The position numbers were made by a program, and so were the translations under genes. Under the pieces are notes generated by a model. The model did no database searches, had not been told where the DNA came from, and saw only the letters and a list, made by a program, of their open reading frames with translations. A stretch of DNA of 64,000 nt from Blastococcus haudaquaticus (GTDB taxonomy: Bacteria; Actinomycetota; Actinomycetes; Mycobacteriales; Geodermatophilaceae), in assembly GCF_900230285.1 (NCBI RefSeq), contig NZ_OCNK01000002.1, positions 248,001 through 312,000 of the forward strand, in the 5' to 3' direction. Positions 1 to 64,000 of this stretch are shown piece after piece (within the stretch, counting starts at the first letter, position 1; the number at the start of each line of letters is the position of its first letter).

Positions 1-1
1 C

Positions 2-1288
2 CTGCACAGCCGGGAGATCGGCGAGGTGCTGGAGGCGCAGGATCGCCTCTACCTCGTCGTCGAGCGGGCCCCCGACGGCGACGAGGCCCGGGTGGTGGGC
101 GCCATGACGCGCTACCTCTACGCGCCTGACGACCCGGAGGCGGTGCTCGCCGCCCTCGCCGACGAGAGCACCCGCGTGGTGTCGCTGACGATCACCGGCA
201 CCGGCTACCGGATCGACGCCCACTCCGGGGAGTTCGACGCCGACGACATCCACATCGAGCGCGACCTCGAGGACCCGGGCAACCCGGACACCGTGTTCGG
301 CTACCTCGTCGAGGGTCTGTGCCGGCGGCGCGACGCCGGGCTGCCGCCGTTCACCGTCCTGTCCTGCGACAACATGCAGAACAACGGTGCCGCCGCCCGC
401 ACGGCCGTGGTGTCCTTCGCCCGGTTGCGCGACGGGGAGCTGGCCGACTGGATCGACGAGCACGTCGCCTTCCCGAGCAGCATGGTCGACCGGATCACGC
501 CGTCCACGAGCCCGGAGGACCGCGACGCCGTCGCTGCCCACACCGGGGTGGACGACGGCTGGCCCGTCGTCACCGAGCCCTTCCGCCAGTGGGTGGTCGA
601 GGACTCCTTCTGCAACGGTCGGCCGCCGCTCGAGCGGGTCGGCGTCCAGTTCGTGGACGACGTGCGGCCCTACGAGATCCTCAAGACCCGGCTGCTCAAC
701 GCGGGCCACACCGCCATCGGCTACCTCGGCTACCTCGCCGGTCTGCGGACGACGGACGAGCTGATGGCCGACCCGGTGTTCTGCGCCTTCATCACCCGGC
801 TGATGGCCGACGAGATCGCTCCCCTGCTCCCGCCGGTGCCCGGGGTGGACATCGAGGCCTACCAGGTGACGCTGCTCGAGCGGCTGAGCAACCCCCGCAT
901 GGCCGACCAGCTGGCCCGGCTGGGCCGGCGGGGCTCCAGCAAGATCCCCTCCTACCTGCTCCCCTCGGTCCGCGAGGCGATCGACCAGGGCCGTCCGTAC
1001 GACCTGCTGTGCCTCGCCGTCGCCGGCTGGCTGCGCTACATCCGCGGCCATGACTACGCCGGCGAGGAGGTCCCGATCGAGGGGCCCCGCCCCGATCTGG
1101 TGCCCATCGCCCGCGAGGCGGGCATCGATCCCGGGCCGCTGCTGTCGGAGATGAGCATCTTTGACCACATCGGCCGCGACCCGCGGTTCGCCGAGCCGGT
1201 CCGGCTGGCCCTCGAGGCCCTGGAGCGGGAAGGCCCCCGCGAGGTCATCGAGCGCTACCTCGCGACCGGTCAGCAGGACGCGGCGTGA
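2..1288 (+). CDS. Mannitol dehydrogenase-family polyol oxidoreductase (5' truncated by window)
   Basis: NAD(P)-dependent long-chain polyol dehydrogenase of the mannitol 2-dehydrogenase/fructuronate reductase family, which interconverts polyols or hexonates and keto-sugars in the cytoplasm. The reading frame is open from base 2, so the Rossmann-fold N-terminus (about 60-70 residues) lies outside the window; the GTG at 26 is internal. What is visible includes the family stretch TRVVSLTITGTGYR and the catalytic K-x4-N-x2-H signature (KTRLLNAGH, near 683-709), with the Lys, Asn and His of the active site all present. The stop overlaps the GTG of the next gene by 4 bases, so the two are translationally coupled; a HAD phosphatase next door fits a small polyol/sugar-phosphate operon. 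Exact substrate cannot be read from the sequence. Confidence 0.88.
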   Translation: MHSREIGEVLEAQDRLYLVVERAPDGDEARVVGAMTRYLYAPDDPEAVLAALADESTRVVSLTITGTGYRIDAHSGEFDADDIHIERDLEDPGNPDTVFGYLVEGLCRRRDAGLPPFTVLSCDNMQNNGAAARTAVVSFARLRDGELADWIDEHVAFPSSMVDRITPSTSPEDRDAVAAHTGVDDGWPVVTEPFRQWVVEDSFCNGRPPLERVGVQFVDDVRPYEILKTRLLNAGHTAIGYLGYLAGLRTTDELMADPVFCAFITRLMADEIAPLLPPVPGVDIEAYQVTLLERLSNPRMADQLARLGRRGSSKIPSYLLPSVREAIDQGRPYDLLCLAVAGWLRYIRGHDYAGEEVPIEGPRPDLVPIAREAGIDPGPLLSEMSIFDHIGRDPRFAEPVRLALEALEREGPREVIERYLATGQQDAA

Positions 1289-2013
1289 CCGGGCACGTGG
1301 ACGTGCAGCCGGGGACGGTTCTGCTGTGCGACGCCGACGGGACGCTGTTCCCGTCCGAGGAGCCGGCCTACGAGGCGTCGGCAGGGGTGACCAACCGGTA
1401 CCTGGCCTCCCTCGGTGCCGACCGGCCGTACGGTCCCCGGGAGCTCCAGCGGATGACCAACGGCAAGAACTTCCGGGGCGCGGCGGCCGAGCTCGCCGGG
1501 GCCTTCGGGCGCGAGCCGGTCCCGTCCGACCTCGAGCGCTGGATCGCGGAGGAGAAGGACGTCGTCACCGCGCACCTGCGCACGGTGCTGCGTCCGGACC
1601 CGGAGGTGCAGAAGCCGCTGACCCGCCTGGCCGAGCGGTTCGGGCTGGCGATCGTCACCTCCAGCGCCCGCTCGCGCATGGACGCCTGCCTGGAGGTGAC
1701 CGGGCTGGCCCCGCTGTTCGCGGCCGACCGGCGGTTCAGCGCCGAGGACTCGCTGCCCGAGCCGGTCAGCAAGCCGGACCCCGCGGTCTACCTGCACGCG
1801 GGCCGGGAGCTCGGCATCGACCGGGCGCAGGGCATCGCCGTCGAGGACTCCCTCAACGGCGCCCGCTCGGCGGTCGCGGCCGGCTACCGGACCATCGGGA
1901 TCGTGCTCTTCGTCCCCGAGGAGGACCGGGCGGTGCGCTCGGCGGCGCTGCTGGCCACGGGCGCGGACACGGTCGTGTCGTCGTGGAGCGAGCTGGCCGA
2001 CCTCCTCCTGTAG
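1285..2013 (+). CDS. HAD-superfamily sugar-phosphate phosphatase/phosphoglucomutase-like hydrolase
   Basis: Cytoplasmic Mg-dependent phosphotransferase of the haloacid dehalogenase superfamily, 242 residues, the usual size of beta-phosphoglucomutase-like/GS1 proteins. All four HAD motifs are visible: DADGT near residues 16-20 (nucleophile and acid/base Asp), a Ser after VTS in motif II, the Lys of SKPDP in motif III, and EDS (acidic motif IV) in GIAVEDSLNGARSA. The GTG start overlaps the TGA of the polyol dehydrogenase (GTGA), implying co-expression; a role dephosphorylating a polyol or sugar phosphate is inferred from that. The substrate remains open. Confidence 0.87.
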   Translation: MTGHVDVQPGTVLLCDADGTLFPSEEPAYEASAGVTNRYLASLGADRPYGPRELQRMTNGKNFRGAAAELAGAFGREPVPSDLERWIAEEKDVVTAHLRTVLRPDPEVQKPLTRLAERFGLAIVTSSARSRMDACLEVTGLAPLFAADRRFSAEDSLPEPVSKPDPAVYLHAGRELGIDRAQGIAVEDSLNGARSAVAAGYRTIGIVLFVPEEDRAVRSAALLATGADTVVSSWSELADLLL

Positions 2014-2065
2014 GGCGGCGCGATACGGTCGACCGGCCCACTCGACCTGCACAGGAGGCCGCCCC

Positions 2066-2668
2066 ATGACCGAAGTGCTGCTCGCCGTGGTCGCGGTCCT
2101 CGCCGTGCTGGCCGTGATCATCCTCGTCCTGCGCCGGCGGAACCTCGCGGCTCAGCGGGCACCCCGGCGGCGGGTCGACCCGCTGGCGGACGAGCCCGAC
2201 GTCTACGACCCGCACAAGATCGGCGTCGGCGACGTCATCACCTACGCGGGGATCGACCACGTCGTCCGCGGGACGATCGTGCTGGAAGAGGGTGGCACGG
2301 TCTGGCGGGAGCACCTGCTCGACGGCTCCACCGGCCGACGCTGGCTCACCGTCGAGGACGACGAGGGCGACCTCGAGATGACGCTGTGGATGCGCCGCGA
2401 GGGCACCAACCTGACCCCTGACGGCGACGTCGTCCTCGACGACCGCGTCCACCGCCAGATCGAGCGCGGCCGGGCCGCCTACACCGCCGAGGGCACCACG
2501 GGGACGCCGCCGTCGGGCTCGATGGACTACGCCGACTACGCGACCGCCGACAAGACCGGGCTGATCGCCTTCGAGCGATGGGCGCCCACCCAGTCGTGGG
2601 AGGTCTCGACGGGGCGCGCCGTCACCCGCGGGGAGCTCACCGTCTACCACTCCACCCCCGACGCATGA
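2066..2668 (+). CDS. DUF4178 membrane-anchored protein
   Basis: 200-residue protein with one N-terminal membrane segment (about residues 3-22, followed by RRR, so the C-terminal domain is probably cytoplasmic) and a DUF4178 domain (about 50-195), a beta-rich fold of unknown function. It is the first gene of a row DUF4178, DUF2617, DUF4247, DUF350, spermidine synthase that recurs in actinobacteria. A purine-rich site (AGGAGG) lies just before the ATG at 2066. Its stop overlaps the start of the DUF2617 gene (ATGA), so the products are probably made together. Function is not known; DUF4178 proteins often neighbour polyamine or membrane-stress genes. Confidence 0.85.
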   Translation: MTEVLLAVVAVLAVLAVIILVLRRRNLAAQRAPRRRVDPLADEPDVYDPHKIGVGDVITYAGIDHVVRGTIVLEEGGTVWREHLLDGSTGRRWLTVEDDEGDLEMTLWMRREGTNLTPDGDVVLDDRVHRQIERGRAAYTAEGTTGTPPSGSMDYADYATADKTGLIAFERWAPTQSWEVSTGRAVTRGELTVYHSTPDA

Positions 2669-3186
2669 CGGTGCACCAGCTCGAGGTGCAGCCGCGCGAC
2701 GTCGCCGCGGGCGCGCTCGGACTCGTCCTCGACGCCCCGGCCCCCACGGCGCTCGCGGAACTGCGGTTGGACGACGGCGCCGGCGGCGTCCTGGTCCTGG
2801 GTGTGCTCGGCGCCTCCCACGTGGTGACGGCGAGCGTCGCCGGGCACCGTCTCACCGAGCAGGTGTCCTGCGACGCGGTCGCCGCCGGCGGTCGGCCGCT
2901 CCCGCGCCGGACCCGGTCCGGCGGCTACGAGCTGACCTCCACCGTGTCCGTGCTGCCGCGCACCGAGCTCGACGCCACCGCCGCCCGACTGCGCGCCCTC
3001 GCCCTGGAGGACCCCGCGTGGCTGTGCGGTGCCTTCCCCGGCTCCGGCAGCGCACTCACCGCGATGACCGGCACCGCGCTGGCCGAGGGAGGCTGGACCT
3101 GGGACACGTGGCATCTGTACCCGGCCACCTCTACGGACACGGACGCGGGCGAGATGGTCACGACCTGCAGCAGGTGGACGCCGTGA
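2665..3186 (+). CDS. DUF2617 family protein
   Basis: 173-residue soluble protein of the DUF2617 family, function unknown. The ATG at 2665 overlaps the DUF4178 stop by 4 bases, and its own stop overlaps the GTG of the DUF4247 lipoprotein by 4 bases, so start and end are both fixed by the overlaps. The sequence has the family features: an N-terminal LEVQPRDV stretch, a central LGVLGASHVV and a conserved WLCGAFPG near residue 115. It has no signal peptide or membrane segment. The context suggests a cytoplasmic partner of the membrane proteins encoded around it. Confidence 0.85.
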   Translation: MTVHQLEVQPRDVAAGALGLVLDAPAPTALAELRLDDGAGGVLVLGVLGASHVVTASVAGHRLTEQVSCDAVAAGGRPLPRRTRSGGYELTSTVSVLPRTELDATAARLRALALEDPAWLCGAFPGSGSALTAMTGTALAEGGWTWDTWHLYPATSTDTDAGEMVTTCSRWTP

Positions 3187-3584
3187 GGGCCCGGCGCGTC
3201 GCCGTCGTCACCGTCACCGCCCTGGCGCTCACCGCCTGCGGCAGCGGCAACGACGCCCGCGGCTTCATCCGCGACACCTACGAGCAGCAGAGCTCGGACG
3301 GTGACACCGCCACGTACTCCTCCCCCGACCCGGTCGGGACCACCACAGAGACCATCGTCGACGCCGTCGACCCGGTCGAACGGCAGGCCGACGGCGGCAA
3401 CGAGTACCTGCGCTACGACGACGACATCGTCATCGTCAGCCCGGCCACGAGCGGGAGCAGCGTGCGCGTCGAGGACCTCGACGGCCGCTACCGCAGCGGT
3501 GCATTCATCTTCCTCGGACCCGGCTTCCGTCCCGGCTCCCCCGCGGGGGGCGGCGGCGACGGCGGTCCCGGGGACGGCAAGTGA
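3183..3584 (+). CDS. DUF4247 lipoprotein
   Basis: 133-residue predicted lipoprotein. The start is the GTG at 3183, which overlaps the preceding stop (GTGA) and gives a short signal peptide VRARRVAVVTVTALALTAC with a lipobox LTAC (Cys at about residue 19). The mature part has the DUF4247 core (ARGFIRDTY, YLRYDDDIVIV) and a Gly-rich tail. It is probably anchored on the outer face of the membrane, unlike the DUF2617 product. Function is unknown. It is the third gene of the five-gene row ending in spermidine synthase. Confidence 0.85.
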   Translation: MRARRVAVVTVTALALTACGSGNDARGFIRDTYEQQSSDGDTATYSSPDPVGTTTETIVDAVDPVERQADGGNEYLRYDDDIVIVSPATSGSSVRVEDLDGRYRSGAFIFLGPGFRPGSPAGGGGDGGPGDGK

Positions 3585-3612
3585 GCCCGGCCGCCACCCT
3601 CCCCCCGACCCC

Positions 3613-3636
3613 CACCGACACCGACACCGACACCGA
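3613..3636 (+). repeat. CACCGA hexanucleotide tandem repeat
   Basis: Four perfect copies of CACCGA (24 bases) in the 70-base gap between the DUF4247 stop and the DUF350 start. It is the only non-overlapped junction of note inside the five-gene row. The run ends 18 bases before the GTG start, so copy-number change would alter the leader of the DUF350 gene rather than a coding sequence. Confidence 0.8.
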
Positions 3637-3654
3637 CATTGGGAGTGACCCGAC

Positions 3655-4119
3655 GTGACCGCGACCTACCAGGCACTGGACTTCGGCACCGTCGAGGGCG
3701 ACCTGCTGGGTCAGGGCGTCGTGGCGACGCTGCTGTTCTTCCTGATCGGCTTCGGCGTGCTCGCGCTCGGCTTCCTGGCGCTGGACCTGCTGACCCCGGG
3801 CAACCTGCGCACCCAGGTCTACGTCGACCACAACCCGAACGCGGCCATCCTCCTGGCCTCCAACCACCTCGCGCTGGCGATCATCGTGGTCACCGCGATC
3901 ATGACCAGCGCCGACAGCCTCGGACAGGGCCTGGTCGACTCGGCCGTCTACGGGCTCCTGGGCGTCGTGCTGCAGGCAGCCGCGCTGCGCCTGCTCGACG
4001 CCTTCGTGCCCGGCCACCTGCGCGACATCGTGAACACCCCGCGGATGAGTGGGTCGGCGTGGGCCGTCGGCGTGAGCCTCGTCGCCATCGGCGCGGTGAA
4101 CGCCGCCGCGCTGTCCTGA
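3655..4119 (+). CDS. DUF350 integral membrane protein
   Basis: 154-residue membrane protein with about four hydrophobic segments (residues 22-45, 63-85, 93-115, 133-152), the arrangement of the DUF350 family (E. coli YjfL relatives). GTG start at 3655 follows a GGGAGTG purine-rich site. It sits 5 bases upstream of the membrane-fused spermidine synthase, a frequent pairing in actinobacteria. DUF350 genes elsewhere neighbour PspA-like and glutathionylspermidine-synthase-like ATP-grasp genes (the yjf operon), so a link between polyamines and the membrane is plausible but unproven. Confidence 0.87.
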   Translation: MTATYQALDFGTVEGDLLGQGVVATLLFFLIGFGVLALGFLALDLLTPGNLRTQVYVDHNPNAAILLASNHLALAIIVVTAIMTSADSLGQGLVDSAVYGLLGVVLQAAALRLLDAFVPGHLRDIVNTPRMSGSAWAVGVSLVAIGAVNAAALS

Positions 4120-4124
4120 TCCCC

Positions 4125-5729
4125 GTGACGACGGCGACCGGTCAGACCCCGGCGACGGCCCCAGGTACGACCCCGGGGTCGGCACCGGCCCGGCCGAACG
4201 CGACCGGTGTCCGCTCCCGGCCGCTGCTGCTGGCCGCCGTCGCCGTCTGCGCCGCCTGCGGGCTCATCTACGAGCTGGTCCTCCTCACCCTCTCCGCCAG
4301 CCTCACCGGGGGCGGCATCACCCAGACCTCGCTGATCGTCGCCGGCTTCGTCGCCGCGCTCGGGGCCGGAGCCCTGCTGGTCAAGCCCTTCCTCGGCCGG
4401 GCGGCCACCACCTTCGTCGCCGTGGAGATCGCCCTCGGCGTGGCCGGCGGTCTCAGCGCCGTCACCCTGTACGTCTCCTTCTCCTACTACGGCACGAGCA
4501 GCGCCGTGCTGCTGGTGGCCACCGCGGTGATCGGCATCCTGGTCGGTGCCGAGGTGCCGTTGCTCATGACGCTCCTGCAGGCCGGCCGCGGCGGCATCGA
4601 CGCCGAGGGGTCGGGCAAACTGCTCGCCGATCTCAACGCCGCCGACTACGCCGGAGCGCTGCTGGGTGGTCTGGCCTGGCCCTTCGTCCTGCTCCCCCTG
4701 GCCGGCCAGGTCCGCGGCGCCGCACTGACCGGCATGATCAACCTGGTCGCGGCAGCCGTCGTCGCCGCGTTCCTGCTGCGCCGTCAGCTCAGCACCCGGG
4801 CCAGGCGCGGCGCCACCGCCGCCCTGCTCGCGGCGGCCGCCGTGCTCGGAGTGCTGCTCGTGCGGGCGCAGGACATCGAGGTCACGGCACGGCAGCGGCT
4901 CTACGACGACCCGATCGTGTCCGCCCAGCGTTCGGCCTACCAGGAGATCGTGGTCACCGAGCGGGCCGGCGACGTCCGGCTCTACCTGGACGGCGACCTG
5001 CAGTTCTCCAGCGTCGACGAGCACCGCTACACCGAGGCCCTGGTGCACCCGGTGCTCGCGCGCGACCCGGCCCGGGTGCTGATCCTGGGCGGTGGCGACG
5101 GGCTGGCCGCACGCGAGGTGCTCCGCCACCCATCGGTCCGCGAGGTCGTGCAGGTGGAGCTGGACCCGGCAGTGATCGACCTCGCCCGGGGCCGCCTGGC
5201 GACGCTGAACGGCGACGCACTGGCCGATCCGCGCGTCGACGTGGTCGTCGAGGACGCCTTCCGATGGCTGCGCACACCGGACGCGCGCGGCTTCGACGCC
5301 GTCGTCGTGGACATGCCGGATCCGGACACGCCGGTGCTCGGCCGGCTGTACTCCACCGAGTTCTACGGGCTGGTGTCCGCCGCGCTGGCGCCCGACGGGC
5401 TGGTGGTCGTGCAGGCCGGCAGCCCCTACTCGACGCCCACCGCCTACTGGCGCACGGTCGCCACGCTCGCCTCGGCCGGCTTCGGGACGTCGCCGTACCA
5501 CGTCCTCGTCCCGAGCTTCGGGGACTGGGGGTTCGTGCTCGGGCAGGCCGGCACGGACCCGCCGGGGCTGGTGCTGTCCACCCAGGCGCCGGCACTGCGC
5601 TTCCTCGACGACGCCGGCCTGCAGGCCGCCGGTGTCTTCCCCGCCGACCGGCGCCCGCAGGTCCTCGCGCCGTCGACGCTGGACCGCCCCCGGATCGTCG
5701 AGGACATGCGCCAGGGCTACGTGGGCTGA
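4125..5729 (+). CDS. speE: Membrane-fused polyamine aminopropyltransferase (spermidine synthase)
   Basis: 534 residues. The N-terminal half has about seven membrane segments (residues 25-230); the C-terminal half (about 255-490) is a spermidine synthase fold. Visible signatures are LILGGGDGLAAREVL (SAM/dcSAM-binding glycine loop), VQVELDPAVI (acidic residue for the nucleoside ribose) and VVVDMPDPDTP followed by LYSTEFY (substrate-binding Asp and family motif). It would transfer an aminopropyl group from decarboxylated SAM to a diamine at the inner membrane face. The GTG at 4125 is 5 bases after the DUF350 stop; upstream in-frame sequence belongs to DUF350. The last codons enter a 15-bp tandem repeat and overlap the convergent permease gene by 13 bases. 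Confidence 0.88.
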   Translation: MTTATGQTPATAPGTTPGSAPARPNATGVRSRPLLLAAVAVCAACGLIYELVLLTLSASLTGGGITQTSLIVAGFVAALGAGALLVKPFLGRAATTFVAVEIALGVAGGLSAVTLYVSFSYYGTSSAVLLVATAVIGILVGAEVPLLMTLLQAGRGGIDAEGSGKLLADLNAADYAGALLGGLAWPFVLLPLAGQVRGAALTGMINLVAAAVVAAFLLRRQLSTRARRGATAALLAAAAVLGVLLVRAQDIEVTARQRLYDDPIVSAQRSAYQEIVVTERAGDVRLYLDGDLQFSSVDEHRYTEALVHPVLARDPARVLILGGGDGLAAREVLRHPSVREVVQVELDPAVIDLARGRLATLNGDALADPRVDVVVEDAFRWLRTPDARGFDAVVVDMPDPDTPVLGRLYSTEFYGLVSAALAPDGLVVVQAGSPYSTPTAYWRTVATLASAGFGTSPYHVLVPSFGDWGFVLGQAGTDPPGLVLSTQAPALRFLDDAGLQAAGVFPADRRPQVLAPSTLDRPRIVEDMRQGYVG

Positions 5730-6745
5730 GGCGCAGTGGGCTGAGGCGCAGTGGGCTGAGGCGCAGTGGGCTGAGGCGCAGTGGGCTGAGGCGCAGTGGG
5801 CTGAGGCGCGGTGGGCTGATCCGCGGCCGGCATGGGCGCCGCGGGATCGACCTCGACCGGAGAGGTCACCGCGCCACCGGTCAGGGTGACCGCGACCGCG
5901 TTCGTCGCCACCACCATCGCGATGCCGAGCCACTCGTGCGGATGCAGGAGCTGGCCGAGCAGGACGACGCCGACCAGCGCCGCCAGCACCGGGTGCACGC
6001 TCATGAAGACGCCGAAGAAGCGCGCCGGGACGAAACGCAGGGCGGTGAGGTCCGCCGCATAGGGCACCACCGACGCCAGCACACCCGCCACCACGGCGTA
6101 GCCCAGTGCCGTCGCGGTGAACCGCCCGTCGAGGACGAGCACGACCAGGACCGGCAGGTACCCCAGTGCGCAGAGCAGGGCGGCCACGGCGGGGGCCTGC
6201 AGCCCCGGCATCCGGGCCCCCGCGATGCGGTTGAGGACGATGTAGCCCGCCCAGCAGGCGGCCGCCACCAGGCCCAGCGCCAGGCCCGGCCAGTCGCTCG
6301 ACGGCCCGGGGAGGACGAGCACGTAGACGCCCGCGGCGGCCGCGGCGGCCAGCAGGAGGTCCGACCGCGACCGGGACGCGGCGAGCGCGACCGCCAGGGG
6401 CCCGAGGAACTCCAGCGTGACGGCGAGACCGAGACCGAGCCGGTCGATCGCGGTGTACAGCGACAGGTTCATGCAGCCGAAGACCACGGCGAGCAGCAGC
6501 ACCGGCCACCACTGCGGCCACGTCATCCGCCGCAACGGCGGGCGGGCCAGCGGCAGGAGCACGAGTGCGGCCACCAGCTGGCGCACGGCCACGACGCCCG
6601 CCGGGCCGATGGTGCCGAAGGCGCGGGCGCCGAGGGCGGCGCCCACCTGGTTGCTCAGCGCGCTGGCGAGCATGATCCCGGTGCCCCGGACGAGGGACGG
6701 TCGGGGCGCCTGGACGGCCTCCCGGACGGTCGCCCCACTCGTCAC
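5717..6745 (-). CDS. EamA/DMT-family exporter (RhtA-like) with QPTAP-repeat tail
   Basis: Ten-helix drug/metabolite transporter of the EamA family, similar to amino-acid/homoserine exporters of the RhtA type. It begins in the membrane soon after VREAVQAPRPSLVRG, and the two EamA repeats span about residues 15-280. The C-terminal 35-40 residues are a hydrophilic (QPTAP)6-QPT tail made by the 15-bp array; its TAG stop lies inside the last Tyr codon of the opposite gene. Start is uncertain: I use the GTG at 6745, but in-frame GTGs at 6757, 6769, 6781 and 6799 and an ATG at 6853 also exist, and the choice decides whether a 12-bp repeat array is coding (VTSRVTSR) or leader. Divergent from a LysR gene, its likely regulator. 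Confidence 0.82.
   Translation of the reverse strand: MTSGATVREAVQAPRPSLVRGTGIMLASALSNQVGAALGARAFGTIGPAGVVAVRQLVAALVLLPLARPPLRRMTWPQWWPVLLLAVVFGCMNLSLYTAIDRLGLGLAVTLEFLGPLAVALAASRSRSDLLLAAAAAAGVYVLVLPGPSSDWPGLALGLVAAACWAGYIVLNRIAGARMPGLQAPAVAALLCALGYLPVLVVLVLDGRFTATALGYAVVAGVLASVVPYAADLTALRFVPARFFGVFMSVHPVLAALVGVVLLGQLLHPHEWLGIAMVVATNAVAVTLTGGAVTSPVEVDPAAPMPAADQPTAPQPTAPQPTAPQPTAPQPTAPQPTAPQPT
5721..5820 (+). repeat. 15-bp minisatellite at the speE/permease junction
   Basis: Six tandem copies of GTGGGCTGAGGCGCA (last copy with A to G at its end) followed by 10 bases of a seventh. On the plus strand the first copy carries the stop codon of the spermidine synthase. On the minus strand the array encodes the C-terminal tail of the EamA permease as (QPTAP)n, in frame because 15 is a multiple of 3. 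Expansion or contraction would therefore change only the length of the permease tail. Confidence 0.95.
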
Positions 6746-6788
6746 CTGGCTGGTCACGCGGCTGGTCACGCGGCTGGTCACCCGGCCG
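6741..6788. repeat. Four 12-bp tandem repeats between permease and LysR gene
   Basis: Four head-to-tail 12-bp units of the form GTCACgCGGCTG (GTCACCTGGCTG, GTCACGCGGCTG twice, GTCACCCGGCCG). They lie about 65 bases before the LysR ATG and at the 5' edge of the divergent permease. Read on the minus strand each contains GTGAC and could encode VTSR repeats. They are either a low-complexity N-terminal extension of the permease or an array of regulator-binding half-sites. Confidence 0.85.
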
Positions 6789-6851
6789 AGTATCAGCACG
6801 GTCGGACGGCGGGGGAAATGCCGGACGCGCACCCGCCCATACGCTGGGCGC

Positions 6852-7787
6852 ATGGATCCGGAGGTCCGTCAGCTGCGCGCCCTGCTCGCCGTCGTGGACA
6901 CCGGCTCGTTCACCGCCGCGGCCGACGAACTCGGGTTCTCGCAGGCCTCCGTCTCGCGCACCGTGGCGGCCCTCGAACGCGCACTGGGCGCCCGTGTCCT
7001 GCACCGCACCACCCGCGAGGTGTCGCTCACGGCAGTGGGCGCGCAGGTCGTCGGGCACGCCCGTCGGGTGCTCGAGGAGGTCGCGGCGATCCGGCGGGCG
7101 GCCGAGCAGTCCCGTGGTGACCTCCGGGTGGGCTATGCCTGGTCGGCGCTGGGCCGGCACACGACCACCGTCCAGCGGCGCTGGTCCGCGGCCCGGCCGG
7201 GATCAGCGCTCACGCTCGTCCAGTCGGGCAGCCGCACGGCCGGGCTCACCGAGGGCGTGGCGGACGTCAGCGTGCTGCGCCGCGAACTCGACGACCCGCG
7301 CGTCCGGACGGCTCTCGTCGGCAGCGAGCGTCGTTTCGCCGCCATGGCGTCGGACGATCCGCTCGCCCGCCGCCGCAGCCTGACCCTCGCCGACTTCGCG
7401 GGGCGCACCGTGGCCGTCGACGCCCGCACCGGCACCACCAGCGAGCAGCTCTGGACGCCGCCGACGGCGCCCGCGGCCACGCGCACGGTGCACGGGATCG
7501 AGGACTGGCTCACCGTGATCGCCGCGGGGCAGGCCGTGGGGATCTCCGCCGAGGCCACCGCCGCCCAGCACCCGCGCCCCGGGGTGGCCTACCGGCTGGT
7601 CCGCGACGCCCCGCCGGTCCCGGTGTGGCTGGCGTGGTGGGCGGACAGCCCGCCGCCCGACCTGCCGGCCCTGCTGGACCTGGTCCGCGAGGAGTACGGC
7701 CACCCCGGGGTTCCGCCGCGTTCCTCGGACGCCGCGCTCAGGCACCCAGCGCCGTCGTCGCCCCCAGGACGACGAGGACCACGCTGA
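6852..7787 (+). CDS. LysR-family transcriptional regulator
   Basis: 311-residue LysR regulator: N-terminal winged helix-turn-helix (residues 5-64, VDTGSFTAAADELGFSQASV then ALERALGARVLHR) and a C-terminal effector-binding domain (about 90-290). ATG at 6852. It is transcribed divergently from the EamA exporter gene, the standard arrangement for a LysR that controls its neighbour, and the 12-bp array lies between them. Its last 50 bases overlap the 3' end of the convergent LysE gene, so the C-terminal tail (about 15 residues of low complexity) may be dispensable. Confidence 0.9.
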   Translation: MDPEVRQLRALLAVVDTGSFTAAADELGFSQASVSRTVAALERALGARVLHRTTREVSLTAVGAQVVGHARRVLEEVAAIRRAAEQSRGDLRVGYAWSALGRHTTTVQRRWSAARPGSALTLVQSGSRTAGLTEGVADVSVLRRELDDPRVRTALVGSERRFAAMASDDPLARRRSLTLADFAGRTVAVDARTGTTSEQLWTPPTAPAATRTVHGIEDWLTVIAAGQAVGISAEATAAQHPRPGVAYRLVRDAPPVPVWLAWWADSPPPDLPALLDLVREEYGHPGVPPRSSDAALRHPAPSSPPGRRGPR

Positions 7788-8370
7788 AGGAGCGCTGCGA
7801 CCAGAGGACGACGACCGGCCGCATCAGCCAGTCGGCCGCGGCCGAGGCGAGCCAGGCGAGGGTCGAGAGCCAGACCACCGCGACGCCGACGTCGATGGCG
7901 CACAGCAGCAACGAGTACTGCAGGACCGGGGCACCCTCGCGGACGAACTGCGGGACGACGGCGAGGTAGAAGAGCCCGATCTTCGGGTTGAGCAAGTCGC
8001 TGAGGAGCCCTGCGGAGAAGGACCGGCCCAGTCCGGTGGGCGCGGGCGGGGCCGCAGCGCCGACCGGCAGGAGCGCCTGGGCCCGCCCGCGCGCCTCGGC
8101 GACCAGGGGGACGACGCCGAGCAGCACCAGGTATCCGGCGCCCCCGAGCCGCAGCGCCTCGACCGTGGAGTCAGAGCCGGTGACCACGGCGGCGACGCCG
8201 AACGCCGCCGCCGTCCCCCAGGCCAGCGTGCCCACCGCCACTCCCCCGACGGTGGCCAGCCCCGTACGGGGCCCACCGCGCAGCGCACTGCGCAGCACCA
8301 GGACGTCGTCCGGGCCGGGCGAGACCGACAGCAGCACCGTCATCGCCAGGAACGCCCAGATGCCGTCCAT
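7738..8370 (-). CDS. LysE-family amino-acid exporter
   Basis: 210-residue membrane protein of the LysE/RhtB translocator family with about six hydrophobic segments. The family signatures SVSPGPDDVLVLRSALRGG (residues 16-34) and LLNPKIGLFYLAVVPQFV (about 125-142) are present. I start at the ATG at 8370 (MDGIWAFLAM), which places the first helix at the N-terminus as in the family; upstream in-frame sequence is charged and unlike the family. It probably exports a basic or neutral amino acid. Convergent with, and overlapping by 50 bases, the LysR gene, which itself neighbours another amino-acid-type exporter. Confidence 0.88.
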   Translation of the reverse strand: MDGIWAFLAMTVLLSVSPGPDDVLVLRSALRGGPRTGLATVGGVAVGTLAWGTAAAFGVAAVVTGSDSTVEALRLGGAGYLVLLGVVPLVAEARGRAQALLPVGAAAPPAPTGLGRSFSAGLLSDLLNPKIGLFYLAVVPQFVREGAPVLQYSLLLCAIDVGVAVVWLSTLAWLASAAADWLMRPVVVLWSQRSFSVVLVVLGATTALGA

Positions 8371-8523
8371 CGGAACCCCGATCCGCGAGGTCCCACGCGG
8401 GCCTCGCCGGTACGAGGGGCGGGACCGCGGTCCTGATACGCACCGGCGGCATCCGACGCCGAGCCCGTCGCTACCGTCGGGGTCGAGGTGCCGCACCGGG
8501 CGGCCGGAACGGAGGCACGCCGC

Positions 8524-8772
8524 ATGGCGAACCTGGAGTCGCTGCGCCGGTTCGGTCTGGTGCTCGAGATGGCCGAGGCCGCCGGCGACGGCGACTGGGC
8601 GGCGTGGACGAAGGTGCTCGGCTCCCTCGACGACGACACCCGGGCCGACGTCGTCCGCCAGTCGTCGCTGGTCATCGCCATGCTGTGCGAGCGCGAGGCC
8701 GAGCGGCGCGGCATCACCCGCGACCAGTTCCTCGCCCAGTTCCGGGCGGAGGCGATGGACCAGCTCGGCTGA
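8524..8772 (+). CDS. Small conserved hypothetical protein
   Basis: 82-residue, mostly helical, acidic protein that I do not recognise. ATG at 8524 is preceded by a good GGAGG ribosome binding site (AACGGAGGCACGCCGC). No signal peptide, membrane segment or metal motif is visible. It ends 26 bases before the alditol oxidase gene on the same strand and is probably co-transcribed with it. The even codon use and strong ribosome binding site argue that it is a real gene. Confidence 0.65.
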   Translation: MANLESLRRFGLVLEMAEAAGDGDWAAWTKVLGSLDDDTRADVVRQSSLVIAMLCEREAERRGITRDQFLAQFRAEAMDQLG

Positions 8773-8798
8773 CGGGTGGTCGTCCGTATCGTCGGGTC

Positions 8799-10067
8799 GT
8801 GACAGTGGGGACGAACTGGGCGGGCAACCACACCTACCGGGCGCAGCAGCTGCACCGGCCGACGACCCTCGAGCAGGTGCAGGAGCTCGTCTCGCGGGCG
8901 GAGCGCATCCGCGTGCTGGGGTCCCGGCACTCCTTCACCGACATCGCCGACTCCACCGAGTTGGTGTCGCTGGAGGCCGTGCAGGCCGAGTCCTCCGCGA
9001 CGTCCGGCATCGACGTCGACCTCGCCGCCGGGACCGTCACGGTCGGCGGTGGACTGAAGTACGGGGAGCTGGTCGACGTCCTCCGCGACGAGGGCGCCGC
9101 CCTCCACAACCTCGCCTCGCTCCCGCACATCTCCGTCGCCGGCGCGGTGGCGACGGCCACCCACGGCTCCGGCGTCGGCAACGGCAACCTGGCCACCGCC
9201 GTCGCGGCGCTCCAGCTGGTGACCTCGGACGGCGAGCTGCGCGAGGTCGCGCGGGGCGACGCCGACTTCGACGGCATGGTGGTCGGCCTGGGCGCCCTCG
9301 GTGCCGTCACCCGCCTCACCCTCGACATCGAGCCGGCCTTCGACGTGGCGCAGCGGGTGTACGAGGGCCTGGCCTGGGACGCGCTCTTCGAGAACTTCGA
9401 CGAGATCACCGCGGCCGGGTACAGCGTCAGCCTCTTCACGCTCTGGGGCGCGGACGTGGACATGGTGTGGGTCAAGAGCCGGACCGACCGGGACGCCGTC
9501 CCGGACGGCGACCTGTTCGGCGCCACCCCCGCGGAGGTCGAGCGGAACCCCGTCATCGGGCTCGACCCCACCCCGTGCACGCCGCAGCTGGGCCGGCCCG
9601 GCCTGTGGTCGGACCGCCTGCCGCACTTCCGCATGGGCTTCACGCCGAGCGCGGGCGACGAGCTGCAGTCGGAGTACCTCGTCCCGCACGACTCCGCGGT
9701 GCCGGCGATCCAGGCCGTCCGGGAGCTCGCGGACCGGATCGCACCGCTGCTGCTCACCTGCGAGATCCGCACCGTCGCCGCGGACCGCCTGTGGCTGAGC
9801 ACCGCCCACGGCCGGCAGAGCGTGGCGCTGCACTTCACCTGGCGCCCGGAGCCCGGGCCGGTCGGTGACGTGCTGCTCGACCTCGAGCGGGCGCTCGAGC
9901 CCTTCGGGGCCCGGCCGCACTGGGGCAAGGTCTTCCGGGCCGACGCCGCCACCGTCGCCCCCTTGTACGAGCGGCACGCCGATTTCCTGGCCCTCGCCGA
10001 GCGGCTCGACCCTCGGGGCGCCTTCCGCAACGACTGGCTGGAGCGCCACCTCCTCGGCGCCGGCTGA
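8799..10067 (+). CDS. Alditol (xylitol/sorbitol) oxidase, covalent FAD
   Basis: 422-residue FAD-linked oxidase of the VAO/PCMH family, close in layout and length to Streptomyces AldO (418 residues), which oxidises xylitol or sorbitol to the aldose with release of hydrogen peroxide. The N-terminus TNWAGNHTYRAQQ and the motif LGSRHSFTDIA are AldO-like; His44 is the expected covalent FAD attachment residue. ATATHGSGVGNGNLAT (about 128-143) is the second flavin-binding loop, and the C-terminal H-W-G-K in GARPHWGKVF matches the substrate-side motif. Start GTG at 8799 gives an AldO-like N-terminus; GTG at 8805 is an alternative. Together with the polyol dehydrogenase at the window start this suggests active polyol use. 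Confidence 0.9.
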   Translation: MTVGTNWAGNHTYRAQQLHRPTTLEQVQELVSRAERIRVLGSRHSFTDIADSTELVSLEAVQAESSATSGIDVDLAAGTVTVGGGLKYGELVDVLRDEGAALHNLASLPHISVAGAVATATHGSGVGNGNLATAVAALQLVTSDGELREVARGDADFDGMVVGLGALGAVTRLTLDIEPAFDVAQRVYEGLAWDALFENFDEITAAGYSVSLFTLWGADVDMVWVKSRTDRDAVPDGDLFGATPAEVERNPVIGLDPTPCTPQLGRPGLWSDRLPHFRMGFTPSAGDELQSEYLVPHDSAVPAIQAVRELADRIAPLLLTCEIRTVAADRLWLSTAHGRQSVALHFTWRPEPGPVGDVLLDLERALEPFGARPHWGKVFRADAATVAPLYERHADFLALAERLDPRGAFRNDWLERHLLGAG

Positions 10068-10080
10068 CCGTCCGCCGGGG

Positions 10081-10731
10081 TCAGAGCATCCGGAGCAGGT
10101 GCCGGTTCCGGCGCAGGACGGTGTGCCGCAGCACGAGTCCGACGTGGCCGGCGACCGCGGCGAGGAACGCGATCTGCGCGGCCACGTGGAGGGGCAGCCA
10201 GTCCGTCCCGGCGCCCACCAGCAGCAGCCCGGACACCGGGACGACGACGAGCAGCGCCAGGAGCGCCTTCTCCAGGAGCCCCTCGAACCGCCGCTCCCCC
10301 GCGGACAGGTGCTCGGCCCACGGGGGCAGCGGGGTCGTGCGGCGCCAGACGATGCGGACGACGCCGAGCGCCAGCACCAGCAGCCCGAGCAGCACGTGCA
10401 CCTCCGGCAGGGACAGCCCGTCACCGAACGCGTCGCCGGTGACGACGTCGGTGAACAGCCGGGACGCCTCGTCGTCCTCCGCCGCGTCCAGCGCGTCCTC
10501 GCGAGCCTCGATCTCCGCCTCTGCCCGTTCCTCGGCCGCCTCGCCCCGGCCCTCGGCGGCGTCCGCCAGCCGGTCGGCCTCGGCGTCGAGCAGGTCGTCC
10601 TGCCGGTCGGCCCCGTCGTCGAGGTCCATGGCCCAACCCATGGCGAACTGCGCGACGATCGCGAGCACGGTCAGCCAGTGCAGGACCTTGGTGACGGCGC
10701 CGTAGCCGTGCGGGCCGTTGCGCAGGCGCAT
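10081..10731 (-). CDS. Cytochrome b561-type membrane protein with acidic insertion
   Basis: 216-residue di-haem b561 family protein. His18 (VLHWL), His112 (EVHVLLG), His182 (LPLHVA) and His196 (AGHVGLV) sit at the family's haem-ligand positions, in four membrane segments (about 14-34, 108-128, 155-175, 180-205). The odd part is residues 37-100, a stretch rich in Asp, Glu, Ala and Arg that looks like a helical or coiled-coil loop inserted between helices 1 and 2; ordinary b561 proteins have a short loop here. It probably moves electrons between quinol and an external or membrane partner. Start ATG at 10731. No partner gene is adjacent. Confidence 0.85.
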   Translation of the reverse strand: MRLRNGPHGYGAVTKVLHWLTVLAIVAQFAMGWAMDLDDGADRQDDLLDAEADRLADAAEGRGEAAEERAEAEIEAREDALDAAEDDEASRLFTDVVTGDAFGDGLSLPEVHVLLGLLVLALGVVRIVWRRTTPLPPWAEHLSAGERRFEGLLEKALLALLVVVPVSGLLLVGAGTDWLPLHVAAQIAFLAAVAGHVGLVLRHTVLRRNRHLLRML

Positions 10732-10780
10732 CGACGCGCTCCTCCCCGTGGCTTCCGCGTGGTCGGGACAGGATGACCGG

Positions 10781-12460
10781 TCAGTCCGCGTCCGCCCAGG
10801 ACCGGACGACGGCGACGTCGAGCGGGAAGTCGATCGGGAAGTCGCCGAACAGCAGCCGGCCGGCCTGCACGGCCGACCGTCGCACCTCCTCCACGACGGC
10901 GGGCGCCAGCTCCTCCGGCGTGTGCACCACCACCTCGTCGTGCAGGAAGAACACCAGGTGCGGGCGCTGCTCGACGGTGCCCGTGCCGCCCAGCCGCCAG
11001 AGGCGGTTGCGCAGGTCCGCGAGCCAGCAGAGCGCCCATTCGGCACCCGTCCCCTGGACGACGAAGTTGCGGGTGAAGCGGCCCCAGGCGCGGCGGTGGC
11101 GGTCGCGGTCGGCCGGCGAGCCCCGCTCCTCGGGCGGCTCGCCCGGTGCGTCCGAACCGTCCCCGCGCGAGGGCGCCGGGGAGCCGCGGCCGAGCAGCGT
11201 GTGCACCACCTCGCCCCGCTCCCCCGCCCGGGCCGCCTCCTCCACCAGCCCGATGGCGTGGGGGTAGCGACGGGTCAGGCGCGGCATCATGCGGCCGCTC
11301 TCCCCCCGGGTGCCGCCGTACATCGCGCCGAGCATGCCGAGCTTGGCATCGGCGCGGCTGGCGACCGCCCCGGAGGCGACCATGCCCGCGTACAGGTCGG
11401 TCGACCGAGCGGCCTCGGCCATCGCGGCGTCCCGGCTCATGCCCGCCAGCACCCGCGGCTCCAGCTGGGCGACGTCGGCGACGACGAACCGCCAGCCGTC
11501 GTCGGCGACGGCCGCGGGGCGCACCTGGAGGGGCATGGAGAGGGCGCCGCCGCCGGTGGAGGCCCAGCGCCCGGTCACCACGCCGCCGGGGAGGAACCGG
11601 GGGCGGAACCGACCGTCGCGCACCCAGGTGTCCAACCAGGTCCAGCCGTTGGCCTGCACGAGGCGGGACAGCTTCTTGTACTCGAGCAACGCCGGGATGC
11701 CGGGGTGGTCGAGCTGTTCCAGGGTCCACGAGCGCGTGTCCTCCACGGGGAGGCCGGCGGCCTGAAGCGCGCGCAGCACCTCACCCGGCGAGTCCGGGTT
11801 CAGCGCCGGCGCTGCGAACGCGTCCCGGACGACGGCCAGCAGACGCTCCAGCCCGGCAGGCCGGGACCCGGCGGCCGGGCGCGGACCCAGCAGGTCCGTG
11901 AGCAGCTCCTCGTGCACCTCGGCGCGCCAGGGCAGCCCTGCGTGCGTCATCTCGGCGGCCACCAGGGCACCCGACGACTCCGCCGCCAGCAGGAGGGTGA
12001 GCCGGCTCCGCTCGGTCGAGCCGGCGAGTGCCCGCTGCTGGCGTCGATCCTCTGCGGCCGGATCGAGCTGGTCGGCCGGATCCGCCAGCGGGAAGAGCGC
12101 GGCGTCGGTGCCGGTCACCGGTGCCAGCACGTCCCAGCCGCGTGCCTGGTCGTCGGCGAGCAGCTGCTGGTCCACGAACGGGGTCCGGCGGAGCAGGGCG
12201 TGACTCAGCCGCAGGTCCCAGCAGCGCTCGACGCGAACACCGGCGTCCAGGAGGCCCGGGTACCACCGGGTCGTGTCGTCCCAGACCCAGCGGACGGGCG
12301 AGGCCTCGCGCTCCCGGACGAAGCCAGGGAGCTCGTCGGTCGTCATGCGCACCACCGAGGGAGCAGTACCGACATCGGAGGACGACCGTGCCTCGACGGT
12401 CGCCTCGATCGTCGCCTCGATCGTCGACTCGCCGCGGCGTACGAGCACGACGCGGTCCAC
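10781..12460 (-). CDS. Bifunctional 3'-5' exonuclease/family A DNA polymerase
   Basis: 559-residue polymerase I-like protein of the actinobacterial type that lacks the 5'-3' exonuclease domain. The N-terminal part (about 40-210) is an exonuclease-like domain. The C-terminal half has family A motifs: A, VVADVAQLEPRVLAG (catalytic Asp followed by EPR); B, RADAKLGMLGAMYGG; C, HDEVVVHTPEE. The GTG at 12460 gives VDRVVLVRRGE, matching the family's start; further upstream is intergenic. Near the N-terminus the DNA contains a 12-bp triplet repeat encoding IEATIEATVEA. It probably acts in repair or gap filling. Divergent from whiB across a 255-base gap. Confidence 0.87.
   Translation of the reverse strand: MDRVVLVRRGESTIEATIEATVEARSSSDVGTAPSVVRMTTDELPGFVREREASPVRWVWDDTTRWYPGLLDAGVRVERCWDLRLSHALLRRTPFVDQQLLADDQARGWDVLAPVTGTDAALFPLADPADQLDPAAEDRRQQRALAGSTERSRLTLLLAAESSGALVAAEMTHAGLPWRAEVHEELLTDLLGPRPAAGSRPAGLERLLAVVRDAFAAPALNPDSPGEVLRALQAAGLPVEDTRSWTLEQLDHPGIPALLEYKKLSRLVQANGWTWLDTWVRDGRFRPRFLPGGVVTGRWASTGGGALSMPLQVRPAAVADDGWRFVVADVAQLEPRVLAGMSRDAAMAEAARSTDLYAGMVASGAVASRADAKLGMLGAMYGGTRGESGRMMPRLTRRYPHAIGLVEEAARAGERGEVVHTLLGRGSPAPSRGDGSDAPGEPPEERGSPADRDRHRRAWGRFTRNFVVQGTGAEWALCWLADLRNRLWRLGGTGTVEQRPHLVFFLHDEVVVHTPEELAPAVVEEVRRSAVQAGRLLFGDFPIDFPLDVAVVRSWADAD
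12393..12428 (-). repeat. 12-bp tandem repeat in the polymerase 5' end
   Basis: Three 12-bp units (TCGACGGTCGCC, TCGATCGTCGCC, TCGATCGTCGAC on the plus strand) encode an E-A-T-I type tetrapeptide repeat near residues 12-22 of the polymerase. It is in frame and so tolerated. It is the third short tandem array at a gene end in the first 13 kb. Confidence 0.85.
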
Positions 12461-12524
12461 CGGGTCAGTCTTCCCGAGGGGTCGGACACCACCGGCCGGC
12501 GCAGGCCCACGCCGTGCGGGCGTC

Positions 12525-12574
12525 ATGTCGACAAAGCGCCGTGTCGCCGTGTCGCCGTATCGGCGAGTCGACAT
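12525..12574. promoter_or_regulatory. Inverted repeat ATGTCGAC...GTCGACAT between polymerase and whiB
   Basis: A perfect 8-bp inverted repeat, ATGTCGAC (12525-12532) and GTCGACAT (12567-12574), is separated by 34 bases that contain two copies of GTGTCGCC plus a partial third. It lies in the 255-base divergent gap (12461-12715) and begins about 142 bases before the whiB start. The arms could bind a dimeric regulator or form a stem in RNA. No obvious -10/-35 pair can be assigned by eye. The rest of the gap shows no gene. Confidence 0.5.
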
Positions 12575-12715
12575 AAAGCACCAATCGGACGCACCCGTTT
12601 CGTTCGCATTGTGCCGATGCCAGGAACCCCTCGGCCTCCGTAACGTCACAGAGAGCATTCACCCGGCGCCGTTCCGTTGCGTCGAGTGACCCCGCACCAC
12701 CCCGAGGAGCTTCCC

Positions 12716-13054
12716 GTGTCTTCCTTCTCCCGCCCGTTCCTGACCCTGCTGACCGACACCTCCGCCCTCCCGGTGGCGGAACCCCTCCCCTCCTCGCCGC
12801 GCCCGGTGATCGAGATGTCCGAGGACGGCTGGCGGCTGGACGCGCTCTGCGCCGAGACCGACCCGGAGGCGTTCTTCCCGGAGAAGGGCGGCTCCACCCG
12901 GGAGGCCAAGCGCGTCTGCACTGGCTGCGCGGTGCGCGCCGAGTGCCTCGAGTTCGCACTGACCAACGACGAGCGGTTCGGCATCTGGGGAGGCCTGTCC
13001 GAGCGCGAGCGGCGCCGCCTGCGCCTCGTGCGCAGGGACGCGATCGGCGCCTGA
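12716..13054 (+). CDS. WhiB-family iron-sulfur transcriptional regulator (WhiB/WhiB2 type)
   Basis: 112-residue WhiB-like regulator. Cys45, Cys68, Cys71 and Cys77 (C-x22-C-x2-C-x5-C) form the expected 4Fe-4S site. The segment ALCAETDPEAFFPEKGGSTR and the turn ERFGIWGGLSERERRR match the WhiB/WhiB2 (WhmD) subgroup linked to sporulation septation and cell division; a basic helix follows. GTG at 12716 has a GAGGAG site 6 bases upstream; an earlier in-frame start at 12677 lacks one. Its regulatory region is the gap shared with the polymerase gene. Confidence 0.93.
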   Translation: MSSFSRPFLTLLTDTSALPVAEPLPSSPRPVIEMSEDGWRLDALCAETDPEAFFPEKGGSTREAKRVCTGCAVRAECLEFALTNDERFGIWGGLSERERRRLRLVRRDAIGA

Positions 13055-13094
13055 CACCCCCGCTGCGAACCCGGATGCGGTAGACACCCGCGTC

Positions 13095-14204
13095 ATGGCC
13101 CCTCTGCCGGCGGTTCTGGACCGCCGGACGCTGAACCGGGCGACCCTGGCGCGGCAGCTGCTGCACCGACGGGAGCGGCGCTCCGTGCCCGCCGTCGTGG
13201 AGCACCTCCTCGGCCTGCAGGCGCAGGAGCCCCACGAGCCCTACGTCGGGCTCTGGTCACGGCTGTCCGCCTTCGACCCGGCGGAGCTCGTCGAGCTGCT
13301 CGAGCGCCGCGTCGTCGTCCGCACGCAGCTCATGCGCCGCACCCTCCACCTGGTGACGGCGGAGGACTGCCTGGCCCTGCGACCGGTCCACCACACGATG
13401 CTGGTGGCGCGCATGATCGGCGTCCTCGGGCGCCGGCTGCCCGGGGTCGACCTGGAGGCGCTCGCCGACGCGGGCGGTCCGCTCTTCGCCGAGGAGCCCC
13501 GGACCCTGCCCGACGTGGGGCGTCTGCTGACCCCGCGATGGCCGGGCGCCACCGCCCGGGATCTCGGCGACGCCCTGTCGAGCCTGGTCCCCCTCGTGCA
13601 GACGACCCCGCGGGGCGTGTGGCGGGTGCAGGCGCCGGCCCGCAACACGACGGTCCTGGCCTGGCTCGGACGGGATGTGCAGACGCCGGACGACCCGCAC
13701 GCCGTGCTCGAGCACATGGTCCTGCGCTACCTGACGGCCTACGGGCCGGCGTCGAGCTCCGACCTCCGGGCCTGGTGCGGCCTCAGCGGGCTCCCCGGGG
13801 TCGTCGAGCGCGTCCTCCCCCGCCTGCGGACGTTCCGGGACGAGCGCGGGCGGCGGCTGCTGGACGTGCCCGACGGCCCCCTGCCCCACCGGGAGGAGCC
13901 AGTGCCCGTGCGGTTCCTGCCGGCATTCGACAACGCCGTCCTCGGCTACGACGACCGGACCCGCCTGATCGACGACGACCACCGCGCCCTCAGCGTGACC
14001 GGCGCACGGTTCGTCCTCGTCGACGGCTTCGTGGCGGCCACCTGGACGGCGACCGGCGATGCCCGGGGCGACGTCGCCGTGACGGTCCAGCCGCTGCGCC
14101 GGCTCACCGCAGCCGAGCGGGAGGACGTGGCGGCCGAGGGCGAGCAGCTCGCCGGGTTCCTCGGCGACGGCGCACCCGGCCGCGTCCAGGTGGCCGACGG
14201 CTGA
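13095..14204 (+). CDS. HTH_42 winged-helix DNA-binding domain protein
   Basis: 369-residue protein of the actinobacterial winged-helix family (PF06224, related to AlkX/YcaQ DNA-glycosylase-like proteins). Features are LLGLQAQEPHEPYVGLWSRL near the N-terminus, RRTLHLVTAEDC, and the C-terminal FLPAFDNAVLGYDDRTRLI, all typical. YcaQ-type relatives unhook DNA interstrand crosslinks through a QxQ/QxD motif; here LQAQEPH carries the Q-x-Q. A repair role is therefore possible, but many actinobacterial members are uncharacterised. Start ATG at 13095, 40 bases after whiB. Confidence 0.82.
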   Translation: MAPLPAVLDRRTLNRATLARQLLHRRERRSVPAVVEHLLGLQAQEPHEPYVGLWSRLSAFDPAELVELLERRVVVRTQLMRRTLHLVTAEDCLALRPVHHTMLVARMIGVLGRRLPGVDLEALADAGGPLFAEEPRTLPDVGRLLTPRWPGATARDLGDALSSLVPLVQTTPRGVWRVQAPARNTTVLAWLGRDVQTPDDPHAVLEHMVLRYLTAYGPASSSDLRAWCGLSGLPGVVERVLPRLRTFRDERGRRLLDVPDGPLPHREEPVPVRFLPAFDNAVLGYDDRTRLIDDDHRALSVTGARFVLVDGFVAATWTATGDARGDVAVTVQPLRRLTAAEREDVAAEGEQLAGFLGDGAPGRVQVADG

Positions 14205-14263
14205 CCCGTCGGTCGACGCCCGGCCCGCGCTCCGGCCGCGCTCGCGGGCGGCACACTGAGAGC

Positions 14264-14578
14264 GTGACCCGGCCGGCAGCGCAGCGTTCGGCGGGGCGCG
14301 GCATCGTCCGCCTCCTCAACACCGCGGGCGGGCGGGTGCTCGTGCTGGCCGGCGTCGTGGACGTGGCAGCCGTCGACAGCTTCCTGCAGCGCTACGGGCG
14401 CGAGCCGGTGCGGATCGACGGCATCGACACGGGTTCGGCGGTCTTCCTGTCCACGCCCGCGCTTGAACTCGTGGAGGACCACCTCGACGCCGCGCGGACC
14501 GCCGGCCGACCCCTGGCGCTGCACCGCGCCCCACAGCTCGAGGCACTCCTCGACGCGGGAGGCCCGGACGGGCGCTGA
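14264..14578 (+). CDS. STAS-domain-like protein (anti-sigma antagonist type)
   Basis: 104-residue protein whose pattern (VLVLAGVVDVAAVDSFLQRY, then a strand, then STPALELVEDHLDAARTAGRPLAL) resembles a STAS domain as in SpoIIAA-type anti-sigma factor antagonists. The usual phosphorylatable Ser position reads GIDTGSAVFLSTPA, with Ser and Thr available. No anti-sigma kinase or sigma gene is adjacent. GTG at 14264; this short gene would be missed because the frame is open far upstream over the winged-helix gene. Function is inferred from fold only. Confidence 0.65.
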   Translation: MTRPAAQRSAGRGIVRLLNTAGGRVLVLAGVVDVAAVDSFLQRYGREPVRIDGIDTGSAVFLSTPALELVEDHLDAARTAGRPLALHRAPQLEALLDAGGPDGR

Positions 14579-14619
14579 CGAGGCGCCTGCCCCCCGGTGA
14601 TCGGGCGCACTCCCGAGGC

Positions 14620-15864
14620 GTGCCAGGATCGGAGCTCGTGCGGGTCTTCGGGCGAGGTGACCTCCCCCGGGACGTCGGGGTGCTGGCCGTCATCGCCTTC
14701 GTGGTCGCGCTCGGGTTCGGCATCGTGGCCCCGGCCATCCCGCTGTTCGCCCGGGCCTTCGGGGTGGGGACGACGGCCGTCGGGCTGGCCGTGAGCGCCT
14801 TCGCCTTCTTCCGCTTCGTCTCGGCGTTCGGCGGGGGCTCGCTCGTCGAGCGGTTCGGCGAGCGGCTGGTCCTGGCCGCCGGCCTGGTCATCGTGGCGGT
14901 GACGACGGGCTTGGCCGGCCTGGCGGGTTCCTTCCCCGTCTTCCTGGCGCTCCGGGCCGCGGGCGGCGTCGGCAGCGCGATGTTCACCGTCGCGGCCCTG
15001 TCCCTGCTCCTGCGTGTCGCCCCGCCGACCCACCGTGGGCGGGCCGCCGCGACGTGGCAGGGCGGCTTCATCCTCGGCGGCATCGCCGGCCCCGCCGCCG
15101 GCGGGCTCCTGGCCGAGCTCTCCCCGCGGCTGCCCTTCTTCCTCTACGCCGGGTTCCTGCTGGTGGCCGGCTCCGTCGGGATGCTGCTCCTGAAGGCGCC
15201 GCCTCCGACTGCTCCGGACGACCCGGCCGCGGCCGGTCCCGACCTGGGCGCCGGCCCGGTCGGCCTCGCCGCCGCCTTCCGCTCCCGCGCCTACCTCGCC
15301 GCGCTGGTGGCCAACCTCGGCGTGGGCTGGGTGCTGTTCGGCGTCCGCAACTCCCTCGTCCCGCTCTACGTGACCGAGGAGCTGGGCCGGACCGTCGCGT
15401 GGGCCGGTGCCGGCCTGCTCGCCGGCTCGCTGGCCCAGGCCCTGGGACTGCTGCGCTCCGGACGACTGGTGGACGAGTGGGGCCGCCGGCCCGCGCTCCT
15501 GCTCGGGAGCACTCTCGCCACCGCGTCGATGCTGGTGCTGGTGCTCCCGCCGGCGATCGGGGCGTTCCTGCTGTCCATGGCCGTGTTCGGGCTCGCCGCC
15601 TCGCTGCTGGCCAGCGCCCCTGCCGCGCTCGTGGCCGACATCAGTCCCGCCCGGGGCGGACGCGTGGTCGCGGTGTTCCAGATGGCGGCCGACCTCGGGG
15701 CGATCGCCGGGCCGCTGATCGCGGGCTGGCTGACCGACGTCGCCTCGTACCAGTGGGCCTTCGCGGCGAGCTCGGCGGTCCTGGCGGCCGCGGTCGTGGC
15801 CACGCTCGCCCTGCCCAGGGAGAAGGCGGGTGCCCGCAGCCCGGTCGCCGGCCGACCCGCCTGA
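14620..15864 (+). CDS. MFS-family transporter
   Basis: 414-residue major facilitator with 12 predicted membrane helices and the loop 2-3 motif region SLVERFGERLVLAAG and its C-half counterpart RLVDEWGRRPALLLG. It is likely a drug or metabolite efflux pump; substrate unknown. GTG at 14620 or, 18 bases on, GTG at 14638 with GGAG just before it; both keep the whole transporter. It stands alone between the STAS gene and the P-type ATPase. Confidence 0.87.
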   Translation: MPGSELVRVFGRGDLPRDVGVLAVIAFVVALGFGIVAPAIPLFARAFGVGTTAVGLAVSAFAFFRFVSAFGGGSLVERFGERLVLAAGLVIVAVTTGLAGLAGSFPVFLALRAAGGVGSAMFTVAALSLLLRVAPPTHRGRAAATWQGGFILGGIAGPAAGGLLAELSPRLPFFLYAGFLLVAGSVGMLLLKAPPPTAPDDPAAAGPDLGAGPVGLAAAFRSRAYLAALVANLGVGWVLFGVRNSLVPLYVTEELGRTVAWAGAGLLAGSLAQALGLLRSGRLVDEWGRRPALLLGSTLATASMLVLVLPPAIGAFLLSMAVFGLAASLLASAPAALVADISPARGGRVVAVFQMAADLGAIAGPLIAGWLTDVASYQWAFAASSAVLAAAVVATLALPREKAGARSPVAGRPA

Positions 15865-15973
15865 CGGGCGGCACCGGCGCGGGAGAACCGCCGACGAGCG
15901 GGTAGCCGGCCCTCCCGCCGGGCACTCCGGAGCGACGCACGGTTCCGCCCGGGCCGGCTGACGGGGGGGTCGC

Positions 15974-18505
15974 ATGGACGTGCAGGCGTCGGGCACAGCG
16001 CTCGGCAGCGAGGTCGCCCTCGGGCTGACCGGGCGCGAGGCGGCGGACCGGCACCGACGCGGTGAGGGGAACGTCGCCGTCAGCGCGTCGTCCCGCAGCT
16101 ACACACGCATCGTCCGCACGAACGTCTTCTCCTTCTTCAACGTCATCCTCTTCGTCATCGGCGCCGCGCTCCTCGCCCTCGGCCGCTACAGCGATGCCTT
16201 CACCAGCGTCGGACTCGGCCTGGTCAACGCGGGGATCAGCGCCGTCCAGGAGATCCGGGCCAAGCGCAAGCTCGACCGGTTGCAGCTGCTGGGCCGCAGC
16301 AGGGTCACCGTCGTCCGCGACGGCCGGGACGTCCAGGTGACGCCCGAGGAGATCGTGCGCGGCGACGTGCTGCACGTGCGGCCGGGCGACCAGCTCGTCG
16401 TCGACGGACCGGTGCTCGACGGCGGGCGGGTGGACGTCGACGAGTCCCTGCTCACCGGTGAGTCCGAGCCGCTGCTCAAGATGCCCGGCGACGACCTCCT
16501 GTCCGGCAGCTTCTGCGTCGGCGGCGAGGCCTACCAGCTCGCGCGGGACGTCGGCGCCGCGAGCCACGCCGGTCGGCTGACCGCCGACGCGCGGGAGACC
16601 ACCACCGACCGCACGCCCCTGCAGGACCGCATCGAGTTCGTCGTCCGGCTGGTGATGCTGCTCGTCGCGCTGATGAGCGCGACGATCCTGTTCCAGGCCG
16701 CCCTCGAGGGCTTCACGCTCGTCCGGGTCGTGCAGACCACGGCGGTGCTGTCGGGGCTGGTCCCCTACGGGCTGTTCTTCCTCGTCGCCGTCGCCTACAC
16801 GGTCGGTGCGGCGCGGAGCAGCCAGCGGGGCGCACTCGTGCAGCAGGTCAACGCCGTGGAGTCGGTCAGTCACGTCGACCTCGTCTGCACCGACAAGACC
16901 GGGACGCTGACCACCGGCCGGCTGGCCCTCGCCGAGGTCCACCCCGTGGGTGCCCTGGACGCGGCCGAGGCCGGACGCCTGCTGGGGTCGATGGCCCGGA
17001 GCGCGGCGGCCCCCAACCTGACCACCGGCGCGCTGGCCGCCGCCCTGCCCGGAGAGGCCTGGCCGGTCGTCGACGAGATCCCGTTCTCCTCCACGCTGCG
17101 GTGGAGCGCCCTGCACACCGACGACGGCGTCTACGTCCTCGGCGCACCCGACCGGCTGGCCCTGGTCCTGGCCGGGCCACCGCTCGACGAGGCCGTGACC
17201 GAGCGGACGGCCCAGGGGCTGCGGGTCCTCGTCGTCGCCCGCGCGGACGCCGACGCCCCGGTGCGCGACGCCGACGGACGGCCGCGGCTCCCGGCCCTCG
17301 AGCCGGTCGCCGTGGTCTCGCTCGCCGACGAGCTGCGCCCCGACATCCCCGAGACCGTCGCCGGGTTCGCCCGGGACGGCATCGGGCTCAAGGTCGTGTC
17401 CGGGGACGACCCGCGGACGGTCGCCGCCCTCGCGCGGCAGGCCGGCATCGACGCCGGCGTGCCGGTCGCCGGTCCCGCCCTCGAGGGGCTGCCCGACCCC
17501 GAGTTCGACCGGCTCGTCGCGCGCACGACCGTCTTCGGGCGGATCGCTCCGGAGCAGAAGGAACGCCTGGTCGAGTCGCTGCGCCGGCAGGGCCGCTACG
17601 TCGCCATGATCGGCGACGGCGTCAACGACGCCCGGGCCCTCAAGCGGGCGCACGTCGGGGTGGCGATGACCAGCGGCAGCGCCGTGGCCCGGGACGTCGC
17701 CGACATCGTGCTCACGGACGACTCGCTGGGGGCACTCCGGCCGGCACAGCACGAGGGACGCCGGATCATCGACGGGATCGGCACGTCGATGCAGGTCTTC
17801 CTGGCCCGCGTCGGCACCCAGGGCCTGGTCATCCTCGCGGTCACCATGCTCGGCCTCGGTTTCCCGTACTCCCCCGCCAACGTCGGGCTCACGCTGCTCA
17901 CCGTCGGAGTGCCCACGCTGTTCCTGACGTCATGGGCGCGCCCGACCGCACCCGACCCGCACCTGTTGGCGAACCTGGGCCGCTTCGTCGTCCCGGCGGC
18001 GGTGATCACGGCGGCCGGTGGCGTCGGCCTGTACGCCTACCACTACACGTTCCTCTTCGAGGGGCTGAGCCGGTCCGGCACGCCCGCCGAGGTGCTCGCC
18101 GACTTCGAGAGCTACACGGGGCTCTCCTCGGACGACGTCGGCTTCGCCGACGCCGCGGCGACGATCGGAGCCCAGACCGCGCTGTCGACGTTCGTCTCCT
18201 ACGCCGCCTTCCTGCTCATCCTGTTCCTCAAGCCGCCGCACCGGTTCTTCGCGGCCTGGACGCGGCCGGACGGCGACCGGCGGCCGGCCGTGCTGGTCGT
18301 CGTGCTGGCCGTGGTCTTCTCCGGGCTGCTGTTCGTGCCCTGGTTCTCCGACTACTTCGGGCTCACCCAGGCAGCGGACCCGGTGTTCCGGACGGTGCTG
18401 CCGGCGCTCGTGCTGTGGTTCGCCGTGCTGAGCCTGGCCTACCGCTCCCGCCTGCTCGAGCGTGCCCTCGGCCTGGCCGCGCTCAGCGGCCGAGGACCTC
18501 GGTGA
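15974..18505 (+). CDS. Cation-translocating P-type ATPase (CtpE-like)
   Basis: 843-residue P-type ATPase. TGES is at about residues 161-164 (actuator), DKTGTLT with phosphorylated Asp at 307, and GDGVND at about 547-552. The helix 4 ion motif reads [17 protein letters not shown] instead of the heavy-metal CPx or the Ca-pump PEGLP, and resembles mycobacterial CtpE (calcium uptake). There are no N-terminal metal-binding repeats. About 10 membrane helices, with the last four from 640 to 840. ATG at 15974 after a GGGGGG run. The 3' end overlaps the convergent P-loop gene by 23 bases. Confidence 0.9.
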
Positions 18506-19022
18506 GCGTGAGCCGTCCGGCGTGCTCCCGGTCGATCACCACCGCGCCGGCTCCCGGCCTCGCCGAGAGGCGCCGGGCCCGGGCGACGTGACGGCGCATG
18601 GCGCGGTCCGAGAGACCCCGGCCGCGGAGCGACTGCCCCTGGACCGCGAGCTCCGGGGTCACGTCGAGCTGCACCACGCGCACGCGCCGGCCCGCGGACG
18701 CCGCCGCGCGGAGGACGACGGCGCGCCAGCGCGCGCTGGTCCAGGGGTCGGTCAGGACGACGACCCGGCCCTCGCCGCGCACGCGGCGCACCACCTGCCA
18801 GCGGTGGACGACGTGCACCCACGGGCGCAGGAAGCGGTACGGGACACCGGCCGCCGCCTGTCGGAAGCGCTCGGCCACGAACTCCGAGTCGAGGCCGGTC
18901 ACTTCGGGGGCCCCCTCGGCGAGCAGGCGCTTCAGCAGCGTCGTCTTGCCACTGCCGGGCAGCCCGCCGATCACCACCAGGACGGGGGGATCGACGTCCG
19001 GCCGCACCGGCGCCGTCAGCAC
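18483..19022 (-). CDS. P-loop NTPase/kinase (AAA_33-like)
   Basis: 179-residue cytoplasmic P-loop protein. The Walker A motif GLPGSGKTT is about 18 residues from the start, followed by a DSE acidic pair (LDSEFV) and a lid-like Arg cluster ([12 protein letters not shown]). The layout resembles small polynucleotide- or zeta-toxin-like kinases; substrate unknown. I use GTG at 19022 (GGAG just upstream); GTGs at 19037 and 19040 are alternatives. It is convergent with the P-type ATPase (23-base overlap). Confidence 0.78.
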
Positions 19023-19108
19023 CGCTCCGCGTTCCACCACCCGACGATCCGCCCGGCGCCTTCCAGGGACCTCGACCCCGGCTGGGAAGCGCCTGTGAGC
19101 CGGGGCGC

Positions 19109-19834
19109 TCAGGTCGCGGGGGCCGCCGTCCGCAGGTGCTGGTCGAAGAACCGCAGGATGCGCGCCCACGCGTCCTCGGCCGACGGCTGGTGGTAGTCGA
19201 AGCCGGCCACCCGCTCGAGGACGCCGAAGGGACCGCTGTCGTGCCGGTTCATGAACGAGTGCCCGGCGTCGCGGTACTCCTTCACGTCGTGCGGCACCCC
19301 CAGCCCGGTGAGCGCGTCGTCCAGCCGTCCGGCCGCTCCGCGGAGCGCGAGGTCCCGCCGGCCGTAGCTCGCGACCACCGGACAGGCCCCCTGCAGCACC
19401 TCCTCCGCCCGTCTCGGGACGAGGCCGTAGTTCGGCGCGGCCGCGTCGAAGCCGCGGGTGGCGGCCTGCAGCGCGAACCCGCCACCCATGCAGAAGCCGA
19501 CGACGCCGATGCGCCCCGTGCAGTCGGCACGGCCGGCCAGCCACGACCGGGACGCCTCCAGGTCGCCGAACGCCGCCCCCTGGCCACGCAGCATCGCGCC
19601 GAACGTCGACCTCAGGCAGCGGAGCGCGCCACCGGCGCTGAACAGGTCGGGCGCGAGCGCCAGGTACCCGGCGGCGGCCAGCCGGTCGGCCTGGTCACGG
19701 GTGTCGTCGTTGAGCCCGAAGGCCTCGTGGATCACGACGACGCCCGGCCACGGGCCCGTCCCGACGGGAGGCGTGGCCAGGTGCGCACGCAGTTCGGGGG
19801 CGCTCGCACCGCCGGGAACTCCGACCTCGGGCAT
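19109..19834 (-). CDS. Dienelactone hydrolase family protein
   Basis: 241-residue alpha/beta hydrolase of the dienelactone hydrolase family. The catalytic Cys is in GFCMGGGF, the Asp in SYGRRDLAL, the His in [11 protein letters not shown], and the Glu of [11 protein letters not shown] that controls the Cys nucleophile is present. ATG at 19834 has a GAGGAG site. Classical members hydrolyse 4-carboxymethylenebutenolide in chlorocatechol degradation, but many actinobacterial copies act on other esters. No chlorocatechol genes adjoin it. Confidence 0.88.
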
Positions 19835-19922
19835 GGATCTCCTCAGCACAGCAGGACGCACGGGCGCCGGCCGGCGCGACCGTCAGCCTGTCGCACCGGC
19901 CCGCCCCCGGCATTCCGACGGG

Positions 19923-20495
19923 TCAGTCGCCCTCGTCGGCCGGGGCGTCGTCCCGGTCGCCGCGCCCGCCGGGACCGCGCCCGGCCGGCGGGGTGTCGCT
20001 GTTCACCCGCTCGGTGATCCGCTCCTTCAGGTCGGCCAGCCGCTCGTCGGCCTCCTCCTGGGTGAGCTGCCCGTCCTCGACGGCCTCGGCGATGCGCTCC
20101 TGCTGCGCCTCGACGAGCGCGTCGACCAGGGTGCCGACGTCGACGCCCTGCTCCTCCGCCACGTCGGCGAGCGTGGTCCCCTCCTGCTCGAGGGCCGTGC
20201 GGAGCTCCTCCTCGGTCATGCCGAGGGCATCGGCGGCGGCGGCCAGGCCGGGCCCCCCGCCGTGGTGGCCGCCGCCGCGGCCGGCGATGCCGGCCTCGCT
20301 CAGCGTCGCGGCGACCTCGTCGGCCTGCTCCTGCGTCAGGGACCCGTCATCGACGAGGCCGGAGAGCGCCTCGGTGATCCGTTCGACCGCCGCCGTGCCG
20401 CCCGCGCCGGGCGAGGCGAGAGCGGGCACGGCGACCGCGAGACCGGTCAGGGTCAGCGCGCCCGCGGTGGTGGCGATGATCAGCTTCTTGCGCAC
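19923..20495 (-). CDS. Secreted helical-repeat protein, unknown function
   Basis: 190 residues with a Sec signal peptide (MRKKLIIATTAGALTLTGLAVAVPALA, cleavage after ALA at about 27). The mature part is helical and contains two copies of a DDG/EDG-x-LTQEQAD motif (SLTQEQADEVAATL near 53, QLTQEEADERLADL near 143) around a His/Gly-rich linker (GRGGGHHGGG), and ends in a Gly/Arg/Asp-rich tail. The repeated helix pair resembles small Gram-positive secreted DUF2680-like proteins, but I cannot name it. ATG at 20495 after a GAGGAGCAC site. Confidence 0.75.
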   Translation of the reverse strand: MRKKLIIATTAGALTLTGLAVAVPALASPGAGGTAAVERITEALSGLVDDGSLTQEQADEVAATLSEAGIAGRGGGHHGGGPGLAAAADALGMTEEELRTALEQEGTTLADVAEEQGVDVGTLVDALVEAQQERIAEAVEDGQLTQEEADERLADLKERITERVNSDTPPAGRGPGGRGDRDDAPADEGD

Positions 20496-20609
20496 GTGGT
20501 GCTCCTCGTCCCCAGGGCCGGTCGTCCCGGCCGTTCCGGAGAGCGTCGATGGCAGACCTGTGCCGGAGCTGTGTCCGGCCCACCGAACCGCTGTGGACCG
20601 GCAGGCGCC

Positions 20610-21473
20610 TCAGCGCAGGCGGAGGACCTTCATCGCCTGGGCGGCCATGCCCTGCTCGCCGAGCGCGTTCGGGTGGACGATCACCGGGTTCGTGCCCTGG
20701 AGCACGGGCTCGACCCAGCGGACCCCGATCGGCGCGCACGCGTCATGGCCCTCGGACACCCGGTTCATGTCGACGTAGGTGACGCCGGTGGCCGCGGCCG
20801 CGCGCCGGACGGCGTCGTTGAGCGTCGTCTGCAGGCTGCGCAGGTAGGGGACGTCGCCCTCGGCGACGGGCATCCGGTCGAAGCAACCGCCCGTCCTCGG
20901 CATGATCCAGGGGTAGCCCAGGATGGCGACCCGGGCCCGGGGCGCCTCGGCCCGCACGGCCTGGAGGGTGCGCACCAGGGACGGGTAGGTGACGTTCCGG
21001 ATCGTGTTCTCGAAGGAGGACCCGTACCTGTCCTTGCAGGGGCTGCCCTTGCCGAGGGTGGAGAGGCCGGCGGCGCCGCACTGGAGGATCGAGTTGATGA
21101 AGACGCTGCTGTCGTTCCCGCCGATGGTCATGGTGACCAGCTGGGTGTCCGGCGCCAGCGCGTCCAGCTGCGGCGCGACCCCCGGGTACTGCTCGGCCGT
21201 GTAGTCCCCCGTGTCGGCGCCGCCGCAGGTCACGTCGGTGAGCTGGGCTCCGATGGCCGCGGCGATGACGTGCGGGTAGTTGCTGGTGGACCGCAGGCAC
21301 TGCGGCGGCGCCGTGAGGTCGGGCGGCAGGACGCCGGACGCCGCGCTGTAGGAGTCACCGAGGGCGACGTAGCGGATCGGCCCGTGCGCCGACGCCGTGG
21401 CGGGCGCTCCGAGCAGCACGAAGGCGAGGGCGGCGAGGACACAGGCGGCGATGCGCTGCACGGGCTTCTCCAT
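20610..21473 (-). CDS. Secreted SGNH/GDSL lipase-esterase
   Basis: 287 residues with a signal peptide (cleavage after ATASA, about residue 29). SGNH blocks: block I ALGDSYSAASG (nucleophile Ser), block III TIGGND (Asn), and block V VHPNALGEQG (His). Cys pairs are consistent with extracellular disulfides (PQCLRS, VTCGG, QCG, SPCKD, GGCFD, DACAP). Resembles the secreted Streptomyces lipases of the SGNH class. Start ATG at 21473; a 13-bp palindrome lies 35 bases upstream. Confidence 0.9.
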   Translation of the reverse strand: MEKPVQRIAACVLAALAFVLLGAPATASAHGPIRYVALGDSYSAASGVLPPDLTAPPQCLRSTSNYPHVIAAAIGAQLTDVTCGGADTGDYTAEQYPGVAPQLDALAPDTQLVTMTIGGNDSSVFINSILQCGAAGLSTLGKGSPCKDRYGSSFENTIRNVTYPSLVRTLQAVRAEAPRARVAILGYPWIMPRTGGCFDRMPVAEGDVPYLRSLQTTLNDAVRRAAAATGVTYVDMNRVSEGHDACAPIGVRWVEPVLQGTNPVIVHPNALGEQGMAAQAMKVLRLR

Positions 21474-21507
21474 CCGAGGTGGGGTCGGTAGGAGAACGCG
21501 GAACAGC

Positions 21508-21520
21508 CGTAACGGTTACG
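21508..21520. promoter_or_regulatory. 13-bp palindrome CGTAACgGTTACG upstream of the secreted lipase
   Basis: Perfect palindrome with one central base, in the 66-base gap between the saccharopine dehydrogenase-like gene and the lipase, 35 bases before the lipase ATG. It is one of the few AT-containing spots in this GC-rich region, which makes it a good candidate for an operator. Whether it controls only the lipase cannot be told. Confidence 0.5.
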
Positions 21521-21539
21521 CCGATCACACAGAAAGATC

Positions 21540-22769
21540 TCAGGCCGGCGTGACCTCGTAGGTGTGCCCCGCGGCGCGCAGCCGCTCGACCAGCACGTCG
21601 CCCATCGCGGTGGCCGGGGTGAGGGAGCCGGCGCGGTCGGGCAGCCGGTCGCCGTCGAGCACGAGTGCCAGGCCGCTCTCCCCCAGCATGACGGCGGTGG
21701 CGGCGTATCCGGGGTCGCCCGTCCCCGACGCGACGGCCCGGTAGCGGCGGCCGTCCTCGGCGGTCGCGTCCACGGTCATCCGGAACCAGCCCTTCTCCCT
21801 GACGGACTCGCTGGGCCCGGTGCCGGGTGCCGGCAGCACGCGGTCGAGGACGGCGCGGGTGGGCCCGAAGGCCATCGCGGCCAGCGTCCCGGCCAGCCCG
21901 GCCGTGACCCCGGCGGCGGTGACGGCACCCACCGGACCGCGCCCGACGCCCATCACCTCGCCGTAGCTGAAGCCGCGCCCGTACGCCCAGCCCTGGAGCG
22001 CGTTGCTCCGCCGGACGATGCGGGTGTTGAACGGGGCCATCACGAACGGCGCGGTCCACCGGCCGTCCGCCGTCCGCGCCGGCGGGCCGGCGTCCCGGGG
22101 CTGGCGGGTGCGCGGCTCGGCGTCCCGGTCGGGGCTCAGCGCGAAGGGGTGCCCGGCCACGCGGCGCAGCGACGGGTCCGCCTGCAGCGCCTCGAGCTGG
22201 GCGCGCATCGAGTCGATCGTCCCGCCGCTGAAGCCACCGCTCAGCGTGGCGACCAGCTGCACGTCGCACAGCCCACCCGCGCCGTCGGCCCGGGCCCGCT
22301 CGGCCAGCAGGAACGCGCTCAGGTCGGAGGGGATGGAGTCGTACCCGCAGGCGTGCACGATCCGGGCGCCGGTACTCCGGGCGACGGCGTCGACGCGGTC
22401 GATCGCGTCGCGGACGAACAACACCTCCCCGGTGAGGTCGGCGTAGTGGGTGCCCGCCGCGGCGCACGCCTCCACCACCGGCAGTCCGTACCGGGCGTAG
22501 GGGCCGACCGTCGTGGCCAGGACCCGGGTCGACTCCGCGAGCGCCGTGAGGGACGCCGGATCCCCGGAGTCGGCCTCGAGCACGGACCACTCCCGCGCCG
22601 CTGCCGGCAGGCCGGCCCGGACCTCGAGCAGCCGCGCCCGGGACCGCCCGGCCAGCCCGATGCGGAGCCCGGCCGGGGCGTGCTCGGCGAGGTAGGCGGC
22701 GAGCAGCCGTCCCACGAAGCCGGTGGCCCCGAAGACGACGAGGTCGTGGTCGCGTGCCGGTGCTGCCAT
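21540..22769 (-). CDS. Saccharopine dehydrogenase-like (trans-acting enoyl reductase family) protein
   Basis: 409-residue Rossmann-fold protein: VVFGATGFVGRLLAAYL at the N-terminus is the dinucleotide-binding loop, and ACGYDSIPSDLSAF, TLSGGFSGGTIDSM and VGPYARYGLP are signatures of the saccharopine dehydrogenase/Rv2449c-Rv2953 group, which includes the mycobacterial trans-acting enoyl reductase of phthiocerol lipid synthesis. The role here is unknown, perhaps lipid reduction. Start ATG at 22769. Divergent from the DNA ligase with a 57-base gap. Confidence 0.85.
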   Translation of the reverse strand: MAAPARDHDLVVFGATGFVGRLLAAYLAEHAPAGLRIGLAGRSRARLLEVRAGLPAAAREWSVLEADSGDPASLTALAESTRVLATTVGPYARYGLPVVEACAAAGTHYADLTGEVLFVRDAIDRVDAVARSTGARIVHACGYDSIPSDLSAFLLAERARADGAGGLCDVQLVATLSGGFSGGTIDSMRAQLEALQADPSLRRVAGHPFALSPDRDAEPRTRQPRDAGPPARTADGRWTAPFVMAPFNTRIVRRSNALQGWAYGRGFSYGEVMGVGRGPVGAVTAAGVTAGLAGTLAAMAFGPTRAVLDRVLPAPGTGPSESVREKGWFRMTVDATAEDGRRYRAVASGTGDPGYAATAVMLGESGLALVLDGDRLPDRAGSLTPATAMGDVLVERLRAAGHTYEVTPA

Positions 22770-22826
22770 GCCGCCATCCTTCCCCGCCGGCGCACCGGAG
22801 CGCGACGCGGCTGCCACGATGTCCGG

Positions 22827-24359
22827 GTGCTGCTCGCCGACGTGGTCACCGCTTCCGTCGCCGTCGCTGCCACCAGATCGCGCACGGCGAAGGCGGGCAC
22901 CATCGCCGGGGTGCTCCGCTCAGCGGCCGCCGAGGAGATCGGACCCGTGACGGCGTGGCTGTCCGGCGAGGTCCGCCAGGGCCGGCTCGGCGTGGGCTGG
23001 CGCACGCTCGCCACGCTGAGCGGCCCACCCGCGGCGGAACCCTCCCTGACCGTCACCGCGGTCGACGACGCCCTCACCGAGCTCGCGACCACGTCGGGCG
23101 CCGGCTCTGCCGCGCGCCGCGACGCCGTGCTCACGGTGCTGCTGTCCGCGGCGACGGCCGAGGAGCAGCAGTTCCTCGTCCGCCTGCTGGCCGGCGAGCT
23201 GCGGCAGGGCGCGCTCGAGGGCGTCGTCCTCGACGCGGTCGCGCGGGCGGCCGACGTCCCCCCGGCGGCCGTCCGCCGGGCGTTCATGCTCTCCGGCCGG
23301 CTCCCCGAGACCGCGGCCGCCGCGCTCACCGGCGGCGTCGCGGCGCTGGACGCCACGCGGCTGGAGGTCGGGCGGCCGGTCCGGCCGATGCTGGCCAGCC
23401 CCGGGTCCTCGCTGGACGCAGCGCTCACCGACCTCGGCACCGGGGTGACGGTCGAGTACAAGCTCGACGGCGCCCGCATCCAGGTCCACCGCGACGGCGA
23501 CGACGTGCGGGTGTGGACCCGCACCCTGCGCGAGGTGACCGACGGCGTGCCCGAGCTGGTCGAGCGGGTACGGGCGCTGCCGTGCTCCGCCGCCGTCCTC
23601 GACGGGGAGACCCTCGCGCTGGACGACGACGGCCGGCCGCGCGCCTTCCAGGACACGATGAGCCGGTTCGGCAGTGACGCATCGGACGAGGGGATCCTGC
23701 TCAGCCCCTTCCTTTTCGACCTGCTGCACCTCGACGGCCGCGACCTCATCGACGAGCCCCTGCACGTCCGGCTCGACGCGCTCGCCGGCCTGCTGGCCGA
23801 CGAGGAGCACGCGCCGCTGCGCATGCCCGGGGTCCGGTCCCCCACCGCGCAGCAGGCCGCCGACGTGCTGGACGGCGCCCTGACCGCGGGCCACGAGGGC
23901 GTCGTCGTCAAGGCGCTGGACGCGCCCTACGCGGCCGGTCGCCGCGGCAGGTCGTGGCAGAAGGTCAAGCCGGTGCACACCCTCGACCTCGTCGTCCTCG
24001 GCGCGGAGTGGGGGTACGGACGGCGCACCGGGAAGCTGTCCAACATCCACCTGGGCGCCCGGGATCCCGACGGCGGCGAGCCGGTGATGGTCGGCAAGAC
24101 CTTCAAGGGGATGACCGACGAACTGCTGAAGTGGCAGACGGCCACGTTCCCCGGGCTGGCCCGCGAGCGCCCCGACTGGGGCGTCCTGCTGCGGCCGGAG
24201 CTGGTCGTCGAGATCGCGCTGGACGGCGCCCAGCGGAGCACGCGCTATCCCGGCGGCGTCGCGCTCCGGTTCGCGCGGGTGCTCCGCTACCGCCCCGACA
24301 AGACGCCGGCGGAGGCCGACTCGATCGAGGCGATCCGCGCCCTGCTGGCCGGGGGGTGA
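22827..24359 (+). CDS. lig: ATP-dependent DNA ligase (LigB type)
   Basis: 510 residues, the length of mycobacterial LigB. The N-terminal helical DNA-binding domain (1-190) is followed by the adenylation domain with motif I EYKLDGARIQVH (Lys212 forms the AMP adduct), motif III (SPFLFDLLHLDG), motif IV (EGVVVKALD) and motif V (WQKVKPVHTLDLVV), then an OB domain with RPELVVEIALDG. It seals nicks using ATP, as a backup to the NAD-dependent replicative ligase. GTG at 22827 starts VLLADVVTASVAV, the typical N-terminus. Confidence 0.92.
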   Translation: MLLADVVTASVAVAATRSRTAKAGTIAGVLRSAAAEEIGPVTAWLSGEVRQGRLGVGWRTLATLSGPPAAEPSLTVTAVDDALTELATTSGAGSAARRDAVLTVLLSAATAEEQQFLVRLLAGELRQGALEGVVLDAVARAADVPPAAVRRAFMLSGRLPETAAAALTGGVAALDATRLEVGRPVRPMLASPGSSLDAALTDLGTGVTVEYKLDGARIQVHRDGDDVRVWTRTLREVTDGVPELVERVRALPCSAAVLDGETLALDDDGRPRAFQDTMSRFGSDASDEGILLSPFLFDLLHLDGRDLIDEPLHVRLDALAGLLADEEHAPLRMPGVRSPTAQQAADVLDGALTAGHEGVVVKALDAPYAAGRRGRSWQKVKPVHTLDLVVLGAEWGYGRRTGKLSNIHLGARDPDGGEPVMVGKTFKGMTDELLKWQTATFPGLARERPDWGVLLRPELVVEIALDGAQRSTRYPGGVALRFARVLRYRPDKTPAEADSIEAIRALLAGG

Positions 24360-24374
24360 GCGAGCACCCGCCCG

Positions 24375-25196
24375 TCAGCTACCGCGGCGCGCGAGCACCT
24401 CGGAGACGAACGCGACGACGTCGGCGAGGACCTCGTCGGCGTTGGTCTCGTTGAAGATCTCGTGGCGGGCGCCCGGGTAGATCCGCTCGACGTAGTGCTC
24501 GCCGCGGAGGTGCTCCATCCCGACCCGCGAGCCGGACACCGGGACGAGCTGGTCGTCGCCGCCGTGGGCCCACATCACCGGCAGGCCGTCCAGGGGCGGG
24601 CCCTGCCGCACGTCCGCCAGCGCGCGGTCGATCGCCTCGACGGTGGTCCGCTTGAACGGGCCGTGCCACACCAGCGGATCGCTGTCGTAGGTCCGGCCCA
24701 CCTCCGGGTCGCGGGACAGCGTCGTGATGTCCAGCGGGACGTCGGGCATCTCCGGGAGCGCCAGCAGCTGGCCCGCGGCCGCCCACTCCCCGACGAGGGG
24801 GCCGGAGAGCACCAGCGCGGCCAGCGAGTCCCCGTAGCGCTGCGCGTACCGGGCCGCGATGAGGCCGCCCATCGAGTGACCGACCAGCACCACCGGCAGC
24901 TCGGGATGCTGCTCGCGGGCCCGGCGGGCGACGGCGTGCAGGTCGTCCACGACCGGCTCGAAGTCCGCGACGAGCACGCGCTCGCCCTCGCTCCTGCCGT
25001 GACCGACGTGGTCCACGGCGTGGACGACGGCACCGGCGTCGACGAGGGCACGGGCGACGTGCTCGTACCGCCCCGCGTGCTCGCCGTAGCCGTGCGCCAG
25101 CAGGACCACGTACGCCGGTGCCCCCTCGCCCTCCCACGTCCGGCAGGCGAGGCGGCCGCCGTGGCCGTCGATGGTCCAGTCACTGGAACCGGTCAT
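24375..25196 (-). CDS. Alpha/beta hydrolase, monoacylglycerol lipase-like
   Basis: 273-residue lysophospholipase/monoglyceride lipase-type hydrolase. LLAHGYGEHAGRYEHVA carries the HG oxyanion motif, GHSMGG the nucleophile Ser, and GGDDQLVP and PGARHEIFNE the Asp and His. ATG at 25196 gives MTGSSDW. Downstream of the LLM oxidoreductase on the same strand (68-base gap), so possibly co-transcribed. Confidence 0.88.
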   Translation of the reverse strand: MTGSSDWTIDGHGGRLACRTWEGEGAPAYVVLLAHGYGEHAGRYEHVARALVDAGAVVHAVDHVGHGRSEGERVLVADFEPVVDDLHAVARRAREQHPELPVVLVGHSMGGLIAARYAQRYGDSLAALVLSGPLVGEWAAAGQLLALPEMPDVPLDITTLSRDPEVGRTYDSDPLVWHGPFKRTTVEAIDRALADVRQGPPLDGLPVMWAHGGDDQLVPVSGSRVGMEHLRGEHYVERIYPGARHEIFNETNADEVLADVVAFVSEVLARRGS

Positions 25197-25264
25197 GGCA
25201 CACCCCTCCGTGGACGCGGCGCGTCGTCGCGCCTCCGGGCGCCCATGCCCCGGCCGGGCGGGCC

Positions 25265-26296
25265 TCACGCGCCCGCGGCGACCTTCGGTGCGACCTCGGT
25301 ACCGAGCAGCTCGATCCCCCGGAGCAGGTCGGCGTGCGCCAGCCGCGGGTTGGTCATCTGCAGCGAGATCCGGTCGACACCGCCCAGCTGACCGGAGATG
25401 CGCACCAGCTTCTCGGCCACCGCGTCCGGATCGCCCATGAAGAAGGCCCCGTCCGGCCCGCTGGTGGCGTCGAACTGCGCCCGGCTGGGCGGCGCGAACC
25501 CGCGCTCGCGGGAGACCTTGGTGAACATCTCGTGCCAGCCCGGGTAGATGGTGTCGGCCGCCTCCTGCGTGTTCCCGGCCACGAAGCCGAACACGTGCAG
25601 TCCCACCTGCAGCTGCTCGGGCGGATGGCCGGCCTGCGCCCCCGCACGGCGGTAGAGGTCGATCAGCGGCCCGAACTGGCGGGGCTGCCCGCCGATGATC
25701 GCCACCATGAGCGGCAGCCCGAGCAGGCCCGCCCGCACGAACGACTCCGGGGTGCCGCCGACGCCGACCCAGATCGGCAGCGGGTCCTGCAGCGGCCGCG
25801 GGTAGACGCCCTGCCCGGTCAGCGGCGGACGGTGCTTCCCCGACCAGGTGACGTGCTCCGACTCCCGGATCCGCAGCAGCAGGTCGAGCTTCTCGGCGAA
25901 GAGCTCGTCGTAGTCGGCGAGGCTGAGACCGAAGAGCGGGAACGCCTCGGTGAAGGAGCCGCGGCCGACGACCAGGTCGATCCGGCCCTTCGCGATCAGG
26001 TCGAGCGTGGCGAACTGCTGGAAGACGCGGACGGGGTCGGCGGCGCTCAGCACCGCGACGGCGCTGCCGAGCCGGATCCGTGACGTGCGTGCCGCGGCGG
26101 CCGCCAGGATGACCGGCGGCGCGGAGTCGTAGTACTCGCTGCGGTGGTGCTCCCCGATGCCGAAGGAGTAGAGGCCCACCCGGTCGGCGAGCTCGATCTC
26201 CTCCAGAAGGTGCTCCATGCGCTCCTCGGGTCCGATGAGCCGCCCGGATGCCGGGTCGGTCACCGCCGAGACGAAACTGTCGATACCGAGATGCAT
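25265..26296 (-). CDS. LLM-class flavin-dependent oxidoreductase
   Basis: 343-residue bacterial luciferase-like oxidoreductase. Typical signatures are GIGEHHRSEYYDSAPP near residue 46, LGSAVAVLSAADPVRVFQQFATLD, DLVVGRGSF and LPIWVGVGGTPES. It would use FMNH2 or F420 depending on subgroup; the EHH motif fits FMN-type monooxygenases. ATG at 26296. Divergent from the GGDEF gene across 174 bases that contain an 11-bp direct repeat. Confidence 0.88.
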   Translation of the reverse strand: MHLGIDSFVSAVTDPASGRLIGPEERMEHLLEEIELADRVGLYSFGIGEHHRSEYYDSAPPVILAAAAARTSRIRLGSAVAVLSAADPVRVFQQFATLDLIAKGRIDLVVGRGSFTEAFPLFGLSLADYDELFAEKLDLLLRIRESEHVTWSGKHRPPLTGQGVYPRPLQDPLPIWVGVGGTPESFVRAGLLGLPLMVAIIGGQPRQFGPLIDLYRRAGAQAGHPPEQLQVGLHVFGFVAGNTQEAADTIYPGWHEMFTKVSRERGFAPPSRAQFDATSGPDGAFFMGDPDAVAEKLVRISGQLGGVDRISLQMTNPRLAHADLLRGIELLGTEVAPKVAAGA

Positions 26297-26343
26297 GGCC
26301 GTCCTCGTGGTCGGTTCGGTGCGGTCGACGGGCCCGTTTCCGT

Positions 26344-26440
26344 CAAGCGCTCAATCACCAGTGAACCAGGTTCGCCTCTTTGGCGGCGGGCACGACGGTC
26401 GCGGGACGTGAGTGGCAGATCACCCCGGCCAAGCGCTCAA
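26344..26440. promoter_or_regulatory. Direct repeat CAAGCGCTCAA, two copies, in the LLM/GGDEF gap
   Basis: CAAGCGCTCAA occurs at 26344-26354 and again at 26430-26440, exact over 11 bases and 86 bases apart (about eight helical turns). Both copies contain the palindrome AGCGCT. They flank the region where the divergent promoters of the LLM oxidoreductase and GGDEF gene should lie, the arrangement expected for a looping or cooperative regulator. No other gene fits in this gap. Confidence 0.5.
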
Positions 26441-26470
26441 GCTGCACGTATGTCCTGTCGATGGGGACGG

Positions 26471-28093
26471 GTGACCTCTTCCACGCACGCCCGCGACGAT
26501 GCCGGGGCCGGCGCCGTGCTCCCCGACGTCGACGGTCGCGGCCGGGCGCTCGCAGCGTCCGTCGCGGAGCTGGAGATCCTGTCCCGGTTCGACCGGGAGG
26601 ACGTCGACGCGCTGGCCGAGCAGGCGCTCGCCGCCGCTGAGGAGCTCGGGCTGACCGACCTCGTGCTGCGCGCCCGTCTGGTGCAGGCCGATCTGCTCCG
26701 GCGCCGCGGCAACGTGGCCGAGGCCGGTCGCCAGGCCCAGGAGACCCAGCGCTGGGCCGCCGAGCACGGCGCGACCCACCTCCGGGCGCGCACGCACTTC
26801 GTCCTGGCGTCGGTGTTCCAGGAACTCGGCGACCTGTCCCTCGCGCTCGAGCACGCCGTCCGCTCGGTGGAGCTGCTCGACGACGAGGCCCTGCCCGAGA
26901 CCCGCATCGACCACCTCGCCCGCCTCGCCGACTGCCTGGGCCTCAGCGGCGACGTCGCCGCGCGGGAGCGCTACGACCACGTCCTCGGCCTGGCCGAGGC
27001 ACTCGGCGACATCGAGCGCCAGCTGTTGGTCCTCAACAACCGCGCCTACTGCGAGACCGTCGCCGGCGCGTTCGAGGAGGCCCTCTTCTGGAGCACCAGG
27101 CTCCAGGAGCTGACCGACCAGCACGACGCCGAGCTGGCGGTGGGCCGGCTGGACACCGTCGGCCGGTCGCTCATGGAACTGGGCCGCCTCGACGAGGCCG
27201 AGGCCGCGATGCTGCCGGGCGAGCGACCCGAGGCCCTCGACGCGTCGCTCGACGGCGACGCCGGCGCGGACTTCCTGCTCACCCTCGCCGAGGTACGACG
27301 CCGTCGGGGGCACCTCACCGGCGCCCAGCAGACCCTGGACGAGTGCGTGCGCCGGTGTGACACCTACGGCCTCACCGCCATCCGCGTGCGCGCCCGGCGC
27401 GAGCAGGCCGAGCTGCACGCCGCCGCCGGGGACTTCCGCGCGGCTTACGCCGAGCACAAGCTCTACTGCGACGAGCTCATGGACCTGCAGTCCGCCGAGC
27501 GCGACGCCCGCGCCCGGGCCCTGCAGGCGATGTACGAGACGGACGAGGCGCGCCGGCAGACCCGTCGCTACCGCGAGCTCTCCCTGCGTGATCCGCTCAC
27601 CGGCCTGTACAACCGCCGCTACGTGGACGACCAGCTCCCCCGGCTGCTGGGCCGCGGCGCCGGCGCCGCCGGCACGGTCACGGTCGCCCTGCTCGACCTC
27701 GACCACTTCAAGCGGATCAACGACACCTGCTCCCACGAGGTCGGCGACCGCGTCCTGCGCACGGTCGCCGAGCTGCTCGGCGAGGCCGGCGGCACCGGGG
27801 ACGACGGCGGTTTCGTGGCCCGGATGGGCGGGGAGGAGTTCCTGCTCGTCCTGGTGGGCCTCGACCCCGCGGCGGCGACCGCGCGGCTGGAGGACCTCCG
27901 CCGGACGATGGCCGCCCACCCGTGGTCGGACCTGACCGCCGGCCTGCCGGTCACCGTCAGCATCGGTGCGGCGTGCGCCCCAGGGTTGACCGACTCCGAG
28001 CCCGCCGAGGTGCTGGCCCGGGCCGACGCCCACCTGTACCTGGCCAAGCGGCAGGGCCGGGACCGCGTCGTCGGGGACGCGTCCCCCTCCTGA
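26471..28093 (+). CDS. TPR-like sensor with GGDEF diguanylate cyclase domain
   Basis: 540-residue cytoplasmic protein. Residues 1-355 are helical tetratricopeptide-like repeats (AEAGRQAQETQRWAAEHGAT, ELGDLSLALEHAVRSVELL, and further units), without membrane segments. Residues about 365-535 are a GGDEF domain: RDPLTGLYNRRYVDDQL, LLDLDHFKRIND, and the active-site motif GGEEF in RMGGEEFLLV. An intact GGEEF indicates active cyclic-di-GMP synthesis from GTP. Start GTG at 26471 (GGGGAC just upstream); ATG at 26450 is an alternative. Its stop directly abuts the stop of the convergent methyltransferase (TGATCA). Confidence 0.9.
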   Translation: MTSSTHARDDAGAGAVLPDVDGRGRALAASVAELEILSRFDREDVDALAEQALAAAEELGLTDLVLRARLVQADLLRRRGNVAEAGRQAQETQRWAAEHGATHLRARTHFVLASVFQELGDLSLALEHAVRSVELLDDEALPETRIDHLARLADCLGLSGDVAARERYDHVLGLAEALGDIERQLLVLNNRAYCETVAGAFEEALFWSTRLQELTDQHDAELAVGRLDTVGRSLMELGRLDEAEAAMLPGERPEALDASLDGDAGADFLLTLAEVRRRRGHLTGAQQTLDECVRRCDTYGLTAIRVRARREQAELHAAAGDFRAAYAEHKLYCDELMDLQSAERDARARALQAMYETDEARRQTRRYRELSLRDPLTGLYNRRYVDDQLPRLLGRGAGAAGTVTVALLDLDHFKRINDTCSHEVGDRVLRTVAELLGEAGGTGDDGGFVARMGGEEFLLVLVGLDPAAATARLEDLRRTMAAHPWSDLTAGLPVTVSIGAACAPGLTDSEPAEVLARADAHLYLAKRQGRDRVVGDASPS

Positions 28094-28765
28094 TCAGCCG
28101 GGCGCCTGCCCGACCAGCAGGTGGTGGGGGTGGATCCGGTGCCGGTCCAGCCGGCGCATCCGGACGTCGCGGAGTCCGCTCCCGGTGAGCCAGCCGGCCC
28201 GTTCCTCGGGATCGACGAAGGCGAACTCGCGCGATCCCGCGGTGATGCGGAGGACGCGTACCGACAGCGACTCCTGGACGGCGTTCCACCGGGCCTTCCA
28301 GCGGGGCCGGGTGGCCATGTCCTTGACCACGAGCAGCCCACCCGGAGCCAGGGCCGCGGCGGCGGACTCCAGCAGCGCCCGCTGGGAGGCGGTGTCCAGG
28401 AGGTACAGCACGTCCACGAGGACGACGGCGTCCCACGGCCCGGCCGGCACCGAGCCGGACCGGCCCACGGCGAACTCCAGGCGTCCGCCGTCGACCGGCG
28501 CGGAGGCCGCGGCCACGGCGATCTTCTCGGCGTCGATGTCGACGCCCAGGACCTGCAGTCCCGGGGACCGCCGCGCGGCGTAGGCGCTGAACAACCCGTG
28601 CCCGCAGCCGATCTCCAGGACCCGCCCCGTCGAGGGCAGCACGTCGGCGACCGGGGGGAACGGGCAGCTCAGCCAACGCACCCAGACGTGCAGCCGATCG
28701 CCCCGGGGTGCGTCCCGGTAGGCGCCGAGGGCCTGCCGTCCCGCTGCGTCCGGGCGACGGCTCAC
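28094..28765 (-). CDS. Class I SAM-dependent methyltransferase
   Basis: 223 residues; motif I VLEIGCGHGLFSAYAA (about 53-68), the acidic motif LGVDIDAEKI, motif with WDAVVLVDVLYLLD and post-motif LAPGGLLVVKD are all clear. GTG at 28765 overlaps the stop of the deacetylase gene (GTGA), so this is the last gene of a four-gene overlapped unit. No membrane segment. It probably methylates a product of the preceding sugar or lipid-modifying enzymes; the target is not known. Confidence 0.86.
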   Translation of the reverse strand: MSRRPDAAGRQALGAYRDAPRGDRLHVWVRWLSCPFPPVADVLPSTGRVLEIGCGHGLFSAYAARRSPGLQVLGVDIDAEKIAVAAASAPVDGGRLEFAVGRSGSVPAGPWDAVVLVDVLYLLDTASQRALLESAAAALAPGGLLVVKDMATRPRWKARWNAVQESLSVRVLRITAGSREFAFVDPEERAGWLTGSGLRDVRMRRLDRHRIHPHHLLVGQAPG

Positions 28766-29601
28766 CGGGTTCCTGCCACGTCGGCGAACGTACCGAACCG
28801 CCAACCCGAGCCCTCGACCAGCGCCCGGGTGGCCGGGTCCGTCAGCATCATCAGCTCGTCGGCCCAGCGGTAGTCCCACGCGAAGCGGGTGAGCCCGGGG
28901 TCGCCGGCCTCGCCCGGGTGCACGTTGATCTCGGCCGTGGTCGCGGCGGACGCGGTGAGCCGCTGCAGCGCCGCCGCGAACCGCTCGCCGTCCATGCCGC
29001 CGGCCTCGTCGAGGCCCGCGTAGCCGTCGGTCGTGGCCAGCCCGGCGCGGCCGAGCCGACGACGCAGTCGCCCGGCCAGCAGCCGCACGCCGGCACCGAG
29101 GGGTCCGGTGCGGGAACTCCCGGGCAGGCGCACCGCGCCGATGCCGGCCTCGCGCGCGAGCTCGACGACGACGCCGGCCACGGCCGGCCACAGGTGCGTG
29201 TGCTGGTGCGTGTCGAGGTGGGTGAGCGGCACGCCGATCCCGCGCACCCGCTCCAGCTGGGCGCGGAACTCCCGCGCGACGTCGGCCGGGTCCAGACGTC
29301 CGGCCGCTCCCCGGGCGACGACGGTCCGGTAGGACAGCGGGAAGCGGCCCTCACGGTCGACGAGGGTGGGCACCTCGGCGGCCGACAGCAGTGGGCGGTC
29401 CTCCCCCACGATCGCCAGGTGCGCGCCGAGGGCCAGGTCGCCGGCGTCGCGGACGATCGCCGCCGCCTCCTCGAACGCGGTGCCGACCGCGAGGACCGAC
29501 GTCGAGGTCACGACGCCTCCGTCGTGAGCCCGCCGGACCGCCCGGCACACCCCGGAGGTCAGCCCCATGTCGTCGGCGTTGACCACCAGCAGGCGGCTCA
29601 C
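28762..29601 (-). CDS. YdjC/ChbG-family carbohydrate deacetylase (NaxD-like)
   Basis: 279-residue deacetylase of the ChbG/HpnK (YdjC) family: VNADDMGL near the N-terminus (metal and catalytic Asp), LGAHLAIVGE (metal His region) and HLDTHQHTHLWP (His cluster). The family removes acetyl groups from chito-oligosaccharides (ChbG) or from lipid-linked amino sugars (NaxD of Francisella, HpnK in hopanoids). Overlaps the GT2 gene by 4 bases upstream and the methyltransferase downstream. Next to a polyprenyl-phosphate-type GT2 and a GT-C enzyme, the lipid-linked amino sugar is the best guess for the substrate. Confidence 0.87.
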   Translation of the reverse strand: MSRLLVVNADDMGLTSGVCRAVRRAHDGGVVTSTSVLAVGTAFEEAAAIVRDAGDLALGAHLAIVGEDRPLLSAAEVPTLVDREGRFPLSYRTVVARGAAGRLDPADVAREFRAQLERVRGIGVPLTHLDTHQHTHLWPAVAGVVVELAREAGIGAVRLPGSSRTGPLGAGVRLLAGRLRRRLGRAGLATTDGYAGLDEAGGMDGERFAAALQRLTASAATTAEINVHPGEAGDPGLTRFAWDYRWADELMMLTDPATRALVEGSGWRFGTFADVAGTR

Positions 29602-30374
29602 TCTGTCTTCGGCGCGTGGTCGATCGATGCGGTGGCGATCGGCGCGATCCCGGCCAGTTCGGACCGCAGCTCACGCATCTCCTTCAGCATCCGCCGGATC
29701 ACGGCCGGCGACGACAACGTCGACACCCCACGCGACCGGGGGAAGTAGTCCACACCGATCTGCACGATGTGGAAGCCGAGCTTCTGCGCCCGGATGACCA
29801 GCTCGGCATCGATGAACGATCCCTCGCTGACCGGCTGGGCGACGTCCAGCACGTGCCGGCGCACCAGCTTGAACGCGAAGTTGATGTCTCGGACCCGGGT
29901 GCCGAACGACATCTGCACCAGGGCGTTGTAGATGAAGGAGTAGACCGCGCGCCTGGGGCCCTCGCCGGTGCGGTCGAGGCGGTAGGCGCTCACCATGTCC
30001 GCCTCGTAGTGCCGGAGCACCCGCAGGGCGCGGCCCAGCTCGAGCATCTCGAAGGGCAGGTCGGCGTCGGTGTAGAGGACGACGTCCCCGCGGACGTTGG
30101 CGAAGCCGGTCTTGATGCTGCCACCGAGGCCACGGTTGACCGGGTGGTGCACGACGCGGATCCGGGGGTCGGCCTCGGCGAGGGCGTCGGCGATCTCCGC
30201 CGTCCGGTCGGTCGAGCAGTCGTCGATGATGAGCAGCTCGTACGCGGCGATCTCACCGATGTCGATGAGTCGCTGGCACTCGTCCTCCGCGGCGCGCACG
30301 GCGCGCTCCACGTAGTCCTCCTCGTTCCACATCGGGAAGAAGATCGAGAGCAGGTCGACCTTGGACTGGATCAT
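29598..30374 (-). CDS. Family 2 glycosyltransferase, polyprenyl-phosphate sugar synthase type
   Basis: 258-residue GT-A fold transferase: IFFPMWNEEDYVERAV, LLIIDDCSTDRTAEI, GLGGSIKTGFANVRGD and the DxD region LYTDADLPFEMLE match the dolichyl/polyprenyl-phosphate transferase group (DPM1, ArnC, PpgS). No C-terminal membrane pair is seen, so it would act at the membrane face on undecaprenyl or decaprenyl phosphate. ATG at 30374 overlaps the GT-C gene stop (ATGA). Likely makes the lipid-linked sugar used by the next enzyme. Confidence 0.88.
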   Translation of the reverse strand: MIQSKVDLLSIFFPMWNEEDYVERAVRAAEDECQRLIDIGEIAAYELLIIDDCSTDRTAEIADALAEADPRIRVVHHPVNRGLGGSIKTGFANVRGDVVLYTDADLPFEMLELGRALRVLRHYEADMVSAYRLDRTGEGPRRAVYSFIYNALVQMSFGTRVRDINFAFKLVRRHVLDVAQPVSEGSFIDAELVIRAQKLGFHIVQIGVDYFPRSRGVSTLSSPAVIRRMLKEMRELRSELAGIAPIATASIDHAPKTE

Positions 30375-31678
30375 GAGACCTCCACGCCGTTGACGAAGGC
30401 GACCGTGGCGATGCACAGCCCCACCAGAAGTACTGCGAGCACCACCGGCACCAGCCGGCGCGGCCGGCGGTCACCGGTGAGCACCACTGCTGCCGCGGCG
30501 AGGACGGGGAAGGCGGCGAGGACGTAGCGCCCGGAGCCCATGAAGTCCTTGGTGCCGATGATCGGGATCGCGAGGGCGATGACGGTGTACGCCGCGTAGC
30601 CCCAGCCGAACCGGCGCCACACCGTGCGCACCAGCAGGACCGCCGCCAGGCACGCCAGCGCCTGCGGGACGAGCAGGACGGCGTCGTGCCAGATGCCCTT
30701 CAGCAGCGTGCCGATGAACGGCACCTTGAACCAGGTGTACGGGCCCGCTCCCTGGTTCCACCCCGGCGCACCCTGGACCGTGGCGAAGGCGACCGGGTCA
30801 CCGAAGCGGACCCCCAGGTAGCTCATCCACGCCACCAGGCCGGCACCGGAGAGGAGCAGCGACGCCTCACGCCAGCGCATCCGGGGAACCGCGTCGACCA
30901 GCGCGCGGAGCGGGAGCGGACGGGATGGGAGCGGACGGGGCGGGACCGCGACGCCGTCCGGGGGCTCCGCGTGCGCGCCCGTCCCCGCACCGCTACCGAC
31001 GAGGGCGGCGGCGTCCCGGCGCGCGGATCGCTCCTCGGCGATCAGCTCGGCCGCGCGGACGACCAGCCCCGCGGCCACCGCGACCCCGACCGGCCGGCCC
31101 GCCGTCGCCAGGGCCCCCACGAGCCCGGCGAGCACGTAGTGCCGCCGCTCCAGCAGTGCGAACGCCCCGAGGGTCGTCAGCAGGAAGGACGCGTCGCTGT
31201 ACCCGCTGCCGTAGAGGAAGAAGCTGTAGGGGTAGAGCAGCGCCACGGCCACCGCGACCACGGCGGTGCGCGGTGCCAGCCGGGCGCGCACCCAGTCGGC
31301 GAAGAGCATGAGCGCGCCGGACGCGCAGACGAGCGTCACGAGGCCGGCGGCGGTGGAGTAGTCCCCGCCGAGCACCTGACCGACCGCGAGGACCAGCAGC
31401 GGGAAGACCGGGAAGAACGCGATCGACGACTGCTGGCCGGGTGTGTAGGAGTACCCCTCCGCAGCGATGGAGTGGTACCAGCCCGAGTCCCCCTGGAACC
31501 ACACGTCCAGCCAGGCGGGTCCGTCGAGGTACTGGTGGCTGATCGGCGGGCCCACCGTCGCGTAGGTCGCCCACGCGAGCGTCGACAGGACGACGGTCCC
31601 GACGAGGAAGGCGGCCAGCGTGTAGAGCGGCAGACGACGGACGACCACCTCGAGCAGGTCCCCCCGCGGCTGTGTCAC
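30371..31678 (-). CDS. GT-C membrane glycosyltransferase (PIG-V/mannosyltransferase family)
   Basis: 435-residue polytopic protein with about 10 membrane helices. WFQGDSGWYHSIAAEGYSY carries the GT-C type Asp (GDSGWY) in the first extracytoplasmic loop, and SSIAFFPVFPLL is the PIG-V-like signature. An extra basic/Pro-rich cytoplasmic loop (RPLPSRPLPLRALVD, about residues 225-250) is unusual. It would transfer a sugar from a polyprenyl-phosphate carrier on the outer face. GTG at 31678 is the first gene of the four-gene overlapped unit. Confidence 0.86.
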   Translation of the reverse strand: MTQPRGDLLEVVVRRLPLYTLAAFLVGTVVLSTLAWATYATVGPPISHQYLDGPAWLDVWFQGDSGWYHSIAAEGYSYTPGQQSSIAFFPVFPLLVLAVGQVLGGDYSTAAGLVTLVCASGALMLFADWVRARLAPRTAVVAVAVALLYPYSFFLYGSGYSDASFLLTTLGAFALLERRHYVLAGLVGALATAGRPVGVAVAAGLVVRAAELIAEERSARRDAAALVGSGAGTGAHAEPPDGVAVPPRPLPSRPLPLRALVDAVPRMRWREASLLLSGAGLVAWMSYLGVRFGDPVAFATVQGAPGWNQGAGPYTWFKVPFIGTLLKGIWHDAVLLVPQALACLAAVLLVRTVWRRFGWGYAAYTVIALAIPIIGTKDFMGSGRYVLAAFPVLAAAAVVLTGDRRPRRLVPVVLAVLLVGLCIATVAFVNGVEVS

Positions 31679-31752
31679 GTCGGGCAATGTAGGGGCGTCA
31701 GCGGACGCGAGTACAGGAACTCCCGCGATCCGCGGCACACCTGGGACTGATG

Positions 31753-31766
31753 GGGCAGGCCTGCCC
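31753..31766. promoter_or_regulatory. 14-bp palindrome GGGCAGGCCTGCCC in a divergent gap
   Basis: Perfect 14-bp palindrome midway in the 144-base gap between the glycosyltransferase unit and the DMT-like transporter, 56 bases before the latter's GTG. It could be an operator shared by both. In GC-rich DNA such palindromes arise by chance more often, so the claim is modest. Confidence 0.35.
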
Positions 31767-31822
31767 ACAGGGGTACCGCGCCGCGCCCGGCGGCCGGTCG
31801 CTACGCGAAGGAATGAGGACGC

Positions 31823-32662
31823 GTGCTGGTCGCGGTGCTGGCCATTTCCGGGGCGGCGCTCTGCTACGGCGCGTCGGCCGTGTTCCAGGCGTCCGCCGTC
31901 GCCCGGTCGGGCCGGACGGACCTGACCGGCCTCCTGGGACGCCTGGCGATCGATCCGCGCTACCTGTGCGGGCTGGCCCTCGTGGCGGCCGGGTTCCTGC
32001 TGTCCGTCGTCGCCATCCGGGCGCTGCCGTTGTTCGTCGTCCAGGCCGGGCGCGCCTCCAGCCTGGGGGTGACCGCCGTGCTCGCCGCCGTCTTCCTCGG
32101 CTCCCGCCTGCAGCGCCGGGAGCAGCAGGCCCTCGCCGGGGTCGGGCTGGGGCTGGTCGCGGTGGCGCTCGCGGCGAGACCGCAGGGTCCCGCGGAGGTG
32201 CCCGGCGCGGTGCGCTGGGCGGTGCTGGCCGCCGCCGTGGTGGTGGCCGTGCTGGCCGTCGCCTCGGCCCGCACCCGCCCCGCCCCGCTGAACGCGGCGC
32301 TGGTGGCCGTGCTCGCCGGCAGTTCCTTCGGCTTGCTCGCCCTCGCCGCCCGCGTCCTGGGGCCCATCTCGCTGCCCGGGGTGCTCACCGATCCCAGCGC
32401 GTACGCCGTCGGGCTGACCAGCGCCGCCGGACTGCTGGCCGGTGCGCTGGCGCTGCAACGGGGCACCGTCGTCATGGTGACCACGACGATGGTGGCCACC
32501 GAGGCCACGCTGGGCTCCCTGCTGGGGTTGGCCGTGGGTGACCGGCCCGCGGAGGGCCTGGGCTGGCTGGCAGCCCTCGGGTTCGCGGTCACGGTGGGGA
32601 GCGCGCTGTTCCTCGCCCGGTTCGGCGCGGTGGCCGCCGAAGCGCCCGCCGACGCCCCGTAG
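31823..32662 (+). CDS. DMT-superfamily membrane transporter
   Basis: 279-residue membrane protein with nine or ten hydrophobic segments, an EamA/NIPA-like drug/metabolite transporter fold: FQASAVARSGRTDL loop, LFVVQAGRASSLGVTAVLA, and MVTTTMVATEATLG in the last helices. GTG at 31823. Substrate unknown; NIPA relatives move Mg2+, EamA relatives export metabolites. Followed 27 bases later by the frameshifted GH16-like gene. Confidence 0.8.
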   Translation: MLVAVLAISGAALCYGASAVFQASAVARSGRTDLTGLLGRLAIDPRYLCGLALVAAGFLLSVVAIRALPLFVVQAGRASSLGVTAVLAAVFLGSRLQRREQQALAGVGLGLVAVALAARPQGPAEVPGAVRWAVLAAAVVVAVLAVASARTRPAPLNAALVAVLAGSSFGLLALAARVLGPISLPGVLTDPSAYAVGLTSAAGLLAGALALQRGTVVMVTTTMVATEATLGSLLGLAVGDRPAEGLGWLAALGFAVTVGSALFLARFGAVAAEAPADAP

Positions 32663-32689
32663 GGCCTGACCGCGCACCAGGATGTCGCC

Positions 32690-33459
32690 ATGCTGCCGAT
32701 CAGCCCCGGCTTCGCCGACGAGTTCGACGGACCGGACCTCGACCGGTCCGTCTGGCTGCCGCACTACCTGCCGGCCTGGAGCTCCCGTGCGGCCACGGCG
32801 GCCGCCTACGAGCTCCGGGACGGCTGCCTGCACCTGTCCATCCCGGCCGACCAGGGGCTGTGGTTGCCAGGCGAGCACGAGCCGCCGCTGCGGGTCTCGG
32901 GGATCCAGTCGGGCAACTTCTCCGGTCCGGTGGGCAGCACCGTCGGCCAGCAGCCGTGGCGGGCCGGCGCCGTGGTCTGCGAGGAGCAGGAGACCTTCTG
33001 GGGCTGGACCCCGGACCACGGCCGCCTGGAGATGCGGGCCCGGGCCCAGCTCACCCCTCGTTCCATGGCGGCGTGGTGGCTGGTGGGCCTCGAGGACGTG
33101 CCGGAGCGGTGCGCGGAGATCTGCGTCTTCGAGGTGTTCGGCGACGCCGTCGAGCCCGGGACCTCAGCGGCCGTCGGCATGGGGCTGCACGCCTTCCGCG
33201 ACCCGGACGCCCCCGAGGACTTCGCGGCGTCCGGCTGCCGATCGACGTCGCGGAGTTCCACACCTACGCCGTCGACTGGACCGCCGAGCGGGCGGAGTTC
33301 TCCGTCGACGGCACCGTCGTCCGGAGCTGCCCCCGCCCGCCGGCCTACCCGATGCAGCTGATGATCGCGGTCTTCGACTTCCCCGACCGGTCCACGGGGG
33401 CGGACGACGACGCGGTGCCGCGGCTCGTCGTCGACCACCTCCGTGGGTCGGAGAACTAG
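32690..33459 (+). pseudogene. GH16/laminarinase-like protein gene with a single-base frameshift
   Basis: A beta-jelly-roll protein of the GH16-like (concanavalin A-like) type split over two frames. From ATG 32690 the frame reads FADEFDGPDLDRSVWLPHYLPAW and continues to DAPEDFAAS near 33230; homologous sequence resumes in another frame as LPIDVAEFHTYAVDWTAERAEF and runs to 33459. The join needs one extra C at the GTCCGG around 33231, so one base has been lost from what was probably a CCC run. The active-site motif, normally E-I-D-x-x-E, reads EICVFE, with the middle Asp replaced by Cys, so catalysis is doubtful even if the frame is restored. Could be a true pseudogene or an assembly error. Confidence 0.8.
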
Positions 33460-33460
33460 C

Positions 33461-35425
33461 TCATCCGTCGTCCCGCACCATGCCCCCGGCGCCCGCTCCG
33501 GCCGAGACGGGCGCGCCGTTCTCGGCGCCGGTCAGGGCGCCACCGTGATCGTCGGCGGCCGTCCGGGGCATCACGACGTTGGGCAGCTCGGCACCGCCGG
33601 ACCCGGTGTCCTCGTGCGACGTCCGGACCGGACCGTCGAGCTCCGCCGCCCCCTGGCCGTCCGCGGCCATCGCGTCCTCGGCGGCCACGGATACTCCCGC
33701 CGAGACGATCCCGCCGAAGGCGGCCGGGATCTCGTCGCCCGCGGGGAGGTCGTCGGCACCGTCGAGGAGCGCCCCGGACGCCGGGTTGACCTGCTCGAAG
33801 TCGACGAGGCGGAGGCCCTGGCCGGCCAGCTCCTCCCACTTGGCCCGGAAGCTCTCCCAGGTCACGTTGGCCCACAGCGCGTAGCCGTCCTGCCCGGGCA
33901 GGAAAGCGCCGGAGAACCGGATCTCGTTGCCCACGCGGTGCTGGTTGAGGTCAACCAGACGCAGGCCCTGCCCGCCCCATTCCTGCCACTTGGCCACGAA
34001 GCTCGCCCACGAGGCGTTCACCCAGAGCGCGTGCCCGCCGCCGCCTGGAAGGAAGACCCCGGTGTAGCGGTCCTGACCGGCGACCTGGTGCACGTGCAGG
34101 TCGTGCAACCGCAGCCCCTGCGTGCTCCACTGCTCCCACTGGGCGCGGAAGCTGTCCCAGCTCGCGCCCACCCACAGCGCGTGCCCGCCACTGCCGGCGA
34201 GGAAGGCGCCGGTGTACCGGTCCTGACCGCCGACGTTGGCCACGTGGATGTCGATGAGCCGCAGGCCCTGCCGGCTCCACTCGTCCCACTTCGCCTGGAA
34301 GCTCTTCCAGCTGGCGTTCGCCCAGAGGGCGTGGCCTCCGCTCCCGGGGAGGAAGACCCCGGAGTACCGGGCGCCGTCGCGCACGGGCCGCACGTGCACG
34401 TCCACGAGCCGCAGGCCGTCGGCGCTCCACTGCTGCCACTTGGCGGCGAAGCCGTCCCAGGTGTCGTTGACCCACAGCGCGTAGCGCCCGCTGCCGGCCC
34501 GCCAGACACCCGAGTAGCCCTTCTCGAAGAACCGCTCGTACATCTTCGCGACCGTCTGCCGGTCGCCGGGGCTCATGCCGTTGCGCTGGCCGATCGTCAC
34601 GCCCGACTGGCGGGGCACGATCGTCGGCTTCGACGTGTCCTTCGCGAAGGCGGTCGCGTGGTAGTGCATGAGCGAGCCGTAGTCGTAGCCGAAGTAGTCG
34701 GTGGAACCCGGCTTGGTCTGGAAGTTGTGCCGGGTGTCGTTCTCCCCCTCCGGCGGCGGGCCGTCCTGGATGTTGTCCCACTTGATCTCCACGAAGGAGT
34801 CGCGGTCGGACCGGGACTGCTCGTGGTAGACGCCCAGGGCGTGCAGGAACTCGTGCACGAGGATCGGCCACGGGTGCGCGTCCGCGAGCCGCAGGTCCTG
34901 CCGGCCGCCGCGCATGCCGATCGCCGAGGAGCTCGACGTGGCCGCGCCGTTGCTGACGACCTGGATCCAGTTGGGCAGGGAACCCGCGTTCGCCGCCGTG
35001 CGCAGCGTGAAGCGGATCCCGGTGTTCTGCTGCAGGTGGGCGATCGCGTCGGTGACCCGCTGCTGGTTCGGCAGGCCCGCGTCGATCGCATAGGCGACCT
35101 GGCCGGCCGGCCAGAGGAACGCGGAGTCCGACGGCAGCCCGATGCCGAAGGGCGTCACCGTCAGCCGTGCGTCGCCGTCCTCGCTGCCGGCGAAGGCGGT
35201 CGTGAGGCGGGCCTCCCGCCGGGCGGCCACCTCGGCGGCCTGGGCCTCGACCTCGTCGACCGGCCCCATGTCGATGCAGCCGTCGTGGATGGCCCGGCCG
35301 TCGACGACGGCGTACCGGACCGGGTGCTCGAACAGCCCCGGGCCGGTGAGGAAGCCGCTCCCGCTCACCGGGCCGGCGGCCATGTGGTCGACGACGCCGA
35401 GCTGCCTGTCGTCCTGCGTACTCAT
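33461..35425 (-). CDS. Astacin-type (M12A) metallopeptidase with five 50-residue repeats
   Basis: 654 residues. Residues about 90-300 form an astacin catalytic domain: zinc motif HEFLHALGVYHEQSR (His191, Glu192, His195, His201) and Met-turn SLMHY (251-255). No signal peptide is visible. Residues about 304-545 hold five tandem repeats of exactly 50 residues with pattern Y-S/T-G-x-F-x-P/A-G-S-G-G-x-ALW-x-x-x-W-x-x-F-x-x-K-W-x-x-W-x-x-x-GLRL-x-D, matching bacterial tandem repeat domain 1 (BTRD1). The C-terminal 100 residues are acidic and low-complexity. The repeats probably bind a polymer or protein. ATG at 35425; the gene ends 1 base from the GH16-like gene on the other strand. Confidence 0.87.
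   Translation of the reverse strand: MSTQDDRQLGVVDHMAAGPVSGSGFLTGPGLFEHPVRYAVVDGRAIHDGCIDMGPVDEVEAQAAEVAARREARLTTAFAGSEDGDARLTVTPFGIGLPSDSAFLWPAGQVAYAIDAGLPNQQRVTDAIAHLQQNTGIRFTLRTAANAGSLPNWIQVVSNGAATSSSSAIGMRGGRQDLRLADAHPWPILVHEFLHALGVYHEQSRSDRDSFVEIKWDNIQDGPPPEGENDTRHNFQTKPGSTDYFGYDYGSLMHYHATAFAKDTSKPTIVPRQSGVTIGQRNGMSPGDRQTVAKMYERFFEKGYSGVWRAGSGRYALWVNDTWDGFAAKWQQWSADGLRLVDVHVRPVRDGARYSGVFLPGSGGHALWANASWKSFQAKWDEWSRQGLRLIDIHVANVGGQDRYTGAFLAGSGGHALWVGASWDSFRAQWEQWSTQGLRLHDLHVHQVAGQDRYTGVFLPGGGGHALWVNASWASFVAKWQEWGGQGLRLVDLNQHRVGNEIRFSGAFLPGQDGYALWANVTWESFRAKWEELAGQGLRLVDFEQVNPASGALLDGADDLPAGDEIPAAFGGIVSAGVSVAAEDAMAADGQGAAELDGPVRTSHEDTGSGGAELPNVVMPRTAADDHGGALTGAENGAPVSAGAGAGGMVRDDG
33791..34516 (-). 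repeat. 150-bp coding tandem repeats (five copies)
   Basis: Five diverged 150-bp units, each coding one 50-residue BTRD1-like repeat of the metallopeptidase. The period is exact across all five copies and the core words (ALW, KW, GLRL) repeat at the same place in each. The recurring DNA core ends in the GAGCCGCAGGCCCTG-like segment that codes QGLRL. Confidence 0.8.
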
Positions 35426-35461
35426 TGCCCACCCATTTCCTGCGTCGGTACTGCTGCGGTG

Positions 35462-35791
35462 TCATGCGATCCGTGACAGGAGGACCCGCACGGGGCCTTT
35501 CGACGGCGCCGTCACCGGCGTCGCGCTGGTGGTGAAGAACTCGATCCGGCCGTCGTCGGGTGTCCGGCCGCGCACCCGGACCAGCAGGCCCGGCTCGTAC
35601 ATGGCATCCCCGACCGGCAGGTCGAGCGAGATCCGGGCCGACGGCCGGGCAGACGACACCCTCAGCTCGCCCGACGACGCCCCAGGGCCGTCGGCCGGCG
35701 CGTCGGCCACGGCGAGGTCGGCCACCCGGACGTCGACGACCGCGTCGAGCAGGTCGGCGTCCAACCCCTCGAAGAACAGCTCGAGATCCAT
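35462..35791 (-). CDS. Hypothetical protein upstream of the astacin gene
   Basis: 109-residue acidic protein I do not recognise. N-terminus MDLELFFEGLDADLLDAVVDVRVADLAVADA, then a beta-rich part ending RIEFFTTSATPV and KGPVRVLLSRIA. No signal peptide or membrane segment. ATG at 35791 follows GGGGGGAG. It ends 36 bases before the astacin-type metallopeptidase on the same strand, so the two are probably co-transcribed. A chaperone, inhibitor or partner role is possible but has no direct support. Confidence 0.6.
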   Translation of the reverse strand: MDLELFFEGLDADLLDAVVDVRVADLAVADAPADGPGASSGELRVSSARPSARISLDLPVGDAMYEPGLLVRVRGRTPDDGRIEFFTTSATPVTAPSKGPVRVLLSRIA

Positions 35792-35954
35792 CGGCTCCCC
35801 CCGGTCGCGACACCGGCCCGTGCCGTGCAGCGTCGCGGCGGGGGCGTCACGGGAGCGTCACCGCGCGGCGCGTGCGCCGGTCGGACCACGAGAGTCGAGG
35901 AACCCGCCTGGTTGCGGGGCGTGTGCCGGGGCCCGAGTGGGAACACCACCCGGC

Positions 35955-36953
35955 ATGTCGCAGGTCCGCGCACGCCCCGGCCCGGCCGGCCCCGCGAGCG
36001 ACGCGTCGTGGCCGCACCACATCCCGGTCCGGCACTGGGGCCGGATAGCCCGCCGGGTCGTGCGGCACGTGCTGAACGACCGGCTCATGGTGCTGAGCGC
36101 GGGCATCTCCTTCTTCGCCCTGCTCTCCATCGCGCCGGTGCTCGTCACCGCCGTCTCGGTCTACGGCGCGGTCACCACGCCCGACGAGGCGCTCGACCAG
36201 CTGTCGGGGATCGCCCGCACCCTTCCGCCCGAGCTCGAGCCGCTCGTGGCCGAGCAGCTGACCACCATCACGGCCAACTCGACGCAGGTGCTCACCGTCC
36301 GCGGGATCACCGGTTTGGTCCTCGCGCTCTACACCGCGACGACGGCGGCGACCTATCTCATCGACGCGCTCACGCTCGCCTACCACGAGACGGAGACCCG
36401 CGGATTCCTCCGCCGGAGCGGGCTGGCGCTGCTCTTCGTGCTCGGCGGCGCCCTCGTGGTCGGCGGCGCGATCGCGGTGGCCGAGGTCCTGTCCGACACG
36501 CTCGACCGGGCCCCCGGGCCGCTCCGCGCCCTCGGACCGGCGTTCACCTGGCTGGCGCTGGCCACGCTGATGGCGACGGTGCTCGCCGTGCTCTACCGGT
36601 TCGCACCCGACCGGCGCCAGGCGCGCTGGCGGTGGACCAGCATCGGTGCCGCCGTCGCGACGGTCCTCTGGCTGGCCACGTCGGTCGGCCTGTTCGCCTA
36701 CGTGCAGAGCCTGGGCAGCTACGAGAAGACCTACGGCTCGCTGGCCGGGGTGGCCATCAGCATGCTGTGGCTCTGGATCAGCGTCTTCCTGGTGATCCTC
36801 GGTGCGGCGGTGAACGCCGAGGCCGAGCGGCAGACCCTCCAGGACTCCACCGTCGGCCCCGACCGGCCGATGGGCGAGCGCGGTGCCGTGGTCGCCGACA
36901 GCACCCCGCCGCCACCACGGGTCAGCCTTCCCCCGGCTCCAGGTCGGGAGTGA
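35955..36953 (+). CDS. YihY/BrkB-family membrane protein
   Basis: 332-residue inner-membrane protein with six helices. The family core LNDRLMVLSAGISFFALLSIAPVLV, LYTATTAATYLIDALTLAY, SLGSYEKTYGSLAGVAISMLWLW and LGAAVNAEAERQ are all present. ATG at 35955. Once called ribonuclease BN, the family is now regarded as of unknown membrane function. Its last 32 bases overlap the convergent SRPBCC gene. Confidence 0.9.
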   Translation: MSQVRARPGPAGPASDASWPHHIPVRHWGRIARRVVRHVLNDRLMVLSAGISFFALLSIAPVLVTAVSVYGAVTTPDEALDQLSGIARTLPPELEPLVAEQLTTITANSTQVLTVRGITGLVLALYTATTAATYLIDALTLAYHETETRGFLRRSGLALLFVLGGALVVGGAIAVAEVLSDTLDRAPGPLRALGPAFTWLALATLMATVLAVLYRFAPDRRQARWRWTSIGAAVATVLWLATSVGLFAYVQSLGSYEKTYGSLAGVAISMLWLWISVFLVILGAAVNAEAERQTLQDSTVGPDRPMGERGAVVADSTPPPPRVSLPPAPGRE

Positions 36954-37551
36954 ACTGCGCTCGGGCGACCCCGGCCGCCGCACCGATCTCGTCGTCGGTG
37001 GCGGTGCCGCTCGCGGCGATGGCGGCCACCCACGCATCGATGGCCCCGGCGGACCAGCGCTGGCCCGCCACGGTCCCCTCCCAGGCCGTCGGGTCGTCGT
37101 CGACCTCCCCGCGGAGGAAGTTCCCCAGCGCGCGCACCGAGATGTCCCATCCGGGCCCCACGTAGAGCGCGCCGGCGCCGCTGCCGGCGATCTCCAGGGG
37201 CACCGAGTGCTCGATCTCGAGGACGGTGCGGTCCCCCTCCGACGACAGGCGGACGTCGACGACGCTGACGTCCATCCCCCAGGTCACGCTGAGGTGCCGG
37301 GGCGCCTCGCACTGCCGGATCTGCCCGCCGACGTTCCCCTCGAGCTGGAAGGAGCCGCCCACGCGGAGCTCACCGCTGACCGGCAGGAACCAGCGCCGCA
37401 GCCGCTCGGGGTCGGTGACGGCGTCCCAGACGTCCTCGACGTCGGCGGGGTAGCTGCGCCGGATGACGACGACGACCTCCTCCGAGCCGTCGGCCCGCTG
37501 CCGGCGCACCCCGCGATGCGCCGCACCGATCTCGCTGATGATGTCGTTCAC
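36922..37551 (-). CDS. SRPBCC (AHSA1-like) protein
   Basis: 209-residue START-like fold protein of the AHSA1 type: VVVVIRRSYPADVEDVWDAVTDPERLRRWF and GELRVGGSFQLEG are the family features. GTG at 37551 overlaps the ArsR stop (GTGA), the common actinobacterial pair of ArsR regulator with SRPBCC protein. It probably binds a small hydrophobic ligand; function unknown. Confidence 0.87.
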   Translation of the reverse strand: MNDIISEIGAAHRGVRRQRADGSEEVVVVIRRSYPADVEDVWDAVTDPERLRRWFLPVSGELRVGGSFQLEGNVGGQIRQCEAPRHLSVTWGMDVSVVDVRLSSEGDRTVLEIEHSVPLEIAGSGAGALYVGPGWDISVRALGNFLRGEVDDDPTAWEGTVAGQRWSAGAIDAWVAAIAASGTATDDEIGAAAGVARAQFTPDLEPGEG

Positions 37552-37934
37552 GTGCCCTCCTCCTCGTCCGGCGGTGGGCCGGCCGGTGCGGCCGCCCCTC
37601 CCGCGCTCGTGCGTCGTCCACGCCTGCCCCGGGCCAGCTCGGTGGCCAGTGCGTCCAGGTGCTGGCCCCAGAACCGGGAGAAGCGCTGCAGCCACAGGTC
37701 GACCTCCTGCAGCGGCGCCGCGTCGACGGCGTACAGGCGGCGTGCCCCCTCGGCGCGCACCTGGGCGAACCCGTTCTCCCGGAGCACGCGCAGGTGCTGG
37801 GAGACGGCGGGCTGAGAGATGCCGAACTCCGCCCGGACCACCGCAGCCAGCTCCCCGGACGGCTGCTCGCCGTCCACCAGGAGTTCGAGGATCCGCCGGC
37901 GGACCGGGTCCCCCAGGACGTCGAATGCGTGCAC
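37548..37934 (-). CDS. ArsR-family transcriptional repressor
   Basis: 128-residue winged helix protein: FDVLGDPVRRRILELL, ISQPAVSQHLRVLRENGFAQVRAEGARRLYAVD is the full ArsR recognition region. No Cys metal site, so the effector is not arsenite-like metal of the ArsR type. First gene of the pair with the SRPBCC protein. A 10-bp palindrome lies 22 bases before its ATG and is its likely autoregulatory site. Confidence 0.9.
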   Translation of the reverse strand: MHAFDVLGDPVRRRILELLVDGEQPSGELAAVVRAEFGISQPAVSQHLRVLRENGFAQVRAEGARRLYAVDAAPLQEVDLWLQRFSRFWGQHLDALATELARGRRGRRTSAGGAAAPAGPPPDEEEGT

Positions 37935-37955
37935 AAGGCGAGACTACAGTCGCGG

Positions 37956-37965
37956 CTTATATAAG
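37956..37965. promoter_or_regulatory. Palindrome CTTATATAAG upstream of arsR
   Basis: Perfect 10-bp AT-rich palindrome, striking in such GC-rich DNA, 22 bases before the ArsR ATG. It overlaps a plausible -10 element (TATATAA). This is the place where an autoregulatory ArsR dimer would block its own promoter. Confidence 0.6.
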
Positions 37966-38111
37966 TCCAGAGCTATACGACCCCCTGGGGGATCGATCCA
38001 GGACACGCCCGGGCGGAATTCGGATGCCTCAGCTAGGTTCGGATGGGTAAGCGGAGTTACGCGGAACGTGACCGCGCCAGCGGGGGGCTAGTCGACTGGC
38101 AAGGAGGACAC

Positions 38112-39362
38112 GTGCTTTCCGACCGATCCCGTCCCGTGATCGAGGCGACGCTCCCAGCGGTCGCGGCGAACATCGAGGAGATCGCCACCCGGTTCTACGC
38201 GCACCTGTTCGGGGAGCATCCCGAGCTGATGGACGGTGTCTTCAACCGCGGGAACCAGGCGGAGAAGACCCAGCAGCTGGCGCTGGCCGGCTCGGTGGCG
38301 GTCTTCGCCAGCTCGTTGTTGAAGGTCCCCGAGCAGCTCCCGGAGCACCTGCTCTCCCGGATCGCGCACAAGCACGCGTCCCTCGGGATCACGCCGGCGC
38401 AGTACGACGTCGTCCACGAGCACCTCTTCTGGGCCATCGTCGACGTGCTCGGTGACGCCGTCACCCCCGAGGTCGCGGCCGCGTGGGACGAGGTCTACTG
38501 GCTGATGGCCTACGCGCTGATCAACCAGGAACGCGGGCTGTACAGCGCCCACGGCGTGCGGCCGGAGACGGTCTGGCGCGAGTGGGAGGTCGCCGAGAAG
38601 GTCCAGGAGACCGACGACGTCGTCACCTTCCGGATGCGGAGGACCGACGACCGCCTGGTGAAGACGTCGCTGCCGGGCCAGTACGTGACCGTGCAGGTGC
38701 CGATGCCCGACGGGATCCGGCAGCCACGGCAGTACAGCCTCACCAAGGCGGACGACGGCGAGCACCGCCAGTTCTCCGTCAAGCGGGTGCGCGCCGGGGA
38801 CAAGCCCGCCGGCGAGGTCTCCACCCTGCTCTGCGACACCGTCGGCGTCGGCGACCGGCTCACGATGTCGCTGCCGTTCGGGGACGTCGTCCTCGACGAC
38901 TCGCGGCCGGTCGTGTTCGCCAGCGCCGGGATCGGCATCACCCCGATGGCGGGCATGCTGTCCCACCTCGCGGCCGCGGGCTCGCACCTGCCGATCACCC
39001 TGCTGCACGCCGACGTCGACGAGGCCTCGTTCGCGCTGCGCCACCAGGTGCTCCAGGACCTCGAGACGCTCACCGGCGGATCGGTCCACGTCTGGTACGA
39101 GGGCAGGGCCGACAGCACCCTGCCGGTGGAGGCCCACGCCGGCGTCATGGACCTCACCGACGTCAAGCTCCCCGAGGACGCGACCTTCTACCTCTGCGGC
39201 CCGCTGCCCTTCATGCAGTCGGTGCGCAGCGCGCTCATCGACCGCGGGGTGCCGGCGCGCGACATCCAGTACGAGGTCTTCGGCCCCGACCTGTGGCAGG
39301 CGGACCTCGCCACCGAGCAGACACCGGGCGCCACCGAGCGGACCGGCCGCCACAGCGCCTGA
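38112..39362 (+). CDS. hmp: Flavohemoglobin (nitric oxide dioxygenase)
   Basis: 416-residue flavohemoglobin. Globin domain (1-135) with distal Tyr29 (B10), Gln54/Gln55 at E7 and proximal His88 in AHKHASLGITPAQY. FAD domain (about 150-255) with RQPRQYSLT; NAD domain with ASAGIGITPMAGML and YLCGPLPFMQS. It turns NO and O2 into nitrate using NAD(P)H. The GTG at 38112 has a perfect AAGGAGG ribosome binding site (38101-38107). The 177 bases upstream hold the arsR palindrome and probably a promoter; no other gene fits there. Confidence 0.93.
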   Translation: MLSDRSRPVIEATLPAVAANIEEIATRFYAHLFGEHPELMDGVFNRGNQAEKTQQLALAGSVAVFASSLLKVPEQLPEHLLSRIAHKHASLGITPAQYDVVHEHLFWAIVDVLGDAVTPEVAAAWDEVYWLMAYALINQERGLYSAHGVRPETVWREWEVAEKVQETDDVVTFRMRRTDDRLVKTSLPGQYVTVQVPMPDGIRQPRQYSLTKADDGEHRQFSVKRVRAGDKPAGEVSTLLCDTVGVGDRLTMSLPFGDVVLDDSRPVVFASAGIGITPMAGMLSHLAAAGSHLPITLLHADVDEASFALRHQVLQDLETLTGGSVHVWYEGRADSTLPVEAHAGVMDLTDVKLPEDATFYLCGPLPFMQSVRSALIDRGVPARDIQYEVFGPDLWQADLATEQTPGATERTGRHSA

Positions 39363-39405
39363 CGCACGCTCCCTCTCCCACCGTCCCACTCCCGAGGAGG
39401 CGTGC

Positions 39406-40545
39406 GTGGACATCCCCGCGATGCGGGCCAACTTCGCCAAGGCCGCGGCCACCGGCGACGAGGCACCGCTGTACTTCTACTCCCACCTGTTCCTGAGCCA
39501 TCCCGAGACGCGGGCGATGTTCCCGGTCTCCATGGCCCACCAGCGCGACCGGCTGTTCAGCGCGCTCGGTGAGGTCGTCGCCCGCGTGGACGACCTGGAC
39601 GCGCTCGTGCCGATCCTGCAGCAGCTCGGCCGCGACCACCGGAAGTTCGGCACCCTGGCCGCGCACTACCCGGCGGTCGGTGCCAGCCTGCTGGCCACGC
39701 TCGAGCACTTCGACGACCAGTGGTCCCCCGAGCTGGCCAAGGACTGGACCGAGGCCTACACCCTCGTCGCCGAGGTGATGGTCGCCGCCGCCGACGAGGC
39801 CGCGGAACAACCCGCGTGGTGGGACGCCGACGTGGTCGGCCACGAGGTCCGGGCCATCGACGTCGCCGTCCTGCAGCTGCGGCCCCGCGCCCGGTACGAC
39901 TACCTGGCGGGGCAGTCGCTCTCGCTGGAGACCGAGGTCCGGCCGCGGCTGTGGCGCTACTACTCCCCGGCCAACGCGCCCCGCCCGGACGGCCTCATGG
40001 AGATCCACGTCAAGGCCCGCGACGGCGGGCCGGTCAGCTCCGCCCTGGTCCGCCGGGTGGGCGTGGGTGACGTGGTGCGGCTCGGGCCACCGGTCGGGCA
40101 CATCGCGCTCCACGACGACTCCGACCGGGACCTGCTGCTGGTCGCCGGTGGGATGGGCCTCGCGCCGCTCAAGGCGCTCGTCGACCAGGTGGCCCGCCGC
40201 GGTCCGGCCCGGCGGGTCGACCTCTTCGTCGGGGCACGCAACGAGGACCACCACTACGACCGGGCGGCCCTGCAGCGGCTCGAGCAGGAGAACCCCTGGC
40301 TGACCGTCACCCTCGCCGTCTCCGAGGACAAGATCTCGTCCCTGGAGCAGGGCGACGTGGGTGACGTCGTCATGCGGCACGGCCCGTGGCTCAGCCGCGA
40401 GGTCTTCGTCGCGGGTCCGGGACCGATGGTGGACGACACCGTCGCCCGGCTCCGGGAGCACGGCGTGCCGCCCCAGCGCATCCACAGCGAGGTGTTCGCC
40501 CCGAGTCGACCGGGGCCCAGTCTTGACGGAGAGGTAACGGAATGA
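39406..40545 (+). CDS. Second flavohemoglobin-like globin-reductase
   Basis: 379-residue globin fused to an FAD/NAD reductase, 44 bases after the first flavohemoglobin gene. Globin domain has Tyr25 and proximal His78 (RDHRKFGTLAAHY); reductase has RLWRYYSPAN (FAD) and AGGMGLAPLKAL plus VFVAGPGPMVDD (NAD). It is shorter and much diverged from its neighbour, as in the two-type flavohemoglobins of actinobacteria where the second type is not an NO dioxygenase and may use D-lactate or other reductants. GTG at 39406 follows GAGGAGG. Stop overlaps the DivIVA-domain gene (ATGA). Confidence 0.87.
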   Translation: MDIPAMRANFAKAAATGDEAPLYFYSHLFLSHPETRAMFPVSMAHQRDRLFSALGEVVARVDDLDALVPILQQLGRDHRKFGTLAAHYPAVGASLLATLEHFDDQWSPELAKDWTEAYTLVAEVMVAAADEAAEQPAWWDADVVGHEVRAIDVAVLQLRPRARYDYLAGQSLSLETEVRPRLWRYYSPANAPRPDGLMEIHVKARDGGPVSSALVRRVGVGDVVRLGPPVGHIALHDDSDRDLLLVAGGMGLAPLKALVDQVARRGPARRVDLFVGARNEDHHYDRAALQRLEQENPWLTVTLAVSEDKISSLEQGDVGDVVMRHGPWLSREVFVAGPGPMVDDTVARLREHGVPPQRIHSEVFAPSRPGPSLDGEVTE

Positions 40546-41282
40546 GCAGCGTCCAGAGCGAGTCCGGGAACGAGGAGCGCGGCCTGAACCCGGCCGACGT
40601 CCAGAACGTGCGGTTCACCCGCGCCTCCATGATGCGGCCGGGCTACGTCGACACCGAGGTCGACCGCGTGATGAGCCGCGTGGCGGAGGAGCTGGCCCGG
40701 CACATCGCCGAGAAGGCCGCGCTGCGCGACGAGGTGCGGGCGTTGCGCGCCCACGTCGAGGGGCTCCCGGTGCACGAGGCGCCGAGCGACCAGGCGGTGC
40801 GCATCCTCTCCTCCGCGCAGCAGACGGCGGACGCCTACGTCGCGGAGGCCGAGGAGTTCAGCCGCCAGATGACCAGCGAGGCGCGCACCGTCTACGAGGA
40901 GGAGCTCCGCCAGGCGCGGGAGACCGCGGGCGCGATCATCCAGAGCGCCCAGGAGGCGGCGGCGCGGATGACCCCCGCGGGTGCCGACGTCCCCGGCCGG
41001 AGCGTCGAGGAGCTCGAGGAGCAGGTCGCCTACCTCAAGGCCTTCGGCTCGGCGGTCCGCGTCCAGCTGCGTTCCTACCTCGAGGCGCTGATCACCGACG
41101 TCGAGTCCGAGTGGGGCAAGGCCGACCCGGCCGCCCTGCCCCAGGGGCCGCCGCGGCCGCCCGCGCAGCGCTCGAACCGCGACGGGCAGCCGGGCGGCGC
41201 GACCGCGTTCTCCGACAACACGGTCGCGCAGCCGGCGGAGGAGGACGTCCCGGCCACCGCGGTCTCCCACTCCGCCGTCTGA
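40542..41282 (+). CDS. DivIVA-domain coiled-coil protein
   Basis: 246 residues. The N-terminal DivIVA segment (VQNVRFTRASMMRPGYVDTEVDRVMSRVAEELA, about 19-52) is followed by a long helical region (about 55-190), then a Pro/Gln/Ala-rich tail. DivIVA proteins bind curved membrane and set polar growth. ATG at 40542 overlaps the second flavohemoglobin stop, so it is made with an oxygen/NO enzyme, which is an unexpected pairing. It is not the main DivIVA/Wag31, which is longer and sits in the division cluster. Confidence 0.83.
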   Translation: MSSVQSESGNEERGLNPADVQNVRFTRASMMRPGYVDTEVDRVMSRVAEELARHIAEKAALRDEVRALRAHVEGLPVHEAPSDQAVRILSSAQQTADAYVAEAEEFSRQMTSEARTVYEEELRQARETAGAIIQSAQEAAARMTPAGADVPGRSVEELEEQVAYLKAFGSAVRVQLRSYLEALITDVESEWGKADPAALPQGPPRPPAQRSNRDGQPGGATAFSDNTVAQPAEEDVPATAVSHSAV

Positions 41283-41288
41283 CGCCGC

Positions 41289-41888
41289 GTGCCCCTCGAC
41301 CGTTCGACGGTGGCCGGGCGCCTGCGGGACTTCCCGAGGCGCCCGGCGCACCGCCCCGAGCTGAAGCAGGCCGCCGTCGCGCTGTGCGTGACCGTGCACG
41401 GAGGCCGGCCGGCGCTGGTGATCACCCGCCGCGCCGCGGGTCTCCGCGCGCACGCCGGGCAGTGGGCCCTGCCCGGCGGACGCCTCGACGCGGGCGAGAC
41501 CGTCGTCGGGTGCGCGCTGCGCGAGCTGCGGGAGGAGGTGCTCCTGACCGTGGACCCGGCCGACGTCCTGGGGGTGCTCGACGACTACGTGACCCGGTCC
41601 GGCTACGTGATGACGCCGGTCGTGTGCTGGGCGGGCGAGGTGGGAGAGCTCGTCGGTGACGAGGCGGAGGTCGCCGAGGTGCTGCAGATCCCACTGGACG
41701 ACCTCGACGTCGACCCGTCGTTCACCCGCATCCCCGAGTCCGAGGCACCGGTCATCGCGCTGCCCCTGCTCGGCCGGCACCTGCACGCACCGACCGCGGC
41801 GGTCATCCACCAGTTCTGCCGCATCGCGTGCCGCGGTGAGGTCACCCGGGTCGACCACCTCGAGCAGCCGGTGTTCGCCTGGCGCTGA
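41289..41888 (+). CDS. Nudix hydrolase with atypical Nudix box
   Basis: 199-residue Nudix protein close to CoA/NAD pyrophosphatase-type members. The box reads GGRLDAGETVVGCALRELREEVLL: the G, E and RExxEE part is intact, but the Gly that normally follows EE-x is Leu. The metal-binding Glu residues are kept, so activity is likely. GTG at 41289, 6 bases after the DivIVA-domain gene. No membrane segment. The exact nucleotide substrate cannot be told. Confidence 0.85.
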   Translation: MPLDRSTVAGRLRDFPRRPAHRPELKQAAVALCVTVHGGRPALVITRRAAGLRAHAGQWALPGGRLDAGETVVGCALRELREEVLLTVDPADVLGVLDDYVTRSGYVMTPVVCWAGEVGELVGDEAEVAEVLQIPLDDLDVDPSFTRIPESEAPVIALPLLGRHLHAPTAAVIHQFCRIACRGEVTRVDHLEQPVFAWR

Positions 41889-41893
41889 GCGGG

Positions 41894-43519
41894 TCAGTGC
41901 CCGCGGAAGGCCTCCTCGAGCCACCACGAGGGCTGCTCCCGGGTCACCTTCGCGTCCACGAGCAGCGGCGCCGTCCGGGGTCCGGCCAGCCACTGCCGCA
42001 CGCCGTCGAGGTCCGCGACGCTGCGCACGGTGACCGCGGCGAAGCCGTGGCCCCGGGCGATCGCGGCGAAGTCGGTCTCCGGGAAGCGGACGGTGTCCAG
42101 CGGGTGCCCGTCCGGCCCGAAGTGGTGCACCTCCGCGCCGTACGCGGCGTCGTCGTACACGACGACCACCATCGGGAGGCCGAGCCGAACCACGGTCTCG
42201 AGCTCCGAGGCGCCCATGAGCGCTCCCCCGTCGCCGAGGGCCGCGACGGGCAGCCGGCCGGGCCTGGCGACGGCGGCACCGATCGCGGTCGCCAGCCCCA
42301 GCCCGACGGACTGGAACGCCTGCGTGAAGCAGAACCCGAACTCGTCGGGCACGTCCAGGAACATGCTCGGGTAGCCCATGAAGTTGCCGGAGTCGACGGC
42401 GACCAGGCGCTCGGCCGGCAGCAGGTCGTCCAGCGCGATCGTGAGCGCCCGCGGGTCGACCAGCCCCGCTCCCCCGCCGTCGTCGAACGGCTCGTCCCGC
42501 CAGCGCCCGCGCGTCGTGAGGGCGGCCCGCACCTCGTCCGTCCGGTAGCCGGGCGCCTGCTCACCGACGAGGCCGAGGACGGTCTCGGCGACGGACCGGA
42601 CGTCGCCGACCACCCCGAGGTCCACCGGGCGCTGGGCGCCGATCGCTCCGGGGTCGTCGTCCACCTGCACCACCACGGCGTCGTCGGCGATCAGCCGGCC
42701 GTGCCGCATCGTCCACATGTTGAGCGCGCACCCCCAGCCCACGACCAGGTCGGCGCCGGTGATCAGCTCCGCGGCCAGCGGGGTGGCGAAGCCGCCCGAG
42801 ACGTCGAGGTCCCAGGGGCTGCCGCGGAACAACCCCTTGGCGACCGCGGACGTCGCCAGCAGCGCGCCGCACCGGTCGGCGAGCGCCTCGAGCGCAGCTC
42901 GGGAGCCGCGGGCACCGCGCCCGGCCACGAACACCGGCCGCCGGGCCGCGCTGAGGGCGTCCGCCAGCCGGTCGAGGTGCTCCGGAGGCACCGCGACCGA
43001 CGGCACGACCGGCACCGGCTCCCCCGCGTCGGCGGGCAGCTGCTGCACGTCCAGGGGCAGGTTGAGGACGACGACCCGCCGGTGGTCCCGGGCGGTGACC
43101 ACCGCGGCCGCGGCGACGGCCGCCGCGTCCTCCGCCGTGTCCACCCGCATCGACATCGCCCCGACGGCCGAGGCCAGCGCCGTCTGGTCGACGAAGAAGT
43201 TGGACCGGCGCGAGGTCGCCTCCGCGGTGACGACCACCAGCGGCGTCCGGCTCTTCGCCGCCTCGGTGATCCCGGTCAGCGCGTTGGTCAGGCCGCAGCC
43301 CTGGTGGACGCTGAGCGCGGCCACCCGTGCGGACATGCGGGCATAGGCATCGGCCATCGTGGCCGCTCCGCCCTCGTGCCGGGCCGCCACGTACCGGGCG
43401 CCCCCGGCGACCATGGCGTTGGTCACCGCGAAGTTGCCCGATCCCACCACCCCGAAGACGGCGTCGACGCCGGACCGGACGAGCACCTCGCCGACCACCT
43501 CGGCGACCGTCCGGCTCAT
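41894..43519 (-). CDS. TPP-dependent 2-oxoacid decarboxylase-like enzyme
   Basis: 541-residue ThDP enzyme of the acetolactate synthase/benzoylformate decarboxylase superfamily. Glu49 (ARHEGGAATMADAYAR) is the ThDP-activating Glu. VVGSGNF puts a Ser at position 27 and LSVHQGCGLTNAL a His at 72, matching Ser26 and His70 of benzoylformate decarboxylase; acetolactate synthases lack that His. The ThDP-Mg motif is GDGGALMGASELET...YDDAAYG, with Asp-Asp where most have Asn-Asn. ATG at 43519 overlaps the cyclase stop (ATGA), so the two work together. Decarboxylation of an aryl or alkyl 2-oxoacid is inferred. Confidence 0.85.
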   Translation of the reverse strand: MSRTVAEVVGEVLVRSGVDAVFGVVGSGNFAVTNAMVAGGARYVAARHEGGAATMADAYARMSARVAALSVHQGCGLTNALTGITEAAKSRTPLVVVTAEATSRRSNFFVDQTALASAVGAMSMRVDTAEDAAAVAAAAVVTARDHRRVVVLNLPLDVQQLPADAGEPVPVVPSVAVPPEHLDRLADALSAARRPVFVAGRGARGSRAALEALADRCGALLATSAVAKGLFRGSPWDLDVSGGFATPLAAELITGADLVVGWGCALNMWTMRHGRLIADDAVVVQVDDDPGAIGAQRPVDLGVVGDVRSVAETVLGLVGEQAPGYRTDEVRAALTTRGRWRDEPFDDGGGAGLVDPRALTIALDDLLPAERLVAVDSGNFMGYPSMFLDVPDEFGFCFTQAFQSVGLGLATAIGAAVARPGRLPVAALGDGGALMGASELETVVRLGLPMVVVVYDDAAYGAEVHHFGPDGHPLDTVRFPETDFAAIARGHGFAAVTVRSVADLDGVRQWLAGPRTAPLLVDAKVTREQPSWWLEEAFRGH

Positions 43520-44292
43520 CCCCGTTCGACCAGGGCCACTGCGCGCAGGGGCGAACCGGAACCCGACACGATGGGCAGCGGGGCGGCGACGACGAGCGCG
43601 CCGGTCGCGGGCAGCCGGTCGAGGTTCTGCAGCTGGGTCAGCCCGTACTTGCCGCTGCCCATCAACGCGGAGTGGCACGGGAACGGCGGGTCGAACGAGT
43701 GGGCGCCGCCGGCGTCGGTGCCCACGGTCTCCACCCCGAGACCGATCACCGGCGTCTCCTCGGCCAGCCAGCGGGCGCAGGCCGGCGAGAGCCCTGGCGT
43801 GTGCGGGCCGGTCTCGTCGGCGTTGAGGAACTGCTGCTGCGACGCCGACCGCGTGGCCCACCCGGTGCGGAACAGCAGCCATCCGCCGTCGGGCAGCGGG
43901 CCGTGCTCGGCCTCCCAGGCGCGGACGTGCTCGACCTCCAGCAGGAAGTCGGGGTCGGCGGCCGCCTCGGCGGAGAAGTCCAGGACGACGGCCGGCGCGA
44001 CGAACCGCTGCGCCGGCACCGACGCGACGTCGTCGCCGCCCTTCCCGGTGACCCAGTGGTTGGGGGCGTCGAAGTGCGTCCCGGTGTGCTCGCCGGTCCG
44101 GAAGTTGTTCCAGTACCAGGCCGGGCCGCGGTCGTCGTAGCGGCTGAGCTCCTCCAGCTGGAAGGAGGCCGTCTGCGCGAACTGCTCGGGCAGCGCGATC
44201 ACCGGGGTGTCCGACGACAGCGGGGCGGTCAGGTCCACCACCTCGATCGCTCCGGTGGACAGCGCCTCGGCGAAGCTGGAGAGCACGGACAT
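43516..44292 (-). CDS. Cyclase-family metal hydrolase (isatin hydrolase/kynurenine formamidase type)
   Basis: 258-residue Mn/Zn hydrolase with the full HxGTHxDxPxH motif, HTGTHFDAPNH (69-79). The family opens cyclic or formyl amides: kynurenine formamidase, isatin hydrolase. Length fits both. ATG at 44292. Overlapped with a benzoylformate decarboxylase-like TPP enzyme, which would accept an arylglyoxylate such as isatinate, the product of isatin hydrolase. That pairing supports the isatin-type reading but does not prove it. Confidence 0.86.
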   Translation of the reverse strand: MSVLSSFAEALSTGAIEVVDLTAPLSSDTPVIALPEQFAQTASFQLEELSRYDDRGPAWYWNNFRTGEHTGTHFDAPNHWVTGKGGDDVASVPAQRFVAPAVVLDFSAEAAADPDFLLEVEHVRAWEAEHGPLPDGGWLLFRTGWATRSASQQQFLNADETGPHTPGLSPACARWLAEETPVIGLGVETVGTDAGGAHSFDPPFPCHSALMGSGKYGLTQLQNLDRLPATGALVVAAPLPIVSGSGSPLRAVALVERG

Positions 44293-44375
44293 CGCGGATC
44301 CCTTCGGGCCGGCAGCGAGCGGCCGTCAGCCAAGCACACGCGCGGGGGTTCCGCGCACCCTGGCCGGGGCAGCGA

Positions 44376-45227
44376 TCAGGGGTCCTCCCGTGAGGCGTCC
44401 AGCGCCGCGTAGATCTCCTCGGCGTGGTCGAACACCAGGAAGTGCCCCTCGCCGGGGAACCAGTGACCCGTCGAGTTCGGCAGCATCGCGCTGAGCACCT
44501 GACCGAGCGCGACCGGGACCTGCCAGTCCTGCGTCCCGTGCCAGATGTGCACGTGCTGGCGGACGGCTGCCAGCGGGAAACCCCACGGCCGGAACAGCAG
44601 CGCCCGGTCCTCGGCGAGCGCGGCCGACCCGTTGCGCAGGCCCTCGGAGAAGGTCTCGGCCAGGATGTGCCGCACCGCGGGCCGGCCGATGACCCGCCGG
44701 TCGGCGGCGTTCAGCCGCACCTGCAGGTACCTCGGGATGAGTGCCGGCCGGATCGCGAGCGGGGCGAAGGCGGGCTGCAGCATCGCCGCCCGGGAGGGAC
44801 GGTGCACGGCCTCCCGGAGCCGCTCCGGCACCCAGCGCGGCCACGGCCAGGGGACGTCGGGCGGCGGCGCCCCGCCCAGCACGCCGACGGCGCCCACCCG
44901 GTCGCCGAAGACGTGCGCGCAGGCGAGCGCGTAGGCGGCGCCCCCCGACAGGCTGAGGACGGCGAACCGGTCGATGCCCAGGTGGTCGAGCAGCTGCCGC
45001 ACGTCGTCCGGCCAGTCCATGACGCGCCGGCCCGGGTGCGGGTCGGACCGGCCGAAGCCGGGGCGGTCGGGGACGACCAGGCGCACGCCCCAGCGCTCGT
45101 ATGCACCCGGGTCCTCGACGTGCCGCTCGAGCCGGGAGCTGGGCGAGCCGTGGCAGCCCAGGACCGGCCGGCCGGCGGGGTCGCCCCACTCCGCGTAGGC
45201 GAGCGTCCGGCCGTCGGCCAACCGCAC
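44376..45227 (-). CDS. Alpha/beta hydrolase
   Basis: 283-residue serine hydrolase: CHGSPSSRLE (HG oxyanion), SLSGGAAYALA (nucleophile Ser in SLSGG), HGTQDWQVP (Asp) and PGEGHFLVF (His). Resembles epoxide hydrolase/haloperoxidase-like lipases. GTG at 45227 follows a strong GGGAGGG site, which decides the start. Substrate unknown. It lies 84 bases upstream of nothing in common with the cyclase pair, so is probably separate. Confidence 0.86.
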   Translation of the reverse strand: MRLADGRTLAYAEWGDPAGRPVLGCHGSPSSRLERHVEDPGAYERWGVRLVVPDRPGFGRSDPHPGRRVMDWPDDVRQLLDHLGIDRFAVLSLSGGAAYALACAHVFGDRVGAVGVLGGAPPPDVPWPWPRWVPERLREAVHRPSRAAMLQPAFAPLAIRPALIPRYLQVRLNAADRRVIGRPAVRHILAETFSEGLRNGSAALAEDRALLFRPWGFPLAAVRQHVHIWHGTQDWQVPVALGQVLSAMLPNSTGHWFPGEGHFLVFDHAEEIYAALDASREDP

Positions 45228-45253
45228 GGAGCCCTCCCGAGGGCCGTCCGTGC

Positions 45254-45448
45254 TCAGCGCGCGCCGGCCAGTTGCTTGACGGCGTTGACGACGTAGAGGA
45301 CCGACAGCGCCAGGAAGAGCGCACCGATCGCCGCGCGGACCTGCTCGTCGGACAACCCGGACCGCCGGGCGACCGGCGCCGCCACGGCGTCGGCCAGCTT
45401 CGCGCGCCAGCCCTGCAACCCGGCTTCTCCCACAGCTCTCGCATCCAT
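45254..45448 (-). CDS. Small single-pass membrane protein
   Basis: 64 residues; one hydrophobic segment at about 37-57 (RAAIGALFLALSVLYVVNAVKQ). Preceded by an amphipathic, basic N-terminus. ATG at 45448. Unknown function; a real gene is likely because of the clear membrane segment and the 26-base spacing from the hydrolase, but the ribosome binding site is weak. Confidence 0.55.
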   Translation of the reverse strand: MDARAVGEAGLQGWRAKLADAVAAPVARRSGLSDEQVRAAIGALFLALSVLYVVNAVKQLAGAR

Positions 45449-45511
45449 GGCCCGGCACTACCCGAGGGCCGTCCCGGCCAGACGCGATCCTCCCGCCCGT
45501 CGGCCGGGCAC

Positions 45512-46189
45512 CTACCGCCCGAGCCAGTCGACGGCCTCCCGCGCGATCTCGGGCGGGACGGTGTGCCCGCCCGCGAACTCGCGGTAGGTCACCTCGTACC
45601 CGTCGTTCTCCAGCGCCGGGACGATCCGCCGGCTGGTGCGCCCGATCGGCAGGACCTCGTCGGCGTGGCCGTGCGAGACGAACACGGGCGGCCGGCCCGA
45701 CCGGCCCGCGGGCGGCACGAATCCCGGGGAGAACGCGACGATCCGGCGGAACAGGCGCCCATTGGCCAGGCCCAGGCCCAGGGCGTACGACGCGCCGTCG
45801 GAGAACCCGCCGACGGCGATCCGCCCGGCGTCGACCTCCGTCCGGGCGAAGACCGTCGCCAGCGCCCGGTCGATCAGGTCGACGTCGACGCCGTAGCCGG
45901 CGCGGACGGCGTCCCACGTCGGACCGGAGGAGGACGGCGCCAGCAGCAGGAGTCCTCGTTCGTCGGCCGCGTCGCGGAGGAACGCCAGGCCCGAGGCGGC
46001 GGTGCCGCCCGCGCCGTGCAGGCACACCAGCAGCGGGGCCGCACGTCCGGGGGCGAGCACCGGCGGGACGTGCAGCACCGGGTCCCGCGTGGGGCGGAGG
46101 CCGAGCGGGTGGTCGCCCGGCGCGAGCGGCACGTCCGGGCGCTCCGACGCGTCGCCCGGTCGTGCCGTCAGTCGCGCGGGCACCGCCAC
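45512..46189 (-). CDS. Phospholipase/carboxylesterase-type alpha/beta hydrolase
   Basis: 225-residue esterase: LLVCLHGAGGTAASG (oxyanion), VGGFSDGASYALGLG (nucleophile Ser in GFSDG), SHGHADEVLP (Asp), FAGGHTVPPEIA (His). The order matches dipeptidyl-peptidase/PHB-depolymerase-like small esterases. GTG at 46189 or 46183. It begins two bases from the end of the SGNH hydrolase gene, suggesting co-transcription. Confidence 0.83.
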   Translation of the reverse strand: MAVPARLTARPGDASERPDVPLAPGDHPLGLRPTRDPVLHVPPVLAPGRAAPLLVCLHGAGGTAASGLAFLRDAADERGLLLLAPSSSGPTWDAVRAGYGVDVDLIDRALATVFARTEVDAGRIAVGGFSDGASYALGLGLANGRLFRRIVAFSPGFVPPAGRSGRPPVFVSHGHADEVLPIGRTSRRIVPALENDGYEVTYREFAGGHTVPPEIAREAVDWLGR

Positions 46190-46190
46190 G

Positions 46191-46916
46191 TCACCGGCGG
46201 CCGTCGTGGACGGCGGCCCAAAGGGCGGCCCGGACGCCGCCGGCGCCCCACGCGTTCGGCTCGATGAGGTTGCAGAACCACAGGTCCCGTTCCGCCGGTC
46301 GCGCCTCGCGCCGGGACGGGTCCCCGGCGAGCAGGCCGTGCCCGCGGAAGGACTCCGCGATCTCGGCCACGGCCGCGCCGTGTTCGGCAGCCACCGCACG
46401 CAGCGAGTCGTTCAGCTCGCCGATGGCGGCGACCGCGTCAGGCCATGGCGGCAAGCCCAGCCGCTCCGCGTTCCCCGTCCCGTCGCTGGGGTCGTACACG
46501 GTTCCGACCACGATCCGCGCGGCCGGCGCCGTCCGGGCGAGCTCGGCCATCGCGAGGTCGACGGCGGCGCGCACCCCGGCGATCACCGCACGAGCCGCCT
46601 CGGTGTTCCCGTAGGCGCCGAGGAGGTCGTTGCCGCCGATCGTCACGGTGACGAGCGTGGGCCGCAGCCCCAGCGCCCGCAGCCGCGGGAGCTGGGTCTG
46701 CAAGAGGGTCCGGGTGGTGGCGCCGTCCGTGGCCAGCAGCGAGAAGGCCATGCCGGGGTGGAGCGTGCGCAGATCCCGTCCCCGCCACTCCGGGAAGTCC
46801 TCGTCCTGGTTGGCGAACAGCAGGCTCGCCCCGCCCCGCCCGGGCCCGCCGGAGTAGTCGTCGATCGAGATGGAGTCGCCGAGCGCCACGTAGGCGGGTT
46901 CCCCGGATCCCGGCAT
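46191..46916 (-). CDS. SGNH-family hydrolase (cytoplasmic)
   Basis: 241 residues without a signal peptide. SGNH blocks are YVALGDSISIDDYSGG (Ser), VTIGGNDLLG (Gly/Asn), and a C-terminal LIEPNAWGAGG, where the usual D-x-x-H is replaced by E-P-N, so the catalytic His position is unclear. Unlike the secreted lipase at 21 kb, it is likely intracellular. ATG at 46916, divergent from the DUF2332 gene. Confidence 0.82.
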   Translation of the reverse strand: MPGSGEPAYVALGDSISIDDYSGGPGRGGASLLFANQDEDFPEWRGRDLRTLHPGMAFSLLATDGATTRTLLQTQLPRLRALGLRPTLVTVTIGGNDLLGAYGNTEAARAVIAGVRAAVDLAMAELARTAPAARIVVGTVYDPSDGTGNAERLGLPPWPDAVAAIGELNDSLRAVAAEHGAAVAEIAESFRGHGLLAGDPSRREARPAERDLWFCNLIEPNAWGAGGVRAALWAAVHDGRR

Positions 46917-47019
46917 GCGCTCATGGTGCCCGCCCGACAGCCGTCCGGCACCCGCGGTTCCCTACTCTCGGCCCGGCGGCGCGGGTTCGGCCGCGGCGCC
47001 GGAGAGAAGGGGTGTTCCC

Positions 47020-48084
47020 GTGGGCAGGGCCCGCACACCGGCCGAGGCGTACCGGCACTTCGGCGAGGTCGACGCCGCCGGGACATCGCCGCTGTACGCG
47101 CGGGTCGCCGTGGCCCTGAGCGGGTCCGACGAGGCGCTGCGGGCCGTCGAGGACGCGCCGGCGCGGCGGCGGCAGCCGCCGCTGGTCCTCGCGGCGCTGC
47201 ACGACCTGGCCCTGGCGGGGCGCGCTCCGGCGCTCGCCGACGCGTACGCGGCCGGAGACCTCGACGCGGCATGCCACGCAGCGATCGAGACGCTGCTGCG
47301 GATGAGCGACGAGGTCGCGGCGATCGTCGGACGACGGCGGGTCCGGACCGTCGACACCGCTCGCTGCGCCGTGCTGTACCCGGCCGTCGCCGAGGCGGCG
47401 CACCGGCTCGGCGCCGACGCGGTCGGGCTGATCGGCGCCGGGTCGTCCGCCGGGCTCGACGGGCACCTCGACCGCGTCGGCATCGCCTACGACGACGGGC
47501 CCGTGCTCGGTGACCCGTCGTCCCCCGTGCAGTTGTCGCCCACGGTCGTGGGCGACCGCCCCGTCCCGGCGCGGGCGGTTCCCGAGGTCGTCGCCCGGGT
47601 GGCCGTCGACCCGCATCCCGTCGACCTGGCCGATCCGGACGACGCCCGGTGGGTGCGTGCCTGCCTGGCGCCCGACCGTCCGGATCGGCTCGCGGAGCTC
47701 GAGGCAGCGCTGGCCGTCGTGGCGTCCGCTCCACCGCTGCTGCTCGGGGGCGATCCGGTCGACCGGCTGCCCGACGCCGTCGCCCGCGTTCCCGAGGGAG
47801 CCCTCCCCGTCGTCACCACCACGTGGACGCTCTCGACCTTCTCCCCCGAACGCCGGCAGCGCTTCCTGGACCGCCTGGGCGAGGCTGCGGCCGGACGGCC
47901 CCTGGCGTGGGTCTCGGTGGAGGGGGTCGGCGTCGCGCCGTCGATCCCGACGTTCGGCGACCGTCCCGCCTCCGGCCACAGCATCCTCGGCCTCGCGCTG
48001 TTCGACGGGGACTCCCGGCAGGCCGACGCCGTGGGCCGCTGCTGGTCGCGTGGCCGCCTGCTGTCCTGGCTGGCCGACGGGTAG
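47020..48084 (+). CDS. DUF2332 family protein
   Basis: 354-residue protein of the DUF2332 family, common in actinobacteria and of unknown function. Typical parts are SPLYARVAVALSGSDEALRAVED near the N-terminus, CAVLYPAVAEAA, LIGAGSSAGLDGHLDRVGI and LVVTTTWTLS-like TTTWTLSTFSPERR. GTG at 47020 (AGAAGGGG upstream). No membrane or signal segment. Convergent with the ABC permease. Confidence 0.85.
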   Translation: MGRARTPAEAYRHFGEVDAAGTSPLYARVAVALSGSDEALRAVEDAPARRRQPPLVLAALHDLALAGRAPALADAYAAGDLDAACHAAIETLLRMSDEVAAIVGRRRVRTVDTARCAVLYPAVAEAAHRLGADAVGLIGAGSSAGLDGHLDRVGIAYDDGPVLGDPSSPVQLSPTVVGDRPVPARAVPEVVARVAVDPHPVDLADPDDARWVRACLAPDRPDRLAELEAALAVVASAPPLLLGGDPVDRLPDAVARVPEGALPVVTTTWTLSTFSPERRQRFLDRLGEAAAGRPLAWVSVEGVGVAPSIPTFGDRPASGHSILGLALFDGDSRQADAVGRCWSRGRLLSWLADG

Positions 48085-48119
48085 CCGCCGGGTGGCCGGG
48101 ATGGCCCGCGGAACGCCGC

Positions 48120-49175
48120 TCAGCCGGTCCGCACCCCGCGGTGCCGGCCCAGGTAGTGCGACAGTCCGACCGCGACCAGGAGGGCGGCCCCGTTGAAGAC
48201 CGGGCTGGCCCAGGCGCTGGCGCCGGAGAGGGTCAGCCCGCTCACGGCCACGGAGACGAACAGCACGCCGATGATCGTCCCCACGGCGTTGAAGAAGCCG
48301 GGCACGACCGCTGTGGCGCCGAGGAACGCGGCCGCCAGGGCCGGGAACAGCAGGCTGGTCCCGTTGTCGGCCGTGGCGCTGCCGGCCCGGGCCAGCTGCA
48401 GCACTCCCGTCACCCCGGCGAGGGCACCGGCGAGCACGAACGTCGTCCACACGGACCGCTCGACACGGATGCCGACCAGCCGGGCCGACCGGGGGTTCGA
48501 CCCGATCGCGTACAGGCTCCGGCCGAACGGCGTCTGGGCGAGCAGGTACCAGAGGGCGACGGTGGTGATCAGGACGACGAAGACGACCCGCGGCAGCCCG
48601 AGCCAGGTCGAGCCGCCGAAGCGCGGGAGCGCCGGGTCGATGCCGGCCAGGATCGTCTGGCCACCGGTGTACCACTGGATCAGGCCGCCCAGCAGGGTCG
48701 CCATGCCGAGGGTCGTGACGAAGCTGTTGAGCCCGAACCGGGTGACCAGCAACCCGTTGATCCCGCCGATCACGGCGCCGACACCCACGCCGACGGCGAC
48801 GGCGAGCCCGAGCGGCAGGTCGTGGAAGCTCATCAGCCCGGCCGTGAGGACGCTGGAGGTCGCGGCGATGGCCCCCAGCGAGAAGTCGAAGTACCCCGTG
48901 ACCAGCGGCAGGATGACCGCGAGGGCGAGGAGGGCGACCACGGACTGGTTGCCCAGCAGCACGCTGGCGTTCTGACTGGTGAAGAACGTCGCCGAGCTCT
49001 CCGGGTACACGGCGAAGAAGGTGATCACCGCCAGGAGGAGCGCCAGCAGGGCGTTGCGCTCGGCGAAGCCCTTCAGCCGCGACGACGGCGTCGGGGCGGC
49101 GACCGGGGAGGGTGCGGAGGCGTCCGAGCCGTTCCCGTCGGAGGTGTCGAGGTGCTCGGTGTTCGTCAGGGTCAT
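48120..49175 (-). CDS. Sugar-type ABC transporter permease (RbsC-like)
   Basis: 351-residue BPD_transp_2 permease with about 8-9 membrane helices: LPLVTGYFDFSLGAIAATSSVLTA and NGLLVTRFGLNSFVTTLGMATLLGGLIQWYTGGQ, then YAIGSNPRSARLVGIRVERS are family signatures. A hydrophilic N-terminal 35 residues (MTLTNTEHLDTSDGNGS...) precede the first helix. ATG at 49175 overlaps the ATPase stop (ATGA). Third gene of a three-gene importer. Confidence 0.9.
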   Translation of the reverse strand: MTLTNTEHLDTSDGNGSDASAPSPVAAPTPSSRLKGFAERNALLALLLAVITFFAVYPESSATFFTSQNASVLLGNQSVVALLALAVILPLVTGYFDFSLGAIAATSSVLTAGLMSFHDLPLGLAVAVGVGVGAVIGGINGLLVTRFGLNSFVTTLGMATLLGGLIQWYTGGQTILAGIDPALPRFGGSTWLGLPRVVFVVLITTVALWYLLAQTPFGRSLYAIGSNPRSARLVGIRVERSVWTTFVLAGALAGVTGVLQLARAGSATADNGTSLLFPALAAAFLGATAVVPGFFNAVGTIIGVLFVSVAVSGLTLSGASAWASPVFNGAALLVAVGLSHYLGRHRGVRTG

Positions 49176-50800
49176 CGTCGCTCTCCTGGGGCCGGCGCGG
49201 GGCCGGCGACGGGCTCGGTGCTCTGGGTGAGTGCGGTGAGGCGGTCGGCGGTGAGCTCCGGCCCGCTCAGCTCCGCCGCCACGCGTCCGTCGCGCAGGAC
49301 GAGCACCCGGTCGCAGAGGCCGCAGAGCTCGAGCTGGTCGGAGGAGGCGACGAGGACGGCGCAGCCGCGACCGGCGGTCTCCCGCACGATCCGGTAGATG
49401 TCGGCCCGGGACATGACGTCGACCCCCTGGGTCGGCTCGTCGAGGAGCAGCAACGCGGGCTCGCGACGCAGCCACCGGGCCAGGATCGCCTTCTGCTGGT
49501 TCCCTCCCGACAGGGCCGCGAACGGCGCCTCGGTGGAGGGGGCCTTGATGGTGTGCGACCGGAGCAACGCGGCGGCGTCCACCCGCTCCCGGCGAGCCGC
49601 CATCCCCCAGGGGCGCCAGTACCGGCGGACGACCGTGGCGGAGAGGTTGTCCCGGACCGTGAGGTCGGCGAACGCGGCCTCACCGCCGCGGTCCTCGGGC
49701 ACGTAGGCGACCCCGCCGGCGATCCGCCCCGCCACCGTGGCGGCCGTGCTCGCACCCGGCGGGCCCGCGGCGATCCGCACGCTGCCTGCGATGGGGGTGT
49801 GCTCGCCGAACACGGTCTTGAGCAGGGAGGTGCGGCCGGAGCCGACCAGCCCGGTGACGCCGACGATCTCGCCGCGCCGGACCTGGAGGTCGACCCCGCG
49901 CAGGGGTCCCCCGGACACGCCCGACACGTCCAGGACCACCTCGGGACCGTCCGTTCCAGCGGGCGTGCCGCTCGCGGCGGATGCGTCGCCGGTGGCAGCC
50001 GGCCCGGTGCCGGGAGGGTTCCCCGCGATCCCGGTCATGTGGGCCACCAGGTCCCGCTCGGTGGGCCGTGCGCCCACCAGGGATGCCACGGAGCGCCCGT
50101 CCCGGAAGACCGTGAAGTCGTCGGAGACCGAGAGCACCTCCGGCATCCGGTGACTGACCATGAGCACGGTCTGCCCGTGGTCGGCCCGCCGCCGCACGGC
50201 GTCGAGGAGGAGCTGCGACTCGTGCTGGGGCAGCGTGGCGGTGGGCTCGTCGAGCACCAGGACCAGGTGCCGGTCGTCCTCCTGGTCCTGCAGGGCCCGG
50301 GCGATCGCCACGAGGGTGCGCTGCGCCGGACGGAGAGCTGCCACGGGTGTCGCGGGCGACGCGTCGATCTCGTAGTCCGCGAGCAGTCCGGCGACCCGCC
50401 GGTGCAGCGCCGTCCAGGAGACCCGGCCGGTCGCCCCGCGGGGGTACCCGGCGTCGAGTGCGACGTTCTCCGCGATCGAGAGCTCGGGGAACAGGCCGAG
50501 GTCCTGGTGGACGAAGCGCAGGCCGGCGGCGCGCCCGGCGCGGGCGTCGTACTCCGCGGCCGACCACGACGAGCCGGCCATCTCGATCCGACCCGCATCG
50601 GCGCGGTGGACCCCGGCCAGGACTTTGATCGTCGTGGACTTGCCGCACCCGTTGCCGCCGACCAGGGCGTGCACCGTGCCCTGCCGCAGCGTCAGGTCGG
50701 CAGCGTCGAGGGCGAGCGTCGCGCCGAACCGCTTGGTCATCCCCGCGATCCGCAGGACGACGTCCGTCGCGGAGGCCGGAAGGGATTCCGTGCTCGTCAT
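49172..50800 (-). CDS. Sugar-type ABC transporter ATPase, double domain (RbsA-like)
   Basis: 542 residues with two ABC ATPase domains. Domain 1 (20-255): Walker A GGNGCGKST, a changed signature ALRPAQRTLVAIA, Walker B LVLDEPTATL. Domain 2 (300-530): GLVGSGRTSLLK, signature LSGGNQQKAILARWL, Walker B LLLDEPTQGVDV. A Gly/Ala/Thr linker (PPGTGPAATGDASAASGTPAGTD, about 255-280) joins them. ATG at 50800. Made with the permease by stop/start overlap. Confidence 0.9.
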   Translation of the reverse strand: MTSTESLPASATDVVLRIAGMTKRFGATLALDAADLTLRQGTVHALVGGNGCGKSTTIKVLAGVHRADAGRIEMAGSSWSAAEYDARAGRAAGLRFVHQDLGLFPELSIAENVALDAGYPRGATGRVSWTALHRRVAGLLADYEIDASPATPVAALRPAQRTLVAIARALQDQEDDRHLVLVLDEPTATLPQHESQLLLDAVRRRADHGQTVLMVSHRMPEVLSVSDDFTVFRDGRSVASLVGARPTERDLVAHMTGIAGNPPGTGPAATGDASAASGTPAGTDGPEVVLDVSGVSGGPLRGVDLQVRRGEIVGVTGLVGSGRTSLLKTVFGEHTPIAGSVRIAAGPPGASTAATVAGRIAGGVAYVPEDRGGEAAFADLTVRDNLSATVVRRYWRPWGMAARRERVDAAALLRSHTIKAPSTEAPFAALSGGNQQKAILARWLRREPALLLLDEPTQGVDVMSRADIYRIVRETAGRGCAVLVASSDQLELCGLCDRVLVLRDGRVAAELSGPELTADRLTALTQSTEPVAGPAPAPGERR

Positions 50801-50862
50801 GGTGGTCCTTTCGCCGGTGGCCGCCCCCGAAGGAGCGGCCACCGGGATGGCGGAGCGGGCGG

Positions 50863-52026
50863 TCAGACGCCCCAGGCCTCCTGGTAGGCGGCCCGGAAGT
50901 CGACCGGCTCGAAGTCCTGCCCCTGCGGCGGCAGGCCGTTCTCCGCGTCGACGACCTGGAAGCCGTCACCCTGGACCAGGGGCTCCTCGCCGTTGAGCAC
51001 CCGGATCGCGGTGTCCACCGATCCCCAGCCGCCCCACTGGGTGGGGTAGCCGACGATGGCGTCCTGGCCGCCGTCGGAGCGGATCAGCTCCATGTTGGCG
51101 ACGTTGCCCAGGCCGCTGATGACGTTCAGGTCGGCCGAGCGGCCGGAGGAGACGACGGCCTGCGCCAGACCGGCCGGCATCCACCCGCCGAGCGGCACGA
51201 AGACCGAGTCGGTGTCGGGTGCCTGCAGCAGGGCGGTCGAGAACTTCTGCGGCAGCGCTCCGGTCATGACGTCGTTGTTGGCGACCTCCAGCGTGCCGAC
51301 GATCTCGCAGTCGGCGCAGGTGGCGATCTCCTTCTCGAACCCGTCGGCCAGCCACGGGCCCCAGAGCGGGTCGGTGAAGACGAGGTGGAGGACCTTCGCC
51401 TGTCCGTCGGTCTTTCCGATGATCCAGTCCGCGGCGAGCTTGCCCTGCAGCTCGAAGCTCTCCTGGACGCTCATGTCCTCGAGCTGCAACCGCTCGCTGG
51501 CCCACAGCGGCTGACCACCGACGGCGTCGCAGTCGGCGCCACCGGCGCCCACGACGGTGCCCCCGGCGTCCTTGGCCTCCTGGAAGGGCTGCTGGATGCT
51601 GGCGCAGTCGATGCCCACCGGGACCACGACATCGGCGCCGGCGCTGACCGCCTGGCGCACGCAGTCACCCCAGCCGTTGGGGTTGAGCTTGCCGTCGCAC
51701 AGCCGCACGCTCCAGCCCACGGCCTCGGCCGCCTCCTGCACCGCGGCCGTCGGCGTGGCACAGCTCGGGATCTGCTCACCGCAGGAGATGGCCCACAGCT
51801 CGACATCCTCGGCCGGTGTCGTCGGGGTGGTCGGGGGCGTGCCCATCTGCCCCTCGTACGCGATCTGGAGCAGGTCCTGGGTGGCCGCCGACCCACCTCC
51901 GGCGGCGCCTGCCGTGCTGCCGGAACCGGCGGCGTCCTCGTCCGAGGAGCCGCACGCGGCCAGTCCCAGGGTGGCGACCAGGCTGAGGACGGCGGTCACG
52001 CCGAGCCGGCGCAAGGAGCGGGTCAT
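50863..52026 (-). CDS. ABC transporter substrate-binding lipoprotein
   Basis: 387-residue lipoprotein: signal peptide with lipobox LAAC (Cys25), then a Ser/Gly/Ala linker and a periplasmic-binding-protein fold of the sugar type (DVVVPVGIDCASIQQPFQEAKDAGGTVVG; GFEKEIATCADCEIVG). Several Cys pairs in the mature part suggest disulfides. ATG at 52026. The next-door catabolic row suggests the ligand is not a plain sugar; the candidate LysR site at 52059-52075 lies 32 bases upstream. Confidence 0.89.
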   Translation of the reverse strand: MTRSLRRLGVTAVLSLVATLGLAACGSSDEDAAGSGSTAGAAGGGSAATQDLLQIAYEGQMGTPPTTPTTPAEDVELWAISCGEQIPSCATPTAAVQEAAEAVGWSVRLCDGKLNPNGWGDCVRQAVSAGADVVVPVGIDCASIQQPFQEAKDAGGTVVGAGGADCDAVGGQPLWASERLQLEDMSVQESFELQGKLAADWIIGKTDGQAKVLHLVFTDPLWGPWLADGFEKEIATCADCEIVGTLEVANNDVMTGALPQKFSTALLQAPDTDSVFVPLGGWMPAGLAQAVVSSGRSADLNVISGLGNVANMELIRSDGGQDAIVGYPTQWGGWGSVDTAIRVLNGEEPLVQGDGFQVVDAENGLPPQGQDFEPVDFRAAYQEAWGV

Positions 52027-52058
52027 GAAGATCCCTTCGACGCTTGGTGCCCGACATC

Positions 52059-52075
52059 GGTGACGGGCATCACTG
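52059..52075 (-). promoter_or_regulatory. Candidate LysR operator upstream of the ABC importer
   Basis: Reads CAGTGATGCCcGTCAcC on the minus strand, 32 bases before the substrate-binding protein gene that is transcribed in that direction. It differs from the site at 53092-53108 at only two of 17 positions and contains the inverted pair GTGA...TCAC. Same orientation relative to the gene it precedes in both places. Confidence 0.6.
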
Positions 52076-52112
52076 CCGCCGAAGTGTCAGGACCGGAGCG
52101 ACCGAGCGGAAA

Positions 52113-53072
52113 TCACTTCTTCTGCTGCGCGGTATCAGCGACGTCGATATCGACGTGGGGACCGCCCACTGCCAGCTGCGCGGCCCGGACGACGAGGTCG
52201 CGGAGGTAGACGTGCTCCGGGTCGTCGTCGTACACCGGGTGCCACCACATGGCCTCGATGAGCGGTCCCGCGTCGAAGGGGCACGGCAGCGCCCGGATGC
52301 CGATGTTGAGCGGCAGCAGGTCCACCAGCCGGCGCTGCAGCAGGGCGATGCGGTTGCTGCCGGCGATCAGCGCGGGCACCGTCAGGAAGCTCTCGACGAC
52401 GATCTGGACGTGCGGCTCGATGCCCAGCATGCGCATCTGGCGCGCGGCCGGCGTCGACGCCGTCGGCCCGTGGTAGGTGGCCACCCACGGAAGGGTCTCC
52501 AGGTCCTGGACCGTCAGTCCCACGTCCGCGACCGGGTTGTCGGCGGCCACCACGCAGACCCACTCGTCGCGGTACAGGTCCCGGCGGGAGAGGTCGGTCA
52601 GGAACCCGGGAGGCAGGAAGAGCAGATCGGCGGTGAGGAGCGCCTGCTCCGCACGGTCCACCACGGCCGGCGAGTGCGTCGACAACCGCAGGCGGGTGTT
52701 CGGCGCCTCCTCGGCCAGCAACTCGGCGACGGTGTCGCCGAGGACCGCCACGACGTAGTCGCTCACCAGCAGCGAGAACTCGCGCGTGGAGGAGGCCGGG
52801 TCGAACTCCGGCTGCGCCGTGAAGACGCGCTCGACACCGCTGAGCGCGATCCGGGCGAGCTCCCGGAGCTGCACCGCCAGCGGCGTGAGGCGGTAGTCGT
52901 TGCCGACCCGGGTGAGCAGCTCGTCGTCGAAGTGCCGGCGCAGCCGGGCGAGCGACGCGGACAGCGCGGGCTGGCTGAGTCCCATCTGCGCGGCGGCCCG
53001 GGTCACGCTGCGCTGCTGGAGCAGGGCGTCGAGCGACACGAGCAGGTTGAGATCCAGGCTCGCGAGGTTCAC
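52113..53072 (-). CDS. LysR-family regulator of the catabolic island (NodD-like)
   Basis: 319-residue LysR with an N-terminal helix-turn-helix (SLDLNLLVSLDALLQQRSVTRAAAQMGLSQPALSASLARLRRHF) typical of the NodD/AphT group that senses aromatic compounds, and an effector domain ending WHPVYDDDPEHVYLRDLV. GTG at 53072. It is divergent from the cyclase gene across 85 bases that hold a palindromic candidate operator, and 86 bases upstream of the importer genes; an identical word lies before both. Confidence 0.91.
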   Translation of the reverse strand: MNLASLDLNLLVSLDALLQQRSVTRAAAQMGLSQPALSASLARLRRHFDDELLTRVGNDYRLTPLAVQLRELARIALSGVERVFTAQPEFDPASSTREFSLLVSDYVVAVLGDTVAELLAEEAPNTRLRLSTHSPAVVDRAEQALLTADLLFLPPGFLTDLSRRDLYRDEWVCVVAADNPVADVGLTVQDLETLPWVATYHGPTASTPAARQMRMLGIEPHVQIVVESFLTVPALIAGSNRIALLQRRLVDLLPLNIGIRALPCPFDAGPLIEAMWWHPVYDDDPEHVYLRDLVVRAAQLAVGGPHVDIDVADTAQQKK

Positions 53073-53091
53073 GCCTGCACGGTATCGACGT

Positions 53092-53108
53092 CAGTGATGC
53101 CAGTCATC
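53092..53108 (+). promoter_or_regulatory. Candidate LysR operator in the lysR/cyclase divergent gap
   Basis: CAGTGATGCCaGTCAtC; inside it TGATGccagtCATCA is a perfect inverted repeat with a 5-base spacer (53095-53109). It lies 49 bases before the cyclase GTG and 19 bases beyond the LysR start, where a LysR regulator would bind to repress itself and activate the row. The same word, in the same relative orientation, lies upstream of the importer. Confidence 0.65.
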
Positions 53109-53157
53109 AGACATCTGGTCTTCCCTCACCCCTGTGGGCTGCACCACTGTCGGGACC

Positions 53158-54180
53158 GTGCACCAGTCTCCCGACGACTCCGCCGCTGACCCCGCTGCCG
53201 CGCTCGACCGCACCGACCCCGAGAGCGCCATCGCGGCCGCCGCGAAGCGCTGCTCGAACTGGGGCCGCTGGGGTGCCGACGACGTCATCGGCACCATGAA
53301 CTTCCTCGACGACGCCAAGCGGGTCGAGGGTGCGGCCCTGGTGCGGCGGGGCGCGAGCTTCTCGCTGTCGCAGTCCTTCGACACCGACGGCCCGCAGAAG
53401 GGCTGGCGCCGCCGGACCAACCCCGTGCACACGATGACCGACACCGGCACCGACGCCGAGCGCGGGAACCAGGGCTTCCCGCACGGCATCGGGGGCGCCG
53501 ACGACGTCATCGCCATGCCCCTGCAGTGCTCGACCCAGTGGGACGGCCTCGGCCACATCTTCGACCACGGCTTCGCCTGGAACGGCCGCCGGGCCGGCGA
53601 CGTCGTCACCAGCGAGGGCGACCTGGTCACCGGCATCGAGAACGTCGCCTCGCTGATCGCCGGCCGCGGCGTGCTGCTCGACGTCGGGCGGGTCCTGGGC
53701 ACCGACGGCGAACTGCCCGACGGCTTCGCCATCACCCAGCAGCACCTCGAGGCGACGATCGCCGCGCAGGGCGAGTCGTCCCGCGTCGGGCGCGGCGACC
53801 TCGTGGTCGTCCGGACCGGTCGGCTCACCCGTGCCCGCCGCGACATCGCCGAGGGGCGCGGCTGGGGTGACTACGCCGGCGGCGCCGCCCCCGGCCTGTC
53901 CTTCACCACCGCCGACTGGCTGCACGGCACCGAGATCGCCGGGATCGCCACCGACACCTGGGGCTTCGAGGTGCGGCCCAACGAGTTCGACGTGGCCTTC
54001 CAGCCCCTGCACCAGGTCGCCATCCCCAACATCGGCCTGTCCATCGGCGAGATGTGGGACCTCGACGCCCTGGCCGCCGACTGCGCGCAGGACGGGCGCT
54101 ACGACTTCTGGCTCACCGCCGCCCCCCTGCCCGTGACCGGCGCCGTCGGCTCCCCGGTCAACCCGATCGCCGTCAAGTAG
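53158..54180 (+). CDS. Cyclase-family hydrolase, long form
   Basis: 340 residues, longer than kynurenine formamidase. The metal motif is changed from HxGTHxD to TQWDGLGHIFD (126-136), which occurs in a long-cyclase subgroup. Further marks are RRTNPVHTM, FPHGIGGADDVIAMP and SIGEMWDLDALA. GTG at 53158; the GTG at 53134 would overlap the operator. First gene of the catabolic row, 20 bases before the monooxygenase. Opening of a cyclic amide or lactone is inferred. Confidence 0.84.
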   Translation: MHQSPDDSAADPAAALDRTDPESAIAAAAKRCSNWGRWGADDVIGTMNFLDDAKRVEGAALVRRGASFSLSQSFDTDGPQKGWRRRTNPVHTMTDTGTDAERGNQGFPHGIGGADDVIAMPLQCSTQWDGLGHIFDHGFAWNGRRAGDVVTSEGDLVTGIENVASLIAGRGVLLDVGRVLGTDGELPDGFAITQQHLEATIAAQGESSRVGRGDLVVVRTGRLTRARRDIAEGRGWGDYAGGAAPGLSFTTADWLHGTEIAGIATDTWGFEVRPNEFDVAFQPLHQVAIPNIGLSIGEMWDLDALAADCAQDGRYDFWLTAAPLPVTGAVGSPVNPIAVK

Positions 54181-54199
54181 CGGACGAAGGAGTCCCCCC

Positions 54200-55330
54200 G
54201 TGCCCGCAGTCAGCAGCACGCTCGTCGTCGGCAGTGGTCTGGCCGGCGCCGCCACCGCCATCCACCTGGCCTCGGCCGGCGTCGCCGTCGACCTGGTCGA
54301 GATCAAGCCGGACCTGGCCACCCTCGGCTCCGGCATCACCCTGCAGGGCAACGCGCTGCGCGAGCTCCGGTCGCTCGGGGTGTGGGACCAGGTGCAGGCG
54401 GCCGGCTACGCCTTCGACGTCACCGGCATCCGCGCTCCCGACCCGAACGGCACGGTCGTGGCGGAGATCCCGGACGCCAAGACCGGCGGACCGGACCTTC
54501 CCGCCGCCATGGGCATGCCCCGGCCCGAGCTGGCCCGCATCCTGGCCGACCGCGCGACGGAGGTGGGTGTCAAGGTCCGCTTCGGGACGACGTTCATCGA
54601 TCTGACCCAGGACGCGGACGGCGTCGACGTCACCTTCTCCGACGGCTCCGCCGGCCGGTACGACGTGGTCGTGGGCGCCGACGGCGTCCGGTCGTACACG
54701 CGCCGGGCGCTGGGCGTGAACCTGGAGACGAGATCGGTCGGCATGGGCATATGGCGCGCCTTCGGGCCGCGCCCCGCCAGCGTGACGCGGACCGACCTCT
54801 ACTACGGCGGACCGTCCTACATCGCCGGCTACTGCCCCACCGGCGAGAACTCGCTCTACGCCTACATCGTCGAGGACGCCCAGGACCGCAGCGCCCTCAC
54901 TCCCGACGAGCAGCTGGCCACCATGAAGCAGCTGTCGCAGGCCTACCACGGCCCGTGGGACGAGATCCGCGAGAGCCTGACCGACCCGACGCGGGTCAAC
55001 TACACGTGGTTCGAGACCCACGTCCTCGACGAACCGTGGAACCGCGGCCGGGTCGTGCTCATCGGCGACGCCGCGCACACCTGCCCGCCGACCATCGCCC
55101 AGGGCGGCGCCATGGCCCTGGAGGACGCCGTCGTCCTCGCCGAGCTCCTGGTCGAGCGGGACGCGCTCGACCAGGACCTGTGGGACGCCTTCATGGCGCG
55201 CCGCTACGAGCGCGCGAAGACGGTCGTCGATGCCTCCAACTCACTCGCCCAGTGGCAGCTCGACCACGTCCAGGGCGACATCCCGAGCCTCATGCGCTCC
55301 ATCGCCATGCTCACCAGCCAGCCGGCCTAA
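54200..55330 (+). CDS. FAD-dependent aromatic monooxygenase (group A)
   Basis: 376-residue flavoprotein monooxygenase of the p-hydroxybenzoate hydroxylase type. N-terminal VVGSGLAGAATAIHLASAG binds FAD; VVGADGVRSYTRR (the DG motif) and VVLIGDAAHTCPPTIAQGGAMALEDA (GD motif) are intact. It would hydroxylate an aromatic or N-heterocyclic ring with NAD(P)H and O2. GTG at 54200 after GAAGGAG. Makes a ring-activated product for the dioxygenase that follows. Confidence 0.9.
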   Translation: MPAVSSTLVVGSGLAGAATAIHLASAGVAVDLVEIKPDLATLGSGITLQGNALRELRSLGVWDQVQAAGYAFDVTGIRAPDPNGTVVAEIPDAKTGGPDLPAAMGMPRPELARILADRATEVGVKVRFGTTFIDLTQDADGVDVTFSDGSAGRYDVVVGADGVRSYTRRALGVNLETRSVGMGIWRAFGPRPASVTRTDLYYGGPSYIAGYCPTGENSLYAYIVEDAQDRSALTPDEQLATMKQLSQAYHGPWDEIRESLTDPTRVNYTWFETHVLDEPWNRGRVVLIGDAAHTCPPTIAQGGAMALEDAVVLAELLVERDALDQDLWDAFMARRYERAKTVVDASNSLAQWQLDHVQGDIPSLMRSIAMLTSQPA

Positions 55331-55348
55331 GGACACGAGGACCTTCCG

Positions 55349-56287
55349 ATGACCCAGCGCCTGATCACCCACCTGCGGCACGTCGACCTCGCCGTGCCCG
55401 ACTTCGCCACGCAGCTCGACTTCTACTCCGGGGTGTGGGGCCTGACGCCCGAGCACACCGACACCGGGCTGGCGTTCCTGGCCGCCGAGGGTTCGCCGGA
55501 GCAGTACATCGTGCGGCTGCGCCAGGCGACCGACAAGCGGATCGACCTGATCTCCTTCGGGGCGGCGAACGCCGCGGACGTCGACACCCTGGCCGCGCAG
55601 CTCGCCGCCGACGGCGTGCAGCTCGTCGGCGAGCCGAACACGCTGCAGACGCCCGGTGGCGGCTACGGCTTCCGGTTCTTCGACAACGAGGGCCGCACGA
55701 TCGAGATCAGCTCCGACGTCGAGGTGCGGCAGCACCGCGCGATCGAGGAGGGCGAGTCCATCCCGGTGCGGCTGTCGCACGTCGTCCTCAACTCCACCGA
55801 CCCCGAGGGCACGGTCGCGTTCTACGACAAGCACCTCGGCTTCGCGCTGTCGGACACGCTCATGCACCCGCGCATGGGCAACATGATGTGGTTCCTGCGC
55901 ACGAACGCCTGGCACCACAGCATGGCGATCGCGCGTGGGCCGCACGCCTCGCTGCACCACGCCTCGTTCGAGATGCGGGGCATCGACGAGTACATGCGCG
56001 GCACCGGCCGCCTGCTGCGCGCGGGCGTCGAGAAGGTCTGGGGCCCCGGGCGGCACCTCGCGGGCAACAACACGTTCAGCTACTTCCTGGACCCCCACGG
56101 CAACACCGTCGAGTACACGACGGAGCTGGAGACCCTCGACGAGGACACCTGGCACCCGCACCTGTACGACATCAGCAACCCCGAGGTCAGCGACCAGTGG
56201 GGCACGGCGAACGCGATGAACGAGTTCGTCGCCCAGAAGTCGTTCAACGACCCCGACAAGGGTCTCTTCGTCGCTCCCCCCGTCTGA
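55349..56287 (+). CDS. Two-domain VOC extradiol-type dioxygenase
   Basis: 312 residues with two vicinal oxygen chelate domains. The N-domain starts HLRHVDLAVPDFATQLDFY; the C-domain has SHVVLNSTDPEGTVAFYDKHLGF (His), ASLHHASFEM (His) and NTVEYTTELE (Glu), the metal-binding 2-His-1-Glu set of type I extradiol dioxygenases. It would cut a dihydroxylated ring. ATG at 55349 follows AGGACACGAGGACC. Its stop overlaps the FAH gene by one base (TGATG). Confidence 0.89.
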   Translation: MTQRLITHLRHVDLAVPDFATQLDFYSGVWGLTPEHTDTGLAFLAAEGSPEQYIVRLRQATDKRIDLISFGAANAADVDTLAAQLAADGVQLVGEPNTLQTPGGGYGFRFFDNEGRTIEISSDVEVRQHRAIEEGESIPVRLSHVVLNSTDPEGTVAFYDKHLGFALSDTLMHPRMGNMMWFLRTNAWHHSMAIARGPHASLHHASFEMRGIDEYMRGTGRLLRAGVEKVWGPGRHLAGNNTFSYFLDPHGNTVEYTTELETLDEDTWHPHLYDISNPEVSDQWGTANAMNEFVAQKSFNDPDKGLFVAPPV

Positions 56288-57246
56288 TGCGCTTCGCGAC
56301 CTGGGAGTCCTCCGGCGAGGTCCACGCCGGAGTGGTCTCCGATGACGGCCTCCACGAACTCCCCGCGCGGACGACGGTGCTCGACCTCGTCCGTGCGGGG
56401 CTCCCAGCCGCGCTCGAGGCCGGTGCCGCCGCGATGGAGGGGCCGGCCATCCCGGTCGCGTCCGTGCGCCTGCTGCCCCCGCTCCAGGCCCCGACCGTCC
56501 GCGACTTCGTCGCCTTCGAGGAGCACGTCGAGGGGATGGTGGCGCCGAGCGGTGACGGCGTGCCCCCGGAGTGGTACCAGGCGCCCACGTTCTACTTCAC
56601 CAACCCGTACGCACTGGTCGGGGCGCACGACGACGTCCGGGTGCCCCCGGGTTCGCAGCGCTTCGACTTCGAGCTCGAGGTCGCCGTGGTGGTGGGCCGC
56701 GACGGCGCGTCGCTGAGCCCGGAGCAGGCCCGCGAGCACGTCTTCGGGTACACGATCCTCAACGACTGGTCGGCCCGCGACCTGCAGTTCCGCGAGATGG
56801 CGGTCCGGCTCGGTCCGGCGAAGGGCAAGGACTCCGCGACGACCCTCGGCCCCTGGCTGGTCACCGCCGACGAGCTGGAGCCCTACCGCGACGACGACGG
56901 CTTCCTCGCCCTGGACATGCGGGTGTCCGTGAACGGCGTCCAGATCGGCCAGGACCTGCTGTCGAACATGGGCTGGCCGTTCGAGGAGCTCATCTCCTAC
57001 GCGTCGCGGGGCACCGAGGTGCGCGCCGGCGACGTCCTCGGCTCCGGGACCTGCGGCAACGGCGGCTGCCTCGGCGAGCTCTGGGGCACCCGGGGAGACG
57101 ACGCTCCCCCGCCGCTGCAGATCGGCGACGTCGTCGAGATGACGGTCGAGGGCCTCGGCACCATCCGCAACCGCGTCGTAGAGGGCCTGCAGCTGCCTCC
57201 GGTGGCACCGGCGCGGCCGCGACCGCGGGTGCGCACGCGCTCGTGA
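56287..57246 (+). CDS. Fumarylacetoacetate hydrolase-family protein
   Basis: 319-residue FAH-fold hydrolase or decarboxylase. The metal triad is seen as FDFELEVAVVVGRD (Glu, Glu) and NDWSARDLQ (Asp); KGKDSATTLGPWLVT and GSGTCGNGGCLGELW are the other signatures. In meta-cleavage pathways members hydrolyse or decarboxylate the ring-opened dienoic acid. ATG at 56287 is fixed by the one-base overlap with the VOC gene; the stop overlaps the SDR gene (GTGA). Confidence 0.9.
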   Translation: MRFATWESSGEVHAGVVSDDGLHELPARTTVLDLVRAGLPAALEAGAAAMEGPAIPVASVRLLPPLQAPTVRDFVAFEEHVEGMVAPSGDGVPPEWYQAPTFYFTNPYALVGAHDDVRVPPGSQRFDFELEVAVVVGRDGASLSPEQAREHVFGYTILNDWSARDLQFREMAVRLGPAKGKDSATTLGPWLVTADELEPYRDDDGFLALDMRVSVNGVQIGQDLLSNMGWPFEELISYASRGTEVRAGDVLGSGTCGNGGCLGELWGTRGDDAPPPLQIGDVVEMTVEGLGTIRNRVVEGLQLPPVAPARPRPRVRTRS

Positions 57247-58004
57247 GGGCCGCGGGGATGGTCGGGGGGCGGGTGGCGGGCAAGGCGATCGTCGTCACCG
57301 GCGCGGGCCAGGGCCAGGGGGCCGCCGAGGCGCGGCTGCTCGCGGCCGAGGGCGCGACGGTGGTCGGCTGCGACCTGACCCCGGAGCCCGCCGAGGAGCT
57401 GCCCGGGGTCGACTACCGGCAGCTCGACGTGACCGACGCCCGGGCCTGGAGCGCGCTCGCCGCGAGCCTGGACCGGGTCGACGGGCTCGTCGCCAACGCC
57501 GGTGTCACCTGGCGGGCGCGCCTCGCCGACCTCGACCCCGCCGACCTCGCGCGGGTGTCGGAGGTCAACGTGACCGGCCCCCTCCTGGGCATCCAGGCGC
57601 TTACGCCGCTGATGACCGACGGCGGGTCCGTGGTCGTCGTCGGCTCGGTCGCCGCGCTGACAGGGCACTTCCCGATCGCCTACACCGCCAGCAAGTGGGC
57701 GCTGCGCGGGCTGGCCAAGGCAGCGTGCCTCGAGCTCGGACCGCGCGGCATCCGGGTCAACACCGTGCACCCGGGCTACATCGAGACGCCGATGACCGCC
57801 TCGGCGGCACCGGCGTTCCGCGACGCGAACGTCGCCGAGACACCGCTCGGCCGCACCGGGACCGTCGACGAGGTGGCGCCACTGGTGCTCTTCCTCGTCA
57901 GCGACGAGTCCTCCTTCATCTCCGGCGCGGAGATCCCCGTCGACGGCGGCATGACCGCCCACGGCGGCGTGAAGTCGATCAGCGACGCCGTCCGCGCCTC
58001 CTAG
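57243..58004 (+). CDS. Short-chain dehydrogenase/reductase
   Basis: 253-residue classical SDR: VVTGAGQGQGAAEARLL (TGxGxGxG), ANAGVTW (NAG), GSVAALTGHFPIAYTASKWALRG (Ser, YxxxK), and PGYIETPM. GTG at 57243 overlaps the FAH stop; ATG at 57258 is an alternative. It probably oxidises or reduces an alcohol or ketone on a pathway intermediate, NAD(P)-dependent. Confidence 0.9.
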   Translation: MRAAGMVGGRVAGKAIVVTGAGQGQGAAEARLLAAEGATVVGCDLTPEPAEELPGVDYRQLDVTDARAWSALAASLDRVDGLVANAGVTWRARLADLDPADLARVSEVNVTGPLLGIQALTPLMTDGGSVVVVGSVAALTGHFPIAYTASKWALRGLAKAACLELGPRGIRVNTVHPGYIETPMTASAAPAFRDANVAETPLGRTGTVDEVAPLVLFLVSDESSFISGAEIPVDGGMTAHGGVKSISDAVRAS

Positions 58005-58037
58005 CCACCCGCGACTCCTGGCTACCCACGACTCCTG
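58004..58037 (+). repeat. 17-bp imperfect direct repeat after the SDR gene
   Basis: GCCACCCGCGACTCCTG (58004-58020) is followed at once by GCTACCCACGACTCCTG (58021-58037), two mismatches in 17. It fills most of the 55-base gap before the hydrolase gene; no stem is obvious. Confidence 0.6.
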
Positions 58038-58059
58038 AGAACCACCGAGAGGAACCACT

Positions 58060-59235
58060 GTGTTCGAGTACTTCCCCACTGCCCCCTACACCTGGAACCT
58101 CAGCGTCGTCGCGACCCTGAACTCCGGCGGCCTCATCGACGAGGTCGACCGCGCCTGCCGGCCCATCAAGGACGCCGCGAGCGCCGGCGAGGACGCGGGG
58201 ACGACGGACTTCCTGCGCGCCTGGACCGCCCTCACCGACCAGCTCGTCGGCCAGGCGGAGGACGCCGAGAAGGCCGGGCACATCCGCACCGCCGGCCAGC
58301 TGTACTTCCGCGCCAACAACTACCTCGCGCAGGCCGAGCGGATGCTCGCGCACTCCAGCCCCGACCGGGTGCCCACCTACCGGCGGATGCTGGAGATCGC
58401 GCAGAAGGCGTTCGACACGCACAGCCCGCGGGTCTCGCGGGTGGAGGTCCCCTACGAGGGGACGACGCTGCCGGCCTACTTCAGCCAGGCGCCGGCCACG
58501 GACGACGGTCCCGCCCCGGTCATCGTGCTGGTCAACGGCCTGGACTCCACCAAGGAGCACATGTACGCCTCGAACCACTGGGAGGAGCTGGCCGCCCGCG
58601 GCATCTCGTGCCTGATGCTCGACCAGCCCGGCACCGGTGAGGCCATCCGGCTGCAGGGCCTCACCGCGCGGATCGACACCGAGGTCTGGGGCGCGGCCGC
58701 CGTCGACTACCTGGAGAGCCGGGACGACGTCGACAGCACCCGGATCGGCATCGTCGGCTGGTCGCTCGGCGGCTACTACGCGCCCCGTGCGGCCGCGTTC
58801 GAGAAGCGGTTCGCGCTCTGCGTGGCCTGGGGCGCCAACCACAACTGGGGCGCGGTGCAGCGCCGCCGCAAGGAGCGGGAGGGCGAGCGGCCGGTTCCCC
58901 ACTACTGGTCGCACGTGCTGTGGGTGTGGGGGCAGGAGGGCAGCGAGCAGGACCTCGATGGCTTCCTGGCGTTCGCCGACGACGTCCACCTGGACGGTGT
59001 CGTCGAGAACATCACGGTGCCGTTCCTCATCGCCCATGGCGCGAACGACCGGCAGATCCCGGTCGACTACGCGCACCGCTCCTACGAGCAGGCCGTCAAC
59101 TCGCCGAAGCGGGAGCTGCGGATCTTCACGCCGGAGGAGGGCGCGACGGAGCACATCGGCCTGGATCACCTCCCCCACGTCAGTGTCTTCGTCGCCGACT
59201 GGGTGGCCGACACCTTCGCCGGGCTGAAGGACTGA
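58060..59235 (+). CDS. Alpha/beta hydrolase of the 2,6-dihydroxypseudooxynicotine hydrolase family
   Basis: 391 residues: a helical N-terminal domain (1-130) precedes an alpha/beta hydrolase domain. VLVNGLDSTKEHMY (oxyanion region), IVGWSLGGYYAPRAA (nucleophile Ser in GWSLGG), LIAHGANDRQIP (Asp) and LDHLPHVSVF (His) are present. Named members break a C-C bond in the nicotine pathway; the family also contains other C-C and C-N hydrolases. GTG at 58060 follows GAGAGGAACC. Sixth gene of the catabolic row. Confidence 0.84.
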   Translation: MFEYFPTAPYTWNLSVVATLNSGGLIDEVDRACRPIKDAASAGEDAGTTDFLRAWTALTDQLVGQAEDAEKAGHIRTAGQLYFRANNYLAQAERMLAHSSPDRVPTYRRMLEIAQKAFDTHSPRVSRVEVPYEGTTLPAYFSQAPATDDGPAPVIVLVNGLDSTKEHMYASNHWEELAARGISCLMLDQPGTGEAIRLQGLTARIDTEVWGAAAVDYLESRDDVDSTRIGIVGWSLGGYYAPRAAAFEKRFALCVAWGANHNWGAVQRRRKEREGERPVPHYWSHVLWVWGQEGSEQDLDGFLAFADDVHLDGVVENITVPFLIAHGANDRQIPVDYAHRSYEQAVNSPKRELRIFTPEEGATEHIGLDHLPHVSVFVADWVADTFAGLKD

Positions 59236-59240
59236 CCGCC

Positions 59241-59627
59241 GTGCCCATGCTGTTCGTGACGCTGCCGGTGCGGGACCTGCCGGCCTCGCGGCGCTTCTAC
59301 GAGGCTCTCGGCTTCCGGATCAACGAGCACTCCTCCGACGAACACACCGCTGCGGTGGTCGTCGACGACAACATCGTGGTGACGCTGCTGTCCCGCGACT
59401 CGTTCCCGGTTCCCGTCGGCGATCCCGCGGCCGGTCCGACGGCGGTCCACTGCCTGACCGTCGAGCACCGACCGCAGGTCGACGAGCTGGTCGAAGCGGC
59501 GCTCGCCTCGGGCGGGACCGCGCGCCCCGCCACCGACGACGAGACGACCTACACCGGCAGCTTCGCCGACCCGGACGGCCACGTGTGGCAGATCCGGTGG
59601 ATGGACCAGCTGCACGTCGTCAACTGA
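59241..59627 (+). CDS. Small VOC/glyoxalase-like protein
   Basis: 128-residue single VOC domain: LFVTLPVRDLPASRRFYEALGF and FADPDGHVWQIRW (Glu position replaced by Gln in WQIRW). GTG at 59241, six bases after the hydrolase. Last gene of the row. It may be a lyase or a binding protein for a pathway product; some residues for metal binding are missing. Confidence 0.8.
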   Translation: MPMLFVTLPVRDLPASRRFYEALGFRINEHSSDEHTAAVVVDDNIVVTLLSRDSFPVPVGDPAAGPTAVHCLTVEHRPQVDELVEAALASGGTARPATDDETTYTGSFADPDGHVWQIRWMDQLHVVN

Positions 59628-59682
59628 TCGGACCGAACTGACCGGACATCCCGCCACCCCCGACCCGGGCTGACCCGGCGAG

Positions 59683-61155
59683 TCAGAACGGTGGCGGGTC
59701 GTCCGGCGGTGGCGCGGGATCGGGTGGTGCCGGATCTGGTGGTCGCAGGCCCGGTGGCCGGGTGGTCCGGGTGATCCCGGACGGGCTGGTCACGTGCAAC
59801 GTGCCGTCGGCGTCCATGCGGAAGGTCCAGCCACGGGCGAAGGTCTTCAGCCGGTGGTGGGACCGGCAGAGGCAGCAGAGATTCGTACACGTCGTCCGGC
59901 CGCCCTGGGCGTGCGGCACCACGTGGTCGTGGTCCGCCCAGCCCGACCGCTGACCGCAGTTGGGCTGCCTGCACCGGCGGTCGCGCGTGCTCACGAACCG
60001 CTGCAGGGCCGTCGTGGGCTCGTAGCGATCGGTGGGCTCCGGGACGCCGAGCAGCGGGCACTCGCAGGCGTCGGCAGGGTGCTCGGGGCAGCCGGCCTCG
60101 GCCAGGCGGGCGAGCTCAGCAGCGGTGACGGTGGCCAGCAGCCGCCCGTCGGCGTCGGACATCGCGACGGTGAGCGACCCGCCGTCCGGCTTCTGCAGCC
60201 CGAGTGCACCGAGTCGGCGAAGCAGGTCGCGCAGGTGCGCGGCAGTGATCGGGAAGCCGTTGACCTCCCCGCCGCAGGTCGAGACGCCCTCGAGCCCCTC
60301 GAGGGTGGCGGAGACGGCCAGGTTGACCGTCACTCCCGGGAGGCCGGAATCGGCCGGCCGCAGGATCAGCATCGAGTGGATCGCCGACCGGATCTGCCCG
60401 ATCGGCCGGGGATCGCCGTCTGCCTTGGCCATCGCCGCCAGCTGGTCGATCACGTCGTAGCAGGCCGCCGCCTCGTCGGCCGGCAGGTCGGTCGCCAAGG
60501 CGACCATGCCGTCGCCGCAGTCGTAGCGCCGCACGTCTGCCGCGCGCTTCGCCTGCTCGTGGCGCTCTTCGATCGCGGTGGCGTCCAGCTCGGCCAGCCG
60601 AGCCAGCGCCTCGCGGCGAAGGGCGGCCAGGGACAGGTCGCGCGCGCCCGGCAGGACCGTCTCCTCGACCGCCCGCGCCAGATCGGGCGAGGTGTGCTGC
60701 AGCGCCTCGGCGAGCACACCCGCCCGGCGCTCGTCGATCTCGCCGTGGCGCAGCGCCTCGAAGGTCACCGGCAGGTTCTCCCGCCAGGTCCACGCCCGCC
60801 GGACACGGAAGGCAGCCGTGCCCCGGCCGACGTTCATCGCGTGGGCCACCTCGTCGGGGAAGAACTCGCTCACCCCGGGGAACTCCGGGTCGGTCCTCCG
60901 CCAGGTCCGGCTCCGGGTACCGGGACTGCCGGGCGGCGGATCTTCGACGTCGGGTCGCAGGTCGGCCAGCCGGAGGACGAGGTCCGCTTCCCTTGCCGTG
61001 TCCCGCGCCCGGTTGCGCTGGATCCGCTCCAGCTCAGCGGCGACGTCCTCGGCGTCGAGCCAGGACACGGGCAGCTGCGGCTGGGACTCCGGCTGGGTGA
61101 GGACCCAGTCGATCAGCACGCCCTCCACGACGGAGGTGCCGGACATCCGCTGCAT
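59683..61155 (-). CDS. DUF222/HNH endonuclease-signature protein
   Basis: 490 residues: DUF222 (about 30-370) and a C-terminal HNH motif, RRCRQPNCGQRSGWADHDHVVPHAQGG...TNLCCLCRSHHRLK, with the Cys pairs (CRQPNC, CCLC) and HH of the nuclease. A Pro/Asp-rich tail follows. This is the 13E12-repeat type of family, widely multiplied in actinobacterial genomes and often associated with mobile DNA, but no such DNA is near it here. ATG at 61155 or 61146. Confidence 0.9.
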   Translation of the reverse strand: MQRMSGTSVVEGVLIDWVLTQPESQPQLPVSWLDAEDVAAELERIQRNRARDTAREADLVLRLADLRPDVEDPPPGSPGTRSRTWRRTDPEFPGVSEFFPDEVAHAMNVGRGTAAFRVRRAWTWRENLPVTFEALRHGEIDERRAGVLAEALQHTSPDLARAVEETVLPGARDLSLAALRREALARLAELDATAIEERHEQAKRAADVRRYDCGDGMVALATDLPADEAAACYDVIDQLAAMAKADGDPRPIGQIRSAIHSMLILRPADSGLPGVTVNLAVSATLEGLEGVSTCGGEVNGFPITAAHLRDLLRRLGALGLQKPDGGSLTVAMSDADGRLLATVTAAELARLAEAGCPEHPADACECPLLGVPEPTDRYEPTTALQRFVSTRDRRCRQPNCGQRSGWADHDHVVPHAQGGRTTCTNLCCLCRSHHRLKTFARGWTFRMDADGTLHVTSPSGITRTTRPPGLRPPDPAPPDPAPPPDDPPPF

Positions 61156-61210
61156 GGATCGAACGTAGGTGCGACCACCGACAATTCTCGGCCGGCGTCG
61201 GAGAGTGGCG

Positions 61211-63649
61211 TCAGACGAGGTGGCGGCGCTGCAACCTGACGAAGGCCAGCCAGCCCACCGGCGCGGGCAGCCAGAAGGTAGCCGTCCGGAAGGCGAGGAC
61301 CACCGCCAGCGCCGCGGACACCGGGACGCCGGTCGCCGTCAGCCCGCCGATGAGCGCGGCCTCCACCGCCCCGAGCCCGCCGGGCGTGGGCGCGACCGAT
61401 CCCACGGTGGAGGCGACGAGGTAGACGCCGATCACCGTGGGCAGGGCGACGGAGACGTCGAAGGCCCGCAGGGAGGCGTCCAGCGCCAGCACGTACCCGG
61501 CGTTCTGCAGCAGGATGCCGCCCAGCGCCGTGAGCAGCCGGCAAGGCTCGGAGACCGCGGCGAGCAGCTGGGGCAGCGACTGCCGGACCAGTGGCTCGAG
61601 CCGGCGGCCCAGCATCCGCCGGACCGGCGCAACGGCGATCAGCAGTCCCACGACGACGACGGCACCGAGGACGACGAGCAGCACGTCGGAGCTGGGTACC
61701 AGCGACAGCCGGGACGTCGACACCCCGCTGGCCCAGGCCACGACGAGCAGGATCGCGACGGTGACCGCCACCGTCGCGAGCTGGCTCACCGCGACGCTGG
61801 CCGCAGCACCCGTCACCGTCAGCCCCGCGCGCTGCAGATAGCGGATGTTGAGCCCCACGTGGCCGACGGTCGGCGGCGTCACGAGCGTCAGCCAGGCCGT
61901 GGCCAGCTGCACCTGCGTCGTCCGCCCCAGCGACAGCGCCGTGGGCACGAACGCCACCAGGACCAGCGCCGCGCCTACGTACGTCACTGCCGATCCGCCG
62001 ACCGCGGCGAGCAGCCACGGGACCTCCGCCCGCCGGAGCGACTCGACGATGCTCACCTGCGACAGCTGCGAGGCCAGGAGCAGCGCGGCGACCGTCGACG
62101 CGGCCACGGTCAGGATCGCGCGCACGGAGAAGCGCTCGAGGCGAGGCGCGGCAACCGTCGTCCCGTCCGGCTGGGCGAGTTCCTTGCGCAGATCGGCCAG
62201 GACCTCGGCACCCCGCACCGAACGACGCACGGCCGGCGGCAACGCGACCGGCTGCAGCAGCGCCGTCAGCCGGGGCGCTGCCGAGCCCGCGGTGTACTCC
62301 GCCCGCAGGGCCGACGCGGCCGGACCGGCGCCCACGACCGTCGCGCCACCGACGAGCAGGGCCACCGCGTCGAGGTCCCGCTGGAGGTCACCGGCCGCCG
62401 GCTGCGCGGACCGCAGGTCGCGGAACCCGGCCTCCCCGTCCGACAACACCACGACGCAGTCGGGCGCGAGCGAGCCGTGCGCCAGACCGACGTCGTGCAG
62501 CCGGCGCAGCGCGGCGAACGCCGCGGCCAGCCCCTGCTCGGCGCACTCCCCCGCCGCCGGCAACGGCGTGCCGGTCAGCGGCCGCTCGGCCAGCACGAGG
62601 GCAGGACCGACCGACAGCAGTGCCAGGACCCGGGGCACGGCCACCCCGGCGGCGGCGGCCAGGGCGGCGCTCGACGCCTGCCGTTCCAGCCCGCCCCGCT
62701 GGGTCAGCGACGGACGGCCGACGACGGACGTCCGGAAGCGCAGGGCACGTCCGGCCCGCCGCACGAACGGCACGCCCCGACCGTCCGGGTCCACGACGGT
62801 GATGGTGACGTCGCCGGTGGCGTCCGCTGCGGTGAAGCGCAGGAACCCCGCCGTCTGCTCGGCCACCCGCAGAGCGCCCACGTGGACACCGGCCCGGGCC
62901 AGTTCGGCGCGGACGACGTCGTCGGCCGGACGCGCGGGCGGCACCCCGGCGGCCACCCGCACGGTCAGCCCGGCGACCGCCCCCAGCAGGACTCCGGCGA
63001 AGGCGCCCGCCACGGTCAGGTTGCCGAGGGCCACGGCGCTGACGAGGGCGCCGAGGACGGCCCACCGCGCGGGCTGCCCCCAGCGGCGGCGCCGCTGCAG
63101 GTCCGCGCCGACGAGGAAAGCGACCGCGGCGACGACCGGGACGAGCGCCGCGTCGTCCCGGGGACCGGTCAGGACGACGGCGAGCGCGCCGCCCACCGCG
63201 TCGCCGAGCCGTTCCGCCGCTGCACCCGTCACCAGTCCGAGGACGAGGGCCACCAGGGCGTGCAGCAGCGCCGTCCGGCGGTGCCGCGCGGCGTCGACCG
63301 CGACCGTGAGGAGCACGCCCAGCAGAGCGAGGGACGCGACCGCCGACGCGACGGAGAACACCGTCCGGAGCGGATCGCCGGCCACGGCGGGGACCACGCC
63401 GACGACGGCTCCGACCGCCTCCGGCGCCTGGACGGCGGCCAGCACGAGGACGGCGAGGGCCGCCGCGGCGGTCGCCAGCCCGGCGACGTCGTTCGGCCGG
63501 CGCACCCGTTGCCGGAGCCCGGGTGCCGAAGGCGCACCCTCCCCCGGCCCGGTCACCGCGTCATCATCCTCGACCGGTCGGGCGGTGAGGCCCGGGGCCG
63601 AGGGGCGCGCCGTCGCGGAGCGGTATCGGCGCGGCGGATAGCTGCACAT
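61211..63649 (-). CDS. Membrane-pseudokinase-lysylphosphatidylglycerol synthase-like (flippase) fusion protein
   Basis: 812 residues in three parts. An N-terminal membrane part (about 55-235, five or six helices) is followed by a kinase-like domain (about 240-495): ERQASSAAL (alpha C) and HGSLAPDCVVV (391-401), the catalytic loop with Ser where the catalytic Asp (HxD) should be, so it is a pseudokinase. The C-terminal part (about 505-805, eight or so helices) is of the LPG synthase TM/flippase type with the family's GHVGLNIRYLQRAGL, GSVAPTPGGLGAVEAALIGGL. The fusion may sense lipid II or lipid-linked glycans. ATG at 63649 lacks a good ribosome binding site; GTG at 63556 (GAGGA upstream) is an alternative. 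Confidence 0.85.
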   Translation of the reverse strand: MCSYPPRRYRSATARPSAPGLTARPVEDDDAVTGPGEGAPSAPGLRQRVRRPNDVAGLATAAAALAVLVLAAVQAPEAVGAVVGVVPAVAGDPLRTVFSVASAVASLALLGVLLTVAVDAARHRRTALLHALVALVLGLVTGAAAERLGDAVGGALAVVLTGPRDDAALVPVVAAVAFLVGADLQRRRRWGQPARWAVLGALVSAVALGNLTVAGAFAGVLLGAVAGLTVRVAAGVPPARPADDVVRAELARAGVHVGALRVAEQTAGFLRFTAADATGDVTITVVDPDGRGVPFVRRAGRALRFRTSVVGRPSLTQRGGLERQASSAALAAAAGVAVPRVLALLSVGPALVLAERPLTGTPLPAAGECAEQGLAAAFAALRRLHDVGLAHGSLAPDCVVVLSDGEAGFRDLRSAQPAAGDLQRDLDAVALLVGGATVVGAGPAASALRAEYTAGSAAPRLTALLQPVALPPAVRRSVRGAEVLADLRKELAQPDGTTVAAPRLERFSVRAILTVAASTVAALLLASQLSQVSIVESLRRAEVPWLLAAVGGSAVTYVGAALVLVAFVPTALSLGRTTQVQLATAWLTLVTPPTVGHVGLNIRYLQRAGLTVTGAAASVAVSQLATVAVTVAILLVVAWASGVSTSRLSLVPSSDVLLVVLGAVVVVGLLIAVAPVRRMLGRRLEPLVRQSLPQLLAAVSEPCRLLTALGGILLQNAGYVLALDASLRAFDVSVALPTVIGVYLVASTVGSVAPTPGGLGAVEAALIGGLTATGVPVSAALAVVLAFRTATFWLPAPVGWLAFVRLQRRHLV

Positions 63650-63740
63650 GGGAAGGAGTCATTTCCGGTCGGGCCCGCTCGTCCGCAGACTCGGAGTGGC
63701 GCCGGTCACCGGAGCGCCGCCCGACACCCGGAGGACGACC

Positions 63741-64000
63741 GTGCCCGACACCGCGCAACGAGGCGCACCCCCGGACCAGGACGCGCTGAGGGTGATGTCC
63801 GGCCTGCTCTCCGACGCCACACTGCTCGCCGCCAGGGGCACTGCGGCGCCCCAGGACATCGACACCGCCATGCGGCTGGGCGCCGGGCACCCGGTCGGGC
63901 CCTTCGAACTCCTGGCCACTAACGGCCCGGAGGACCTCAGCGGCCTCGCGCTCCCGGCCGGGTCGGCTCGGTCGCCTGGGTCGGCTGGAGACGAGATCCC
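63741..64000 (+). CDS. 3-hydroxyacyl-CoA dehydrogenase C-domain protein (3' truncated by window)
   Basis: GTG at 63741 follows GGAGG (ACCCGGAGGACGACC) and opens a frame with no stop before the window edge. The visible 86 residues contain DIDTAMRLGAGHPVGPFELL, a signature of the 3-hydroxyacyl-CoA dehydrogenase C-terminal domain. The short, non-Rossmann start suggests a protein with only this domain, or a duplicated-domain protein. It is divergent from the flippase-fusion gene with a 91-base gap. Confidence 0.7.
   Translation, partial: MPDTAQRGAPPDQDALRVMSGLLSDATLLAARGTAAPQDIDTAMRLGAGHPVGPFELLATNGPEDLSGLALPAGSARSPGSAGDEI

What the first reader, a model, noticed from the sequence alone, without database searches (positions are those of the whole stretch)
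28094..31678. Four-gene lipid-linked amino-sugar cassette in a Gram-positive actinobacterium
GT-C, polyprenyl-phosphate-type GT2, YdjC/ChbG deacetylase and methyltransferase are joined by three ATGA/GTGA overlaps. GT2 plus YdjC deacetylase plus GT-C is the same logic as FlmF2/NaxD/FlmK of Francisella and, with a different deacetylase, ArnC/ArnD/ArnT, which attach amino sugars to lipid A. Actinobacteria have no lipid A, but mycobacteria put galactosamine on arabinogalactan from a polyprenyl-phosphate donor (PpgS, Rv3779). A dedicated deacetylase and a methyltransferase in the same unit would be a new variant.
Basis: partly seen in the sequence, partly recalled or inferred. Interest (0 to 1): 0.77.

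Follow-up and report, generated by a model that had tools for sequence, protein, structure and literature searches.

The report
Conserved five-gene amino-sugar export cassette
A soil actinobacterium, in a group without lipid A and without the mycobacterial arabinan genes, carries a tightly packed gene block, kept in at least 22 genomes, that most likely loads an amino sugar onto a membrane lipid, exposes its charged amine, flips it out and attaches it to the cell surface; it suggests what kinds of enzyme may do the deacetylase and flippase steps still unidentified in the related pathway of Mycobacterium.

Summary
GT-C (30371-31678), GT2 (29598-30374), YdjC deacetylase (28762-29601) and methyltransferase (28094-28765), all minus strand, are joined by ATGA/GTGA/GTGA overlaps. 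In 16 genomes of the genus, YdjC, GT2 and DMT are present together in 7 and absent together in 9; an empty site shows the block missing between GGDEF and YihY. The order recurs in Geodermatophilaceae, Nakamurella, Cellulomonadaceae and two families of another class. YdjC resembles HpnK (acts on lipid-linked GlcNAc) more than ChbG; GT2 is ArnC/DPMS-like; GT-C has the GT-C fold. A nucleotide-sugar 4-epimerase has joined the block in several lineages. Best reading: polyprenyl-phosphate-HexNAc is made, deacetylated, methylated, flipped and transferred to an unknown surface acceptor, as in Flm/Arn and mycobacterial galactosamine decoration, but it is not a member of any of them. Hopanoid (no SHC) and Emb-type arabinan (no Emb) acceptors are unlikely. 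The chemistry is inferred. New variant of a known kind.

The parts
30371..31678 (-). GT-C membrane glycosyltransferase, 435 aa, GTG start; first gene of the operon
   Evidence: Orthologues weakly match PIG-V PF04188 and PMT_2 PF13231; model matches OST, AftD, Emb, ArnT and GPI mannosyltransferase I; invariant W56, D58, D64 and a conserved segment around Y78-P90 near the N-terminal side
29598..30374 (-). GT2 of the polyprenyl-phosphate type, 258 aa, ATG start, no C-terminal membrane helices apparent
   Evidence: PF00535 4.6e-29; ArnC model 65.9 bits, PgfS 63.4, archaeal dolichyl-phosphate hexose transferase 42; solved relatives ArnC 2e-14 and dolichol-phosphate mannose synthase 1.8e-8; invariant TDADLP
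28762..29601 (-). YdjC/ChbG-type N-deacetylase, 279 aa, GTG start, no signal sequence apparent (cytosolic)
   Evidence: PF04794 1.4e-60; HpnK TIGR03473 184.7 bits, chitin disaccharide deacetylase 120.4; motifs ADDxG, GAHLA, HxDTHQH and NxHP invariant in 15 sequences
28094..28765 (-). SAM-dependent methyltransferase, 223 aa, GTG start; last gene, its stop codon abuts the stop of the convergent GGDEF gene with no base between
   Evidence: PF13489 6.8e-16; found in 8 of 397 sampled Actinomycetota genomes, four with the full cassette and three where it overlaps a PMT-like membrane protein gene; missing in L021
31823..32662 (+). Divergent DMT/EamA-like transporter, 279 aa, GTG start: candidate flippase for the lipid-linked amino sugar
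   Evidence: EamA PF00892 in 8 of 14 orthologues, best 9.1e-5; about ten helices in the model; co-inherited with the cassette 7/7 against 0/9 and adjacent in 17 of 17 testable genomes of the class
31679..31822 (.). 144-base divergent intergenic region, presumed promoter region of the transporter and the operon
   Evidence: Spacing 109-191 bases in 14 loci; no strongly conserved motif across genera

Best explanation
The block is a five-gene surface amino-sugar decoration pathway. The cytosolic GT2 moves an N-acetylhexosamine from its UDP donor to polyprenyl phosphate; the cytosolic YdjC enzyme removes the acetyl group of the lipid-linked sugar; the methyltransferase then probably methylates the sugar; the DMT-like protein flips the lipid-linked sugar to the outer leaflet; the GT-C enzyme transfers it to an exported acceptor. 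Shown here: gene content, order, co-inheritance as a unit, families and fold class, conserved motifs. Inferred: every substrate. UDP-GalNAc is the likeliest donor because epimerase genes of a fitting kind have joined the block several times. The acceptor is unknown, and is probably neither a hopanoid nor an Emb-type arabinan.
For: Unit: 22 genomes, conserved order and overlaps; present or absent as one block in the genus, 7/7 against 0/9, Fisher 8.7e-5 with no correction for kinship; empty site with GGDEF and YihY 45 bases apart in G011 (L117) and the five genes between them in G006 (L120). Deacetylase: best match HpnK, which removes acetyl from lipid-bound GlcNAc (PMC12583986); NaxD of the same superfamily deacetylates undecaprenyl-phosphate-GalNAc (PMC11279074). 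GT2: ArnC and DPMS are its nearest solved relatives. GT-C: fold class of polyprenyl-phosphate-sugar users. Methyltransferase: its relatives pair with a PMT-like membrane protein gene even outside the cassette. Epimerase: follows the methyltransferase in G004 and G008 and L018, and lies at the other edge in L015, L021, L022; E. coli GalE Tyr299 aligns with Val in L021, and Ser stands at the matching place in L018 (my reading through 7ys8), which leaves room for an N-acetyl group.
Against: No substrate is shown. The GT-C is as close to PIG-V mannosyltransferases as to ArnT. The transporter's DMT assignment is weak by sequence (best 9e-5) and not significant by fold, and it is not next to the cassette in the other-class genomes G174 and G413. 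The epimerase is not in the window's own block. The best solved match of the deacetylase is a chito-oligosaccharide deacetylase.
Confidence: 0.6

Rival explanations
1. A bacterial GPI-like lipid pathway: GT2 makes polyprenyl-phosphate-mannose, the PIG-V-like GT-C mannosylates a glucosaminyl-phosphatidylinositol that the YdjC enzyme has deacetylated, and the methyltransferase caps it.
For: GT-C orthologues match PIG-V weakly and GPI mannosyltransferase I is among the fold hits; GT2 resembles dolichol-phosphate mannose synthase; a glycophosphatidylinositol lipid is reported from several Geodermatophilaceae (PMC5742155, PMC9686282).
Against: The YdjC gene is absent from 9 of 16 genomes of the genus and, one weak hit apart, from the nine other genera of the family sampled, while that lipid is reported from several genera; no PIG-A-like GlcNAc transferase is in the block; the deacetylase is YdjC, not PIG-L; epimerases joining the block have no role in this scheme.
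Confidence: 0.15
2. Direct glycosylation of a membrane lipid, HpnI/HpnK style: GT2 adds HexNAc straight to a lipid acceptor, YdjC deacetylates it, and the methyltransferase and GT-C elaborate the head group.
For: HpnK is the best family model for the deacetylase; Klenkia marina DSM 45722, which has the cassette (L010), is described with an unidentified aminolipid and an unidentified sugar (PMC5742155).
Against: The GT2 resembles polyprenyl-phosphate enzymes (ArnC 65.9 bits) more than hopanoid-associated ones (HpnB 22 bits); no squalene-hopene cyclase in the genus, so the known acceptor is missing; a GT-C enzyme is expected to need a polyprenyl-phosphate donor (general knowledge).
Confidence: 0.12
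3. A loose neighbourhood of unrelated genes, with YdjC serving chito-oligosaccharide breakdown.
For: The closest solved structure is a chito-oligosaccharide deacetylase.
Against: Order and overlaps kept across two classes, joint presence and absence in the genus.
Confidence: 0.03

Closest known systems
FlmF2/NaxD/FlmK of Francisella (galactosamine on lipid A)
   Same: Polyprenyl-phosphate GT2, YdjC-superfamily deacetylase and GT-C transferase; NaxD acts on undecaprenyl-phosphate-GalNAc (PMC11279074; the Flm gene roles are general knowledge)
   Different: Host belongs to a group without lipid A; the GT-C is PIG-V-like and matches no ArnT/FlmK-type model; extra methyltransferase and a divergent transporter; compact overlapping operon
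ArnC/ArnD/ArnT with ArnE/ArnF (aminoarabinose on lipid A)
   Same: Same logic, including a flippase of the SMR family, which is structurally related to the DMT fold (PMC9574504)
   Different: ArnD is a polysaccharide-deacetylase-type enzyme removing formyl (general knowledge), not YdjC; ArnE/F are small SMR proteins, here a full-length DMT-like protein; ArnC model 65.9 bits against a cut-off of 529
Mycobacterial/corynebacterial galactosamine on arabinogalactan (Rv3634c, PpgS/Rv3632, Rv3779)
   Same: Actinobacterial, polyprenyl-phosphate-HexNAc, Rv3779 transferase, UDP-GalNAc 4-epimerase nearby; its flipping and deacetylation steps are stated to be unidentified (PMC9671496)
   Different: GT2 is not PpgS (28 of 370 bits); no Rv3632-type partner gene in the block; no Emb arabinosyltransferase in this genome; a deacetylase and a transporter are in the block
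HpnI/HpnK (glucosaminyl bacteriohopanetetrol)
   Same: Deacetylase closest to HpnK; the sugar is made as the N-acetyl form on a lipid, then deacetylated (PMC12583986)
   Different: Below the HpnK cut-off (184.7 against 232.6); no squalene-hopene cyclase; a GT-C is present

Membership tests
Flm/Arn amino-sugar transfer to lipid A | Polyprenyl-phosphate-type GT2, deacetylase and GT-C transferase together | tested here: met
   (families and fold class only; activity not shown)
Flm/Arn amino-sugar transfer to lipid A | Lipid A as acceptor | not tested
   lpx genes were not searched; the host is an actinobacterium (Geodermatophilaceae by its relatives), a group not known to make lipid A
Flm/Arn amino-sugar transfer to lipid A | GT2 reaches the ArnC equivalog cut-off | tested here: not met
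   65.9 bits against 529
PpgS/Rv3779 galactosamine pathway | GT2 reaches the PpgS cut-off | tested here: not met
   28.2 bits against 370; no gene in the genome passes it
PpgS/Rv3779 galactosamine pathway | Emb-type arabinan as acceptor | tested here: not met
   PF04602 absent from the genome, control C. glutamicum positive
PpgS/Rv3779 galactosamine pathway | UDP-GalNAc 4-epimerase linked to the pathway | tested here: inconclusive
   Epimerase in the block in G004, G008, L018 and next to it in L015, L021, L022; none in the window's own block, where the nearest homologue is 37% identical and unlinked
HpnK | Score above the curated cut-off | tested here: not met
   184.7 against 232.6 bits
HpnK | Hopanoid pathway in the host | tested here: not met
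   No TIGR01507 match in 16 genomes of the genus
YdjC superfamily deacetylase | PF04794 over cut-off with the conserved D, H, H and HP motifs | tested here: met
   205.9 bits against 29.7; motifs invariant
ChbG chitin disaccharide deacetylase | Score above the equivalog cut-off | tested here: not met
   120.4 against 227 bits
PIG-V (GT76) | PF04188 over cut-off | tested here: not met
   No hit for the window protein; 10 of 14 orthologues hit weakly, best E 0.0012
GT-C superfamily | GT-C fold | tested here: met
   Foldseek ranks 1-28 are GT-C enzymes or OST-containing complexes, probability 0.89 or more, though E-values are 0.004-0.2 and TM about 0.4
DMT/EamA transporter superfamily | EamA domain and ten-helix fold | tested here: inconclusive
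   EamA in 8 of 14 orthologues; fold hits not significant, 5i20 and Vrg4 9s36 at TM 0.38-0.40

The most novel reading that the evidence does not exclude
A self-contained pathway for a methylated free hexosamine on a surface glycan of Gram-positive actinobacteria, using a YdjC deacetylase and a DMT-family flippase, that is, enzyme types able to fill the two steps still unidentified in mycobacterial galactosamine decoration, with an unknown new acceptor.
Probability: 0.35. Interest if true: 0.75.

Novelty: new variant of a known kind. Interest (0 to 1): 0.56.

Why it matters
Positively charged sugars on the cell surface tune resistance to cationic peptides, phage binding and wall properties. In Mycobacterium and Corynebacterium the galactosamine decoration is known, but the factors that flip and deacetylate the lipid-linked precursor are stated to be unidentified (PMC9671496). 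This block bundles a deacetylase and a transporter candidate with two glycosyltransferases, in culturable soil actinobacteria, so the whole route becomes testable by gene deletion and lipid mass spectrometry; it also predicts a new surface glycan in Geodermatophilaceae and Cellulomonadaceae.

Tried and rejected
Hopanoid role for the HpnK-like enzyme: no squalene-hopene cyclase in 16 genomes. Arabinogalactan acceptor: no Emb. PpgS membership: fails the cut-off. Plasmid-borne relatives of GT2 and methyltransferase: none. Sequence search of the GT-C against solved structures, single and profile: nothing. YdjC homologues in family f41 looked like distant cassette members because the methyltransferase co-occurs, but they are unlinked; in two of them YdjC sits beside a GT2 that I read as glucosyl-3-phosphoglycerate-synthase-like (not scored against a family model), so they were set aside. 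Ilumatobacteraceae YdjC (L023) is 51% identical but stands among pyrimidine-synthesis-like genes, with no cassette. A conserved regulatory motif in the divergent spacer: not seen. Papers on galactosamine in Geodermatophilaceae or Cellulomonas walls: nothing usable.
Full report
WHAT IS THERE. The window lies in G000:C5:248001-312000 of a 4.5 Mb genome, 99.97% complete. Its relatives are Geodermatophilaceae, the nearest named loci being Blastococcus. Four minus-strand genes run GT-C 30371-31678, GT2 29598-30374, YdjC 28762-29601, methyltransferase 28094-28765, joined by ATGA, GTGA and GTGA. The methyltransferase stop abuts the stop of a convergent TPR-GGDEF gene (26402-28093) without a base between.

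A FIFTH GENE. Clustering of neighbours showed that the divergent gene at 31823-32662 (+), 144 bases from the GT-C start, is kept beside the cassette. It is adjacent in all 13 fetched loci with enough flank (L009-L017, L019-L022), in the window, and in G004, G008 and G013: 17 genomes of the class. In G003 the two lie on different contigs, and L018 begins inside the GT-C gene, so these two could not be tested. Eight of 14 orthologues match EamA, best 9.1e-5; the model has about ten helices, but its fold hits are not significant, the plausible ones being 5i20 (I recall it as the DMT exporter YddG) and Vrg4 9s36 at TM 0.38-0.40. I call it a DMT-like transporter and a candidate flippase.

THE BLOCK IS A UNIT. 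In 16 genomes of the genus, YdjC, GT2 and this transporter (hits below 30 bits ignored) are present in the same seven and absent from the same nine. An exact test gives 8.7e-5, not corrected for kinship. In G011, which lacks it, the GGDEF gene is followed 45 bases later by the YihY/BrkB gene; in G006 the five genes lie between the same two neighbours. In the window and G013 further genes also lie there.

DISTRIBUTION. Distinct genomes with the cassette: seven of this genus, Klenkia marina, a Modestobacter, a Nakamurella MAG, a Pseudonocardiales MAG, eight Cellulomonadaceae (Cellulomonas, Actinotalea) and three genomes of another class of the phylum (G142, G174, G413), 22 in all. The order GTC-GT2-YdjC-MT is the rule; L015 has GT2-YdjC-MT-GTC and L021 has no methyltransferase. 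A 4-base overlap is seen at 40 of 44 junctions in 15 loci. In the other-class genomes the transporter is not adjacent (G174, G413) or the contig ends (G142). In a sample of 397 genomes of the phylum the methyltransferase profile hits 8 and the YdjC profile 9 at strict cut-offs, seven in common. Third codon positions diverge more than the others, as expected of genes under selection.

THE ENZYMES. YdjC: PF04794 1.4e-60; HpnK 184.7 bits against cut-off 232.6, chitin disaccharide deacetylase 120.4 against 227; all 15 orthologues hit both, HpnK with the better best E-value. Motifs ADDxG, GAHLA, HxDTHQH and NxHP are invariant. It starts directly with the fold and has no apparent signal sequence, so I infer that it works inside the cell. 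NaxD of the same superfamily acts on undecaprenyl-phosphate-GalNAc (PMC11279074). GT2: nearest models ArnC and PgfS, nearest solved structures ArnC and dolichol-phosphate mannose synthase. It lacks ArnC's C-terminal membrane helices, as PpgS and DPM1 do (general knowledge), so it may need a partner. GT-C: no solved relative by sequence; AlphaFold model pLDDT 77.9, pTM 0.82; Foldseek ranks 1-28 are GT-C enzymes or OST-containing complexes, including ArnT with and without undecaprenyl phosphate, AftD, EmbC and GPI mannosyltransferase I, with probability 0.89 or more but E-values of 0.004 or worse. The fold class is clear, the sugar is not. Methyltransferase: class I, substrate unknown. In three genomes of family f41 its relatives (31-43% identical) directly follow and overlap a gene for a PMT-like membrane protein (my reading of the sequence), which ties the family to surface glycosylation. 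Its absence in L021 suggests a tailoring step.

A CLUE TO THE SUGAR. In G004 the next gene after the methyltransferase, overlapping it by four bases (L004 824-827), is a nucleotide-sugar epimerase, and G008 has it too (86% identical, 69861-70676 on the cassette contig). L018 has an epimerase right after the methyltransferase, and three Cellulomonas loci have a GalE-type epimerase (294-319 bits, cut-off 262) at the transporter edge. In L021 the position of E. coli GalE Tyr299, which is Cys in the solved variant 1lrk, is Val; in L018 the matching residue is Ser. That Tyr299Cys admits N-acetylated sugars is general knowledge. The G004 gene is cut short in the fetched locus, so its residue was not read. 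L018's best solved match is 7ys8 (1.8e-83), which I recall, without being able to check it here, as M. tuberculosis Rv3634c. [quoted passage not shown] PMC9671496). This points to UDP-GalNAc, but the window's own block has no epimerase.

MECHANISM. UDP-HexNAc + polyprenyl phosphate (GT2), then deacetylation (YdjC), methylation (MT), flipping (DMT) and transfer outside (GT-C). Arrangement and families are shown; every substrate is inferred. Acceptors made unlikely: hopanoids (no squalene-hopene cyclase in 16 genomes) and Emb-built arabinan. Lipid A synthesis was not searched.

KNOWN SYSTEMS. It works like Flm, Arn and the mycobacterial galactosamine route, but fails the tested cut-offs of ArnC, PpgS, HpnK, ChbG and PIG-V, and so is filed as a new variant. 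For mycobacteria and corynebacteria, flipping and deacetylation are described as done by as yet unidentified factors (PMC9671496). I do not claim that YdjC or DMT orthologues do this there; that was not tested.

LIMITS. No chemistry, a weak transporter assignment, an open choice between hexosamine and mannose for the GT-C, and no name for the window's species. K. marina, which has the block, is reported with an unidentified aminolipid and an unidentified sugar (PMC5742155), which is suggestive only. The literature library holds open-licence papers only, so a description elsewhere cannot be excluded.

Noticed in passing
window 32690-33459 (+): A gene that looks glycosidase-like to me (no Pfam hit) is split between two frames here, whereas in relative G013 (L119, 5469-4708) both pieces are 87% identical and in one frame. 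Either a recent pseudogene or an assembly error.
   Followed up: partly
window 33461-35425 (-): Astacin (M12A) peptidase followed by repeats of the polyglycine-hydrolase type (BTRD1); present in G013 next to the cassette but not found at the same site in G006.
   Followed up: partly
L080 6472-8809, L081 6951-8889, L082 6209-8390: In three small genomes of family f41 a relative of the cassette methyltransferase overlaps the end of a PMT-like membrane protein gene, among what look like haem and cytochrome maturation genes.
   Followed up: partly
L065 6819-11292 (G413): The cassette is flanked by a second copy of the GT-C gene, near genes that look like carbamoyltransferase and adenylation enzymes, so it may sit in a larger surface-glycan locus.
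   Followed up: partly
   Followed up: partly
L061, L064 (G174, G142): A second GT-C of the same family stands alone elsewhere in two genomes that have the cassette.
   Followed up: no

Follow-up and report, generated by a model that had tools for sequence, protein, structure and literature searches.

The nod box is the operator in rhizobial sensing of plant flavonoids. Its palindrome has been described as ATC-N9-GAT (PMC5596368), and two nod boxes of S. meliloti pSymA display exactly the register ATC-N9-GAT-N7-ATC. In Herbaspirillum seropedicae, naringenin is degraded via the fde operon with its NodD-like activator FdeR (PMC10799723, PMC11303751), and the isoflavone (ifc) cluster of Variovorax encodes an FAD monooxygenase, a glyoxalase-type enzyme, a DHPON-hydrolase-like alpha/beta hydrolase, and cupins (PMC11069340). 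LysR regulons, nod boxes, and proteobacterial NodD-like control of flavonoid catabolism are already known; a literature search of incomplete coverage retrieved nothing relevant on actinobacterial nod boxes or flavonoid clusters.

The window analyzed here, a 64,000-nt stretch of the Blastococcus haudaquaticus genome, contains a gene for a LysR-type regulator, recognized by its N-terminal HTH_1 and its LysR_substrate domain, between an ABC importer operon and a row of catabolic genes (Table 1). As in the rhizobial NodD/nod box system, the regulator adjoins a divergent target, with ATC-N9-GAT-N7-ATC and a putative distal half. Unlike that system, the locus is actinobacterial, lies beside a catabolic row and has no nodABC downstream; its LysR is 32% identical to the homologue adjoining one of the pSymA nod boxes, and the distal half of its operator B is weaker. 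At the level of enzyme families only, the locus resembles fde, where LysR likewise adjoins genes for an FAD monooxygenase and a glyoxalase-fold ring-cleavage dioxygenase, and ifc, with which it shares the FAD monooxygenase, glyoxalase-type enzyme, and alpha/beta hydrolase. However, the FdeR region is described by T-N11-A boxes; cupins are not annotated in the window, and the window's cyclase, FAA hydrolase, and sugar-type ABC importer are not mentioned for ifc. The closest solved relative of the window LysR is DntR (1utb, 1uth; E about 1e-35), which has another target operon and comes from another phylum. The suggestion of the sequence-only reading that this LysR belongs to a group often sensing aromatic compounds is therefore reasonable.

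Table 1 Features of the LysR locus (coordinates refer to the window)
Feature	Position	Strand	Remarks
ABC permease, ribose/AraH type	48120..49184 (approximate start)	-	
ABC ATPase	49172..50842	-	two ABC_tran domains
ABC importer substrate-binding lipoprotein	50863..52026	-	Peripla_BP_4
Predicted 5′-leader hairpin TGCCCG...CGGGCA	52048..52069	-	TGCCGGTC-N4..6-GACCGGCA in relatives
Element A17, CAGTGATGCCCGTCACC, GTGA-N6-TCAC dyad	52059..52075	-	importer-side 17-mer
Putative importer promoter TTCCGC-N17-GACACT	52083..52111	-	from conserved columns; start expected at ~52077-52074
Operator A (proposed), ATCGACGTCGCTGATACCGCGCAGCAGAAGAAGTGATTTCCGC..., a degenerate box of nod-box type	52102..52148	-	over LysR 3′ end
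LysR-type regulator, 319 aa	52113..53072	-	HTH_1 and LysR_substrate domains; DntR best solved relative
Putative LysR -10, TACCGT	53079..53084	-	6 nt before GTG start; touches first base of operator B
Operator B, LysR box of nod-box type, ATC-N9-GATG-N5-CATCA-N11-TTCC (ATCGACGTCAGTGATGCCAGTCATCAGACATCTGGTCTTCC...)	53084..53130	+	contains cyclase-side 17-mer
Putative cyclase promoter TTCCCT-N18-CACTGT	53121..53150	+	7 nt before GTG 53158
Cyclase	53158..54180	+	PF04199
FAD-dependent monooxygenase	54200..55330	+	FAD_binding_3; PRK06847 above cut-off
Extradiol dioxygenase, glyoxalase-fold	55349..56287	+	
Fumarylacetoacetate hydrolase family protein	56287..57246	+	PF01557
Short-chain dehydrogenase	57243..58004	+	
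FrsA-like alpha/beta hydrolase	58060..59235	+	candidate C-C bond hydrolase
Small VOC protein	59244..59627	+	

LysR orthologues are present in 51 of the 115 Geodermatophilaceae genomes, and the order LysR-cyclase-FAD monooxygenase-extradiol dioxygenase-FAA hydrolase-(SDR)-alpha/beta hydrolase is conserved in nearly all of them. On the LysR flank facing away from this row, an MFS permease is encoded in most relatives; the ABC importer is found in the window and at loci L039, L046, L050, L061, L077, and L078. The LysR proteins of L077 and L078 are distant (70-72% identity) from those of the other ABC-importer loci, so that the transporter swap is not confined to one close clade. Downstream of the ABC operon, the window contains a second cyclase-like gene (43516-44292), also present in L039 (95%), and a minus-strand ORF beside the end of the catabolic row (59683-61155) terminates, judged by eye, in an HNH-endonuclease-like motif.

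Boxes flanking the LysR gene

The sequence-only reading had singled out a 17-mer preceding both the lipoprotein gene (CAGTGATGCCCGTCACC, 52075-52059, minus strand) and the cyclase gene (CAGTGATGCCAGTCATC, 53092-53108, plus strand), and proposed it as one LysR operator serving both. Coordinates, orientation (each copy on the strand of its downstream gene) and similarity (15 of 17 bases identical, two mismatches) were all reproduced, and the cyclase-side copy indeed includes the perfect inverted repeat TGATG-CCAGT-CATCA. The 17-mer is rare: in the 4.51-Mb genome (11 contigs), exact matches to the pattern are limited to the two known copies, with none at one mismatch and 23 at two; this count and a scan of the family genomes ruled out a frequent motif. 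The two-mismatch matches that keep the dyad (C2:823123 and C7:170149, the latter inside a transporter reading frame) do not lie at related genes. For two random gaps matched in size and dinucleotide composition, the probability of reaching 15/17 is about 0.001; in a window with dozens of gaps, one such pair could arise by luck. Since the chance statistic alone is weak, conservation in relatives was taken as the decider. Across 43 genomes, mean identity between the 17-mers of the two sides is 10.9/17, so the match in B. haudaquaticus is partly fortuitous.

In the LysR/cyclase gap, (T)ATC-N9-GAT(G)-N5-CATCA-N11-TTCC is kept at 52 of 54 Geodermatophilaceae loci, counted as at most two mismatches to TGATG-N5-CATCA-N11-TTCC in the aligned gaps. 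The fixed columns read AT(C) ... GAT(G)-N5-CATCA ... CTTCCC; the center of the repeat is free, and CAG is not retained. The exact 16-letter box has 41 matches in 34 of the 115 family genomes (reversed control, 0), 40 of which are located at the LysR-cyclase cluster, a LysR paralog, or a cyclase operon without adjoining intact LysR. The lone exception (G008:C1:954794; L130 8795), upstream of a possibly secreted protein of ~660 aa and with no cluster homologue nearby, was taken as chance. The B. haudaquaticus genome (G000) has two exact boxes, in the LysR/cyclase gap and at C4:104758 beside a LysR paralog. Association of the box with displaced operons was observed directly: in G084 it precedes the cyclase operon at 4.34 Mb, with LysR at 74 kb (~4 Mb apart), and in G055 it is intact before the cyclase although only N- and C-terminal remnants of LysR are left (L131 8440-8600). 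This retention argues that the box goes with the catabolic operon rather than being simply a piece of the LysR promoter. Collectively, the conservation pattern supports TGATG-N5-CATCA before the cyclase as the core of a LysR-type operator.

The cyclase start was corrected from 53134 to, probably, GTG 53158, 7 nt after the -10-like CACTGT, so the cyclase mRNA is probably leaderless; that of LysR (TACCGT, 6 nt, GTG) apparently is too. Operator B makes contact, through its first ATC, with the putative LysR -10, which we count against our best explanation; autoregulation of LysR through this overlap with its promoter is likely. Scanning detected neither a terminator nor a consensus sigma-70 promoter, and the elements at the putative promoters are weak.

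Both in the window and at the family loci, operator B conforms to the palindrome ATC-N9-GAT followed by ATC at N7. Outside Geodermatophilaceae, a box with at most one mismatch is present at 30 of 46 LysR loci, versus 1.2 in shuffles, including those of Lentzea, Saccharothrix, Amycolatopsis, Actinoplanes, Pseudonocardia, and Actinomadura; the Rhodococcus loci have no clear box within 130 nt before LysR. Scored across the full 47-bp nod box by matches to the 37 positions common to the two S. meliloti nod boxes, loci reach 28/37 in Nonomuraea and 25/37 in Streptomyces (p<0.0005), 19 of the 46 outside loci score at p<0.05, and the register of the best nod-box match agrees with the box at 25 of 30 outside loci. 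The window gaps attain a best score of 18/37 (p 0.03-0.05), both in nod-box register, with operator A at p about 0.05. Nod-box-like boxes also adjoin two LysR paralogs of the same genome, C4:103833-104744 (L089, 63%) and C5:334490-335386 (L092, 58%), flanking the former on both sides.

On the importer side, ATCGACGTCGCTGATACCGCGCAGCAGAAGAAGTGATTTCC (52148-52108, minus strand) has the register of operator B and an equal distance to TTCC, and overlaps the LysR stop codon. From this we infer an importer-side LysR operator at 52148-52102, operator A, which ends ~27 bp upstream of the 17-mer and thus falls outside the element proposed earlier. In the window, it has two mismatches to TGATG-N5-CATCA-N11-TTCC; the register is kept with at most three mismatches at 33 of 54 loci, and GATG-N5-CATCA is exact at five (L075-L077, L079, L080). 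Operator A also precedes the MFS gene in Lentzea and Amycolatopsis, where the distal half GAAGTGATTTCC is retained; this half is better kept in operator A than in operator B of the window. Overlap with LysR coding sequence could explain part of the conservation. In the window clade, the last ~15 LysR residues are encoded across operator A (region 52102-52160); more distant orthologues end at ~306 aa, with a clean palindrome at the operator-A position. In the Modestobacter loci L068 and L069, LysR and the MFS promoter are separated by ~300 additional bases, which include a second promoter-like stretch and, in L068, a perfect palindrome.

The element at the transporter promoter

The importer-side 17-mer, designated A17, begins 7 nt after the conserved GACACT and therefore probably marks the importer transcription start. 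Its exact pattern has 40 matches in 39 of the 115 family genomes, 37 at the transporter of the LysR cluster (reversed-pattern control, 0); the matches lacking a nearby cluster homologue (G004, G105, G110:C90) were taken as chance. Among 40 non-redundant sequences, C1, G3-G5, C10, and C14-C16 are invariant, and positions 7, 11, 12, and 17 vary (position 12 is G in 34 and A in 6). GTGA and TCAC are fixed, no base varies more than the T of 'GATG', and the right arm reads CACC, never CATC in the family, which points to a GTGA-N6-TCAC dyad rather than GATG-N5-CATC. The sequence-only reading had proposed to look for conservation in both gaps: the importer-side copy is almost invariant, whereas on the cyclase side the palindrome but not the 17-mer is kept.

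A17 remains at the transporter promoter whether the gene served encodes the ABC importer, as in the window, or an unrelated MFS permease, as in most relatives. In G079, it lies at the MFS gene at 3.997 Mb, 530 kb away from LysR (4.527 Mb); in G113, box and A17 together precede the ABC operon, 2.3 kb from LysR. At L091/L092, an inverted A17 dyad precedes the paralog FAD-monooxygenase operon. Covariation links the two arms of the inverted repeat TGCCGGTC/GACCGGCA that follows A17 (both bases change in 5 of 8 pairs; 21 cells, 0 of 500 shuffles, slid controls far lower), arguing for a hairpin in the leader RNA. The leader matched no Rfam family up to E=1, and folding of the window leader was no more stable than that of shuffles (z -0.73). 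In the window and L039, a short upstream ORF opening at the GTG of the 17-mer would run into the lipoprotein start through an ATGA overlap; this ORF was rejected, as its phase is lost in L046, L050, L061, and L042.

These patterns bear on four alternatives. If LysR bound the 17-mer itself in both gaps, this would account for its 15/17 identity, its uniqueness in the genome, and the resemblance of the importer-side copy to half of a GATG-N5-CATC repeat. On the cyclase side, this claim is supported for TGATG-N5-CATCA, as the core of operator B; on the importer side, it is not supported. Fixed and free positions differ between the two elements, which are evidently under different evolutionary constraints, their identity decays among relatives, a box in operator-B register lies at fixed spacing upstream of A17, and A17 occupies about +1 to +17 of the predicted transcript. 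We reject the shared 17-mer operator on this conservation pattern and regard it as very unlikely. It is somewhat less improbable, though still doubtful, that LysR governs only itself and the catabolic row, leaving the transporter to A17. Degeneracy of operator A in the window genome and many relatives would fit, but not its exact form at five loci, the joint placement of box and A17 in G113, or the distal half kept in Lentzea and Amycolatopsis.

The other two alternatives concern how A17 acts. Conservation as RNA only, with a leader hairpin setting stability or translation of the transporter mRNA and no second DNA-binding protein, is compatible with the covariation and with retention of the hairpin despite changes in loop length. 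However, the invariance of CAGTGA, which lies outside the stem, equals that of the stem itself, the dyad recurs inverted before the paralog operon, and neither the fold of the window leader nor the Rfam search lends support; we consider this reading unlikely, if less so than transporter control by A17 alone. More probably, A17 is bound by another dimeric regulator, for which a Crp-like protein is our leading guess. GTG-ATGCCG-GTCAC in A17 (GTGATGCCCGTCAC) agrees with the Crp consensus of S. coelicolor, GTG(N)6GNCAC (PMC10033298), a dyad shared with Streptomyces Crp and Corynebacterium GlxR sites, and the genome contains TGTGA-N6-TCACA sites (3 palindromic; control, 0). Unlike such sites, A17 has a fixed center and different flanks (A..C, not T..A); the high conservation of its N6 center (GCC) is unusual and goes beyond what Crp requires, and location at +1 would imply repression. 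Carbon-catabolite control of the transporter through a Crp/cAMP site is accordingly a tentative proposal, slightly ahead of the RNA-only reading.

A proposed regulatory scheme

The explanation that we favor, and hold to be probable, is that a NodD/DntR-type LysR uses nod-box-like operators flanking its own gene and activates both operons, with A17 as a separate layer. On either side of its gene, LysR would bind ATC-N9-GAT-N7-ATC together with the distal half close to the -35 region. Operator B would drive the cyclase-monooxygenase-extradiol dioxygenase-hydrolase row and, overlapping the LysR promoter, probably allow LysR to limit its own expression; operator A, over the LysR stop codon, would drive the transporter. 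Upon inducer binding, the bound LysR would rearrange and recruit RNA polymerase to the TTCC-N17/18-NACNNT promoters. A17 would provide the second control layer on the transporter, acting at the transcription start, followed by a selected 5′-leader hairpin. We infer binding, the direction of regulation, the promoters, and the protein at A17 from sequence patterns; activation of both operons is the most likely mode, and the earlier proposal that importer and catabolic row form one LysR regulon probably holds.

Judged by family, the enzymes of the window fit the chemistry by which the fde and ifc clusters degrade the flavonoid A ring. Taken with a nod-box-type operator, this allows no more than a fair guess at a plant phenolic as both inducer and substrate; a NodD-type, possibly flavonoid-like inducer is suggested. 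The literature searched, of incomplete coverage, contained no operator in nod-box register that is conserved across Actinobacteria at a catabolic island and retained through an MFS/ABC exchange. A broader reading, which we offer only tentatively, is that the nod box is an old NodD/DntR-type operator for catabolism of plant-type phenolics across Actinobacteria, the symbiotic boxes being one specialized branch, and, jointly, that MFS and ABC transporters were swapped under a kept promoter module with a new dyad-hairpin element. The analysis predicts an exact operator for an aromatic-catabolic island that is itself conserved, extends nod-box architecture to a second phylum, and points to a regulatory module that was retained while a non-homologous transporter replaced the one it served.
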